Source: Brachycybe producta (lineage: Eukaryota > Arthropoda > Diplopoda > Playtdesmida > Andrognathidae). Taken from it: a stretch of 64,000 nucleotides of DNA. Below the pieces are notes generated by a model. That model ran no database searches, was not told the origin of the DNA, and worked only from the letters and a program-made list of their open reading frames with translations. The translations under genes were made by a program, and so were the position numbers. The stretch spans positions 4,588,426 to 4,652,425 of the forward strand of contig JAUPFP010000015.1 of the NCBI GenBank assembly GCA_036925085.1, in the 5' to 3' direction. Shown one piece after another: positions 1-64,000 of this stretch (the first letter of the stretch is position 1; each line of letters opens with the position of its first letter).

Positions 1-61
1 AAAAATCACGAGAGAAAAAAAAAATATTTTAAACTTATTAAAATTATGTAAAGTGGATTTC

Positions 62-440
62 ACAGATGCAAAATGAAGAGAAACTTGAATGTGCTTTAGA
101 AACTAGAATGGTAGGTGAATACACTTTAAAGGTATCATTTTTTTAAAATAAACTTCTTAATGTGAGTTTGAAAATGAGCTAACTTTTAAGCAGATTGATA
201 TTTTTTAGATTTTTGTCTAGAAAAAGTTTATTTTGAAAGATATTTGATGCATGAAAATACTCCTTAAAAGATTGAGCTACCCTTAATTTTTCTTTTCTGA
301 AAAACAGAATAATCAATCAACTGTTCATTTTTAAAAAATTAACCATATATTTCATCATAAAAATCCTTTTCTAACCAATTTTTGTCCTATTCTAGTTTCT
401 AACAAACTCTTCAAATTTTCTTCTTTAAAAGTTGTTTACA
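62..440. repeat. Degenerate copy of the dominant palindromic MITE family
   Basis: The left half reads like other copies (GAGAAACTTGAATG, then a run resembling TTTAGAAACTAGAAGGGTAG). The right half is a degraded reverse complement (GATTGAGCTACCCTT, then CAGAATAATCAA). At least a dozen related copies occur in the window, for example at 12308-12598, 27002-27341 and 54915-55243. Ends are approximate. Confidence 0.6.
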
Positions 441-610
441 CAATGTAAGAACACACTGCTAATACGTTACCCAGATATCGTTTTTCAGTTGAGAAACGAA
501 AAAACAAATATGAAAAAAGTGAATAAACCAAAAAACAGATGGAAGGAAGGAGAATCCTTACCAATTGTTCTCAGATTCATAACTGTCTAACCACAGTTAA
601 CTAACTTACA

Positions 611-641
<31 letters not shown>

Positions 642-966
642 AGAAGAACCCGTTTCTCAATGAACTACATTACTTCCAACAGTTTTTTTTTTTAAACTCC
701 ACATGAATCAATAAGTTCATAATATAAAAAAAACAAGACACGTGTAAACTTACGAGAAAAGTGTGGACAGATGGATGGACACTTCGAGGGAAAAAGGGCG
801 GCCGGCGGGAGAAAGAAGGGTCAAGGGTCAGAGCTACGAAAAAAGGATCCTATTTCACCCATTACTATGTATGACTTTTCATATTTCCTTAGATCTCATG
901 TCTCAACAATTGGGTGGGTCTGCCATTTTCTTTTTCGGGTCCCCCACCTTCTCCTATCTTTTGGGT
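441..966. other. Non-coding stretch with a CGA microsatellite
   Basis: No recognised gene. An (ACG)n microsatellite lies at about 610-638. On the minus strand an ATG at about 571-573 is followed within 20 bases by a good donor (G|GTAAGG), so a first exon of a minus-strand gene leaving the window on the left is conceivable. Nothing else supports it. Confidence 0.35.
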
Positions 967-1173
967 ACAGGCATTTAGAAATCGGGAAGAACAAAAAGTT
1001 GGCTCCACCCTTTTTATGACGACCGGCAACTTCTAATTGGTTGGTTATGTAGTCTGACGTCACATACTCCGCCCTTTTCAACGTTGAACCACACAACAAA
1101 CCAATTAGAAGTTGCTGGTCCTCATAAAAAGGGCGGGGCTAACTAACGTTCGTCCCGATTTCTAAATGCCTGT
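967..1173. mobile_element. Palindromic MITE, CCAATTAGAAGTTG family, copy 1
   Basis: Near-perfect inverted repeat. The left end (ACAGGCATTTAGAAATCGGG) is mirrored by the right end (CCCGATTTCTAAATGCCTGT). Subterminal blocks CTCCACCCTTTTTATGA and AACTTCTAATTGGTT are mirrored as well. There is no coding capacity, so this is a non-autonomous DNA-transposon remnant. Copy 3 at 7086-7294 has the same ends. Confidence 0.85.
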
Positions 1174-1433
1174 CTTTTGGGTGGCCCCTTACACAAATGG
1201 TGGCCAGCCTTATCAAATCTGTTCGATTGGATTGAATCCCATTTTTAAGTTCCGCAAAAAGAGCAATTTGTGTGAAAATATTTCACATTTCAAAGAACTT
1301 TATGAATATTGAATATGACTTTAAATTTTTAGTTTAAATTACTCGGTATTTTTCAGATCTTCATTAGTTGTAACAAAAAAAACAATACGATTAATTTGTA
1401 TAAAAATTATAATTATTAAAAAAATATGTCACT

Positions 1434-1628
1434 ACAGGCATGTAAAGACAGGAACACGCAAACGTTTGCTCCACCCCTTTTTATGATCGTCAGACAATAT
1501 ATCAACTAATTGGAAATTGAAAAGGGCGGAGCATGTGACGTCAGACAACATAAACCAATTAAAAGTTGCCTGCTCTCATAAAAGGGGCAAAGCAAACGTC
1601 TGCGTGTTCCTGTCTTTACTTGCTTGTA
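1434..1628. mobile_element. Palindromic MITE, CCAATTAGAAGTTG family, copy 2
   Basis: Inverted repeat whose arms read GTAAAGACAGGAACACGCA on the left and TGCGTGTTCCTGTCTTTAC on the right. The inner part (CCACCCCTTTTTATGA, CCAATTAAAAGTTGCC) matches copies 1 and 3, but the outer ends differ from theirs. Confidence 0.8.
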
Positions 1629-2230
1629 TGTCACTTGACATATATATAACAACCCTTGGTAAATATATATAAAATACATATTTGAATAATTTGCCAGAAC
1701 ATTTGAATATTAAGATCCCCTCTGCCACGGGCCAATCGGCTGCTTACAGAGTATTTTTTTTATAATTGCAATTTCAAGGCAATGGGGGGGACGTCTCATA
1801 AATGACCTTACAGTGACCTGTCTTCTTTCTTCCCTTTTTTTTCTTCAAAATTTCAATCTGTTTTTGTTGTTGTTTTTTTGTCCCTGGTTTTAATGTTTTT
1901 TTGTCATTGAATCAATGTTTGTTTTATCAACAAAAAAAGTCAACAAACGAAAACAAACTTTTAAAATAAAATAAAAAACCGTTTCGTAAATAAAAACCTC
2001 AAATAAGATCTAATCTAAATGCCACAGAAGTGGTTTTTTTTTTCCTCTTCTTCAAAAATTTGATAATTTTTTGTTTTTCACTTGGTTTGTTTTTCTTTGA
2101 AGAAAAGATGAAAACAATCTTTAAAAAAATCATTAAAAACAAGAAAATTAAACAAAAACCATGTTTTTGTTGTGATTCTCGCTTTTATAAAAAAGGGTCT
2201 AAAAAGTAAAACAAGATGTAATCTGTACTT
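1629..2230. other. A/T-rich non-coding DNA
   Basis: Homopolymer-rich sequence with many T and A runs. No ORF, RNA gene or structured repeat recognised. Confidence 0.5.
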
Positions 2231-2305
2231 GTGTTGTTGGCGTAGTGGTTAGTGTCTCAGCCCATTGGTAAGGTTAGTCACGGGTTCAATCCCCGTGCAG
2301 AATTC
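2231..2305 (+). repeat. tRNA-like sequence (SINE head or tRNA pseudogene)
   Basis: An internal pol III A box (TGGCGTAGTGG, 2238-2248) and B box (GGTTCAATCCC, 2283-2293) are intact and correctly spaced, and a T-arm can pair (ACGGG/CCCGT). The 5' and 3' acceptor strands do not pair, so a functional tRNA is unlikely. A tRNA-derived SINE head or pseudogene fits best. No tail or target duplication could be defined. Confidence 0.6.
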
Positions 2306-2960
2306 TACTTTCAAATATTTCAGAAGGTGGACAAACAAACAAATAAAAATTATGAAGTTAATTAAAAGCGAGTAATAATAATTAATGAAAAATTTGCCAA
2401 AAAAAAAACACACTCATCGAAATAAACAAAAAAACAAAAAAGTTCTTGCCGATCTCACTCACCCTTGAAATATTATAATTTAATTAATTTGGCCTAAAGA
2501 GAGAAGAGAAAAAAAAAAGTCTGCCTAAATGACGTCATAAAAACCTGAGTAATGGATGATATTACGAGTTCATAATATGAGGAGTAGTGAATGCTGCTGC
2601 TCCGGGGGGGGGAGGGGGGGAGTTTTTAAATGAAAAATAAAAAAATTACACGACTATAATTTTAAACGAACTTCTTCTCTTCTGGTGAAATGTTAAATAA
2701 TACATGAGTTGCCTGTTTTTAAACCAATCACAACGAATAATAACAACTAAAACCAACAGAAAATCCTGTTTGGAGAACTTTTATCTTATAAGTTAATTAC
2801 TAACAAAAGGTAAAACTGAACAATAATAAAAAGCGGGAAGAAATTAAAAGGGAAAATAATACCAGCACCCTATGGCCATATTTCACTTTCACTGCTACAT
2901 TTTTCTTGTTTTAATTATATAAACTTCAAAACAATTTTCACCTTAAGACCCCTTCCTTGT
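2306..2960. other. A/T-rich spacer before the satellite array
   Basis: No gene seen. A G-rich tract lies near 2604-2620. Confidence 0.5.
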
Positions 2961-5280
2961 TTCACACGAACCACTTTTGGTGGTCGAGTTCAACTGCAAA
3001 ATGTGGTCGGCTTGTCGCCAAAACCGACCAACTACAGTCGACTTTTTTTTTTTTGGCAGTTCAGATTCTTTTCACAATAACCACTTTTAGTGGTCGAGTT
3101 CAAATGCAAAATGTGGTCGGCTTGTCGCCAAAACCGAACAACTACCAGTCGACTTTTTTTTGGTAGTTCAGATTCTTTTCACACGAACCACTTTTAGTGG
3201 TCGAGTTCAAATGCAAAATGTGGTCGGCTTGTCGCCAAAACCGACCAACTACAGTCGACTTTTTTTTTTTGGCAGTTCAGATTCTTTTCACAATAACCAC
3301 TTTTAGTGGTCGAGTTCAAATGCAAAATGTGGTCGGCTTGTCGCCAAAACCGAACAACTACCAGTCGACTTTTTTTTTTGGCAGTTCAGATTCTTTTCAC
3401 AATAACCACTTTTAGTGGTCGAGTTCAAATGCAAAATGTGGTCGGCTTGTCGCCAAAACCGAACAACTACCAGTCGACTTTTTTTTTTGGCAGTTCAGAT
3501 TCTTTTCACAATAACCACTTTTAGTGGTCGAGTTCAAATGCAAAATGTGGTCGGCTTGCGGCCAAAACCGAACAACTACCAGTCGACTTTTTTTTTTTGG
3601 TAGTTCAGATTCTTTTCACACGAACCACTTTTGGTGGCCGAGTTCAACTGCAAAATGTGGTCGGCTTGTCGCCAAAACCGACCAACTACAGTCGACTTTT
3701 TTTTTTTGGCAGTTCAGATTCTTTTCACAATAACCACTTTTGGTGGCCGAGTTCAACTGCAAAATGTGGTCGGCTTGTCGCCAAAACCGACCAACTACAG
3801 TCGACTTTTTTTTTTTTGGCAGTTCAGATTCTTTTCACAATAACCACTTTTAGTGGTCGAGTTCAAATGCAAAATGTGGTCGGCTTGCGGCCAAAACCGA
3901 ACAACTACCAGTCGACTTTTTTTTTTTGGTAGTTCAGATTCTTTTCACACGAACCACTTTTGGTGGCCGAGTTCAACTGCAAAATGTGGTCGGCTTGTCG
4001 CCAAAACCGACCAACTACAGTCGACTTTTTTTTTTTGGCAGTTCAGATTCTTTTCACAATAACCACTTTTGGTGGCCGAGTTCAACTGCAAAATGTGGTC
4101 GGCTTGTCGCCAAAACCGACCAACTACAGTCGACTTTTTTTTTTTTGGCAGTTCAGATTCTTTTCACAATAACCACTTTTAGTGGTCGAGTTCAAATGCA
4201 AAATGTGGTCGGCTTGCGGCCAAAACCGAACAACTACCAGTCGACTTTTTTTTTTTGGTAGTTCAGATTCTTTTCACACGAACCACTTTTGGTGGCCGAG
4301 TTCAACTGCAAAATGTGGTCGGCTTGTCGCCAAAACCGACCAACTACAGTCGACTTTTTTTTTTTGGCAGTTCAGATTCTTTTCACAATAACCACTTTTG
4401 GTGGCCGAGTTCAACTGCAAAATGTGGTCGGCTTGTCGCCAAAACCGACCAACTACAGTCGACTTTTTTTTTTTTGGCAGTTCAGATTCTTTTCACAATA
4501 ACCACTTTTAGTGGTCGAGTTCAAATGCAAAATGTGGTCGGCTTGCGGCCAAAACCGAACAACTACCAGTCGACTTTTTTTTTTGGTAGTTCAGATTCTT
4601 TTCACACGAACCACTTTTGGTGGCCGAGTTCAACTGCAAAATGTGGTCGGCTTGTCGCCAAAACCGACCAACTACAGTCGACTTTTTTTTTTTGGCAGTT
4701 CAGATTCTTTTCACAATAACCACTTTTGGTGGCCGAGTTCAACTGCAAAATGTGGTCGGCTTGTCGCCAAAACCGACCAACTACAGTCGACTTTTTTTTT
4801 TTTGGCAGTTCAGATTCTTTTCACAATAACCACTTTTAGTGGTCGAGTTCAAATGCAAAATGTGGTCGGCTTGCGGCCAAAACCGAACAACTACCAGTCG
4901 ACTTTTTTTTTTGGTAGTTCAGATTCTTTTCACACGAACCACTTTTGGTGGCCGAGTTCAACTGCAAAATGTGGTCGGCTTGTCGCCAAAACCGACCAAC
5001 TACAGTCGACTTTTTTTTTTTGGCAGTTCAGATTCTTTTCACAATAACCACTTTTAGTGGTCGAGTTCAAATGCAAAATGTGGTCGGCTTGTCGCCAAAA
5101 CCGACCAACTACAGTCGACTTTTTTTTTTGGCAGTTCAGATTCTTTTCACAATAACCACTTTTAGTGGTCGAGTTCAAATGCAAAATGTGGTCGGCTTGT
5201 CGCCAAAACCAACCACTACAGTCGACCTTTTTTTTTTTTTTTGCTGTTCATTCAATAACACTAGGATCACTAGGAACAGG
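2961..5280. repeat. Satellite array of ~109-bp monomers with a 3-monomer (~329-bp) higher-order repeat
   Basis: About 21 tandem monomers, each containing CCACTTTTRGTGG, GCAAAATGTGGTCGGCTTG, GTCGAC, a T8-T12 tract and CAGTTCAGATTCTTTTCACA. From about 3603 to 4930 three monomer types (A, B, C) repeat as ABC with starts spaced 329, 329, 328 and 328 bases. They differ by fixed variants such as TTTGGTGGCC versus TTTAGTGGTC, TTGTCGCC versus TTGCGGCC and CTACAG versus CTACCAG. ABC units differ from each other almost only in T-tract length, which implies recent homogenisation. The open frames across it are periodicity artefacts, not genes. Confidence 0.95.
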
Positions 5281-5365
5281 CGCAGTGCCAAGAGTGGTCG
5301 TTTTTTTTATCGATACGCCGACTACATTTTGCAGTCAAAATCGACCACCAAAAGTGGTTCGTATG
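5281..5365 (-). repeat. Inverted terminal partial monomer of the satellite array
   Basis: The reverse complement of about 5311-5362 (beginning ACGAACCACTTTTGGTGGTC and containing GACTGCAAAATGTAGTCGGC) closely matches the first array monomer at 2966 onward. The array is therefore flanked by inverted ends, as in a transposon whose interior has become tandemly repeated. A clear target-site duplication was not found. Confidence 0.75.
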
Positions 5366-5754
5366 ACAATCGTTCATAAAGTGTATTTTGATAAAAACTA
5401 TTATATAAGAAGTTTTTATTTAAGTCAAACATTTTTTTAAAAATATTTAGTGTTGCCATAATTAAAATATTTCAACTATTATTTTAAAGTTTAAAATTAA
5501 ATAAAATTAATAATAACACACTAAGTAGTAAGATGAGTAAGATACTAATTATGCAAATCCCTCTGCCATTGGTTATTTGGGCTGTTTGCAAAGGTGCTTT
5601 CAATTTCTAATTTCATAAATTTAAGTATAAATTAATATTGATCTACATTAACAAATTTGAGAATAATTCAAATAAACCCATTTTGTATTAAAATAAATTG
5701 ATTTATTCGACCGGAATATTTTTGAAATGACGTGTCATTTCAATCCAATCAGAA
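5366..5754. other. A/T-rich spacer
   Basis: No gene or structured repeat recognised. Confidence 0.5.
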
Positions 5755-6062
5755 CTAAGAGGTAGACTCACATTCAACGGAACGTACCGTCAACGTAACA
5801 TCAACTTTGCAATTGAATCAAATTAAACGGAACGTCAACGTCACACTTCCATTAACGTTTCCGTCATCCATTTCGCACTGAAATGAATGGATCGTCAACG
5901 TCACAGACCGTCGTCCACTTCAAAACATTCTTTTCAAGAATGTCTACCGTCGTACCGCGTCATATTGACATTCCGCGTGACGGTACAATGTGAACGATAC
6001 GATATAAAATACCTCGTATAAAATGTCTTGACGTGACGGTACGTTCCGTTATCAAGGGTGGC
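5755..6062. repeat. Inverted-repeat element rich in ACGGWACGTYACC-like motifs
   Basis: AACGGAACGTACCGTCA near 5777 is mirrored by TGACGGTACGTTCCGTT ending near 6050. Between them are repeated CGTCAACGTCAC and CGTCATCC-type motifs. A palindromic non-autonomous element is the best reading. Confidence 0.6.
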
Positions 6063-7085
6063 TCAATTACGCTGTGTTTGAAATGTTTGGTGGTTTAAAT
6101 CGATTATTAAAGGCCTGCTGTAATAATTATAATTATAACTGACTTAGAAAATTGTCAAAATCTAAAGCGGGACAACCAAATTAAAAATTAAAAAGGTGTT
6201 TGTAACAAATTAAACTGAGTTTCAATTAGGAAAATTACACATTTTAAAGCCCCAATTTTTTTAAGATGTTGTTGACTTCAGGTAAAAAGTTAAATTGCTA
6301 CAAAAAAAACAACAACTAAAACTTGTATTTGTATTGTGTGTGTTGAGAGAGAGGGAGAGACAGGGGTCACGACCCTCTCAGATGTGGATCACATGTCGTA
6401 TCACAAATGAGGGTACGGAACAAATTTGGAAATTAGAACACAAGATTTAGGCAATTACCCTCTTGCGACCACCCCCCCCCAACCAAAAAGCGAGTGGTAG
6501 GGACCGAAAGGGGGCCATAAGGACGTTCACCCTCAAGAAAAAGTGATCATGTGATCGACTTTCATCAGGATTCTTTTTTTAAAAAAACAAAACAAAAATC
6601 TTGGAATACGTGAAAAATAAAAAGGCAAAACTACTCTCTGGATGGGAAAATTGGGATCATTCAACATGGATTCTCGTGTCTCGCCAATTATATGCAAATT
6701 TGCCTTTTGTGAAGGAAAAAAAAAATTAGGCTAAACTCCGCCTACAAAAATTTAAAGACCTCAAAAAAACCTACAAAGCCGCACAGGATGGTCTCTTTCG
6801 CAAAATCCACTCCAAAAAAAACCCCACAAAGAAGGGCTTTTTGTCCCAACATTAGAGACTAGTCCAGTGGGTCGTTTTTGGTCCTCGGAACTATACCATA
6901 TGTGGAACTATACCATATGATACTATACCATGGTGTTCACTATTTTTCCATCTATATACTTGACCTTTGGGTCTTGAGTCTTGACTTTTGGAGCCCCTAC
7001 AAATTGGGGCCCTAGGGCGGAGCCAATAAAATGTTAATGCTGGGGCACAATTGCCTGTGTTCCTCAGCCACATGCCACTCTTGGC
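6063..7085. other. Non-coding DNA
   Basis: No gene recognised. Short direct repeats (GGAACTATACCATATG) lie near 6888-6918, and a C9 tract near 6471. Confidence 0.45.
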
Positions 7086-7294
7086 ACAGGCAATTAGAAA
7101 TCGGGACAAACAGAAGTTGGCTCCGCCCTTTTTATGACGACCGGCAACTTCTAAATTGGTTGGTTATGTAGTCTGACGTCACTTGCTCCGCCCTTTTCAA
7201 CGTCGAACCACAAAACAAACCAATTAGAAGTTGTTGTTGTCGTCATAAAAAGGGTGGATCCAACTTTTGTTTGTCCCGATTTCTAAATGCCTGT
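7086..7294. mobile_element. Palindromic MITE, CCAATTAGAAGTTG family, copy 3
   Basis: Same ends as copy 1 (ACAGGCAATTAGAAATCGGG and CCCGATTTCTAAATGCCTGT) and the same interior order (GCTCCGCCCTTTTTATGA, AACTTCTAAATTGGTT, then mirrored). Clearly related to 967-1173. Confidence 0.85.
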
Positions 7295-8720
7295 CTCTTT
7301 GCTGCTTGCAGAGTAAAATTATTCAAATTCAAATGTGACGTATCCGGGTCAACGTTTGAAATTCAACTACTTTCAGAGGGGGGGGGGGGGTGGCTGTGGT
7401 ATTTTCCTCATTTCCATGTTGTATTTATACTTCGCCATGTCTCCACATACTTTAAAAATAGTAACTTGAAAGCTAATCAAATTCAACGTTAATAATTGTA
7501 TGAAGATCGTTATACAGGGAGTTTTTGCATTCGAAAAATACGCATGCGCAATGATAGGTACCCGTGCATTGCTTCTGCATTAACTTTATATTGTGAACCA
7601 GTACATAAAACAACAAAAAATGGACATTTTAACCTGAAACAGACGGGGGTTTTATAGAAAGGAGTTTCAGTTACAATATTATTCCGCAAACATGAAAAGA
7701 CCAAAGTGACTGAAGTTCATTAAAATAGTCCAACCAGTATTTTTTTTTTTTACATTGAAATCAACTAGAGATTGTTTTGTTTTTCTTTAACAAACGTGTT
7801 AACCCTCAAGAAACCGGAATAAAAAAATCTAACTCTCCTTATGGTCCTGTTTCCATTCGGAGTCTCCAAAGAGTGTCAAAGATAAAAAAAATTATGAAAT
7901 TTTAAGCATTATTTCGATTACGAACCACTATTATTAGCCTCGAAGTTAAAGGCTTGCGGATTAGTTGTTACATAGGTTGCGTCAAAAACGCACAATACGG
8001 CAAAAAACTTCCCCCATTCACGATCGAATCGGGACTGATAGATCTGAACCACTCTGAAGTAACAGATCAGATTCGTCATTAATCTCACGTTCCATTATGA
8101 GCCTCATGTGATAAGGCTCCGTCAGTTCAGATCTGCCACATTTTTCTGGGGACTGACAATGGCTGATCCAGTGAATTATGAGCAAAAGAGACAGATTCTG
8201 AATTGCGGAAGATCAGATCCACGATCTCTTTCAGTTCCGATCCCATCATGATTGGGTACCTTAACAGTTATACCTTAGACTATTACTTTACTTTAGTAAT
8301 AGTCTAAGGTTATACAACTCGTGCATTCAGGCTAAGCAGCTTCTAAATTTATAATCTGAAAAATTTCCGAATTTTTTTAAAAAAATGATTTTGGAAATAA
8401 TTTCGAGTAACCAGTCACTTAGCCTCTATGCTGGCGATGGACAGTTTCGCCTTATTTTTCGTGCAACGTGAGCCTTAGCAGCAGGCTCAGCGTTAGGACA
8501 AGGCGAGCGAGGCAAACAGCTTTGGACCTCGCGTTGCTGCCTAAACATTTGTTTTCCCAGCCCAGCTCATCGCTTGTTGCCCTCGGGCCTGACATACTAT
8601 AGGGCCGGCCCCCGCTTAGCACCTTGGAGGCTTGCGAAATACCGGAAAATTGAGGGCATTATAAAAAGTTAAATTTTACACCTCGTAGACCTAAGAGAAA
8701 CATAAAAATTAGCAATAAAA
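7295..8720. other. Non-coding DNA with hairpins and degraded inverted repeats
   Basis: A perfect hairpin at about 8272-8312 pairs CCTTAGACTATTACT with AGTAATAGTCTAAGG. A looser inverted pair (near 8018 and 8240) surrounds repeated AGATCTGA/CAGATC motifs. No gene recognised. Confidence 0.5.
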
Positions 8721-8758
8721 CCGTCGTTTTTAAACACAAAAAATACATGTTATCGTGG

Positions 8759-8798
8759 ATGAGGAGGAGGAAGAGGAGGAGGAGGAGGAGGAGGAGGA
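8759..8798 (+). repeat. GAG/GGA microsatellite
   Basis: An uninterrupted run of GAGGAGGAAG and GAGGAG units. It creates low-complexity poly-Ser or poly-Glu in overlapping frames, which should not be taken as protein evidence. Confidence 0.9.
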
Positions 8799-9176
8799 TG
8801 CAAGCACGCCACGCACACAGTTAAATAATAACTTACCCTTTTCGTGATGGAACATTTTCGTGATGGGATGTCTAAAGATAAGGGTGTTCAATTCAGGGGA
8901 CGAGGAATAAGAACAACTACCAACACCGTTCTTAATCGGTGCCATCATCAAATTACAACTGAGAAAGACACACAAAAAAACGGCAAAAATCTTGTGTTTC
9001 AGCAGCTGAGATGGAACGAGAGAAAGAGAGTTCAAAGGGTAATTGGAGATGCCACAATTAAAACGATAGTCCAACAGGGTCAAGAACGTTCAAAAATATA
9101 TATAAAGCGACTTCAAACCCGTCTTAAAATTATTTTTTTAAACACTTATATAATTTTTGTTAAAAACTTTGCTTAA

Positions 9177-9958
9177 AAAATGAAGTCGTAATTTTCTGAA
9201 ACATAGATAACTATAAATAAAAAGCACATGTGTTCATAAAGATAATATAAATTGTAATGACACCGGTGTTTCAATATAAAGACAACGAATCAACAACATA
9301 ATAAACGAAAAACACTATTGTTGTTTTTTTCTCTCGCAATGACAAGAAAATTAGAAGGAGCAATAAACAGAAACAGAAACAGCAGCAGCCACAAAAGCGC
9401 CAACTTCGCTTTCTAGTTTTTCTTCTGTTTTACAAATTTTCTACTCTTTTTTTCTTTTCACTTTCTTCAAGGAGATAAATAGGTCAAACGTGTGATAAAC
9501 CCCCATGGTCTACCCATGAATAAACAACACGATGCGACATTTTTCCCCGCCTACGCTATACTTAAAAAACACCTTCCGTTACGGGCGAAACACGAAAGCG
9601 ACGTCATCATTGGTCAGTCCCTCATCTACGTTACCAATTCTAACCAATTGCAGAGCTTCTTCTATAAAAATCGCGTTGAAACTGACGTGAAGTTACGTCA
9701 CTGAAGTAACACGTAAGTGTACTAATATGGCGAAAAAATTTTCCAATGCAACAAAAATGAAAGTGTCATGACCAGAAAACTTTGAAGCAATATTAATGGG
9801 TCGACGAGTATGGCGCTCGACTATTGACGTATATCAAAAACGCCATATTAGAGCAATACGTCGTTCGAGGCCGTCTCATTGGGCCGCCTAAAAACGACGC
9901 CCTCTCTACTTCAAAACTGTTTTTAGCTTCAGCATGACTGATCATAGCTGTGTCCCCA
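9177..9958. other. Non-coding DNA with a small inverted repeat
   Basis: TAATATGGCG near 9723 and CGCCATATTA near 9841 bound a ~130-bp segment. No gene recognised. Confidence 0.4.
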
Positions 9959-10058
9959 AGGTCAATTTATTTCTGTTTTTCTAGGCGTGGCCAAAACGTC
10001 AGATCCGATCAGGTTTCTATTGGCTATCGCCATTCAGGCCACGCCTAGAATTGACTTT
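9959..10058. repeat. Short palindromic element (~100 bp)
   Basis: GGTCAATT and CTAGGCGTGGCC on the left are mirrored by GGCCACGCCTAG and AATTGACTTTACC on the right. There is no coding capacity, and size and symmetry fit a MITE. Confidence 0.7.
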
Positions 10059-11816
10059 ACCCCCATCAAGGAACTATATCTAATATCCTTGACCCCCCCC
10101 CCAAATCAAGGCTGTTGGGTGCATTCGGAAACGAAAGAAGAAAAAAATCTAATACATAATGTATAGAAATTATTAGAAAACAGAACAGTAGCGACCGGAA
10201 ACAACGGATGGGCGCACATCTGTACAAAAATCTGTCCGAGAACGATTATTAGCTCCACCTACCCTTCTTAAGAAAACAAATACACGTATGCAATCCACGC
10301 ATTTGCTTTTCTCGAGAAGCTCAAATCGAATATGAAAGACAACCTTCAGTGTAAAGGTCAGAATATGTATGTGTAATTGTAAACGTCAAGTTTGCACTAT
10401 GACTTCTTCATATGAACATATATGCGAGGGAATTTCAAAAGTCTAGAAATTATTTTCTTTTAAAGAATTGTCTAGAAACTGGCGGAGAAATCATCCTTCT
10501 AGATTCTTTACAAAACAAAACGAAGTCTTTAGTTTCCGATTGCGCCCATTATTATGACGACATTTGTTTATAAAATGTCACACATACGAGTGAACGTGAA
10601 AATGATAAAAATTAAAAAGGTAGAAGAAAGGAGTGAAAAACGGCGCAAAAAAAAAACCCCCCACGCGAGTAAACATTAATACCCGTTAAACGCTAGTCGC
10701 TAACAAAACCGGCGAGCACGTGTCTGGCTGCACGTTGTCATGGCAACGTCAGGCGATAAGTAGCGATCTCAGAATTGCCACCCCATATTACATATGAGTG
10801 ACGTCATTAAATCTCGTTAGATATCTCCAATTATACAAATTTGTACCGACAAAAAATGAAATAAACAGTTATTAAAATAAAAAAAACTAAATGAAGTTCA
10901 ATAGAAACAAGCTCTAGGTCAATAGTTCTTCTACGTGACGCAATTTCGATGTATAAACAAGATAAAACTGGTTTTATGTCTTTAACTAACTATTTGAATG
11001 ACAAATTAAAAAGAAATTCATCTTAATTACAACCAATCTTTATGTTAATTAAAATAATTGCGAATTCAGACAACTCGTACGACAAATGGACATTAGAATA
11101 AAGCAATATCCATTAAAATAAACTATGAAATACGTTACCTTTAATAGGTATCAATTCCATCCCGTTTGCAGCCGATATTCTCCACATGATTTCAGTGACG
11201 TCAAAACTTCAGTCGACGAACGACACTTCGCTTGTGACGTCATCGAAATCTGCGGATTACGTTGATCCTCGCTAGGTGGCGTCACATTTCTTGTTGACTA
11301 TCTAGTTTTATTTTTCATTTTCTAAATTTTTGTGCAAAAGATCGGAAAATTGAACAGATTTTGTTATAAAAATAATTATACTACGACAATAAGCAGAAAG
11401 CAGATCACAAGTGAGTTACCATGCATTTATAAATGAAATAGTTGCTTTTACAGGTTGAATTTGTATAAAAACAAGTCATTTTGTACCCGTAAATTTGTCC
11501 TTCAGAGTGGAGTACGAGCTAAAGGAAAAGGGCGGTCACTCAATGTTAGTTTCACGTCTCTGTGTACAGGTGGCAATGCGATCGTTCACACTTGAATTCT
11601 CACAAGAAGGTTTACGATTGCTTCGCCACCTAGCCGTTAGGACGTGTAACTAACGTGAATATTGTGTGTCCAGTTTCATTCATTTTCGTTCTCAATGATA
11701 TGTATCTGTATTGAGTTTCTATGAAAATGGCCTCACATTTGTACGTTTTTAACATTGAATTTAATGATTATTTTTTGCTTTTCAAAGGTATTTTTCAGTT
11801 TAACTAATATGAAATT
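10059..11816. promoter_or_regulatory. YOD1 upstream region with three CRE (TGACGTCA) sites
   Basis: Perfect TGACGTCA octamers lie at 10799-10806, 11196-11203 and 11235-11242, about 0.6-1.0 kb upstream of the YOD1 ATG. CREB/ATF-type bZIP factors bind this octamer, so regulation of the downstream gene is an inference. A polypyrimidine-AG (TTTTTCAG, ending 11798) just before the ATG suggests the 5' UTR is spliced. No other gene seen here. Confidence 0.4.
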
Positions 11817-13323
11817 ATGACGAGAATGGCTGACGATCTAGTTCTGAAAGTGAAATTTAAGTCTGGACAGATGGTTTTAAACAATCTTCGAGGAAGTTCA
11901 ACAGTTGCCGAACTGATCAATACACTGATTATGTCAACTGGAACATCGAATGGAGGCGTTGTTCGAGTGTTATCTGGTTTCCCGTTGAAACGAAAAGACA
12001 TGAGTAATCCTCTAAGAACGTTACACGACTTGGGAATCCGATCGGGAGACACTTTGATCATCGAAGAGCCAAAAGTCGAAGATTACCTCAAGAGAAGATT
12101 CCATCATTCGCTTCCTCCGTCTCACATCTCGATGAACGCAGGAGTCTTGATGAAACGGGTCGTTCCTGCTGACAATTCGTGCCTCTTTACCAGCGTCTAC
12201 TTTCTGATATCTGGTTTGTATCACCCGGTTGACATTAAAAAGTATATTACTGTGGTTTAATCCGCGTTTTTCTTTTAAATACCGGTATATTTTTTTGTGA
12301 TGATGTTAAGATGAACAGCTGATTTTCGAAATTTTCTTATTTAGGAGGAAAATTTAAGAGAAACTAGAAAGTGTTTTAGAAATTAGAAGGGTAGCTCAAT
12401 CACTTATTGCTACTTTCATGTTTATTATCTTTCAAAATAAACTTTTGGGATCATTTTCAAACACATGAAAGCTTATTTTAGAAGATAACATGATAAAAAT
12501 GATTGTGTTTGAGCTACCCTTCTAGTTTCTAAAACATATTCAAGTTTCTCTCCATGTTGCACCTGAAAGACAGAATAATCAAGAGTTCGAGAGGCGTTCA
12601 CACTTTAAAATTACATTAAACCAAAATGAACCATAAAAACATAACGAAATGATTTTCTTTATATAAAACTATAAAAGAAAACTGTTTACATCAAATAAAT
12701 CTTGAACCGACGGTAGATAGAAATTGTTTCACATTATCTTTCATTTTTTTTTTAATTTAGACGGAATCTACGACTCGAAATGTGCAAAAGCAATGAGAAA
12801 GATCATTGCAGAAGCAGTCAAAGCAGATCCTTCGACATACACTGAAGCATTCTTGGGAAAATCTAACTCAGAGTACCGTCATTGGATTCTAGGTGACGAG
12901 ACTTGGGGTGGAGCAATCGAGATATCGATCCTGAGTGCCCATTTTGGTATCGAACTCGCCGTCGTCGATGCGCAGACGGCTCGCGTCGATCGTTTCGGCG
13001 AAGATAAAGGCTACCACAGTCGTGGTTTCCTCTTTTACGATGGAATCCATTACGATCCTTTAGTGTTTTCCGAACAGGAATCTGAAGCTTCGTTCGCAGC
13101 GGGTAAACTTCAGTCGAAAACCAATTTCGCATCGGACGATCACGCTATTATGCAGATGGCGATCGAACTGGGATCCGAAGCAAAGAATGCTAAAAAATTC
13201 ACAGACGTAAACAGATTCGTTCTTAAATGTTTAGTTTGCTATAAGGGACTTCGCGGACAAGACGAGGCGTTGGAACACGCAAAAGAAACCGGACACGCGA
13301 ACTTCGGAGAATCCGTTTCGTAA
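11817..13323 (+). CDS. YOD1: Ubiquitin thioesterase OTU1 (YOD1)
   Basis: Two exons, 11817-12213 and 12761-13323 (phase 1), give about 319 residues, close to vertebrate YOD1 (~350). An N-terminal ubiquitin-like (UBX-like) domain is followed by the OTU protease domain. The catalytic loop VVPADNSCLFTSV carries Asp and the nucleophile Cys, and FYDGIHYDPL carries the catalytic His. A C-terminal C2H2 finger (CLVC...HAKETGH) completes the family architecture. YOD1 is a cysteine deubiquitinase working with p97/VCP in ER-associated degradation (family knowledge). The start could also be the Met three codons downstream. The intron carries a MITE. A polyadenylation signal follows at 13378-13383. Confidence 0.93.
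12308..12598. mobile_element. Dominant-family palindromic MITE inside the YOD1 intron
   Basis: A well-preserved copy. The left end reads AACAGCTGATTTTCGAA, the inner arms GAAGGGTAGCTCAATCACTT and TTGAGCTACCCTTCTAGTTT, and the right end has CTGAAAGACAGAATAATCAA. It lies wholly inside the single YOD1 intron. Confidence 0.8.
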
Positions 13324-13377
13324 CTTTTTTGAAATTGTGTATCTTGTTTAATTGGGATTTAAATTCTTATTTATGCA

Positions 13378-13383
13378 AATAAA
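13378..13383 (+). terminator. Polyadenylation signal of YOD1
   Basis: AATAAA, 55 bases after the YOD1 stop codon. Confidence 0.6.
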
Positions 13384-13811
13384 ACAGGGTTGTTTATGTT
13401 GGTTGTGTAATTATGTTTTTCAATAATAAAAAAAAGATCGTTCGGAACAATAAATAAATGCTTCATTTCATTTTAATAATTAATATATAGATCAACATCT
13501 TTCGTATATAATATATTCGTATTTTTTTCTTCTTATTCTCTCATATTTTTCATTTTTCAAAAAAATAACTTTTCTTGTATTGAGAAGTATTCAATTTACA
13601 AAAAAACAAACAAAAACAAGTGTTTAATCAAAAGGGTTTTTTTTTCTCTCAGAAATTTTGTTTTTAAACAAAAAAAAAATAACCTGAATATATTATTTTT
13701 TTACCGTATTCTATTTAAAATGTTCAGGTACTAAAATGGCAAACAAACCAAAATATATTTATTTTTTTTTTTTGATAACACGTTACGTTATAATTTTTTA
13801 TGTAAGTTACA

Positions 13812-14844
13812 TAAGCTCTAGACCACAGGCGCTTTTGGGGATTTTTTTGCATGTTCAACACAGCTATTAATGAATATATTGATATATTAAGGCCGTTTCA
13901 TCTAAAGAAAAGTATCGAAATGTTTCACAGATCTGCAACAGAATTTGCAGCTAATTTTAGTTACGACAGTTACAGTAAAGCATTTCAAATTTGAGAAAAA
14001 GTAACATTTCAAATACTGAAATGCAACAACCATTTGAACGCCAACTTCTACTAATTGAAAACACTCAAAAGGATCAATGAAGTCCAGTAGAAATTTTTGG
14101 CAAAAATAGGATCTTGTGTCCAGATATTAACGCAGCTGTGAAACGCGTCATTTTTATTAGTCTCTTTATTAAGGCCAAAAGAATTACGTAATTTTTCAAT
14201 CTCAAAGATACTATTTAGATGCTATAATTTCTAATTTAAATATAAATCCAATTTGGATTAATGGGGGAGCAAGTGAGTAACCTTACATCTTGAATTCTAA
14301 CCTCTAAACAGTCTCATTGATTGAAAAACGTATAATGCTTTTGGACCACAGTGACTATTATTGCACAAACACAAATGCTAGTTACACTAACCGGTTTACG
14401 GTCTCTTCACACTATGGATCAAGTCACGGTCAGATATCGTACTACAGATTTTCAAAATTATCAAAACATTTCTAAATACATTATTACATTACTACTACAT
14501 TTGATCGTGACTATGACTTGACCCTAGTGTGAAAAGACCCTTAAACCGATTAATGACTGGCATTTGAGCATGAGCAATTAAGGCCTAAAAGCATTATGCG
14601 TTTTCCCATCAATGAGACTGTTTAGAGGCTAGAATTCAAGAAAAACTCTAGATTGATTGCAAGGTTATTCACTTGCTCCCCGCTCCCCGCCCCCCCCCCC
14701 CCCCCCCCACCAATCCAAATTGGAGTTATATTTAAATTAAAAATTACAGCGGCTAAATAGTCTCGATGATTGAAAAACTGTTTAACTGTGGCTTGACCCA
14801 TAGTCTGAAGGGTCTTACGAAGCGAACATGTGGTCTAGGCTTAA
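13812..14844. mobile_element. ~1-kb inverted-repeat element with a long inner palindrome
   Basis: The outer ends TAAGCTCTAGACCACA (13812) and TGTGGTCTAGGCTTA (14829-14843) mirror each other. Inside, a large palindrome from about 14195 to 14790 pairs, for example, TTTAAATATAAATCCAATTTGG with its complement on the right, centred near 14480. A C-tract of about 20 bases lies near 14690. No transposase frame was seen. Confidence 0.7.
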
Positions 14845-15059
14845 ACAAATTGAGCAGATTTTTAATCTCTTTTAATCTCTAAAATAATAAAAACTTGTAT
14901 ATTTGTTTAATTTTGTTTCCTTTTTTTTACGAAATTGGGGTTTGAAAGAAAAGGTAGAATCACTTTTAGGAGCTGCTTTGAATGATTTTTTTGGCTGCTG
15001 TGTATCGTGCAGCTCTGACGAGTACAAGCAAAAAGGCAATATCTAATCGTCGTAATTTT

Positions 15060-17027
15060 CTTCAGACGTTTCAGTGCTGCGGAGGTACGAAGAAAGAAAT
15101 TTAACTTTCTTTGGTTTGTAGCTCATATTGAAACCAAAAAAGGTTTAAAGAGTAACAAAGCGAAAGATAAACGGCAGATAAAAGGGGGGAAGAGACGTGA
15201 GCTCGAAAAATGCGGGTAACTGGAAAGGATGCTTTTTTTTTTGCAGAGTTTGACCCATCTGGCGTTCGGTAAAATCGAAGCTAATTGACTGGATGTTCTA
15301 CGTTTCAAACGTAAAAATATTAAAACAAAATACGCATCGATATAAAAAAAAACTTACTTAAAAAAAACTTACTCTTATAAAATACGTTTTGAAACGACAC
15401 GTTCGGAAGAAGTTGCTTAACTTTCATTTCGACGGTCGCTTTCTCGTACAAAGAAGACTCGACGTGCCAGATATCGACAACGTCGATCGATTCGCGGACA
15501 GAAACGGATATTCCACAGATTTCGTCACCTGCAAATAACAACATCGTTACGGTTCACGCCGAGAGACTAGACAGCGAATCGAAAAAGAAAAGAGACAAAA
15601 CTAACCTGGAGCGACACAATCGGCAAACTGTTCTCCAATAATGGCCAAAACTAATTCCTTCCAAACCTGAGACTAATAATAATAATAATAAAAAGGGTAT
15701 TTATCAGAATTAAAACTTCACTAAAATTCTGATTTATTTTGCATTTTAGAAGCACCATTATGAACAAATTGAAAACGGGTTTAAAAACTAGAGGGATAAC
15801 AAATGAATCCCTTAATAATACTTTTTAGAAAATGAGCTTTTCATTATTACAATCTGAAAATAACCAAATTTGACGTAGTATAAGCTTAATATAAAAACCT
15901 AGAACTCGAAAATATCACAAAAAGTTTATTTTTAAAGAACACAAAAATGAATACGCCTTTAAGTGACTCATTTTACTCTTCTACTTAAAAAAAACACTTT
16001 CAATTTTAAGTTAAGTATATAAACAGCTAATTAACCAACTCTGGTTCTTCTTTTAGAAGAAAAATTAATAGAAATTAGAAAATGTTTTAGAACCTTACAA
16101 TGGTAGCTGAATCGCTTAATAGTATTTAAAGTTTGATCATTTTTAAACTGACTTAAAAAGCTTATTTTAAAACATAGCCACATGAATTACTCGTCAGTGA
16201 CTCAGTTACTCTTCTTGTTTCTAAACCATTTTCAATTTCTAATTAATGTTGCTTACAAAATGCAAAATAAAAGAGATTTTCATTTGGTTGTTCGCTTTCG
16301 TTTGACTCTTTGGCAATGGTTGCTTATAAGAAACAAAAAAACAGATCAAATTCAATTCAAAACTAGTCTCTGAAAGGCAGGTTTACTGTGTCTGCTTTGA
16401 AACATTTCATCTTCCAAGCGCCTCCTCTTCGATTACAATCGTCTTCCCTTTTGTAGTACAAACAAGAGAACGTCATGATTCGAAAAACAACACGCAGATA
16501 TACGTGTGCTATTATACAAGTACTAACCAAAGTGGCCTTCGATTGCCTCTCATCAGATAGTAAGCATATCTACAAATGAGTTCGCTGACGTCCGGGATGT
16601 TGTTGAAGACGCTCCAAAAATCTTGAACCGTCGAAACCGTATACACTTTCTTTAAACTTGCCTCATATTCGGACGCAGAAGAATTCTGAACGGCTCTATG
16701 TTAGAAAATTAAAAGAATCTTAAAATTGTATAAATAACATAAAAATACGACGCAATTAGAGGATAGTAGGAGAAGAGGGAGGGGGGGGCCCGGAGAGAGG
16801 TTAGAAAAGGCAGATGGAGGATGAAATTGAGACATCTTCATAGGACATTCATTCTCTTGGAATTAACAAACTGAAACATCCTCGTACTTATCAACCCAGA
16901 ATGTCCATGGTGTCTGCAGGGGCACAGCACTCTCCTTGTCCTCTTCTAAACCTTTTAGATCTATTTTATCCGAACTGTCAGCATATTTTGCACCTTCAGC
17001 TTTAAACACGAACTCCGGCTCTGCCAT
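15060..17027 (-). CDS. EIF4E3: Eukaryotic translation initiation factor 4E type 3 (EIF4E3)
   Basis: Five exons are clear: 17027-16888, 16695-16528, 16447-16387, 15666-15606 and 15528-15373. All phases fit, giving about 195 residues. The sequence matches class III eIF4E: PLQTPWTFWVDK near the N-terminus, YTVSTVQDFWSVFNNIP, YYLMRGNRRPLWED, GGAWKMKCFKADT, VWKELVLAIIGEQF and GDEICGISVSVR. The second cap-stacking Trp (PLWED) is kept. The position of the first (eIF4E Trp56) is Tyr (SEYEASL), in keeping with class III. The dorsal-surface Trp of DFW is present. The last short exon after 15373 is unresolved. One candidate ends with an acidic tail just upstream of a TAG near 15044. The start Met lies just ahead of EPEFVFKAEG. 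Confidence 0.88.
15755..16275. repeat. Two degraded dominant-family MITE halves in an EIF4E3 intron
   Basis: Recognisable blocks include AAAACTAGAGGGATAACAAA (about 15785) and TTTTAGAACCTTACAATGGTAG (about 16085), with the mirrored CTCAGTTACTCTTCTTGTTTC near 16205. The remnants lie between EIF4E3 exons 15606-15666 and 16387-16447. Confidence 0.55.
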
Positions 17028-17306
17028 GATGGGTCAACCAAGCAGAAGATCAAGATCAAAGCTACATTTCGAGAGAAGAAAAAAAATAGGAAAAATGACA
17101 GAATGTCACATTACTGAAGCTAAACTGGGTGTACTAACAAGACTTGTATTATATCGGTTTTCATGAGAACAGCGAACCATTTTTGTTATCCTTTTCATTC
17201 TTATCTACATAACCATAAGCTACGATTCGTGCTTCAAATATATACATAAGGTAAGTACTCATATGCCCTATTTTGTGTTCAACAATATTGATTACGTAAT
17301 AATTAG

Positions 17307-17339
17307 CCGCCGCAAAATATAAAACTTGAGACGGCGGCT
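17307..17339. other. GC-rich hairpin in the EIF4E3-SMIM30 divergent promoter
   Basis: AGCCGCCG is followed 16 bases later by CGGCGGCT in otherwise A/T-rich DNA between the two divergently transcribed genes. Confidence 0.5.
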
Positions 17340-17597
17340 GCTTGAAATTGCCACTAGAAAACAATTGTGTATTTTTTTGTTAATGAAACATACACTTTGA
17401 AAATGAATTCTTAAAACAATAAAAATACATAATTTTTAACAAATAACGTCAGAAAAATAATTTAAACTAAAAATATAAACCTTGTAGCAGTCTTGGCGGC
17501 TATAAATACATTTTTAAAGCCACTAATATCACGGAATCTTTACCAAATCAACCGGTTACGCTATTAATGAGGTCACCATCATCTATGTTCATGACAG

Positions 17598-17605
17598 TGA
17601 CGTCA
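17598..17605. promoter_or_regulatory. CRE palindrome upstream of SMIM30
   Basis: TGACGTCA inside the longer palindrome CAGTGACGTCACTG, about 175 bases upstream of the SMIM30 ATG and 570 upstream of the divergent EIF4E3 ATG. It is a candidate CREB/ATF site. Function is inferred from sequence only. Confidence 0.45.
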
Positions 17606-17778
17606 CTGTTGCGATTCAAACGATTGTTTAAAGAAACGGGCTGCAAATCACACGCAGATTGTCGATGTGCAAATTCAATATTGTATTAACACCGATTGCG
17701 ACATCACAGAGATTTTCACGTGTTTGATAATCATTGGATGAAACTGTGAACTTGTGAAGAAACGACAACTGTTCTAAA

Positions 17779-17964
17779 ATGGAAAACTTGATTGTAACGT
17801 TCGTATTTGTTGGACTTATGTTATTAAACAGTGTGGCCGTTGTCTCGGCTTCGGGATTTGACGGTGGCGACGTTTTGGCTTTGATCTTGGGACTGACCAT
17901 TACCATATTGGGAACCTGCGCGTGTCTCGGTTACTACGCACGGAAAAGAGCCGGCTACCAGTAA
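17779..17964 (+). CDS. SMIM30: Small integral membrane protein 30 (SMIM30) orthologue
   Basis: A single-exon microprotein of 61 residues. An N-terminal hydrophobic signal-like segment (residues 4-24) is followed by an acidic turn (GFDGGD) and one transmembrane helix (ALILGLTITILGTCACLG). The C-terminus is short and basic (YYARKRAGYQ). The order GD-ALxLG-CACLG-YARKR matches vertebrate SMIM30 closely, and the length is the same. SMIM30 is described as an ER/membrane microprotein in vertebrates (established knowledge). The ATG follows an in-frame A/C-rich leader, and there is no upstream in-frame Met. AATAAA at 18120-18125 fits transcript termination. Confidence 0.85.
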   Translation: MENLIVTFVFVGLMLLNSVAVVSASGFDGGDVLALILGLTITILGTCACLGYYARKRAGYQ

Positions 17965-18119
17965 GATTCAATACACAAAAGACCACTACAACAAGGAGAA
18001 TCGCAACGACCCTCCAAGCAGAAAGTAGCCTCGAGTCGAGACTAGATGGACATTGGTCAACATGAATATTGTGTTCAATGGACTAACCAAAGAAAGCGAT
18101 CAAAAGAAAAAAAATGTTC

Positions 18120-18125
18120 AATAAA
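18120..18125 (+). terminator. Polyadenylation signal of SMIM30
   Basis: AATAAA, 155 bases after the SMIM30 stop. The next gene (DUS4L) converges from the other strand. Confidence 0.5.
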
Positions 18126-18545
18126 AAACTTGTTAGAAAAAATACTTTAATATGCAAATTGTATTAAAACTGTATTTAAAAACGTTGTTTGCTTATTAAA
18201 AATTTGTAAAACTCAATATACACAAATGTGTCAAAATAAATTACTCTTTCAGAAGTTCTAAATAATTTAAAACCCGTTAGTAGCAATAAAAATGTAATAA
18301 AGATGAGGTGACAACTTGATCTTGAAGCCATGTTCAGCAACAAACGGTGTAGAAATATGGCGAATATCTCATTTTCCAACACAAATCGAAACGCCATATT
18401 AGTTCACCATCGCTCTGGCTCAATAAGAAACAACATACTTCAAAATGTCATAGTTGAGAGGATTGTTCATGCCCTGATTTGTTTCCTTGATAGAGGATGT
18501 TTGGTATCTCGGTTGTGGTAAAACACTTACCGAGACACACCTTTA

Positions 18546-19876
18546 TCAGCAATCGTTACTAAACGAAATTTTCCTCTCGTCAATTACAGGAACGATACCG
18601 TAACGTTCCTCGAAATAATCTAAAACCGAATCTATGTCGTTCAATGCGTTAAATACCCTTCGTTCGGAGCGAATAAACAATTTCTCGCACATGTACATCA
18701 AGTGTTGATGAAAAGGAGTAAACGAAACACCGAACGACAACGAAATGTTCAACCACCTTTGTATGCAATCGACAGGTGTGATATTGTATCCGGCGAATAA
18801 AGCAGGATTGGTCAAGAGTCCACGTCCAACCATAACTCCTGTAAAATAAAACAAGTTTAACAAACACAAGAGAAATTTATAGTACAAACAAAGCGTAGAC
18901 AAAGTCATACCCTTTGCTCCAGTCTCGTCCTGAATAGCTTTAAAGTCGTCCATCGTTTTAACATCGCCGTTAGCAATTACAGGAACACGGACCGATTCTA
19001 AAACAATACGCATCGCGTCGAGATTAACTGGTTGTTTGCGCTGTTCTTTCGTGCGCCCGTGAATTGTGATAAAAGAAATGCCGGCCATTTCAGCACGACG
19101 ACACAGTTCAATCGTTCTCTTAAGGTCGTCATGAATCCTTATTTTCATCGATATAGTAAAATCGTTGTCGTTCAAACGGTTTCGAGTCTGTTTCACTATA
19201 TCGCTAACTGTTTCAGGGCTGTCAAGAAGATGTACTCCGTAACCATCTTGAATTGCCCACCTTATTAAGTGAAAACAACAGTTATTAATAAAACAGTTCG
19301 TTTATATTCCGTAATCGCATGATTTTCACCTTTGTGGGCATCCGCAGTTTAGATCAACTCCATCGCAGTAGTTTGCAACCAGTTCCGTCGCATTTACAAA
19401 GTCCTCTGCGTTGCTTGCAGCAAACTGCGTTATTAAAGGTCTATCACCTTGAATGTTTTAAAAAAAAGAATTGTGAGAAAGAGAAATTATAACAAAATAC
19501 GACAGACGTTTCGTGGTGTTATATCTGAATAAATAAAATACTTTTATTTGTTTGGAATTCATTATCTCTCGCCTTTGAACTCAATACAATTGAATTAGCT
19601 ATGATCATCGGTGTGAAAGCTAAATCACAGCCAAATTCTCGAACTAATGTACGGAATGGTAACCTATGATGAAAGAAAAACACGAGACAGGCGGCCATTT
19701 ATAAACAACCGGTTGCCATGGTTACAAACTATCCTCCCCCCCATCCCTTCCAGCTTTCATCATTTATAGCGTTCTAAACGAACTTACTTTGAATATCGAA
19801 CCATAGGAGCACATATCCTCACACCGCCTTCGTTTAAAAGAGTCAAGGGCTTCTTATTATGTTGTAAATTTGACAT
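18546..19876 (-). CDS. DUS4L: tRNA-dihydrouridine synthase 4-like (DUS4L)
   Basis: Five exons (19876-19788, 19663-19542, 19447-19330, 19260-18911, 18838-18546) join in phase to about 323 residues, matching human DUS4L (317). An FMN-dependent TIM-barrel reductase that makes dihydrouridine in tRNA D-loops (family knowledge). Visible motifs are [10 protein letters not shown] at the barrel start, [38 protein letters not shown] with the catalytic Cys, [27 protein letters not shown] and [17 protein letters not shown]. The last residues are a weakly conserved tail. I chose the Met at 19876 (MSNLQHNKK). An upstream in-frame Met at 19969 would add 31 basic residues that do not resemble the family. Confidence 0.93.
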
Positions 19877-19969
19877 GTTTCCTTCGATTTCTATAAAACA
19901 GCACGACTCACGAAGGCGTCTCTTTACTATTTTATAAAAACAGCGGCGGCGCGCCGGTCCAACCCACAT

Positions 19970-20763
19970 GTCATCATTACATTAAAACTTTGTAGTAAAA
20001 CATAGAAACTTTATTTCAAACTTTGTTTCAAATTGGAATTCTAAACAGTATTTCATCTGTTCATATTCTTACAAATAGATATACATTATAAAGAAAAATG
20101 GCCACACAATGAAATTGAATGAATTTCACCGCAGCGGCCACTAATCAGGGTGTATCTTTTTTGGCAAAAAAGATTCAATGGAGCACCCACACTACCTATA
20201 TTATTTTACGAATAAAGATGATGCTCCGACCTATCGGAGCGCCCACGTTAATCCAACTTCAAGGTTTTTCTATGTTAACCTATGGAGGGCGTCACTCATT
20301 TACGAACGCCCACAAACTAATCCGACCTTCGCTCGCATCTCTAAGAAAATGTGACATTGTAATCGACAGATTTCCATTTAAAATAATAAAAAACACTGTT
20401 TAAATTGTGAAAATACGACAAAAACACTCTTAAACACGACTGCAGACATTCTTGAAGAGATGCCACCTGTAAGTATCGATTATTAAACTCATTAAAGAAG
20501 ATTTTTCTAATTTATTTTAGTTCTGAACTCGTGTTTCACCTCAAGAATGACACAAATGATTGTAAACAATTATTGTTATTAATACTTACATTATGAACAA
20601 GAAGAAGAAGAAGAGGCCACCTTATGTATTAGAAAGTGACAGTGAATACTAAGACAACAATAGAAGCAGATGTCAGTCTTTTAAAAGGGATTTGTCAGCG
20701 TCAAATAAATTTACACTCATTGAATGTTTCGAAATTATTCAACGTCAACAGCAACAAGAATTA
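19970..20763. other. Spacer upstream of DUS4L
   Basis: Three degenerate copies of a GAGCGCCCAC(A/G)-containing motif lie near 20180, 20238 and 20303. No gene recognised. Confidence 0.4.
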
Positions 20764-21556
20764 AGGGTGGTATCCTTATTGGTTGCTTCAAAATGAGCAC
20801 TTGCTCTGCTCAGCTCAGCTAGAAAAGTGTTTAGCATAGAAGTGGTTCATCTCTCATTTCATATTATTTCTTATAAAATCAAAGCAAATAAACGTCTATC
20901 TTCGTGCCTAACATGAGTTTTGGTTGAGGACATATGTACCTAGCTGATGCCTCTCTAGCTAGCAGCTGATAATCCCATTAAAAATGAAAGTTCATGAGTT
21001 TAACATTAAATTAAAGCTTTAACTTAGCAGTCATTAAGAATATGTTACTAAATTATCAGGGTCTTTTTCTTAATGTATTATTCCTAAAAAATAGGGGCTA
21101 TAAACAGAAATAATGTATACAACCCTTTATGGCCGTATTCTAAAACGTTACAAATGCCAAAGTGAAACTCAAATGAAGCTCAACTTAAAAACTCTCCATA
21201 GGCTTACTATAGAGTTTTGTCTTGTGTCATGGTTTGTTCAACTTTTATGAAAACGTTTTAGAATATGAGGATTAGGTTCTTATAATAATAATAAATTAAT
21301 AATTATTTATTTCTGATAAACAACAAGTTGTTTACAGAGGACTTAGCGCTATCTTTGACTTATCATCCATTAACCTGCATAGGTTGATGGATGATAACTC
21401 AAAGATAGCGCAAAACTTATGAACTTTCGTATTAGCTTTGATTTTATTCCAAATATATTAAATGTGAGGTGAGCTATTACAATAAGCTAAACAGTTTTCT
21501 TAGCTGAGCAAGTGCTCATCTCTAAACAAGTTAACAACCAATAAGGATACCACCCT
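20764..21556. mobile_element. ~790-bp element with terminal inverted repeats
   Basis: AGGGTGGTATCCTTATTGGTT at the left is exactly mirrored by AACCAATAAGGATACCACCCT at the right. There is no transposase frame. A further hairpin at 21346-21411 lies inside. Confidence 0.85.
21346..21411. other. Strong hairpin (two ~30-base arms)
   Basis: GCGCTATCTTTGA-TTATCATCCA pairs with TGGATGATAA-TCAAAGATAGCGC, with only one or two mismatches. It sits within the 20764-21556 element. Confidence 0.8.
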
Positions 21557-21563
21557 ATGAACG

Positions 21564-22245
21564 TGTTGGTTGGGGGTCACTACAGCTACCAAGGCTCACA
21601 AGCGCTACTAAGGGGAGAACAGCTACTTGGGTCACTACAGCTACCAAAAAAATTAATAGACCTTTTGTTCATCAAAAGGGTCACTACAGCTACCAAAAAA
21701 TAGGGGGACAAAATATAGACCTTTTTTTATCACTTTTTCGTCACTACAGCTAAAAAAATAACCCTTTCTCCCTAAAATAACGGAACCTTACCTAATAAAA
21801 CCTTACCGAACCTTACCTAACCGAACCTTAACGATCCTAACCAAAAAGTACCTATACTAACCGAACCTAACCAAACCTAACCGATCCTAACCAAACCTAA
21901 CCGATCCTAACCAAACCTAACCGATCCTAACCAAACCTAACTGAACCTAACCGATCCTAACCAAACCTAACTGAACCTAACCGATCCTAACCAAACCTAA
22001 CCGATCCTAACCGAACCTTACTGAACATAATGAAACCTAACTGAACCGAATGTAATATAAACTAAACATATTGATAAATAAACAGGCCTAAATTTTTTGG
22101 TAGCTGTAGTGACCCTCGGTAGCTGTAGTGACCCTTTTGATGAAATAAAGGTCTATATTTTCTTTTTGGTAGCTGTAGTGACCCTAGTAGCTGTAGTGAG
22201 CCTAGTAGCTGTAGTGACCCAGTTAGCTGTAGTGAGCCAGTCCCG
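21564..22245. mobile_element. Inverted-repeat element enclosing a CCTAAC tract, copy 1
   Basis: GGGTCACTACAGCTACC occurs several times on the left flank and its complement GGTAGCTGTAGTGACCC several times on the right, so the whole unit is a multi-arm palindrome. The middle (about 21775-22060) is a 10-base periodic tract alternating CCAAACCTAA and CCGATCCTAA. A second shorter copy follows directly. Confidence 0.75.
21775..22060 (+). repeat. Telomere-like CCTAACC(A/G)A(A/T) 10-bp tandem tract
   Basis: About 25 degenerate 10-base units of the type CCTAACCAAA or CCTAACCGAT. It resembles but is not a canonical (CCCTAA)n telomere repeat. Confidence 0.75.
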
Positions 22246-22696
22246 TTGGTTGGGGGTCACTACAGCTACCAAGGCTCACAAGCGCTACTAGGGGAAGAAC
22301 AGCTACTTGGGTCACTACAGCTACCAAAACAATTAATAGACCTTTTTTTCATCAAAAGGGTCACTACAGCTACCAAAAAATAGGGGGACAAAATATAGAC
22401 CTTTTTTATCACTTTCTCGTCACTACAGCTAAAAAAATAACCCTTTCCCCCTAACCTAACCGAACCTTACCGATCCTAACCTAACCAAACCTAACCGAAC
22501 CTTACCGAACATAATGAAACCTAATCGAACATAATGAAACATTACTGAACCGAATGTAATCTAAACTAAACGTATTGATAAATAGAAAGGCCTATATTTT
22601 TTGGTAGCTGTAGTGACCCTCGGTAGCTGTAGTGACCCTTTTGATGAAAAAAAGGTCTATATTTTCTTTTTGGTAGCTGTAGTGAGCCAGTCCCAG
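22246..22696. mobile_element. Inverted-repeat element enclosing a CCTAAC tract, copy 2
   Basis: A direct duplicate of copy 1. It begins with the same GTTGGTTGGGGGTCACTACA and ends with GTAGTGAGCCAGTCCC. The central CCTAAC tract is shorter (about 22453-22550). Confidence 0.75.
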
Positions 22697-22800
22697 TTCT
22701 GTAATCAATAAAAAGATTAAAGAGTGTCAACCAACTTTAACTAAACTTCGACCTTTGAATGAAGAAGTTGAAATCTATAAAACAGCTCTTAGAGTTGGAA

Positions 22801-23034
22801 CACACAGGAGGCTTTTGAAGGACTTTTTTTTGTCGACAAAATGAAGTCGAAGGTCACTGAGCTGTCATCAAAATGTAGTTCCTATGAAAGGACGGCAACC
22901 TTGACACATTCGCGACTTTTTAACTGTATGTCAAGGTTGGCTTCTTTCCGTAGAAAATACATTGTGACGACAGTTCCAGCGACCTTCGACTTCATTTTGT
23001 CGACAAAAAAAAGTCTTTCAAAAGTCGCCTGTGT
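22801..23034. mobile_element. Palindromic MITE (~235 bp)
   Basis: The arms read CACACAGG, CTTTTGAAGGACTTTTTTTT, GTCGACAAAATGAAGTCGAA on the left and are mirrored on the right (TTCGACTTCATTTTGTCGAC, then CCTGTGTG). Open frames on both strands across it are products of the symmetry. Confidence 0.85.
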
Positions 23035-23827
23035 GGCAAGGACGTTAAGATTAAAACATGTGTAATTCATAGTCAATTGAAAGCACGGTTACAAAACATA
23101 AAACACACACACTTCTGCAACACATACACGCATCTACAACACAAACACACAAATTTAAATAAAATAAACACATAAACAAAACACGCACACACATCTAAAA
23201 GCACACGCACACAAATATATGTAGAGAGTTACGATTCACAGACGCATATGGAGGGACTGTGAAATATGTGAAGAAAGATTAGAGAATACAACACACACAC
23301 ACACACACACCATAGCCTCCTATAAACACACTAAGACATAAAAGTTCAAACAGAGGTCATGAAGAAAAAAAAAGGCAGACAACTGTTGAACACAAATAGA
23401 AAGAAAAGACAACCGAATACACATAACAGAGGACACAAGTAGAGACAGTAACAGAGATTGAAGAAACACTTCATAAGCTGAATATCAATTAATGTCGTTG
23501 ACTGGATCGTTCCATTCTATCTGTTTTAAAAAAATAAATAAAGATTAAGAAGACAAAACCGAAGAGAACAAAGCTGAGAACTGTTAATTCTAAGTTTGGA
23601 GCAAGAGAAGTCGATTCTTTCGTCAACGATTTCGCAACAATGGTATTTATATGTGGTCTTATTTACATATTTAATAAATATTTTTAATGTTTGCAAACTA
23701 ATAATGTGTTTCTTTTTTATCAAGAGTTTAAAAGGAAATGAAGCGACACGGTAAAAAGAACGGAAAACGGAAACTTTAGTCTTTTAATTAAATCTAAACA
23801 ATGATGTTTTCTTATTCGCTGTAACAG
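23035..23827. other. Region upstream of the first visible HDAC6 exon
   Basis: Contains (CA)n stretches at about 23103-23310 and a basic open stretch at about 23543-23597 (KKTKPKRTKLRTVNSK) that could be an N-terminal HDAC6 exon, since a phase-2 donor at 23598 would join 23828 in frame. The donor is weak, so this is only a candidate. Confidence 0.35.
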
Positions 23828-26800
23828 GACTGGGCTCGTTTTTGACGAGAGGATGGTCGAACACCATTGCCTCTTTGATCCAGACTATCCCGAGCGTCCC
23901 GAGAGATTCTCGCATTCGCTCGAAAGATGTAGAAACTACGGATTGGTCGAAAGATGCCAGTTGCTAGCCGTAAGTAACTACGTAAAAGTACGACCTTTTT
24001 TTTCTTTCGATTTTATAGTGGCGGCTTTTGTTTTTGTGATTTTCAGTCTCGGCCAGCAACGAAAGACGAACTATTACTTCAACACGAGTAAGAACTGGGA
24101 TATTTTGAAGAGGGTTTAATCTTAGATTAATTGATTCTTTCTTCTTATTTATAGCTCTGAATACATGGGATTTGTCGAAAGGACTAAAGACAGTTCCGAT
24201 AACGAACATCTGTCAAACTTATCGACAAAATTCGATGCCGTTTACTTCCATCCAGTAAGAAATAACTTGTTTCTTACGTAATCTATTTAGTAACATTCTA
24301 ATTTTTAGACGACCTATGATCTTTCGTTACTCTCAGCCGGATGTACGATCGATTTAGCAACCGACGTCGCATCCGGAAAAGTAAAAATATTTCTCTCAAA
24401 GGTCAAATGATTTTATAACTTGGTTAACTTTTGTTTATTTGAACGTTTCTTAGCTGAAAAATGGAATGGCCATCGTAAGGTAAACCTTTGTCTTTCATGT
24501 TTTAAAATGTAAATGGCGCCTCTCGAACTCTGATTATTCTGTCTTTCAGGTGGAAAATTAAGAGAAACTTGATTATTTTTTTTTTTTAAAAACGAGAAGG
24601 GTAGCTCAATGACTAGGGTGTTTTTGTATTGATATCTTTTAAAATAACCACATCAAGCTGACAAAATTGCAACATGAGTTCAAAGACAATAAACACAACA
24701 AAAACACCAGAAAAAGCAGTGTTTGAAAACAAAACAAAACTGAAACAACTGTCAGCAATACTTGGGACAAAACAAAATTTGTGACACAACACAAACAAAT
24801 TGGGTTTTAATTTTGTTTCTACGCAACTGTTCTATTGTTGTTTTAATACTAACTGTCCATATTGTACAGAAAAGAGTTTAAAGAATGTTGCATAGTACCG
24901 GCCAAAAGTCGAAACATATTTAAATGCTCTAAAAGCTCTTTAAAAAAAATGCCTCAGGAGCGCTCAACTGGGCCCAGAAGTCCCAAAACCCCAAGGATTC
25001 AAGAATTATAAAAATGGGTCAAAAAACAAGGCTATAGACTGCTTTTTTTCAAAAAACAGCCGAAAGTTACCGACTTGTGGCGGGACATGGAATTGTTTGT
25101 GAAATGGCAGACAAAACAAAAAAAAAACACAAAAGTCGCAGAGATGTTTTAGAATTGTCGCCATTTTGTCTCGAAACAACACTTGGGTTTCTGCTTTGTT
25201 TGTGTCGTCAGCGTCATGTCGTCCACGTCAGCCTGACGTGGATCCGGCCTTAATTTTTCTCCTGAAAGATAGAATAATCAGAGTTCGAAAATCAGCTGTT
25301 CGTAAAACATCTTAAACAAAAATTGGCTGAATTCTAACCTGTTTATTAAAAAAAAAAAACAGGCCTCCGGGTCATCATGCTCTCAAAGACAAAGCTTGCG
25401 GTTACTGTTACTTTAATAACGTTGCTATCGCGGCTAAACATATCCTCGATAATCTCGAGATGCGAAGGTTCGTTTTTTATTGTCTGTTCTTCTCAATGGG
25501 ATGTGAAATTAATTTGAAAACAATAAGGAATTTTGAATTTTTTAGAATTTTAATCGTCGATTGGGATGTACATCACGGACAAGCAACGCAATATGCATTT
25601 TACGATGATCCGAGGTGAATCACTTTTGCGATTAAGACATTAATCTCATTTTATCGTTCGCTTGGATCATCATTTTATTTTGTTTTTGTGTTTTTAAAGA
25701 GTGCTCTATTTTTCGATACACCGTTACGAAAACGGTGCAATGTGGCCAAATCTTAGAGAATCGAATTACGATTACATTGGAGTCGGAAAGGGAAAAGGAT
25801 TTAACATTAACGTCCCTCTGAATAAAGTAATTATCGTGCTGCGAATAAATCAGAAACAAACGTTTCTTTTTGAATTTGAACGATTGTAATTAATTCTCAA
25901 ATGAAAATTGCAGTTAATTAAACTAATTTAGCTGAATTCCACTGTGTCGTAACTACGACCGATGTCGTTGTAGTTTAAAGTAAAGTCATTTTCCCCGAAC
26001 ATTGTTATTTTAGTTCAATACAAAACACATTGCAATTGTTATTGGGTTTTTTATATCTTCTGGTTTTGACTCGATGCATTTCGCATGCGGCAATTGGACT
26101 CTTGTCCATCTGCCACAGGCCTTCTTGGCTTCAAATTCAAACTTCAAAACAGAATAAAAATTGTTTCTGAGTATTTTCGAAAAGTAACTAGAAATGTATT
26201 GTTTTAATTTTAAAGATCGGATTGGGAAACAGTGAATATCTGGCAATCTTTCAACAGATATTGATGCCGATTGCATACGAGGTAATTAAAAAAATGCATC
26301 TCACAATACAAGGCTCTCAACTAATCGTTGTTAAATAAACAGTTTTCTCCCGAACTGGTTATTGTCTCTGCCGGTTACGATGCAGCAATCGGATGCCAAG
26401 AGGTTCATTATTAATTTTGTTTTTCTTTTTCCCTTTTTTTCTTTCTTTCTCGTTTTCTTTCTTTTTTCCCCGCATCCTTTTGAAACATTAAATGAAATAA
26501 TTGGGGAAAGTTTTCACCTGAACTGATTTTTGTTTCGGCCGGGTTTGATTCTGCTTTTGGTGACGAAAAGGTAAATTAAATGTCGAAAATCATCTTACGG
26601 CCATATCTTCGAAAACGTTGCTTTTGGGAGGGGCGAGGGGTGATGTCCAGACTAGAACAGAACAACCAAAAGAACATGTTTGTAAAAACATTCCCAACCA
26701 TGTTCGTTGTTCTGTTCGCTTTGGTGGAGTGTCCAAACTTGAACAGAACGTGTTCAAAACTTGTTCCCAGTTGGTAACCTCATAATAGCCAATGACTGGA

Positions 26801-29800
26801 TGTTCTGGGGAAATGTTCGCCAAGCCATCCAAACTACTCCTGGCCCGAACACGAACATCCTCGAAGTGACGGTCAAAAACCGACAACTGGTGGATCGGGG
26901 CCGTACAGAACAATGAACAAATTTTGTTACAGGGAACTGTTCGGGGAAAACCATCCACACACTTCGCTGTTCTGTAGTCTGGACCCACATTAAGATTATT
27001 TTAAGGTGTCAATGCCTCCTGAACTATTATTCCGTCTTTCAGACACAAAATAAAGAGAAACTTGAATGTATTTTAGAAAATAGAACGACAGCTCAATCAC
27101 TTAGGGGTACACTTTGATGTTGATATATTTCAAAATGCACTTTTTATGCGAGTTTGAAAATGACCCAAGTTTAAACAGTTGATAATTTTTAATTTTTGTC
27201 TATAATTAGTTTATTTTTATACTTTTAAGTGATTTAGCTACCCTTCTAGTTTCTAAAACACTTTCTAGTTTCACCTAATTTTGCTTCTGTAAGACAGAAT
27301 AATCAAGAGTTTGAAAATTAGCTGTTCATAAACCATCTTATGACAAAGCGAAACCGAAAAACTCTTCATAGACTCGCTGTAGAGTTTCGTCTTACGTCAT
27401 AATTTAAGTTTAACTTTATTCAAAGCAACGTTTTTGAATATATACAGGTTAAATGTCCATAACACACAACATCGTTTCTCCTTTTTTCACCCCATTTTCC
27501 TCTTATGTTTTCTCTCTTTTTTCGATACTTCGAATGATAATCAATTGATTATTAATTAATATTCGTAATTTAAGGGTGAAATGGAAGTTACTCCTGCTTG
27601 TTACGCACATCTTACTTCAATGTTGATGTCCTTGGCTAACGGAAAGATCTGTGTCATATTAGAAGTATGGATTAATTCTAATCATCAGAGAGAGATGGTC
27701 TTCGTGTTTTCGAAGATCTCGCACGAGTCAAATCGTTTCTTTTTTTTAGGGTGGATATTGTCTGAAATCACTGTCCGAAGGAGTGGCGCTAACTCTTCGA
27801 ACTCTTTTGGGAGATCCGTGTCCAGCGATCGGACCAACTGCGGAACCTGATCTGAGGCACTCGGTTCTTTTTTCTAAAGTCGTAATCACCGCAATTAATC
27901 TACCAATGTCTATCTCTGAACAGTGCCGTCGAAACTATCTTGAACGTCATCTATGCTCAAAAACCTTTCTGGAAATGCCTTCAGTTTCAAGGGACAACAA
28001 CGGTTCAGTCCGATACCGATAATGTCGACAATGATACCGTTTCAAAGAAGGTCGACATACTTCAAGATAACGACTGGACAAAGTAAATCCACGTTTTACC
28101 CTTTCTAAAAAAATACTAATCTCAGAGTTTGAACTCTTTTTAGCCACAACCCGACAATCGAATACGTGGGAATCGCACCCGAAGAACCGTTTCCCATATC
28201 TGGGTTTTACCCCGTTCAATCTGATGAAGTCAAGATGGAATTATCGAGAAAAATCGATGAATTGATCGCAAAAACCGATCTGAAATATCCAGATCAGAGA
28301 ACTTGTTTTGTATACGATAAGAAAATGGCGTTACACAGAAACTTACAAGAATTGTACGTGAATGTTAGTTTACAGTTTCTGTAACAATCGTTTGACAAAA
28401 TCAGATAATGGATAAATTTCGTTCTTACCTTTTTTTTTTTTCTCTTCTTCTTCTAACCGATAGTCATCCAGAAAAACCCGAACGTTTGATGGCCATTTTG
28501 ACTCGTCTGGAAGATGCGGGACTTTTGGAAAGATGCAAACTCTTAGAGGTGAATTGATAGCAAATGTTTATCCCACCCGGATGTGGTCAAAGGTCGAACT
28601 TACGACTTTTCCTTTCCATTTTTACAGTCACGGATTGCAACCGAAGACGAACTGGAAATGATTCACTGGTTATTGACTTAATAGTCGTTACTTATTTTTT
28701 TTTTTAAACACGATCTTTACTGTGGTTCAGCAGTAATTCTTATTCGTAACAAAGTTGACGTAAACTTTCGAACTTTCATTATTCCTGTCTATCAGAAGAG
28801 AGAAATTAGGAGAAACTAGTAAGTGTTTTAGAAACTAGAAGGGTAGCTCAATCATTTAAGGGTAATTTTCATGTCGATATCTTTAAAAATAAGCCTTTCA
28901 TGGCAGTTTGAAACAAATATTTTTAATTTTTTGTCCATAAATAATTTACTTTATAAGATATCAACATGAAAATATTATTAAGTGATTGAGCAATCGCGTT
29001 CTAGTTTCTAACACACTTTTAATTTCTCCTTTTGTGTTGCTCCCGAATTCGTAAAACATGAATTACGTACATTTCTGTTTGAATTGTGTTAGTAAATCTA
29101 GCAGCCTCCCTAAGGGATCCAAAAAGTGATTCAGCATGTGGCCGAAACCGACCACTCGCGTCGACTGCCAGCAGTGGTCCTAGTGAAGTCGAATGACATA
29201 CAAAAAGTGGTCGTATAAAGTCGATTGGAGTGGTCAGTTTCGGTGACACGCCAACCACTCTTTGCAGTATATATTTCGACCACTGAAAGTCGCTCGTCTG
29301 TGAGCGCCATCAACTCAACTTAATCAAAATCGAATTTCTCATTGTTTTTTTTTGTAAAAAAAAAAAACGTAGCAAGGAACACGTTCAAGAGATGAAAGAA
29401 ACCGAGACGATGAAACCTCGCGACTTACTCAAAGTGGCCGAGAAGTTCCGTTCTATCTACTTGTGTCATGATTCTTATAACAGTTCTCTGTTGGCTGCTG
29501 GTTGTGTCCTACAAGTTGTAGATGAAGTTCTATCTGGCCGCGTACGTCAAACAAACACGAAATTAACGCTTCACAAAACAACAACAATAATAATGAAGAT
29601 ATTTCGTTATCGGGGGTTTCCGATAGTGTCGTAACGGAGCTGCTGCCATTCGTCCTCCGGGACACCACGCAGAGAACGACGAAGCTTGCGGGTTCTGTAT
29701 TTTCAACAACGTTGCCATCGCAGCCAAATATGCGTTACAAAAACACGGACTTCAAAAGTCAGTTTTTTGTGTTACTTGATTGTTTTTAGTTTCCAATTAT

Positions 29801-32517
29801 TGATGCCGACATCTTGTTTTACGCTTTAGGATTCTGATTCTGGATTGGGATGTTCATCATGGTAATGGAATTCAAAACTCATTTTACGACGATCCTCGGT
29901 ACGGTATCGATTTAGCGTTTCTGTTCGAAAATAAAACGACAACAAAAAACGGAAAAATTAATAGAAATACTTTTAAAAATTAAAACAGGGTCTTGTATAT
30001 TTCCATCCATCGGTACAATAACGGAGGATTTTTTCCATCGTCGAAAGATGCTAATTATAACTACATTGGAAGCGGAAAAGGCGAGGGATACAATGTTAAC
30101 ATACCGTGGAACACTGTAATAACTTTGTTTTCGTCTTTATTCGCTTCTGCCGCGTTTAAGTCTATTGAGGCTTCTGTGCGATTTTGGCGTCCCCTAATGT
30201 TTGACAATTTTTTTGTATCCATCTGCATTTTAGACGGGACTTGGAGATGCAGACTACTTGGCTGCATTCACAAATGTCGTTATGCCGATCGCTTACCAGT
30301 ACGAGCCCCAACTGGTTCTAATCTCTGCCGGTTTCGATGCTGCGAGAGGCGATTTTCTCGTAAATTCTATTCTCACGATTCTAAATCGTCATCACTAAAA
30401 ATCTAGTTCTAAATATTTCAGGGTAACTGCAAAGTGAGTCCCGAAGGATACGCAACCATGACGCAACTACTGTGCGGACTTGCCAACGGAAAAGTCATTT
30501 TAACATTAGAGGTTGGTGGTTTCACGATTTGAAAATTGAAAGAATTCACTTTCTAAACGATAAAAATGTTCTTTTTGTTTCTATTAACAACTGTGGAACA
30601 AAAAAAAAAACACAGGGTGGTTACAACTTAAGATCGTTGTCCACGTCATTCGCAATGTGCGTTAAGGTTCTTTTGGGCGATTCTTTTATTGGCCCATCTC
30701 CTGGACTTAGCCCATGTCCAAGGTATCGATCGAACCGTACGTTCGAGGGTTACTGATCAGAAATAAACTCTCTTTTCAATTTAGTGCCGTCCAATCGATA
30801 ACAAATGTAATTTCTGCTCATAAAAAGTTCTGGTCTTGCCTTAAATATCAAGGTATAAAATATTACTCTTACGTTCGCACAGAAACACACGAGAAAAAGA
30901 AATAACTTTGTTATTTTCTTACTCGTTAGTCAATTTACCCGCCTTAAAAGTAGAAAAGGAAGAAGACAAAAACGTCATGGAATTGGTCGAAGGAGCCGTT
31001 GGTGGCGCAGGCGGCGGAGATACAATTAGGTATACAGAGAAATGGTTCCCATGTATTTGCTTCGTTAATTGTACGTAACAACTAATAGTTACAATTTATT
31101 GTTTCTAGTAACTTGGCTGACGATCTCATACAATTAAAGATAACAAGTAAGAATCACACACTTTGTTCATATCTCGTTTTACCCTCGCTTAGAGCCATAA
31201 CTTACAAAGATTTTTACATTGAAATCTTAGAAAAATAACTTTTTAAGAGAATTTCATATTCAAAAATATTTTATTTTTTTACTAATAGTGTCGATGGAAG
31301 ACGATTACGAAGGCTTCAGCTCGTACGCTGTCATTCCAAAAACAGATTGCCTCCATTTGAAGTCCGTTCGTCGTATATTCGAAACATTCGACTTGAACTT
31401 TGCAACAACGAAATGCGTTCGGTGCAATGATACGCAAGAGAACTGGATTTGCCTTTCATGTCATGAGGTTAATCATAATTACTCATAAATTCGTAATCAG
31501 TTTCAACGTTCGTCTTCATCGTCGACAACTTGTTGCTAAAATAAGATTTTGCGATGACTCTTCTTTAGAGATTTCTTGCATTTTTTATGGGGTTTATCTT
31601 TTTATTTGCATAAAATGCATTATTTATGCAAGCAATTTTCGCATTTTTGGCATTAGGATCATATAGGCCTATAGATTAACATATATCAGTTTAAGGTGTG
31701 ACCGGGGCGCTACCTTCGCTACGTGTCTTCATATGGCCACATATCGAAGAAATCCTTTTTTGTGACGATCACAGTTTTAAAAAGCCCGATTTTTGGTTTT
31801 TGTTTGTTATCGGCGTTTTAAAACTGCTATTAAATAATTATTTCCGAACAGAGATCGTCACAAAAAAAGGTTCACTCGATTCATTTATTCATCAAGTTTC
31901 GAAAAGACAATGAGTTTTGTTTAAAAAAAGGCTTTTAAGAAACTAAATCCAGGTACGGGTAAATTCGCTTCTTGAACTTAGCCACTTCCACAGACATGTA
32001 CAGGCGTGGCCACACATGAATTCACGTAACTTCATCTAGTGGCATCATTTGTAATTAATTTTAATAAAAATCTATTGGTCACACCTTAAAGTTTATAAAA
32101 TATTAGCCACCAAATCGTGTAGTACCTTAAAAACTTTTGAAATTCTAGTCGTTAAAAGTTGTCTGTCCGATTGTCTACGATAAAAACGAGCAGTAAAAAA
32201 ATCTCTTCAAATTGCTACGATTATAGATATTTTGCGGCCGCTACATAAACGGACACATGGTGGAGCATTACGAGGGATCGAACTGGGCTCATTGCGTGGC
32301 TCTCAGCTTATCCGATTTGTCCGCTTGGTGTTACGTTTGCGATTCGTACATTCACGACGAAGTACGTATTTGTCTCTCGTATTTAAATATTTATATATGC
32401 AAATAATAGTGTCATTTTCATAATAATTCTTAACAGAACATCTTAACACCAATCAAGGAAGTTCTACATGAAAAGAAGTTCGGACATCTTCCACCGAGAC
32501 ATGCAACTACATCCTGA
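23828..32517 (+). CDS. HDAC6: Histone deacetylase 6 (two deacetylase domains plus ZnF-UBP), 5' end incomplete
   Basis: At least 29 phase-consistent exons (~973 aa): 23828-23969, 24047-24087, 24155-24254, 24309-24380, 24454-24479, 25363-25467, 25546-25614, 25700-25826, 26216-26281, 26343-26402 or 26511-26570, 27575-27664, 27750-27856, 27924-28082, 28144-28353, 28464-28548, 28628-28668, 29373-29541, 29627-29757, 29830-29898, 29989-30115, 30234-30359, 30422-30511, 30616-30722, 30785-30852, 30930-31029, 31109-31146, 31289-31467, 32227-32361, 32437-32517. Domain 1 shows [27 protein letters not shown](Y/F)D and EGGY. Domain 2 shows [35 protein letters not shown] and GGYN. The zinc ligands and catalytic Tyr are therefore present in both. 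The C-terminal ZnF-UBP ([28 protein letters not shown]) binds ubiquitin C-termini. HDAC6 deacetylates tubulin and other cytoplasmic proteins (family knowledge). The N-terminal exon(s) before TGLVFDERM were not located. Confidence 0.95.
24515..25316. mobile_element. Dominant-family MITE split by an insertion, in HDAC6 intron 5
   Basis: The left half (CTGATTATTCTGTCTTTCAGG, 24529-24549) and right half (CTCCTGAAAGATAGAATAATC, near 25260) are mirrored ends of one element, separated by about 650 bases of unrelated, partly palindromic DNA (for example GTCGTCAGCGTCATGTCGTC near 25206). Confidence 0.6.
26343..26402 (+). CDS. HDAC6: HDAC6 alternative exon, version a
   Basis: A 60-nt, phase-0 exon encoding [20 protein letters not shown], bounded by AACAG| and |GTTCAT. 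It carries the domain-1 Asp of the SAG-x-D zinc-ligand motif. The following exon starts GEMEVTP, as in other HDAC6 proteins. Version b, 108 bases downstream, has the same length and phase. Confidence 0.85.
26511..26570 (+). CDS. HDAC6: HDAC6 alternative exon, version b
   Basis: A 60-nt, phase-0 exon encoding [20 protein letters not shown], bounded by GGAAAG| and |GTAAAT. It is clearly homologous to version a and nearer the usual family sequence (SAGFD...GD.KGEM). Using both in one transcript would keep the frame but duplicate a core strand-loop of the enzyme, so mutually exclusive use is inferred. A long pyrimidine tract (about 26415-26470) lies some 40 bases from the AG. Confidence 0.8.
26641..26990. 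mobile_element. Inverted-repeat element in the HDAC6 intron after the alternative exons
   Basis: TGTCCAGACTAGAACAGAAC at the left is mirrored near the right end (GCTGTTCTGTAGTCTGGAC). GAACATG/GTTCTG motifs recur inside. Overlapping frames are symmetry products. Confidence 0.75.
27002..27341. mobile_element. Dominant-family MITE in an HDAC6 intron
   Basis: A well-preserved copy: TTCCGTCTTTCAGACACAAA, AAACTTGAATGTATTTTAGA and AGCTCAATCACTTA on the left, mirrored by TAAGTGATTTAGCTACCCTT and AAGACAGAATAATCAAGAG on the right. Confidence 0.8.
28765..29052. mobile_element. Dominant-family MITE in an HDAC6 intron
   Basis: TTAGGAGAAACTAGTAAGTG and AGAAGGGTAGCTCAATCATT are mirrored by AAGTGATTGAGCAATC and CACTTTTAATTTCTCC. 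It is followed in the same intron by a satellite-related inverted repeat. Confidence 0.75.
29115..29300. repeat. Diverged relative of the satellite monomer, in an HDAC6 intron
   Basis: Carries GGCCGAAACCGACCACTCG, GTCGACTGCCAGCAGTGGTC and AAAAAGTGGTCGTATAAAG, then mirrored GTGGTCAGTTTCGG and TTTCGACCACTGAAAGTCG. The words are shared with the 2961-5365 array, but the copy is not tandem. Confidence 0.55.
31690..32090. mobile_element. 400-bp inverted-repeat element in the last HDAC6 introns
   Basis: TTTAAGGTGTGACC at the left is exactly mirrored by GGTCACACCTTAAA at the right. An inner pair (CTTTTTTTGTGACGATC and GATCGTCACAAAAAAAGG) lies at about 31751 and 31853. It sits between the two ZnF-UBP exons. 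Confidence 0.85.
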
Positions 32518-32763
32518 TTCCCATGAATGTCGCTAATTCTTTTGTTTTCATTTCATATTACTTTTATATCTCTGTTTTATTGTGTGTTTTTTTTGTATAT
32601 TCTCGAACGTGTTTTATATTATACGAAACTAAACAACAAGCAAACTGTTGTAAATAAGTTGTTTCTTAATCGGAAACATTTCACTTCAGAGTTTAATGTT
32701 TCAATGTATTTAATCACTTTTATCAATTATAGATTTTCAACAAAAACACATTCAGTAATGTCT

Positions 32764-33692
32764 TAAGGTCGATTCACATTGCTCAACAATTTGTTCCAAA
32801 AGTGTAGTGCAACGCCACACAACACCAATTACAGCATGTGAGATGCCTTTATGAATGATTATTACTTTTGTTACATTGGTAGAAGAAGCATTGTAGGAGG
32901 CTAGTTGTTTCTACCAACATCAACACTTGTAGAGAACAACACAAAAAATGGAAGCATCATAGAGAGTATACTTGAGTCGATCTCCGAACTGAAAGGAGCA
33001 TGTCACTCCTGCAGCGAGATCTTGTTTCTCACCTCGTTTTCAGTTGTCTGCTGCTCCTGAACATCATTTTGGTTGTAACCTGTAAGTACTGTACTGTTTT
33101 GCGGCTAAAAATCCAGGATAACTCTTAGTTAAGTGATGTTTACCTCTGGGATAAGAATACTAGCCTCTAAACAAGTCTTCTAGATTAAAAAATAATTTTT
33201 TTTCTCCTTAATGACTGACATCCTCAAACACTTTGTACCAAATATCATCAAACAACCTATGGTTACTTGTTATTTTCACATTCACCGAAAGGCCACATGG
33301 GCGAATGAATTACTTTTGACCACTTTTTCGACTACAAAATGTAGTCTAGTTTATGCCCCAAACAGACTACTTCGGCCATTGGCATACGAACTACATTTGG
33401 ACCACATTCTAACCACCGCAGTGGGTTCAAAGTGGTCGGTTTTCGCGACAACCCTATCTTCATTTTGTAATTGACAAGTGGTATACGTACCAAGGGCTTA
33501 ATACAGAATTCTATTTTATTTGTCAAGAATTCGTTCTAACCAACAGAAGAAGTGCATCTTATAATTAAGGTTGACACACCAAATTGTCGACCACAATTTA
33601 GCCTGAATCTTCGAATGTACATTTTTATATTGCACACTACATATTATGCAACAGTGCACTACAATTAGTTGAGTAATGTGAATCCACTTTTA
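32764..33692. mobile_element. ~930-bp element with terminal inverted repeats and a nested satellite relative
   Basis: TAAGGTCGATTCACATTGCTCAAC at the left matches the complement of the right end (GTTGAGTAATGTGAATCCAC). Inside, about 33310-33480 has GACTACAAAATGTAGTC, CAAACAGACTAC and CAAAGTGGTCGGTTTTCG, words related to the satellite array. No transposase frame seen. Confidence 0.7.
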
Positions 33693-33879
33693 CAAATCAA
33701 TTTTTGTTTCTAATTTAAAGTCATGTTTTTAATTTGAAAACTTGAAACTTTTGTTCTATAAACATCGATCAACAATTAAGAGGTTGTTTTTCCAAATTTA
33801 AGTGTGTGTGTGATCGGTTCGTTAACTTCAGATAAATTGTATAAATAAACAGTTCCAGAGGGGGGTCTGTGACAATTGC

Positions 33880-34045
33880 CATACAAACAGTTGCCCTAGT
33901 GACATCTGCCCTAAAAAATATTTGCTCTCGAACCATTTGCCCTAAAGGGACAGCAAATGTCCTTTTAGGGAAAATAGTTTCAGGGCAATTGGGATTACGG
34001 CAATCTTCCCTTTAGGGCAAATGACTTTAGGGCAAATGTACGCAG
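33880..34045. repeat. Cluster of TTTGCCCTAAA motifs in both orientations
   Basis: At least six copies of TTTGCCCTAAA or its complement TTTAGGGCAAATG occur in ~160 bases, arranged as an imperfect inverted repeat. This is non-coding spacer upstream of the glycosyltransferase gene. Confidence 0.65.
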
Positions 34046-34509
34046 ATGCGCGTGCATGCCCCTTGATCGATACACGAGAAGAACTTCGAACTTTTTAACT
34101 AGTTCTGCGCAAATCCCCGACACATTGAATTTAGAGGTTTCACCAAATTTATGGCCATTTTTTCTCGTGATCAACTTCAAGACTCTTCTTTTACATTGCG
34201 CAAGAACCACTTATATTTTCTGATACTGTAGATTTTGAAGTCTGTCCATTGCCATTAACTGTCCAACTAAATCAATAAGTGTTATAATTGATAACTTCTG
34301 ATAAATTACTGACGTATAATTATTGCAGCAACAACTACAACCGAATTTATCATTTACGATTGCATTTCGTAAAAAAACGACATGAACTCATATAAAGAAT
34401 TTCTTTTCTCGTTAAGTTTTTAGTTATATTCTGGTTAAAACGGGATTACTTTTTTTTTCTCTCTCAAAATAAATACAGAACTTAAAAGTTGTCCGTCTCT
34501 TCATCAAAA

Positions 34510-37435
34510 ATGTCAAAAAGTTGCCGTGGTTTCGTTCTTCGTAATGTAATATTTATTACGACAATTATTATGTTTGTTTCTATTCAACAATGTCCTAAAG
34601 TAGAATCAGCAAAAATCATTTGCTTCTATCCGATAGCCTCCAAAAGTCACATGAACCTTTTCTTTCCGTTGTGCGAAGCTCTAGCACAAGCTGGCCATCA
34701 AGTGACAACACTCACTCCTTTCAAAGCACCGTCGAAACCTCATCCGAACCACGAGATCTTAGTCGTGACGGAAGCCGAAGAGGCAGTTAAAAACGCCATT
34801 GTGAATTCGGATATTTTTAATCCGAAGAATAACTTCGTGAACCTTCTGTTTCGTCTGCCAACTGCTTTGGTTAAAATGCACGAAATCGTCATGGATACGA
34901 CTTACATTGAGAAGTTTTGTCTTAAAGAGCTCGGCGAGTACGACTTGGCCATCTCCAATGCTGTACATAACATTTTCTCCACGGTTTGCTTCCGAGAGAA
35001 CGGTATTCCGTTCATCTATTTTCAAACGGCTAAATTGGACAGTATACTCGGTTGGGTTAACGGCGTTCCGATGCCGTACTCGTATATACCATTGCAGTCA
35101 ACGAAATTTCCATCCAGAATGAACTTGTGGCAAAGAACAGCAAACACGTTGGCGAACGTGTTGCATTTTGTACATACGAGGTTTTACTATTTGCCACTTT
35201 TGGAAGACGCCGCAAGAAGAACTTTGCCAGTAAAGGATTTTCCTTCCTTCAAGGAAATGGAACGAAACGTATCTCTCGTGTTCGTCAACACGCATTTGGC
35301 CATCGATGGGGCACTACCAAGAGTTCCTCATGTCATCGATATCGGAGGAATACATTGTACTCCACCAAAACCTTTGCCAAAAGTAATTACTGATTGGTCA
35401 CCCTGCTAACAATAGTTCCATCCATTCTAATTTTAATGAATAATTTTGTTCGAAAATTAGGATCTTGAAGATTTCGTTCAGGGTTCTGGTGAACACGGAT
35501 TCATTTTATTCTCTCTTGGAAGTGCAATTCAAGGGAGTAAAATGCCTGACGGCATGCGGCAGACATTACTCGATGGGTTTGCGAAACTAAAACAACGGGT
35601 TCTTTGGAAGTTCGAAACAAAAATTCAGAACGTTCCGCCAAATGTTCTCATTTCGAAATGGCTTCCACAACAAGATCTCCTCGGTAAATTAACATCAATA
35701 GGCAATTAACATAATTAGGCAATCGCATGTGCATAATGAGCCTATAGCACTTTTTTCTCTCGAAAAACAGCCAAAAATCAAAAGAAAAAATTTAAATGTT
35801 TTAAAATACACTATAAAAAGGACTTAAGAGGGTTCAACTGTCCCTAGACGTCTCAAAAAGCTTAAAAATATACAAAAACTCAAGAATTTTTAAAATCCGA
35901 AAAAATAGTTGGGGGTTTTTGAGGCATTTTTAGTGCTTTTTAGCACTAAAAATGCATCAAAAAGGCTCCAACTGGTATATAAAAAAAATTAACGCCTTAA
36001 AGAGACCGCATTACCGCCAGAAATTTCTTGTCATAATATTGTCAAGAATTATTCAACGATTACCAAAACGATTTTTAAAATTTAAAATAAGTTATTAATA
36101 TAATTTAAAAAATTAAAAATCAGTTAACTTCATGTGAAATGGACTTTATCAGATAGATGCGCCACCAAACAACAGACATTGGCAATAAAAAAGAGACGAA
36201 AATCCACACCTCTATTCAGATGCTAATGTTGTCAACTAACATTACTTTTAATTCCTTATTCCCTACTATTCATATCAATTATCCCACCCAGGGCCGTTGA
36301 GAGCGGGCCCGGCCACGGGAAAAAAATAATTCTGGGCCTGCAATGACAGGAGTAAAAGGATTAAATACATTCAATAAAACTGTCAAACATTTATCGCAAT
36401 TATAATAAAAACAGCTTATAATTAACGTTTAGGCCATCCAAAATGCAAGTTATTCATAACACACGGAGGAATGTTAAGCATTGTGGAAGCTACTTATCAC
36501 GGCGTACCTCTTATCGGAATGCCTATTTGGTGGGACCAGGGTTCGAACATCATGTCAGCTGTTGAAAAAGGTTTTGCCGAAATCATCAATTTTAAAGAAA
36601 TCACCGAAAACGAACTAACCAGCAAGATCCACACCATAATCAACAACCCAAGGTAAGTTTTAAGAAAAAAAGCACATGGCCATCTGTAGCAGTTTCCAGA
36701 CTGTCACGTGTTTCCGGCACTTCCTGCTCTCCCTCCCTCCCTCCCTCCCTCGCAACGTTTCATTTGGCGCCAAAACCTTATTAACAGCACAAACCAAAAA
36801 CAGACACTCGGGCTATTTACAAGTCTCGACGATAAGGTGGCGCTGTACTCGTTCGCAAAATTCCATATCTTTGAAAACAGCAATCGATTACTGCGCCGTC
36901 TACCAGTGGAAACGTATAACTAACGACGTGTATTGAGTGTCCGTTTTTTTTTCCTTTTACTCTGCGGCCATGTGATCATCAATGCATTATAAAAATTTCG
37001 GTATTTTTATGCCATTTTAAGCCAAAAAAAAAATACGTTTCTATTCTTACCTCAATTCAATAATCTGTTAATAGGTGTTTCATTTCACGATAAACACGTT
37101 AAAATAAACGAGAAAACTTGTTTTTTCTCTCTCTCAATTGCAGTTACTACGAGAAGGTGAAACACCTTTCGTCCATATTTAAAGATCGACCAATGAACGC
37201 GACAGCTACCGCCACCTATTGGGTTGATTATGTACTACGTTACAAAGGAGCGCCACATTTGAAAAATTCAGCTTCTTTTGAACTTTATACATTTCAATAT
37301 TTTCTATTAGACGTCATGTTATTAATAGGACTTATTGTTGTACTTTTCTTAGGATTATTATATTTTCTCTTTAAACTTTGTCGTCGTTTTATTAAAAGAA
37401 AATCAGAAACAAATTTAAATAAGAAGAATAATTAA
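34510..37435 (+). CDS. UDP-glycosyltransferase (UGT, GT1 family)
   Basis: Four exons (34510-35382, 35461-35683, 36433-36652, 37144-37435) join in phase to about 535 residues, full length for a membrane UGT. An N-terminal signal peptide (residues ~10-36, ending near VESAK) is followed by the acceptor domain. The donor domain carries the family signature, with FITHGGMLSIVEATYHGVPL and IGMPIWWDQGSN, preceded by SKWLPQQDLLGHP. One C-terminal transmembrane helix (LLIGLIVVLFLGLLYFLF) leads to a basic cytosolic tail ending KKNN, a KKXX-type ER-retrieval signal. Such enzymes transfer sugar from a UDP-sugar to small lipophilic acceptors in the ER lumen (family knowledge). Substrate cannot be told. I start at the first ATG (34510). 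A 749-base intron (35684-36432) holds a palindromic repeat. Confidence 0.93.
35917..35972. other. Perfect short hairpin in a UGT intron
   Basis: GCATTTTTAGTGCT and AGCACTAAAAATGC are separated by three T's. The flanking words (GAGGCA, CTCAAGAATT) recur in the HDAC6 intron near 24950, suggesting the same repeat family. Confidence 0.6.
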
Positions 37436-37441
37436 TTAATT

Positions 37442-37447
37442 AATAAA
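37442..37447 (+). terminator. Polyadenylation signal of the UGT gene
   Basis: AATAAA seven bases after the stop. Further AATAAA copies follow near 37478 and 37499, so the exact end is uncertain. Confidence 0.4.
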
Positions 37448-37547
37448 AAAAACTATCTTTGTATTGCATTTAATAGAATAAAAACTTGTTTTTTTTCCAA
37501 TAAAGAAAATGTTTCATAACTAAATACAAATAAATTCTTTCAATTAT

Positions 37548-37654
37548 GAGCTGCTAGCCTCGTAGCTACGGGTGCATCGTTGTTACACGTCGATTGGATA
37601 GGAGGCGCACAAAAACTGCATGAGCTCGTACATACGAGGCTATAAGCGCAGCTC
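37548..37654. repeat. ~107-bp inverted repeat
   Basis: GAGCTGCTAGCCTCGTA is mirrored by TACGAGGCTATAAGCGCAGCTC. It lies between the convergent UGT and prokineticin-like genes. Confidence 0.65.
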
Positions 37655-37693
37655 CTAATCTTAAAGAATTTACCATAAAATGAGATATAATTT

Positions 37694-39298
37694 TTATACA
37701 CCGACGAATTCTACTCCCGGATGATTGTATCGTGATCTCGAATTCTCACTAACGCAATTTCCAGCACCCAATTTGATGGCATTCCAAACGCTCTCCTGAA
37801 TAGGACAAAATTACAAACATAATTAATATTAGAAATATAAAACAAATATTAATTAAGAGGGTTTTCTTAGTTTAACCAGGAGTTCATCAAAACATTTATT
37901 CATTCTAGTTTGTTGAATCAAGTTACTACGAGACTCGTTTCAAACTAGAAGAGTAACCGAAAATATAAAAACGATTTTCACAATGATATCTTTTAAAATA
38001 AACTTTTTACCGTAGTTGAAAAAAAAATGATGAAATTTTCTACTTTTATTGAAATAACAAAAAAAGAGAAAGTGGCAGCCGCCTTTTAAAAATGCTATAA
38101 AAAAGTTTATTTTTAAAGATATCAACATGAAAGTATTTTCAGCTTCTGTATATATGGACTGTGACTATTTAATTGAAGTGATTTGGGAATTTTAAAAATT
38201 GGCATTAATGAGTTTAGCCAGATTAAAGTTTAGTCTATGGAAATTAACATGGGGAAATTTTGATTTCAAATAATTGTGGCAAAGTTTCAGCATCTTTTGT
38301 CTTTTATGAGTTAAATAAAATTTATCTAGTGAAAATGGACTAAACAAAAGTCGAGTTCAGTTAGATTTAAGAAATAACGCCATATAAATGTCAAACCTCC
38401 TAAAGTAGCTACAGATATTCAACCTCTTTAAATGTAAAATAACGCACGTATTTATTTAGTAAAACGTTACTCAAAATAAAGCTAACTTTAAAACATGACT
38501 TTGAAAAAAATTTCTATAGGAAACATATACTGTAGTATGAAGTACAGTATATAATAAAAATATCAATTTTATTCAAATATCAAGTGAATGTTCCTCAATT
38601 TGTGGCCCAAGTGCCAATTATGAAGTAATCATCATCATCATTAGACCAACTGCAATTATGCTTTTTTTTTCTAATCAAAAAAGCTGGTTAAGAGGCTAAG
38701 ATGTCTGGTCACGATCAGTTATCAACTAGAAAGTCCTATAGCCTCTAACCAGTATTTTCAATTATAAATAAAAAACAATTTTTGGTTGATCTAAACGGGT
38801 TTGTTTGTTACTTCACAATTGGCTCTTGGACCGCAGATTGAGAAATATTCGTTTGATATTTTGCATAAAAATCCGAACCTTGCTATTACAATTTATTGGA
38901 AATAAATTTTAAAACTCACAGCATGTGGCACACATGTTAATCCTTCGGCACAGTCACAGTGGAACTGTCCTCCACAAAGATCACCCTCATCGTCTCCTCT
39001 ATCTTTGCAACTAATTTACATAAATTAAAAGAAAAATTACCAAAATAATTATTTGAAAAAAAAAATTGAGATAATTTTTACATACCGTTTAACATATGGA
39101 GCATATTCAACACAACAATCTCCACCCGTACAATCACTGTCTCTCTCACATGATCTAGCAGCAACAATTAAAAAATCTGCCTAAAAAACGCAACAAAAAT
39201 AAATTAATATTAAAAAAAAACGAATTTTAAAATAATGCATAATTAATAATTACATTAATAAAAAGTAATGCAAGCAGCAATATCCACAGTTTGTTCAT
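37694..39298 (-). CDS. Secreted ten-cysteine prokineticin/astakine-like protein, paralogue 1
   Basis: Four exons (39298-39254, 39180-39086, 39010-38920, 37795-37694) join in phase to about 110 residues. An N-terminal hydrophobic signal peptide (MNKLWILLLALLF) is followed by a ten-cysteine domain. Its spacing C-x6-C-x4-CC-x8-C-x10-C-x5-C-x1-C-x5-C, then a final Cys in exon 4 (GAGNC), fits the AVIT/prokineticin-astakine (colipase-like) fold. Family members are secreted cytokine-like signals. The N-terminal AVIT residues are not present, so receptor-type function is uncertain. It is paralogous to the gene at 40377-41148, with the same exon phases. The fourth exon lies 1.1 kb downstream and adds an extra C-terminal tail. 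Confidence 0.78.
37905..38130. repeat. Dominant-family MITE remnant in an intron of prokineticin-like paralogue 1
   Basis: CAAACTAGAAGAGTAACCGA, AATGATATCTTTTAAAATAA and mirrored AAAGATATCAACATGAAAGT. The ends are degraded. Confidence 0.55.
38600..38830. repeat. Inverted repeat in an intron of prokineticin-like paralogue 1
   Basis: GTGCCAATTATGAAGTAA and AGACCAAC on the left are mirrored by GGTTGATCTAAACG and TTACTTCACAATTGGCTC. The centre pairs CTGGTTAAGAGGCTA with TAGCCTCTAACCAG. Confidence 0.65.
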
Positions 39299-39734
39299 TT
39301 TTTTCTTTTAAAAGATACAATTTAGAAACACAGAAGATTTTAACTTCTTGATTGATGGTCAAGCACTTTCCAGAAAAAATAATTTAGAAATTATCTTGAG
39401 GTTCAATTTTTTTTTTTTTGGTAAACATGAACAAAGAGCAAAAATATTATGACGAAACAATTTCGTTTCTTGAAACGGATTTCAAGTGTAGTGTTTCATT
39501 CACAGTAATCAAATGTTGTGATCCAAATGTCCAAAGTATCAAGGATAAAAAAAAACACCAGAGTCTGAAAAAACTGTCATTAAATTATTATAAATTATTA
39601 TAAATTATTAGTAATAATTATTAAAACTTCAATTAAACTGAATATATAAATAATTACACATTTAAATCATAGATACTGAATATTAGAAACCATTAAAGCC
39701 GGTTTCTAAGTGTAAAGTGCGATTATTTTGTTTT

Positions 39735-40207
39735 TCAAAAGCAAAATTAAGAAAAAACTTGAAAGTGTTTTAGAAACTAGAAGAGTAGTTCAACAACTTA
39801 AGACTATGTTCATGCTGATATCATTTAAAATGAGCTTTTTATGAAGACGCTACTTTGTAATTGTTGTCCATAAAACGTTCATTTGGAATGATATCATCAA
39901 CTTGAAAGTTTTTTTTAGAAACTAGAAGGGTAGCACAATCACTTAAGACCATTTTCATGTTGTTGTCTTTTAAAATGAGCTTTTTTGTCAGTTTCAAAAT
40001 GGCCCACCTTTAAGAAGATGATACTTTTTTTTTAATTTTTGTCCATAAAATGTTTATTGTCAAATGATATCAACATGAAAATAATCTATTAAGTGATTCA
40101 GTTACCATTCTAGTTTCAAAAAAATACTTTCAAACTCCTTTTAGTATTGCTCTTAAAACGCGGAATAAGAAGAGTTCTAAAATCAGCTGTTCATAAAACA
40201 TTTTAAG
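39735..40207. repeat. Dominant-family MITE, two overlapping or nested copies
   Basis: AAAAACTTGAAAGTGTTTTA and ACTAGAAGAGTAGTTCAAC near 39755, repeated as ACTAGAAGGGTAGCACAATC near 39920, with a mirrored end near 40100-40207 (CAGCTGTTCATAAAACATTT). This looks like one copy inserted in another. Confidence 0.65.
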
Positions 40208-40376
40208 GCAAAGAATTATTAATAGAGAATTTATTTATTTAAAAAAAACTGTCATTATTTAAAAAAAAAATCATAATTGAAGATGATCGGTCCAATGTCA
40301 TTTTGTTGTCAAGAATAATTATTGTTTCATTCCATTTCCTGAGTCGAAACTGACATCCTTTGTTGAGTAATTTCCC

Positions 40377-41148
40377 TTAAACACAATTTCCCGTTCCCAA
40401 TTTAAATCTTCCATAGAGACCAGGCTAGAGAATAAACGAGAAGACAAAAAAATACAACATAAAATGAATTAATAAAAATACAGATACAGATAGTGATGAG
40501 TTTGGTCTTGTGCGGTTAAAAAGGGTAGAGGAAGGCGGCCCCCCAATAAACCTCGTAGATATGTGGGCTCTCTGGGAGTTTGGCACAAAATCGAAAGGAG
40601 TAGAGAGCTAAAACCCGTAAGGCCGACCTTGCAATGTAACGCCGACTTTGCGTATTGCAGGGAAAAAGTGTAGGAAATGATGCTGATGATAATTACAGAA
40701 ACAGAAATAAATTACAAACAAAACCAACTATAATATTACTTTTTCATCCGGTTTGCACGTAAGTCCATTCTGACACTGGCACAAGAACTGACCACCGCAA
40801 CGGTCACCAACATCGTCCGGCATATCGAAACAGCTAAAAAATAAATACATATATGGTCAAATTTTTTTTTTCATATAAAAATTTTATAATTAAAATTCTT
40901 ACGATTTCAAATATGGTAAATATTCAATGCAGCATTCGTTTTTACGACAGTCGCTATCACGATCACATTTCAATCCAAAACTTAGTGCCTTCATAAAAAT
41001 TATTTCATTTTTACAAATTTAAAATTTTCATCTTTTTTTTTTGGTTGCAAAATGTGGAAATAAGATTTTGCTTAAGCAAAAAAAAATACATAAAATTCTT
41101 ACTTACAATTACAACACTAAAAAGTGCTAATACAAAAACCAATTTCAT
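40377..41148 (-). CDS. Secreted ten-cysteine prokineticin/astakine-like protein, paralogue 2
   Basis: Four exons (41148-41107, 40988-40903, 40833-40740, 40424-40377) join in phase to about 89 residues. A signal peptide (MKLVFVLALFSVV) precedes the same ten-cysteine spacing as paralogue 1. Matching blocks are CDRDSDC...CCIEYLPYLKSC, GDRCGGQFLCQC, NGLTC and KLGTGNCV, after which the protein stops. The exon phases (0, 2, 0) equal those of paralogue 1, so the pair arose by tandem duplication. Function is inferred from the fold only (secreted signal, or a related cysteine-rich protein). Confidence 0.8.
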
Positions 41149-42055
41149 TTTTTTATGAATATGAAAAAAAAAAAACCCCAATAGTTATCTGTACAAAAAA
41201 AAAAGAAAATTATTAGTTAATTATTAATAAATAAATATAATAAAAATTGTAGTTACATACCAAAAGAAAAAAATAGAAAACTCGAAAGGACTTTCTGCCT
41301 TTTTATTGATTTCTTTGTGTGTTTTGCAAGCAACTCCTTATTTAAAATCTTACACAGATTTAGAATGGTGAGAGTGAGTGATTATTAGATTAAGGTGAAG
41401 AGGAAAAACAACTTTTTGAAACAACACTCCTAAGAAAAAACAAGTGCTGACGAACAAAAAAAATTCTACGAATTTTTACTTAGTATAAAAATGATCTCAT
41501 ACCATTTATGACCTCAGTATGACAAGGAACTCTGTATTCTGTACGGTAGTACAAAGGCAAATAAATGATAATCTAAGGGCAAGTACAATTTAACGTTTCC
41601 CCTTAGAAACAACTAAAAAAAATGTTTTATGAAAAACATCCTGAAGCAATCAATCAATATAAAAAAAACGACCATACATATTTAATTTATGAGAGATCAA
41701 TGCCTTTTTTTTAAAAAAAATATTATTACCTGATAATTTAAGTTGAATATCCATAGGACTGACCACTCACCACTGTCAATGACCAACCAAATGTCTACTG
41801 ATAAGAGATCGTGTTCAAAATAATAATTAACCCCTTCGAAAAACAAGAATCGTATATGAAAAAAAAAACCCACCATAAATAGTAAAATGTATGTCACATT
41901 TAAAAATTACGTAAAAATAATGCGGAGGTTTGTTTCTTGCAAGTAGAAGGATTTTTATAACAGCTCATTGTCTGGTTACTAAGAAAAAATGTAATATTTT
42001 TTTTTAATACTGAAGAAAAAAAAGAAACTGATTCTAAAAATTAATAATTAAAATA
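41149..42055. other. A/T-rich spacer
   Basis: No gene recognised. Confidence 0.45.
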
Positions 42056-42171
42056 TACAGGGTGGAAAAAATGTTATTGTTATTGAACTTATCATGTATT
42101 GTAATAGAGTATCAATAAATCGTTTATTATGTATATTCGCCCATGTTCCCAGACTTTATGGACACCCTGTA
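42056..42171. mobile_element. Short element with mariner-like CAGGGTG ends
   Basis: TACAGGGTGGAAAAAATG at the left and CTTTATGGACACCCTGTA at the right are roughly mirrored and TA-flanked. The end motif CAGGGTGTCCATAAAGTCTGG resembles Tc1/mariner-type ends known from many invertebrates (recalled, not searched). Confidence 0.55.
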
Positions 42172-42689
42172 GAAATCTACATTAAAAACAAGAGGTGGGA
42201 CGAATCCTACATTGTCTCGAATCCGAATCCTAAAAAGTTCTCGAATCTCCCGAATCTCAAATCCTTCAAATATAAGAATCCTATATTGTTCATTAAGAAG
42301 ATAAAAATAAATGAAATAATATTAAATATTAAATTATTAATAATAAAAAAAACAAGTGTGGCTTCACTCAGGGTCGCCACAAGGTGATATTAGTGATCCA
42401 GGTACAACACCGAACGCTTCTATTGGATGTCAATGGAGTTAAAACTAATTTTACCAAAGTTTTTAACAGGTTTTTTTCAGGTTAGGATTCGAAAGATTCG
42501 AAAGACGAAAAAAAGCGCAAAGATTCCAGTTTACGAATCGCGAATTCGCAGATACGAATGGCCCATCCCTATTAAAAACATATGAGCCAGTGAGCTTTTG
42601 AAAAAACCCAAGCTCATGAGCCTGATGGGTTTCGTGGACCAATACGGCCTCAAGGGTTTGATAGGCCGTTCCAGCTGTACAGTTTAGAA

Positions 42690-42952
42690 AATGTACACAT
42701 TTAAGATGTGTTTATGAGAAACTAGAAGTGTTTTAGAAACTAGAAGAATAGTCCAATCACTTAAGATTATTTTCATGTTTATCTTAATTTTGTTTGCCCA
42801 AAAGACAATAATATTGTTCTAATCAAGAGTTGTACAATCAGCTGCTGTTCATAAACAATTGTAATTGTTGTCTGCTTAAATTTGGTTTATTTTCAAACTC
42901 AAAAACTGAACATAGAAAATACCCCCTTGAAGTACCCTTCTAGTTTGTAAAA
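42690..42952. repeat. Dominant-family MITE, degraded
   Basis: GAAACTAGAAGTGTTTTAGA and AGTCCAATCACTTAAGATTA on the left. AAGTACCCTTCTAGTTTGTA closes the right end, where the next element is inserted directly. Confidence 0.6.
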
Positions 42953-43130
42953 ACAAGGCAAGTGTAACCAGCACTGGCTTTTAAGAGCGTCAGACCAAAT
43001 ATCAACCAATTAGAAATTGATAAGGGCGGGGCATAGGCCATCAGACGAAATAACAAACCAATTAGAAATTGATGACGCTCATAAAAGGGCGGAACAAACG
43101 AAAAGCTTGTGCTGACCACACTTGCCTGTT
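42953..43130. mobile_element. Palindromic MITE, CCAATTAGAAGTTG family, copy 4
   Basis: The ends AAGGCAAGTGT and ACACTTGCCT mirror each other. The inside has ACCAATTAGAAATTGATAAG, GGGCGG and CTCATAAAAGGGCGG, as in copies 1-3. It has a third type of outer end. Confidence 0.75.
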
Positions 43131-45580
43131 TTGTAAAACGCATTCAAATTTCCCTTCAAAATCTGTTCGAGAGGCATTTGCCATTACTAAAAAAAAGTCA
43201 CTTTTCAGACCATAAAGTAAATAATGTAATAAACCACAACCAAATTTAATATGATAGGTTTTTTTAAAAAAAAAATTAATGCAAACTGCAAATGTCTGAT
43301 AGAAATATTTCACCCTGAATTATTCATTTTTGTAATCAGTTTCATATTTTTTAACACTCAGTAGTTATGATAAATTTACACAAAAAAAAATAAACTACTG
43401 CAATTCTACAATTTATTACTGAATATAAAATAAATAAATGCACTAAACATTCGACATAACTAGAAAAGAAAAACCTTAAATACAATTTTTTTTCTTGAAT
43501 AGAAAACAAGCTCGAAAAAAAAAAAAAAAGAAAACTCACCGAAATACGGTCAATTAAACAATTAAAAACATGTAAAAATTCAAAAAAAAAAAAAATTATT
43601 TAACATAAAAAGAAAATACAAAAGAAAAACACATCATCAAATAAAAATATAATAATATACGGTGGAATGTTAAGATTTAATAAATTCTTCCGATGTTTCA
43701 TTTTTCAGAGCCTCGGTAGACGACATTCCAAGAGTTTCTCGTAATACTTAAAATCGAGAGTGCTTTTTTTTTCAAACAGTTGAAGAATCTTGGTTTCCAG
43801 GACGACGAGAAGGACTTCGAAAACCAGAGTTCGATCCATTTCTATACATGAATGCAATTAGAACTATTCTAGCCCCTCATCATCTCAATTATTATTATTA
43901 TTATTATTAATCCATAAACCTATTATTATTCTAAATACAATTTGCCTGTGACTAGCTTAATGGAACTACGTGTAAAAATTTAAAAAAAACTAAAAAAAAA
44001 AAACTGGGTTGATTTCAATTATAGCTGATTTGTAAAAAATTAAGACGTTTTTTAACAAAACAAAAAAAATGTGTAAAACTAAGAAAACAAAAGCATTGAC
44101 CACCACTTTGACATGGACAACATGTAAAAGCAGAACTGAGGAATGCAATCTCGGAATCCCAGACATACTGTAATTTCGTTCTCAAAACCCACCCCCGGAC
44201 TTAATTTTGATCTAAAAATGAAGGGAATTTATTCACGTAAATCAGTTACAATATTATTATTAGCTGAGGCACCATCGAAACCCTCTTAAGAGCCTCAAAA
44301 ACCTTCCTATTTCAGAATGAGCTCTGTTGTGCACGCTCCTACTCGGAAGTATGGAGATCAATTATTAACACCGATGTTCGTATTATTATTATTATTGTTT
44401 TTTTGGTATTCAACTACCTTTAATTAATATATTTTTTTTGTTATTTACAACGTTTAGAATTATTCTTTTATTTCCACACACACAAATTTCAATTTTGCGA
44501 AGTAACTTAAAAGTAATGAATTACTTTAAGTTACTACAATAATTAACGTGTTGAGAAGTAACAAATAAAAGTAATTGATTACTGTAACTAAGTTACTTTT
44601 CAAGCAATTAATTACTGTGATTAAATTACTTTTCAAGCAAATAATTACTGTGATTAAATTACTTTTCAAGTAACTAGTAATTCACCACATTAATTTTGAA
44701 ACTTCGTAATTGTGATTATCTTTTTTTTAATGAATAATGCACTTTTGTTTTTGTATTTTAAACTACGCTTAAAATATAGAAATTTATAATTGTAATTCTA
44801 ATTAGTAACATTGATAATTTACTTTGAAAAAGAATTTATCACAAATACATCACAAACTACCGAGGTCCCTTTAGGTTATAAACTTCTGACTTTCAAAATC
44901 TCAAAGATTGATTTTTTTTTTAAAAAAAAAACCCCTTCCGAGATTACATCCCTCACGCTGAACAAAATAATACACATTTATAGGAACATAAAGGTAGCTT
45001 GGCTGTGGTTTACTAACAGCTAAAATTCAGATACGAAGAAGAAGAAAAAATGAATACAACCCAAACAAACAAAAATAACAAATTATGGCATGAATATTTA
45101 AAAAAAAATATCATCGTAATGATCCTGAAAATCCCATAAGTGATAAAACCTTACCAAAGTATTATCACAGGTTGTACGTAAATACTGACAAGCAAAGATC
45201 TCGAACAATTGATACAAAAAAGAAAAAAAAAACCACCATCAAATATTGATTAGTACTTAATGATGATTACTTTTAGGTGATGAAACCGGATTGAAAATGA
45301 ATTTAAGTTTAGTAAGTGAATGAGTGTGTGTGTGTGTGTCTTTTGTTTTTCACTTAGTTTTCATTAATTCCAGGCTTCCATTTATTCGTACCAAGATGGG
45401 TTACTGGGCTGTCACCATTGTGAATCCTACATTTAGGGCAAAAGAACAAAACTTTGTAGGTGCAATGCTACTTCTTTTCGAAAAGGGTTTCTACTGTAAT
45501 CTTCACGATTTCTAAGTTCCTCCCCCAACAAAAAAAACAGCAGTGTTCAAGCTTTTATTAGATTCATTCTCTGTAAAGCA
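43131..45580. other. A/T-rich repeat-laden DNA without a recognised gene
   Basis: On the minus strand at 43853-43790, after an acceptor, a short frame reads NGSNSGFRSPSRRPGNQDSS and then TV-stop. It could be a terminal exon, but no partner was found. A 33-base tandem (CAAGCAATTAATTACTGTGA type) is repeated about three times at 44581-44672. A (TG)n tract is near 45322. Confidence 0.4.
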
Positions 45581-46242
45581 GTGTTTGCACTTACACTTGT
45601 GAGTCCGTTATACAGTAAGTCCTCAACTTCCATTATTAATTCGTTCCAGAGGTTTCGACATAAGACGAATGGCATTAAGTCCTATGTATTTTTTATTGCG
45701 TTTACAGAGCCAACTGATAGGTGGCGTTGCTATTGTAAGGGGAAGTACCACAAACGTGTATCTACGAAACCGCATAACTCGAATCCATGCAAGTCGCGGG
45801 CTTACTGTACGCGAGTCAGAGTGGAAGCGTAACCCTTAAGGCTGCACAGTATTTTAAATACAATTAATGGACATAAGGGGGTTTGAGCTCAATTTGCAAC
45901 AAATAATAATTATAATAACTACTTTTAATTATTCTGTTGATTGTATGGTAAAAATAAGTTATTGTAGTTTTAATTTTGTTCAAAACTTGTATACAACTAC
46001 TTTAGACTTTATGCAGTCAGAAATATCCAGCCAAAACCAATTTTACAACAACTTTCGGCATTCTCTTTCACAGCAGTAGTTGTTAAAATAAAAGTTGTTG
46101 CAATAAATTTACGGATGCAAAAAATCCTGAAATCATTACGTTTTCTTACATCACGAGACACTAAACTGCAAAACCAATCGCTGAATAACAGAATGCGTGG
46201 TTACGTTTATGTTCAAAATACTGTTCAACTTTAAAGCATTTC
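45581..46242. other. Non-coding DNA
   Basis: CAGTAAGTCCTCAACTTCCA near 45613 looks like a lone transposon end. No gene seen. Confidence 0.35.
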
Positions 46243-46770
46243 TTAAGGTGGCTGAATACATGTTTATTTTGCTTTTGTTTCCCTGAACGGCGCCACTGCG
46301 GTGGCTATGCTCCATAGACGTTTTTTCTAAAATTTGGACGCAAAAACGTCAACTAAACTTTTTTTTTTTTATAGAAACAACATTAATAAAAAATTCAAAT
46401 TGTTTTCAAAACTAGAATGGTAAAAGTGTTTTCATGGCAATATATCTTAAAAAAATAATCATCATATAGCAGTTTGAAAATGACCTGTTTTAGGCTTTTC
46501 CACAGAAAAACTATTTTGGCCTTTTTTCAAACTGTCATAAAAAGTTCATTTTGAAAGATAACATCATGAAAAAAACTTTTAGCATTATCACCAAATAGTA
46601 AAGTTTCTTAAGCACTCTGAATTTCTTCGTTATGTTTCTCCTGAAAAACGTTCGCTTAAAAAACACAAATCTTCTCAAAACCGCAGTTGGAGGGAAGAGA
46701 TCTCCTCTATCCACTGCAGTGGCGCCATCTGTGGAGAAGAACCAAATAAATATCAATTCAGACACCTTAA
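46243..46770. mobile_element. ~530-bp composite inverted-repeat element, copy 1
   Basis: The ends TTAAGGTGGCTGAATA and TTCAGACACCTTAA mirror each other, with subterminal GGCGCCACTGCGGTGG and CCACTGCAGTGGCGCCATCT. The interior contains dominant-family words (AAACTAGAATGGTAAAAGTG). A related copy lies at 62281-62790. Confidence 0.7.
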
Positions 46771-47390
46771 TAAAATAAATCTTCTTTTTTTAGAAGCATT
46801 GTAGCTCGTTGTTTCTATACGAAACTTCATAAAATGCAAGAAAAGCAGTAAAATAAGTGTTGGATCAATAATCTTGAGTAGTATTAGAATGCAGTGCAAA
46901 AGAGAAGAAGAGGATGCCGAGAACCCATAAATGAAAAGTACGAGTACCTTAAGCTCGTAGCTCTCGTAATGATTATAATAATAATAATAAAAATGTAAGA
47001 ATTCTCGTAATTCTTGCTCGGTTGCATAAAAAACAGCACAAAATTCTGTTGGAAGATTAAGAGGAAACTCGCGTATTTTGAAACGAATAATGAGCAGAGA
47101 GCAGATAAGCTTTTAATATAATATAAATGAAAAAAAAAATATCATGTCTTGTATATATACATTAAAATAAATAAATTATTATAGAAGAACACAAAAGTTT
47201 CTCTTGTTTGTCGATGCGAAGTAAATTTTCAAACATTTTTTTTTTACTCAAATAAACAAAATATCTTCTTCAAACTTTTTTCTTTTCTTTAAATAAGCTT
47301 AATAATAAGAACCATTTTTAAAAATATTACATTTTGTACAACGCGTGTCAAAACGGCATTTATCTTTCTTTTTTAAACTTTAGATAACTA
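46771..47390. other. A/T-rich spacer
   Basis: No gene recognised. Confidence 0.45.
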
Positions 47391-47712
47391 AAAGGCTAGT
47401 ACACACTGAGATACTTTGTTGCAAAACAATAATGTCGCACGGCTGTCGCATTACATCGTTGCGGGACAGAATCGAGAAACACGATACTGTCTCAAAACAT
47501 TGTTCCAAGACAACACCCTAAATTGGAAATTCTCCATAAGATTTAAAGTTAAAACGCAACTGAAGTCTGTGTTTATGTTTCAGAAAACATCCACACTGGA
47601 AATGTATACATAACATTGTATACGTGTTTTTCATTCTGATGGAAAAAAAGTTTCGAAACTGTCGCGAAACATTTATTTTGCCACAAAGTATCTCAGTGTG
47701 TACCAGCCTTAA
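47391..47712. mobile_element. ~320-bp element with terminal inverted repeats
   Basis: AAGGCTAGTACACACTGAGA and TACTTTGT at the left are mirrored by ACAAAGTATCTCAGTGTGTA and CCAGCCTT at the right. There is no coding potential beyond short symmetric frames. Confidence 0.85.
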
Positions 47713-50113
47713 CGGTAGGAATGTTGACGAAAAAGAACAAAAGACGAAGAAAAATTATAGGAATAGACGAGAAATTTAAACTCGGACCAAATTATTCTCT
47801 CTCTAAGTCATGCAAACTTTTTTAAAAGTTTAATTTGAGCCTGAAAAATAAAAGTAATTTTCGTCATATGTGGTTCGTTTATCATGAGCACTGCTGCCTT
47901 TTTTCTCTCTCTCTCTCTCTCTCTCTCTGTAATTACTATATTCTACTAGAAATATTATTTGGTTGTTTAAATCCTATTTGTCACAGGATAGAAATAATTC
48001 TAAGCTCCATTGTTAAGATTGATAGCTAGAGACTGCAGTAGCTAAAGGCCTACGTAGAGAATGCAAAAAAAAAAAAATAACGCAAAATGGGAGAAAGAAA
48101 GAAAAAGAGATGAAATATTGTATTAGTATCGAGTAGGATAAAAAGCAAAACGACAATCTCTCGTTTAGAGATCGAGAAGTTCGGATGAAAGAGTGAGAAA
48201 AAAACCCGCTTTCTAAATTCGTTCTGAAATTAAGGATGTTTGCATGGTTTTCTAATATTAACATTTCTGGTAACTACTATAATGCGCCACGCATTAACAC
48301 GTTAATAGCTCGCTGACACGTTAATAGCTCGCTGACACGACAACTAGCTCGCAACATGTTTACACAATGTGAGCTGGAAATAGAGCAACAAGAGTGTGTG
48401 TGGCACCTGCGTCAGGTGCCAAACTAAGACGTAACAAAATAACTAGAATGATAATTTACTAGCAGGGCGGGCGCCAGGTTTATTCTTACCTCGGGGCGCA
48501 AAATTAACTAGTTATGGGCTCTGATTTACTTCTAGCTAAACTAAGGTGACCAAATTACAGAAAGAAACTTTTGAGATTCAGAGTTCGTTTTTGCTCTTGA
48601 TCTTTAATAATTAAAAACCTAGAAAAACCATGGAATAAATAGATCAGAACCTTCATCAAAAGGATTAAAAGGTTGAATGGACCTTCATCAAAAGGTTGAA
48701 GAGATTGAATATGGACCTAAAAGAATCTATCCATGGTTCACAAGTCAGTTCCTTTTATTTTAAGTTAATTGTAGTAATTATGTCAAGGCTATAGCCCGAA
48801 TTTCACAACGACGTCCTTTTCTGATTTCTATTCAAATTATATACAAGACTATAAACGTAGCTTTAAAGTTAGTTCGCTTTTGAGACTAAACGACGCTTTT
48901 CAAAGCATCTAAATATATATATTATAAAAAAAAACTAAAAAGAACTCTGACCTACAGAGAATTCTTAAGAATTTAAATCATAGTTATTTATTTAAATCGC
49001 GATTTAAATCAACGTGATTTAAATAAATAAAAAATTGGGAACGAAATAAAAATCAAGTGATTTAAAAGCACATTTTGAATTTTTGTTTTTCTTATTTTTA
49101 TAAGTGATTTCTTTTTTCTCTCTCTCTTTTATGAAATGGATTTCTTAAAAGAATTTGCTCGTCAGTTGAATAAACAGACTGAACACTTTCTCATGCTTGA
49201 TAATCCAATTAATAAAAGAGTAATTTAAACAAAAATAATCATGATTTTAATCGACCCTGCCCATAGACGATTGTGGCTAAAAGAGTCGAGCCACTGAACT
49301 TCTACTTCGCGCTAAATTCCTTCTCAGTTACGCCGCAATTCAAAGTCCATACATAAACACAGTGACTAGCCTTTTAAAAAGAGAATTCAAGGTTCTCTTT
49401 ATAAAAATAAATAAATATAAAGAGTGGCAATAGGAATTAAAGAGAACCTTGAAGAGAGGCCCGACAATTACATTGACAAAACCCTAATTTATAAGGTAAA
49501 AAGTTTTACAACCGATAGCTAACTCTTGATTATATGGTCAATTCTGCAAAAACCATCCGTATAAAATCGGTACAAAACCATTAAATTCAACCGAACTTCC
49601 GATCCCAAACGATAATGGCAAGAAACAAAAGACAACCAGACCAACATTAAAACGGAACGACAACAAATTATGAAAAACTAGAAACGAAAAGCCCAACAAA
49701 CACAAAGAAAAATTCTAATTCCTATTAACTTTTAAAACAGAACTCTTGCATTTCAATATTTTAACGATGACATCTTGAAAAATAAACCCGTTTTATCATA
49801 GTTCGAAAATAGCCCACTACCGTATATATTTTTTCAATTTTTCACCACGATGAACCGGACTCGGGGCTCTGTTTCAAACTGCCATAAAATGTTTTATTTT
49901 GAAAGATATCGTCGGACATCTACTGCTGGCACATTCATTCTGTTCTTGACAGTTTTCTAATCGCTAACAAACTTGCTAATTTAAACCCCATTTAAAAAAA
50001 AAAAACGAAATAATAGATCAATGTTGAACTCGTTCAAAAAAAAAAAACGCATCACGAAACAATCAGAAAAAAAAGTAAAAATTGCATTTTTATATAAATA
50101 TAATAAAAGAAAC
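47713..50113. other. Non-coding DNA downstream of the Nudix gene
   Basis: Contains a (CT)n microsatellite near 47904-47928 and a direct duplication (ACACGTTAATAGCTCGCTG, about 48297 and 48316). It also has ATTTAAATC-rich inverted words near 48975-49025 and a dominant-family remnant near 49740-49960. No gene recognised. Confidence 0.45.
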
Positions 50114-53100
50114 TCACCCATTTGATGTATTAAAAAAATTGTGTACAGGCATATGCAACTTTTCCAAAATGTAACTGTAATTTGGTTCTGCGCAAAAAAA
50201 AAAACAATAGAAAAAAAAGCAAACAATGTCCGTAAAACCAAATCGTTCGCATTTCATCAAAACCCAGAGGGTCTCACCGTTTTGTGCCGTAATGTAGCCG
50301 TTACGTACTAAGAAATCGAGCGTCACGGGACAACTAGTCGTCTTAAATTCACTACATACAACTTTCTCCTTTAACTAGAAACCCATTAATTAGTTATTAC
50401 AACCTAACGATGCAACATTAGCGAGAAACAGTACTCTAGGAAAGACAAACTTACTTCTGCAATACTTAACAGTTGAAAATCTTCGACTTCACCGTCGGCA
50501 TTTGCAGGAACAAAATCGGACGGCAATTCGAGATCGAACACGAATTCCGTCTCGAGGAAAAGACCTCTATCATCTTCGAAATAAAACCTGTCAATCGAGA
50601 AAATGACTTCTTAAGTGAGACGATTCCTCTCGGGTTAATATGTTTAAGCCATTTTTAAACAGCCATTGCAAAATATACAGAAATTCTTTCGATTAGCAGC
50701 CGCTCGGCTTCTACGCAGGAGATTGTACAGCTTTTATGCCTTATTTCACGACTTCCTGGAAATGTATTTAAGAAATGTACAGCCTTAGCTTGGTGGCTTA
50801 GCAGCTCCCAATCGAAATAAAATACCGAAATATGTAAATGAAACAGGACAATAGAATACAACTCTTGTTTAATACTGCGTTTCAGAAACAACATTCAGAA
50901 TTAAATTGAAATGTTTTCGAAACTAGAAGTGCAACTTGAAATTCCTTAAGATTATTTTTATGTTGCTATCTTTTAAAAAAAAACTTTAATGTCAATTTTA
51001 AAGTCTAGATGTTCGTTTTTCACTCCAAGTTTGAGTAAAAACAGAATCGTTTCATAATGTTCACAAAAATTAAGAATTTCGGCTTTTACAAACTGCAATA
51101 AAAACCTTTTTCACAAAAAAAAAAAAAAAATAGCAACAAGAAATTCCGTTTTCAAAGCAAATATTATGAAGAAATTGAAGTGTTTTAGAAGAATAACTGA
51201 ATCCCATAAAATGATTTTCGTGTTAATATTTAAAATGAAACCTTTATGGCAATATTATTAAACGCCAAATTTCGTTTTTCCCTCCTAGTTGGATTGAAAA
51301 AAGAAACCCGTTTGATAACACTGAATAACTAAAAAATTTCGCCTTTTAAAACATCAATACAATATGAAAATGTCTGTACGTCACTCTTCTAGTTTTTAAA
51401 TCTTTTGAAATTTTTTTTTTTGAAGTTTCTTTTTAAAAAATCCAGAATAATCAGATTCAAAGTGACTTTTTAAAGTGAAACATAGTTTAAAATCAGTTTC
51501 GAAACTTTGAAATTTTGTTTTAATTTAAATTTTCAAAGAAAAACTCCTGAATAAGAAGAATATTGCCAATTTAGAATTTTGATTTGTAATTACTCTAAGG
51601 AAAACAATATTAAGTAAAAATCACACAATGTAAATAAAAAAAATCATAAAAAAGCAATTAAAACCTTTAGTTGTTAGTGAATAATTAAAATAACTAATCA
51701 ATTAAAGACATAAATAAATAAAATTAAATAAATTCAAATAAATAAAATAAATAAATTCAAATAAATAAATAGAGAAATAGATAAGCTGACTAACGTAACA
51801 GTTCCGGCCGGCATCAACCTCTCCATTAGATGAGGAGGAATCGAAGCTTCCTCTTCTGCTTCTTTTCGAACCGTATCCATGATACTGAATCCGACAGCGA
51901 CTCCTCCGCTCACCATGTTATCAAGTTTACCCGGCCACGTCTGTTTGTTATAAGCTCGCCTTTGAATCCAAACGGAATCACCGTTTTTGCTATCTCTTAC
52001 GTATCCGTTTATGTCGACTCCGTACTGTTTTATACCGAACAAACCTAATAGGAAAACAAACAAACAAACAGAGAAAACCTTCTTCAATCTTTAGAAAACA
52101 AACACGAAATAAAACGCGTTCTCGAATCTTAATAGTTACACGTGGCACACCGATCCATCTTCATGAGAGGCGTGTCTTCGAAGTTTGGCCTCACTTCGTA
52201 ACACTGAAACGAAACGGAGAATTAATTTCAGTATTTACGTGAAAATTCAGATGAAGAGGAGCAGAAATATAAGATCTTACTTCGTTCCTCCATCCCAGAA
52301 GTGTCCTAAGACACTTTTGTCGTCGTAATTCCTGTAGAACATCATTCACTTTCTCACTTCTCTGATCGTAAGTCTGTAGAGACGGATGAAGATCCACTCG
52401 ATCGTTACTTATCACGAACACTTGCGGAAACTTTATCAAATGATCCAATACGTCGGGACGAACGAGACCGACTTGACGATCCTCGATATATAACGGCTTG
52501 TATAACTTCCTCAGAGCTCCTAATAAAACGAAAAGTAACCACCATTAGCACTGAATTAGAGCCTAACCCATGATTTATTCGGTGTTTTTTTTCGTAATAA
52601 ATTAATATTACCATCAAAAACAGCAATAAAACAACGTTTAGAATCAATAGCTATCATTTAGATAATGTATTTTATTATTTAAAAGAAAAACGGTAAAAAT
52701 TTGCATATAAAACAGCCAAAAAGACAAAAACATCGCTTATCCGAACATAAACGGGTAGAAACTAATTCCATAAAAACGAATCAGATATTCGGATAAGCGG
52801 CGTTCATCCTATCGGCCATTAACATACGTTAAAAACAAAACGCAGTGTTTTTAAAACGAATAAAAATGGGTTTAAAACAAGCTCATCGCATACAATAACC
52901 TATCACAGGCTCATTTAATGACGATATCAAGGCTTAAAAATGTAAAACACACGAGATTTTAATGTTAAAAAGAGCGTTGCAAACTAATAAGATAAAAGGT
53001 GACATGACATCACATTTTTAAGCTAAAGATATTCACGTCACCGTTAACATCGGAAACAATTCCTAACACAACAAACAAGCGAAAACACCATATTGGTTCA

Positions 53101-53458
53101 CCCTAAGTCGATCGCATATAACGACGCTACAGGTTTGAAGCTCCACCCCATGTTTCAAATATTTACTGGGTGACTATAGGCTCATGTCTGTCCTATGTTA
53201 TGATAGGGGGTAATATCATGGCATGTAGGTTTCTATTAGCGTAATAGAAAGATGTAATGTCAATGTCAAAACAGACGAAAACAAAACCAATTCTGATCGA
53301 TTAACGGCTCTAATTTCAACGCATACACAAACTAGACTGTGCACGCACTAAAACACGCGATGAAAACAAATGAAAGACGTACCTGAATGGTTAATAAAGT
53401 CGAATTTCTTGACTAAAGTGAAGAGTAGATCCGACCACAATTTTCCTACGGCAGCCAT
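50114..53458 (-). CDS. Nudix hydrolase-like protein of the DUF4743 / thiamine-pyrophosphokinase-related type
   Basis: Seven exons (53458-53383, 52519-52281, 52203-52140, 52044-51795, 50587-50455, 50368-50278, 50187-50114) join in phase to about 308 residues. An N-terminal DUF4743-type region (KPLYIEDRQVGLVRPDVLDH) leads to the Nudix domain (FGIKQYGVDINGYV, WIQRRAYNKQTWPGKLDNMV). The Nudix box GGVAVGFSIMDTVRKEAEEE lacks the first Glu of the canonical GX5E, with Phe there instead, but keeps the EAEEE metal-binding core. Plant and fungal relatives recalled from memory also depart from the canonical box. Substrate is unknown; some relatives act on damaged thiamine phosphates. The stop codon overlaps a consensus donor (GG|GTGAGT), so a longer isoform cannot be excluded. 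Confidence 0.85.
50900..51470. repeat. Dominant-family MITE remnants in a Nudix-gene intron
   Basis: AAATGTTTTCGAAACTAGAA, TTTTTATGTTGCTATCTTTT and later GAAATTGAAGTGTTTTAGAA with mirrored CTCTTCTAGTTTTTAAATC. At least two degraded copies. Confidence 0.6.
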
Positions 53459-54914
53459 ATTTCAACCAGGTTTCGCTCCACGCCAAACAACACAGTGTTG
53501 CCAAGATAACACCACAAAAAAAATCAATACAAAGTACATTTATTATTGTTTTTTATCGTTATAGTTAACTCATTAATTATAAAAATCTTATAACAGTGTG
53601 AATATATTATTTAATGTTGTCATTTGTAATGTTTTAAAATAAAAACTAAAATCACTTGTTGAAAATTAAATTATCGTAAGATGTCGTGAAAAGTGGCAAC
53701 ACTGTGATCTCTGCAACGTCATTTTGGACAACTACCATGTAGCGTGTGTTACTTGTATTGGTCTTCATAAGTCACGTGAGTTATATTCGCCATTTTTGTT
53801 CCCTACTTTCTTACAGTTGGCCAACCTTATATACTACGTGGGCCACATTTATTTCATTTTATGTGAATTTTCTAACAAAAAATGCTTAGAAAGCGTTATT
53901 GCTTTTAATTATTCTAATTTTATTGTGTTAACTATATACTTTATTATGTATGTTTTCGATTATAAAATTAATATTTACTCGCGGGCCAACATTTGCATAA
54001 CGTTAATTTATATTAAATACAATAAAAAACATTTCATTGAAAATAAAAACTGAATAAATCAGTATTAAAATACGTATTTATAAAAAATACTTAAAAATTA
54101 ACAAAATTATATATTTTTTTAAATTTATTTATTCACTTTTAATATGTTTTTTTCAGTACACAATATTTATAGAATACTAGAAATAAACCATTTGTGAATA
54201 CAAACTATACTTTTTGTAATGATTATTTTTTTCAATTTGTGAACAGAAATTTATTTCATTTTGCAAATACAAATTAAAACAATTTTTCTATCGATTTTTT
54301 TTCTTCACTTTGACAATAAAAATTTAATATATTGTTTTCTCTCAATTTTTTCTTCTTCATTTTGTGAATAGAAATTAACGTAATTTTTGTATTGACTCTA
54401 CATGTAATAAAAAGAGTCGAAAGGAAGGAATTTGAGAATAATAAGTTGATAACGTCATGCAATAAAACAGAAGACAAAAAAGTTATAGATGGCCAAACAT
54501 CTATTATAGGATTTACACCAATAACACCTTCCAAATTATGCATACAAATTATTATACATAAAAAACGTTTTCCTTTTCTTCAAATATTATACAATTTCCA
54601 TAACATGAGTGTATTTGATAATTAAAACAACTGTGACCAATAGAGTAAACCAACCAGCAAATGAATTTTTTTTAAAAATACTATATTTCTATATAACAAA
54701 ATTGAACAACGCCAATAAGCAGCATAATTAAAAGCTGCCAAAAAAAATTAACAACTGTTACAGGGTAATAAGATAGTAATATCACAATTACAAAAGCACA
54801 TATAACAAATATAATAAAACATATAAAGCATTAAATGCTAAAAATAAGAGAAACATTTTATTTTTACTTTTATAAAACAAAAATAAACAGCATTAAAAGA
54901 TGGCTTTTAAAGTT
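53459..54914. other. Intergenic A/T-rich DNA
   Basis: A 109-codon A/T-rich frame on the plus strand (53724-54053) has no recognisable domain and is probably not a gene. Nothing else seen. Confidence 0.45.
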
Positions 54915-55243
54915 TAAACGTCTTTCGAACTCTGATTATTCTGTCTTTCAAGCGCAAAATTCAGAAAAAAATAGAAAGTGTTAATATAGAAGAAGATGTC
55001 AATCCCATAAGGGTATGATGTTGGTATCTGTCAAAATAAGCTTTTTAGATGAGTTTTAAAAGGATGAGCAGAAATAATATTTAATTTTTTTGTTTAAAAA
55101 AGTTTATTTTGAATGATGAAAAAAACTGTTGAAATGATTGATATATCCTTGCAGTTTCTAAAACACATTGAAGTCTCTCTTAATTTTGCTCTTTTGAAAG
55201 ACAGAATAATCAAAAGTTCGTTAAATCAGCTGTTCATACACCA
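54915..55243. mobile_element. Dominant-family MITE downstream of the BTB zinc-finger gene
   Basis: CGAACTCTGATTATTCTGTC and TTTCAAGCGCAAAATTCAGA on the left. CTCTTTTGAAAGACAGAATA and AATCAGCTGTTCATACACCA on the right. Both ends are recognisable. Confidence 0.8.
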
Positions 55244-55339
55244 TCTTGAACCGTGATTGAATGATTAAAACCAGCAAATAATATACGTAAAAAAAATTGC
55301 ACAATTAATAAGGCTTCACATAGAAAGCAAAATTTTTTC

Positions 55340-58300
55340 TTAAAAGAGAGCCATGAATGCGCTAAGACCACTAAAATCTGACGGATGTGGTAAATTTGGA
55401 GTTGACTGTGGATTAAGATTGTGCATTCCGGGCTGCTGTGCCCTCTGATCGAGACCTGTAGCAATATGGTGGTGAAAGGTCGGACCAGCAGTATGATAAC
55501 GAGGGTCGAATACCATAGTAGGTGGATGTTGACCACGAGCGACGGCGGCAACAGCGTGCGAATGAGAAAGAGGTGGACCTGCTGCACCAGAAACTGGAGG
55601 TCCTGCGTTCTGTTGCTGATTACCTTGCTGCTGACCGCTACCCTGTTGGTCACCACCAACTCCGGCAGCGGCGTTTGCGGCCGCTGCTGCTGCGGCCGCA
55701 GCCGCAAGAGATCTCGAAAGATCCGGCATTATGACCTTCGAATGAAGATCCATTGCAGTCGCCAAGTGATGAGTCGCCTGATGATCGTAAGAATAACTAG
55801 GTGAACTTTCGGACAACGTCGACGACGGAGTCGGAGTTTGAGACATCTGCTGCTGCGACTGTGGACCACCACCACCTTGTTGTTGACCACTTTGTGGTCC
55901 CGCATGATGTAAAACAGACTGATCTAACTCTGAGGCATTGCGCCCTGTTCCACCTCCACCTCCTCCGTAACATCCGGTAGTGTCGTACGGATGGTGATGG
56001 TGGTGATGATGGTGGTGGTGATGGTGAGGGTGTTGCTTACTGCTTGAAGAAGTTCCACCTCCACTATTCGTCCGAGGTTTACGAGGCTTGTATGGCGTCT
56101 TGGCAGTCGGATGAGCTCCGTGATGCTTCTGAGTGTGCTCCTTCAACTTGTCACGACGAGAACTGCTATAGTCACAGTGTTCGCACTTGATACAAAAAAC
56201 AAAAACGACGATAAGTTCGTATACGAACAATTTTTTCAAAAGAAGAACGTTCATTACTCTGCGTTTTAGAAGCAGATATAAAAAAAACTGAAAGTGTTTT
56301 AGTAACTAGATTAGTAAATGAATCATTTCAAATTATTTTCATATGAAGTGCAAACCGCTTCATACAAAATTGAAGAGAACGAAATATTTTTCCCGTTAAT
56401 CAAATTTAATAAAAATAATAATAAAAAAATAAGAAGATTTTTTTAATATTTAAAACTTATATCTTGGTTCTGTTTACTTTTTTTTAAATAGAAATCATTA
56501 ATTTAGGATTGCTTATTTTTCATATATATGTTAATATGTTATGTTTATGCAATGTGTGTAATAGGCAGAATTCCGGAAAACAAATTCGAAAAACTCAGCA
56601 TTTGTGTACGAAAAGGGTTTTCACAGAAGTTACTACCTCAAAAGTAATTTGGTATACAAGATCTTAAGAGCCTAGACACTTCAGCGTGCTGCATGACTTC
56701 ATATTCGCAATGTTAAGTGAAATGTAATGTGTCCAAAAACAGGGTCTCGAGTCTAGTCATCTTATGTGCCTTTAAACCGAATTTTTAACGATGATTTAAG
56801 TAGTAAACTCTTCTTGAATGATGTGTGGCCAGGTATTAATGGCGGTTTATTGCAATATTCAAAGGCGCTTTTATGTTATGCAATTTTGATTTATGCTAAA
56901 TTTCTTGACCCTTGTTAAAAAGCATTGATTTCAAAAAGGTCCATTGCTAGCCACCTTTTGGCTCTTTCGAAACATATTTCAGCTTTAAACTGTGTCTTAC
57001 GGCATGCCAAACTCTGAAAGGACTAGGCTCTTAATAATAAAAATATAACCAAGAAAATACATTTAAATCATATTGCTAAACACTTTCACTTTTTGTTTGT
57101 TTGTTGTTAAAGCTGTGTTGAAAAAAACATTAAGCAACAAGAGTTCTTCTAGTTTTTAATGACAAAACTTCAAAATCTTCAAAAATAGAAATTACTTTAA
57201 AAGGTTTCTCGTTCAGATGAATTCGTTCATGACGAACCAAATGACTCTTCTCGACAAAACCGCGTCCGCAGATGCCACATACGTGAGATCTTACGGCCGT
57301 GTGCGTCCTGTTGTGAGCCGCAAGTTGACTCTTCTTCGGAGACGAATACGAACACTCGGGAAAATCGCATCTGAAAACCTCTCCGGTGTGAATCCTCTTG
57401 TGTGCTATCAAATGAGACTGATACTTTGTGCTGAACCCACAAATGTCGCAAAGGAACGGACGCTGATCGTTATGAGTGGCCAGATGTTGATCCAAAGTAC
57501 CCTTCATGGCAAATGACCGACCACATACATGACACTTACAATTTAAAACGATTAATGCGCTCAAAAGATGACCACAAAAACCAAAGAAGAAGTAGTAGAA
57601 GAAGAAGAAGAGATCACCCCTCCATATCAAAGTCGACATTTCTGATTAGTAATTTACCTTAAAGAGACGTTCGCTCGAATGATTCCTCATGTGAGCCAAA
57701 AGATTGTTCTTCGTACGACAACGATAATCGCATTCCTGACATTTGAAAGGCCTCTCGTCCGTGTGTTTCAGCCGATGAGTTAAAAGTAACTGAATACGAT
57801 CGAAACTGAACTCGCAGTTGTCGCAACGGAAAGGAGGACCCTCGAAATGACGTTGCTTCATGTGAGTGTAATACTCACTGTTCCACTTGCAAGTAAACTC
57901 ACACAATCCACATCTGAAAAACGATCCCAAATTTAACTTATTCTGCTTGATGAAAACCTGTGTGAAACGCACTTGTAAGTGACATCACGACTGTGAGCTC
58001 TTGCTACGTGTTGTTCCAATCGAAGAACTCCGTTTGCAACGAATGAACAGTGAGGACACTTGATCCCTTCACGAATGACTTCCGGAGAACGACAGTCTTT
58101 CTTCCTTTGTACCATAACTCGGTCGTCGTCATCTTCGTCGTCCGAAGAATCGATCAACTCCACTTCACCTCCTCCTCCACCGTTTTCTTCTCTTTTATTT
58201 CGACGTCGGCCTCGTCCAGTACCACCACCGAGAATTCCGGCTCTTTTTAGCTGCCCATAAAGTGCCTTTTTGTGCGTTCGCTTCAAACGAACTACCTTCA

Positions 58301-60177
58301 ACTTACGACCTTTCGTGGTTGTGACGGTCGAACACGTTCCAACTTCCAGTTTCTGATTAAAACCACCAGCTGGATACAACAAAACGAAACAAAAAAATGG
58401 TAACCAATGAGGAGAAAATAACTAGATCCATTTAGAAATACGTTGAAAACGGTAACTGGACAGTGGACTCTCGGGTTAAACGAATCGACATCAATCCTCG
58501 TCAACTACGGGCTCATTTTCAATACTCGGAAACCAGAAAAGGGCATTTTTCAGTCAAAAAACGTGACTAGAGGCTACAGTTCTAGCCTGAGTATGAATAC
58601 TTTTCGATGCTAGTTTGACCTCTAATCTCAAACCCGTTTTTTTGACTGAAAAACAAACTTCTCTGGTTGCCTTATTCATAATAAAGCCACTAGTCGATTT
58701 ACGAAAACCCGTAAATTTGTCTTCATCTAATGTCGACTTAGAAAAACGAAAATCACCTAATTTTAGTTTGATCGGTTTGACTTTCTTTCCTCCCTTCTGA
58801 AGCAAAGCCGCTGGAATGACAGTTGTTCCGAGTAATTTCTTGTTACTCTTCTTATTCGACCCACCACCGCTCGAAGACGAAGTACCTCCGACAGTCCCTT
58901 TATTAGAAACCTTAGTCAGATCTGCGAGAGCGTGTTTACCGAGAGCCGTAACCGTGACTGGATCAAACGTCGGATCTCCTTCTCGTTCGTTCTGCGAAGG
59001 ACCACCGGTCTCCTAAATGAAATAAATAAACACACAATATTAAACCTAACGCTTAACAAGTAAAAGTGGATATTATAGTCACTTGAAGTCCTTCGATCGC
59101 AGTCGAGATGGCCATATTCAAGAAAGAATCGCTGTCGAAACTTCCGGCCGCTTCAGGTCCAAACTTTGCTTTCAATTCTTGATAAATAGCCGCATATTTC
59201 GGCAATTGGATCCCATTTTCTTCTAAACTCTGAAGAATAAAGTAAAAACATCGTGGATTTTGTTTGAAAAGTGGTTCCGTATCGATGTGCGAAGCAACGA
59301 AGTTTCTTTCGACGGCATGCCAATTGACGAAAGTCATCAGAGTTCTGAGATCTCTCTCTCGAAGACCCGGATTGTAAGCGACCCATTGAGAAGTGAACTT
59401 TATGAGACCGTCCTGCGAAATAAAACGAGAATTAAAGAGATTCCTCAAACCACAAAAACGTCTAATTATATACGAGACCTGCGGAACAGTCCAGTTCTTA
59501 TCGGACAGAAACTGTTCGACTTTATTGAGTTGACACTCAAGAAGTTCTTTCTGTTGCAAGACGTCCGAAACATGGTTCTGTATGAAAGTTGTGGCGTTCT
59601 TGACAAGCGCCGGCATAGAATATTTCTCTCCGAGCTCCTTGACGCTAAAACAGTTGGTGACGTCCAGATATCGGTCCAGATACTCAGCACAGTAACTCTT
59701 GAGTTTCGCCACCAGAAAGTGGTTCGCCAGTCTCAGAAGTTCAGCCACGTTCGATCTGTCTACGACCACGCTACCCGTGTACATGTAACCGAGAAGCTGC
59801 TGAAAAGCCTCGTGGTTCTGACAAGTGACCGTCAATCGTTCTCTCGCTGCTCTGTGAGTCTTCAGCACGGAATCAAAGTACGGCGAGCACGATGCCAGCA
59901 CGTTACGGTGCGCCTGAAACTGACGTCCGTGCACGTGAAGGACAACATCGCAGAATCTTCCGCTCTCCTTCTGAGCTCTCAGTTTTTCAAGGATCGTGTT
60001 GCCGTGTTGGTTTTCTGTGAAGTTCATCGCATTGTTGCTGTTGTTTGTTGTTGACGACGATGAAGTCGCTACTATTGCCGGTGGCGGTGGAGCCATATTG
60101 TTGCAATCGACAACGACAGACGTCGAAATGACCGACGACGCCGATGACGGTTCGACAACGACCGAAGTCGAAGACAT
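55340..60177 (-). CDS. BTB-BACK-C2H2 zinc-finger protein (ZBTB type), nine fingers
   Basis: Seven exons (60177-59479, 59412-59083, 59012-58703, 58369-57973, 57913-57658, 57534-57196, 56185-55340) join in phase to about 1,058 residues. The BTB domain ([49 protein letters not shown]) and a BACK region come first. A Ser/Lys-rich linker and an acidic run (SSDDEDDDD) follow, then nine C2H2 fingers from IKCPHC...H to [19 protein letters not shown]. The C-terminus is low complexity, with poly-His, Gly, Gln and poly-Ala. Such proteins are nuclear DNA-binding regulators that dimerise through BTB (family knowledge). The vertebrate orthologue was not identified. The first intron is only 66 bases and has no in-frame stop, so retention would add 22 residues. 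I chose the ATG at 60177 because the frame further up starts with GTG. Confidence 0.88.
56265..57195. other. Large last intron of the BTB zinc-finger gene
   Basis: A dominant-family fragment (TGAAAGTGTTTTAGTAACTA) lies at its 3' side near 56290. The rest is A/T-rich with no recognised content. Confidence 0.45.
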
Positions 60178-60422
60178 AATCGCTAAAAACCGCACGATAT
60201 GCTTAACAATTCACTTTTTCTCTTACGATTTACTTACGTTTCCCTCTCGGTTCGATTATTTTAAATAATTTAACGTGAATCTTGTTATATATTACGTCTT
60301 TACCTCTTTAATTTTGTACATTCTTGGCGGTTTCTTTTCTGTAAAAAGCTGAAAAAAACGGCAACAAAACCACAAAACGACGACCAAGTTAGCGAACAGA
60401 GTAAAAAAAAAAACAGATTTAA

Positions 60423-60475
60423 GATCGATCTTTTCAAAGTAGTCCGATCATATCGATATTTGAAAAGATCGATTA
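60423..60475. promoter_or_regulatory. Inverted repeat with a central TATCGATA upstream of the BTB zinc-finger gene
   Basis: GATCGATCTTTTCAAA and TTTGAAAAGATCGAT flank TATCGATA (60451-60458), about 275 bases upstream of the ATG. TATCGATA is the DRE core in Drosophila promoters. Use as a promoter element in this organism is inferred. Confidence 0.4.
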
Positions 60476-60599
60476 TTTAAAACCAATCTTTCAGTCATCG
60501 ATTTCCCCACAAAGATCGATACGCCCTAATTAAATTAACGCTAAAATTGGTAAATACATTCCCTTTTTAAATAAAAAATGAGCATATTGAGAATTAATT

Positions 60600-60960
60600 A
60601 ATATTAGTATTGTCCTAGTTAGGTTATCCAGGTTTTGGTCAGGTCCTGGTTAGGTCTTCTACAGCCTTGTCAATTTTTAAAGGTTGTGGTCAGGTTATTT
60701 AGGTCATGGCTGGGTCATCCAAGTCCTGGTTAGGTTTTCCATCTTTTGATCAGGTCATCTGGGTCATGATTAGGTCTTCCACATTCAGGACATATCTAAG
60801 ATATTTTGTTCAGGTCATCTGGGTCATGATTAGGTCTTCCACATTCAGGACATATCTAAGATATTTTGTTCAGGTCTTCAGGTCATGGTCAGATATTCCA
60901 TTTTATGTTAGGTCTTTCAGGTCCTAGATTCCATCCAGGTCATGGTCAGGTCTTCCATAG
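60600..60960. repeat. AGGTCA-rich repeat with an exact 60-bp tandem duplication
   Basis: 60751-60810 is repeated without change at 60811-60870. The surrounding ~350 bases are made of related CAGGTCATGGTCAGGTCTTC-like words. The AGGTCA hexamer equals a nuclear-receptor half-site, but the repetition alone may explain its frequency. Confidence 0.8.
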
Positions 60961-62280
60961 CAGCCATGTCCAATAAGCCACTATTAAAATTAAGCTGACA
61001 TTCCTTCACTGCATACTTCAGACCGATTAGGGATGACTAAATGACGTCTAATAGTCTTTAAGCAATATAATATTAGTATCTTTGAAATCCTCGATTCACA
61101 TTTCAATCATAACATAAAAACCAACACTTTATACTTTTAATTTAATTTTATTTATTATAAAACAATAACTACAAGTAACATTTCATTGTGGAATGATAGC
61201 AAATTATATTTTATCTCTAAAAAAATAACACCGACACCTTAAAACAAGAAGAAAAAAAAAACTATACAACGATTAACTGAATTATAATAATAAAAACAAA
61301 AGACAAAAGGAAAAATTAAAATATTAAGATAAAATATTAAAAAAAAATTGTTTTCATATTTTTCTCCCAATTTCCTATTTCGAAACAATAAATGACTGTC
61401 TGTATTCACTATTTCAAGTAATGAGAAAAAGAGATAAATCCCACTTGAAAAATATTTTCTGAAAAACTAACAATAACTGATAATAATGATTTTTTTTTTT
61501 TAGTTAAGATGTAACCCGAGTATAAACTTTACTTAAAATCAGACACTTACGCAAAAAGACTTGAAGAAACACTCAAAATAAAAAGACGTTCAAAGAAAAC
61601 TAGAAAGAATTCCTCCATTATATGTGTCTTATGACGTTTTTAATCGAAAAATAAAAAAAGATAATTTTCATTTATGACTTATGGCTTACTGAGCAACTTT
61701 GAAAGTGAAAATTTAATTCGATATTTCTTTTTCGGCGTAATCCTAATTCGACGACAAAATATAAATCTCATAAATGAAAATTAAACTATTTTTGGCATTT
61801 TGAAAAAGACGAAAATTTACATTAAGAGTGACCGAAAATGGCTTTTACAAAACTCACCCCCCCCCTTTCCACCCGTCGAAAAAAAGCTTATTTTAAAAAA
61901 ATATCATGATTTTCTTATTTACTAATATCATTTCAAATTTATTTTATAAGTTCATTTTAATAAGTTTTCACCAAAAATACGTTCTAAAATGCCTCCTCCG
62001 GTTACATCTTAACAAATGAGAAAAGAAAAAAAGAAGATAACGACCAAATAATATAAAATTAAAATAAAACCTGCTTCATGTTATAAATTAAACTATGATG
62101 CAGATTCTTTGTTTACTTTTTTTTCTCTTAATTATAAAGGAAAACTTGTTTAAAAAACAAAAGTTCCTTGCATACATTTATATAGATATATATAATCCAA
62201 ACACCACTTCCTATAGTTGCCTTCACTTTTAAGATTAAGCTTGTGACGTCAGAGGGGTTGACAAAAAACTTACGTTAGTT
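60961..62280. other. A/T-rich DNA, possibly the long 3' UTR of the AHCYL-like gene
   Basis: No ORF or structured repeat recognised. Confidence 0.35.
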
Positions 62281-62790
62281 GAGGGGGCTTTATAAATATT
62301 TATTTTGTTTTTGTCCTCCCAGATGGCGCACCTGCGTGGCTATTATGTTCTATAGGCTGTCCCTCTTCACTCCACCCGCGGGTTTGAGAAAATTTATATT
62401 TTTCAAGCGAACGTTTTTCAGGAGAAACATTACGAGAAAAAAAAATCGAAGTGTTTTATAAACTAGAATAGTTGTTGCTAATGCTAAAAGTTTTTTCAAG
62501 ATGATATCTTTAAAAATAAACTTTTTATGACCGTTTGAAAATAGCGAAAATAATTTTTCATGAAATGTCAATGGACAATCCACAAAACGGATAATTTTCA
62601 AACTGCCATAAAAACTTAACATAATATTTTACGGTTCCAGTTTTGAAAACAATTTGAATTTTTTCATAATGTTGTGACGATTTTGCATCCAAATTTTACA
62701 AAAAAAAGTCTATGGAGCATAGCATCAGCCACTGCAGTGGCGGCATCTGGGGAAAATAAAGTAAAATAAGTATCTATAAAGCCACCTTAA
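62281..62790. mobile_element. ~510-bp composite inverted-repeat element, copy 2
   Basis: The right end GCCACCTTAA and subterminal GCCACTGCAGTGGCGGCATC are mirrored by a degraded left end and CAGATGGCGCACCTGCGTGG. The interior shares dominant-family words with 46243-46770. Confidence 0.65.
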
Positions 62791-62889
62791 AAAAAGATAA
62801 TACAATAAAAGAATTCAAAAAGAACCCTTTTGTTTCAACTGTTGAGAATGTTTAATGTCATGCCTTACATAATAACCATAAATGAGGAT

Positions 62890-63186
62890 TACTTCATGGC
62901 ACTACTTATCCCTATTGAAGTATCCTCCTCCGCAGGCTCCACATCTAACGCACATGAGACCTCACAACTAGGCTTGCCACCTGTGGAGGACAGTCCTCCA
63001 TTCGAAAAAACTGTCCTCCAGCCAGGACCGTCCTCCACGAACGTATTTAAGTTTAAGTTTATTGTGTGGAGGACAATGTTTGCCTTCGTGGAGGACGGTC
63101 CTGGCCGGAGGACATTTCTTCCGAATGGAGGGACTGTCCTCCACAAAGGAGTATAGCGATACTTCTACCGGAATAAGTAATGCCAT
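62890..63186. mobile_element. Nested palindromic element
   Basis: The outer arms CATGGCACTACTTATCCCTA and GAATAAGTAATGCCATG mirror each other. The inner arms GTGGAGGACAGTCCTCCATT and AATGGAGGGACTGTCCTCCA form a second palindrome. The overlapping frames in both directions result from this symmetry. Confidence 0.8.
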
Positions 63187-63930
63187 GTACTAATAAACCT
63201 GATTGACATAAACCTAATTTTTTTAAACCCTTCTGACGTCACAAGTTTCATTTTATTGCGCGGCAACTATAACAAATGAGAAAGACGATCACGATCCAAT
63301 TCCACACTAAAGACCCCCCCCCCCCCCTCAAAACGAACCCTTCAAACATATTCCTCATTTACATATATACCTATATTTATATAGTAGAGAATTATATTAT
63401 TTACACTTAATTTTTATGTATTTTGTTTTTTTCTTGTCATATACAAGGTTTTTATAGTTTCTTTTTTTTGTTGTTGTTTCTTCTCTCTAAAACTAAATAT
63501 CCACGCTATAAATAAGTTGATCATAAAAACTAATTTAAGCTAAATTAAATCACCTGAAAATGCAAATTGAAGGAAATTTGCATTCGGCAAAAAAAAAAAA
63601 AAAGAAAGTGATACTAAACAAAAAAGATAGAAAACAAAACAAAACAAAAAAAACTAGATTTCACCCTGCTTTTGATAAGATATCCATTTCGTGAAAGATT
63701 AAATGAAATCCCTCTCTCTTTCTTTAAAAATGGATTCCATTGTGAAATCACAAGACACTTTTTTTTTCTCTCTTTTTTTCTCTCTCTCTCTTTTCACAAA
63801 GTGATGATGATAATACCGATCACAGACTAGTACCTAAACACATAATCAAGAATTAAGGTTAAAACACAAAGCTTAAAATAAACATTAAAGTTTGAATGCA
63901 ACTTGCAAGAGAGACTATCTCTTTACATAC
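63187..63930. other. A/T-rich DNA with homopolymers, probably last intron or 3' UTR of the AHCYL-like gene
   Basis: C- and A-runs near 63314 and 63590 and a (TC)n tract near 63768-63791. No distinct feature. Confidence 0.4.
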
Positions 63931-64000
63931 CTATAATAGTTCGGTTTAAATGGACCGGCTTTATTTAAACCCATGTATTTTGCCTGTTCATCGGTAAGTT
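63931..64000 (-). CDS. AHCYL1/AHCYL2-like (S-adenosylhomocysteine hydrolase-like) C-terminal exon, partial
   Basis: The minus strand reads LTDEQAKYMGLNKAGPFKP followed by NYYR up to a strong donor (TATAG|GTATGT). This matches the conserved C-terminus of AHCYL1/2 (IRBIT group), which ends ...PFKPNYYRY, better than true AHCY. The final Tyr and stop should come from a downstream exon to the left, which I did not locate. Without splicing the frame would read Y-V-K-R and stop at 63915. AHCYL proteins bind IP3 receptors and ion transporters in animals (family knowledge). The rest of the gene lies beyond the right edge. Confidence 0.8.

Follow-up and report, generated by a model that had tools for sequence, protein, structure and literature searches.

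Does the HDAC6 gene in this 64-kb stretch of DNA (the window) offer splicing a choice between two versions of one segment of its first catalytic domain, and if so, what keeps the two exons apart and what does the choice change? A preliminary description had proposed two adjacent 60-nt, phase-0 exons in this domain, here called A and B; translation finds the pair in place, in frame and stop-free. To the joint reading developed below, in which A and B are a tandem-duplicated exclusive pair, are kept apart by a distant branch point and switch substrate fit through a gatekeeper Glu or Lys, we assign a probability of roughly 60%. That A and B form a mutually exclusive pair is, on its own, very probable from the sequence, and their anatomy is consistent with exclusivity: the exons are homologous, of equal length and phase, both constrained, and laid out as in systems with a distant branch point.

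The window carries the HDAC6 architecture of two tandem deacetylase domains followed by a zf-UBP zinc finger, which matches PF02148 at 74.4 bits downstream of the deacetylase domains. Our gene model comprises 25 exons from 23828 to 30852, with A and B both counted; it starts after the first coding exons and stops short of those that lead from 30852 to the zinc finger. With exon A, the modelled exons form a continuous HDAC6 reading frame, and A or B alone joins 26216–26281 to 27575–27664 in frame, domain 1 being continuous either way. The features are as follows.

23828..27856, + strand: coding exons of HDAC6 catalytic domain 1 (CD1), as modelled
26216..26281, + strand: CD1 exon 9 (...LMPIAYE), upstream partner for A and B alike
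26343..26402, + strand: exon A, 60 nt, phase 0; presumed zinc-ligand Asp kept, last residue Glu at the gatekeeper position
26511..26570, + strand: exon B, 60 nt, phase 0; presumed zinc-ligand Asp kept, last residue Lys at the gatekeeper position
27575..27664, + strand: exon 11, downstream partner for A and B alike
28464..30852, + strand: exons of HDAC6 catalytic domain 2 (CD2), with the counterpart segment 30300–30359 in single copy
31342..32361, + strand: zf-UBP zinc finger of HDAC6, two exons, limits approximate and set by eye

With the best candidates scored, 26216–26600 used as a DNA query matched one place in the 295-Mb genome. In the domain search, again with the best candidates scored, 15 of 20 matches lay inside the HDAC6 gene on contig C15, which holds all matches of more than 60% identity, and the remaining five were paralogue exons (43–60% identical). 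The single-place DNA match and this distribution speak against an assembly duplicate or a processed gene copy.

Several other properties of the locus were recorded. Exon 12 (27750–27856) seems to stop before GCACTC, that is, at a GC donor, because the frame into the exon at 27924 must be kept; this is either a sequence error or a GC–AG intron. Downstream of exon B, the 1004-nt intron (26571–27574) contains inverted-repeat elements with arms at 27026–27103 and 27226–27303 (78 nt, 81% complementary), and related stretches occur near 24533 and 28781 in two other HDAC6 introns; none is listed between A and B. Neighbouring genes encode a dihydrouridine synthase (18546–19981, − strand; PF01207, 115 bits for 18549–19301) and a UDP-glycosyltransferase (34486–37435, + strand; PF00201, 44.7 bits for 34486–35406), the outer limits of both being drawn by eye from the list of open reading frames. 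Upstream of HDAC6, 21760–22560 holds telomere-like arrays of a degenerate CCTAA type, interleaved with copies of a GTCACTACAGCTACC motif. The genome has 7,853 matches to five tandem units of TTAGG and none to four units of TTAGGG; TTAGG present with TTAGGG absent fits an arthropod.

The similarity of A and B is far beyond chance. Twelve of 20 residues are identical (BLOSUM62 score 67, compared with a mean of −29 and a standard deviation of 12 for random 20-mers of the window), and over all offsets and both strands of the 64-kb window a score of at least 30 is reached at three stretches only, A, B and the domain 2 counterpart at 30300. Domain 2 is therefore unduplicated, as had been claimed, and the claim that each exon keeps a zinc-ligand Asp likewise agrees with the alignment, the aligned Asp in A and B being the residue that we take to be this ligand. 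Against the deacetylase Pfam profile the A isoform scores 298.9 bits, the B isoform 305.2 bits and a protein with neither exon 252.7 bits, a loss of 46–52 bits of family fit. In this segment the B isoform aligns gap-free with CD1 of zebrafish and human HDAC6 and with zebrafish HDAC10, and the A isoform with zebrafish HDAC6.

What the exons change is best seen at their ends. Alignment to solved structures places the final residue of each exon in the gatekeeper column of HDAC6 CD1 and HDAC10, a column with Lys in HDAC6 CD1 of human and zebrafish (GDPKG), Glu in zebrafish HDAC10 (GDPEG) and Leu in HDAC6 CD2; exon A supplies Glu and exon B supplies Lys. The difference in gatekeeper charge between the predicted isoforms follows directly from the sequence. 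It is one of eight residues at which A and B differ in the 20-residue segment. The preliminary description had stressed the Y/F and GC/GD differences, which do exist, but had overlooked the gatekeeper. The latter of these sites precedes the gatekeeper by two residues; it is Cys in exon A and a conserved Asp in the aligned class IIb relatives, and exon B matches vertebrate CD1 in its Phe-Asp, Gly-Asp and Lys. Human F105 and Y225, which make the CD1 site narrow, both align with Tyr here (hand count from K353). As described in PMC5454378, Lys (K330/K353) and Glu (E274/E272) determine specificity towards anionic and cationic substrates, and with the exchange E274L zebrafish HDAC10, a polyamine deacetylase, became a lysine deacetylase.

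Exon choice would give CD1 either a gatekeeper Glu (A, with HDAC10-like charge) or a gatekeeper Lys (B, like vertebrate HDAC6 CD1), and we infer that this swap would switch which charged acetylated substrates fit, with the presumed catalytic residues unchanged. These residues, we assume, lie in common exons or are retained in A and B alike. The earlier suggestion that splicing toggles domain-1 activity or substrate choice becomes more specific, the gatekeeper being among the residues that differ and the presumed catalytic residues being kept.

By its sequence the gene is HDAC6 and not HDAC10. With vertebrate HDAC6 CD1 it shares the HDAC6 architecture and, in isoform B, the Lys gatekeeper, whereas isoform A departs from it in the Glu gatekeeper and in the Cys for the conserved Asp; we know of no duplicate of the A/B exon in vertebrate HDAC6. 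Isoform A resembles zebrafish HDAC10 in its Glu gatekeeper, followed by GEM. Unlike HDAC10, the protein is without the two-residue L1 insertion (P-A/E-C-E helix), the alignment of the L1 region showing two one-residue gaps in the query, and its second domain reads as a deacetylase, followed by zf-UBP.

The strongest competing explanation accepts the exclusive pair and makes it a switch of activity, domain 1 being active with B and weak or inactive with A, which has GC for GD. The Cys of exon A, in place of an Asp found in the aligned class IIb proteins, might indeed weaken rather than redirect activity, and B fits the family profile better, but the fit to HDAC10 is equal (385.7 bits for A, 385.8 bits for B), the zinc-ligand Asp is present in both exons and the difference between them reaches the gatekeeper too. 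In addition, insect HDAC6 CD1 sequences presumably have a matching motif, by which A would be the normal arthropod form. On balance we consider a switch of activity rather unlikely.

A bolder version of the substrate switch concerns polyamines. A Pfam deacetylase family search of the genome gave 21 exon matches on six contigs, which we provisionally label by their motifs as HDAC1-like (C34), HDAC8-like (C35), class IIa (C52), HDAC11-like (C87) and HDAC6 (C15); the match on C33 is motif-less and unclassified. All 13 matches to a zebrafish HDAC10 query fell within these deacetylase loci, and therefore no HDAC10 gene was found in the genome by the family and zebrafish HDAC10 searches, which work exon by exon and can miss short exons. 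Drosophila has one class IIb gene, and HDAC1, 3, 4, 6 and 11 are common to the arthropods examined, according to PMC7288346. HDAC10 is the polyamine deacetylase, and vertebrate HDAC6 CD1 prefers C-terminal acetyl-lysine. Splicing might make a single protein a deacetylase of C-terminal acetyl-lysine (with B, Lys) or one of cationic substrates such as acetylpolyamines (with A, Glu), a proposal that we judge improbable. N8-acetylspermidine was undetectable in the mutant flies of a Drosophila study (PMC9310527), which casts doubt on a natural polyamine substrate in arthropods.

Both exons look selected. They differ at 19 of 60 bases, ten of these at third positions, and dS is 1.89 whereas dN is 0.23 (dN/dS about 0.12), which argues for selection on each. 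The nine nonsynonymous changes comprise five in the first 17 codons and four in the last three. In a simulation of neutral drift at the same size, a small test of 20 codons, at least 12 residues were kept without a stop in 1.0–1.4% of runs (P 0.010–0.014). No similarity between the flanking introns rises above shuffles (P 0.70 and 0.14), and the duplication is therefore probably old. Scans for homologues gave one pattern match and no confirmed relative in viral contigs, and 14 pattern matches in prokaryote genomes with one confirmed bacterial homologue (32% identity), uninformative for exon structure.

The splice sites of the pair and the intron between them involve four further features.

26403..26408, + strand: exon A donor GTTCAT, 6.6 bits; the GTTC start also occurs at the donor after 25467
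26403..26510, + strand: intron A–B, 108 nt, AG-free up to the acceptor (AG exclusion zone of 106 nt)
26409..26415, + strand: candidate distant branch point TATTAAT, branch A at 26414
26414..26481, + strand: long pyrimidine tract of 68 nt in the AG-free zone

Scored with matrices built from the 22 GT donors and 23 acceptors of HDAC6 itself, exon A has a donor of 6.6 bits and an acceptor of 5.5 bits, and exon B combines the highest donor of the gene (9.2 bits) with the poorest acceptor scored (−5.5 bits; the lowest leave-one-out score among the 23 reference acceptors is −4.4 bits). The good splice sites that had been credited to each exon are thus confirmed for both sites of A and for the donor of B, but not for the acceptor of B. 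Directly before this acceptor the sequence is purine-rich, and the pyrimidine tract lies further upstream, ending at 26481 with exon B starting at 26511, a remoteness from the AG that had been noted earlier. The acceptors at 25363, 29373 and 30616 have A-runs, not pyrimidines, right before the AG, so a purine-rich stretch in this position is by itself not unusual in this gene.

The poor acceptor and the 19 differing bases could be taken as signs that one of the two exons, in all likelihood B, is a non-functional duplicate that is seldom spliced in or is decaying. We hold this to be very unlikely, for the exon is stop-free, the dN/dS and the drift simulation speak against decay, the donor of B is the best in the gene, B retains the Phe-Asp, Gly-Asp and Lys of vertebrate CD1, and its poor acceptor would be accounted for by a distant branch point.

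If A and B are mutually exclusive, something has to prevent their joining: at 60 nt and phase 0 their double inclusion keeps the frame, and therefore another block is needed. Three candidates were rejected. Enforcement by frame shift and NMD is excluded, both exons being multiples of three in phase 0; incompatibility with the minor spliceosome finds GT donors and AG acceptors in both exons and no U12-type donor by eye; and for competing RNA structure, 26282–26640 folds no better than shuffles (z 0.50; local fold). Intron length, "only 108 bases" in the preliminary description, fails as a reason, since 17 of the 23 other modelled introns are shorter (shortest 54 nt) and length alone is therefore no bar to A–B splicing. 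The steric or branch-point rule invoked with it survives only through the position of the candidate branch point. TATTAAT is the only yUnAy match in intron A–B; its A26414 is separated from the exon A donor by 11 nt and from the intron end by 96 nt, and the same heptamer is the best near-AG branch candidate for exon 11. A yUnAy match lies 14–60 nt from the AG in 21 of 24 introns, intron A–B being among the three without one; a weaker candidate, CATTAAA, whose A26491 is 19 nt short of the intron end, would permit A–B joining. The tract at 26414–26481 is unique in the 64-kb window: nowhere else, on either strand, do 57 consecutive nucleotides reach 94% pyrimidine, a threshold set after the tract was seen. 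An AG-free stretch of 125 nt also precedes 27575, and a long AG-free zone is thus not unique to intron A–B.

Exclusion through a distant branch point is likely on this layout. Exon B would use A26414, which would lie too close to the donor of exon A for simultaneous engagement, and because the two could not be engaged together, the joining of A to B would be sterically blocked. The long tract would let pyrimidine-binding proteins set the ratio of A to B. With its strong donor, branch site and tract, B would be the default form and A would appear when a tract-binding protein blocks B; this order is a guess by analogy with tropomyosin, the model behind it.

As in alpha-tropomyosin exons 2/3 and OGDH exons 4a/4b, homologous exons are adjacent, a branch-point match lies near the upstream donor, and a long pyrimidine tract follows this match in sequence that is AG-free to the 3′ splice site. 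Unlike these systems, the pair sits in another gene, in an arthropod-like genome and among mostly short introns, and the candidate branch point is only 11 nt from the donor, compared with 25–41 nt in human OGDH and 41 nt in rat Tpm1 (PMC7969005). The same source gives a steric threshold of about 50 nt; large pyrimidine tracts in exons with distant branch points are described there and in PMC2991248, and the layout also fits that of exons with a long AG exclusion zone in general (PMC2991248). For OGDH, a longer donor–branch distance is reported not always to have freed the donor, and the blocking role is called unclear (PMC7969005); where the AG-free zone is long, an intron often has several branch points in use, and some of these lie at ordinary positions, according to PMC2991248. 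Tandem inclusion of both exons, or cassette use of either, with no strict rule of exclusion would suit the preserved frame and an intron longer than the shortest of the gene, but has little probability given that one exon alone fills the segment gap-free, that two would add 20 residues at the active site and that skipping both costs the family fit given above.

Among the literature matches listed, none describes an exclusive exon pair in HDAC6, and an automatic pipeline may have annotated both isoforms. Systems of this kind are known; where this one sits and what it changes appear, as far as searches show, to be undescribed. Domain 1 of HDAC6 has no settled role, and the exon pair would be a ready-made experiment on it, a natural swap that gives the gatekeeper opposite charge with the rest of the domain constant. 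If expression of the isoforms differs by tissue or stage, the natural substrates of domain 1 would be indicated. Exclusion by a distant branch point, if true, would extend to the active site of a deacetylase and to a gene with mostly short introns, and if the polyamine version held, one exon may do here, where HDAC10 was not found, the job of a separate vertebrate gene.
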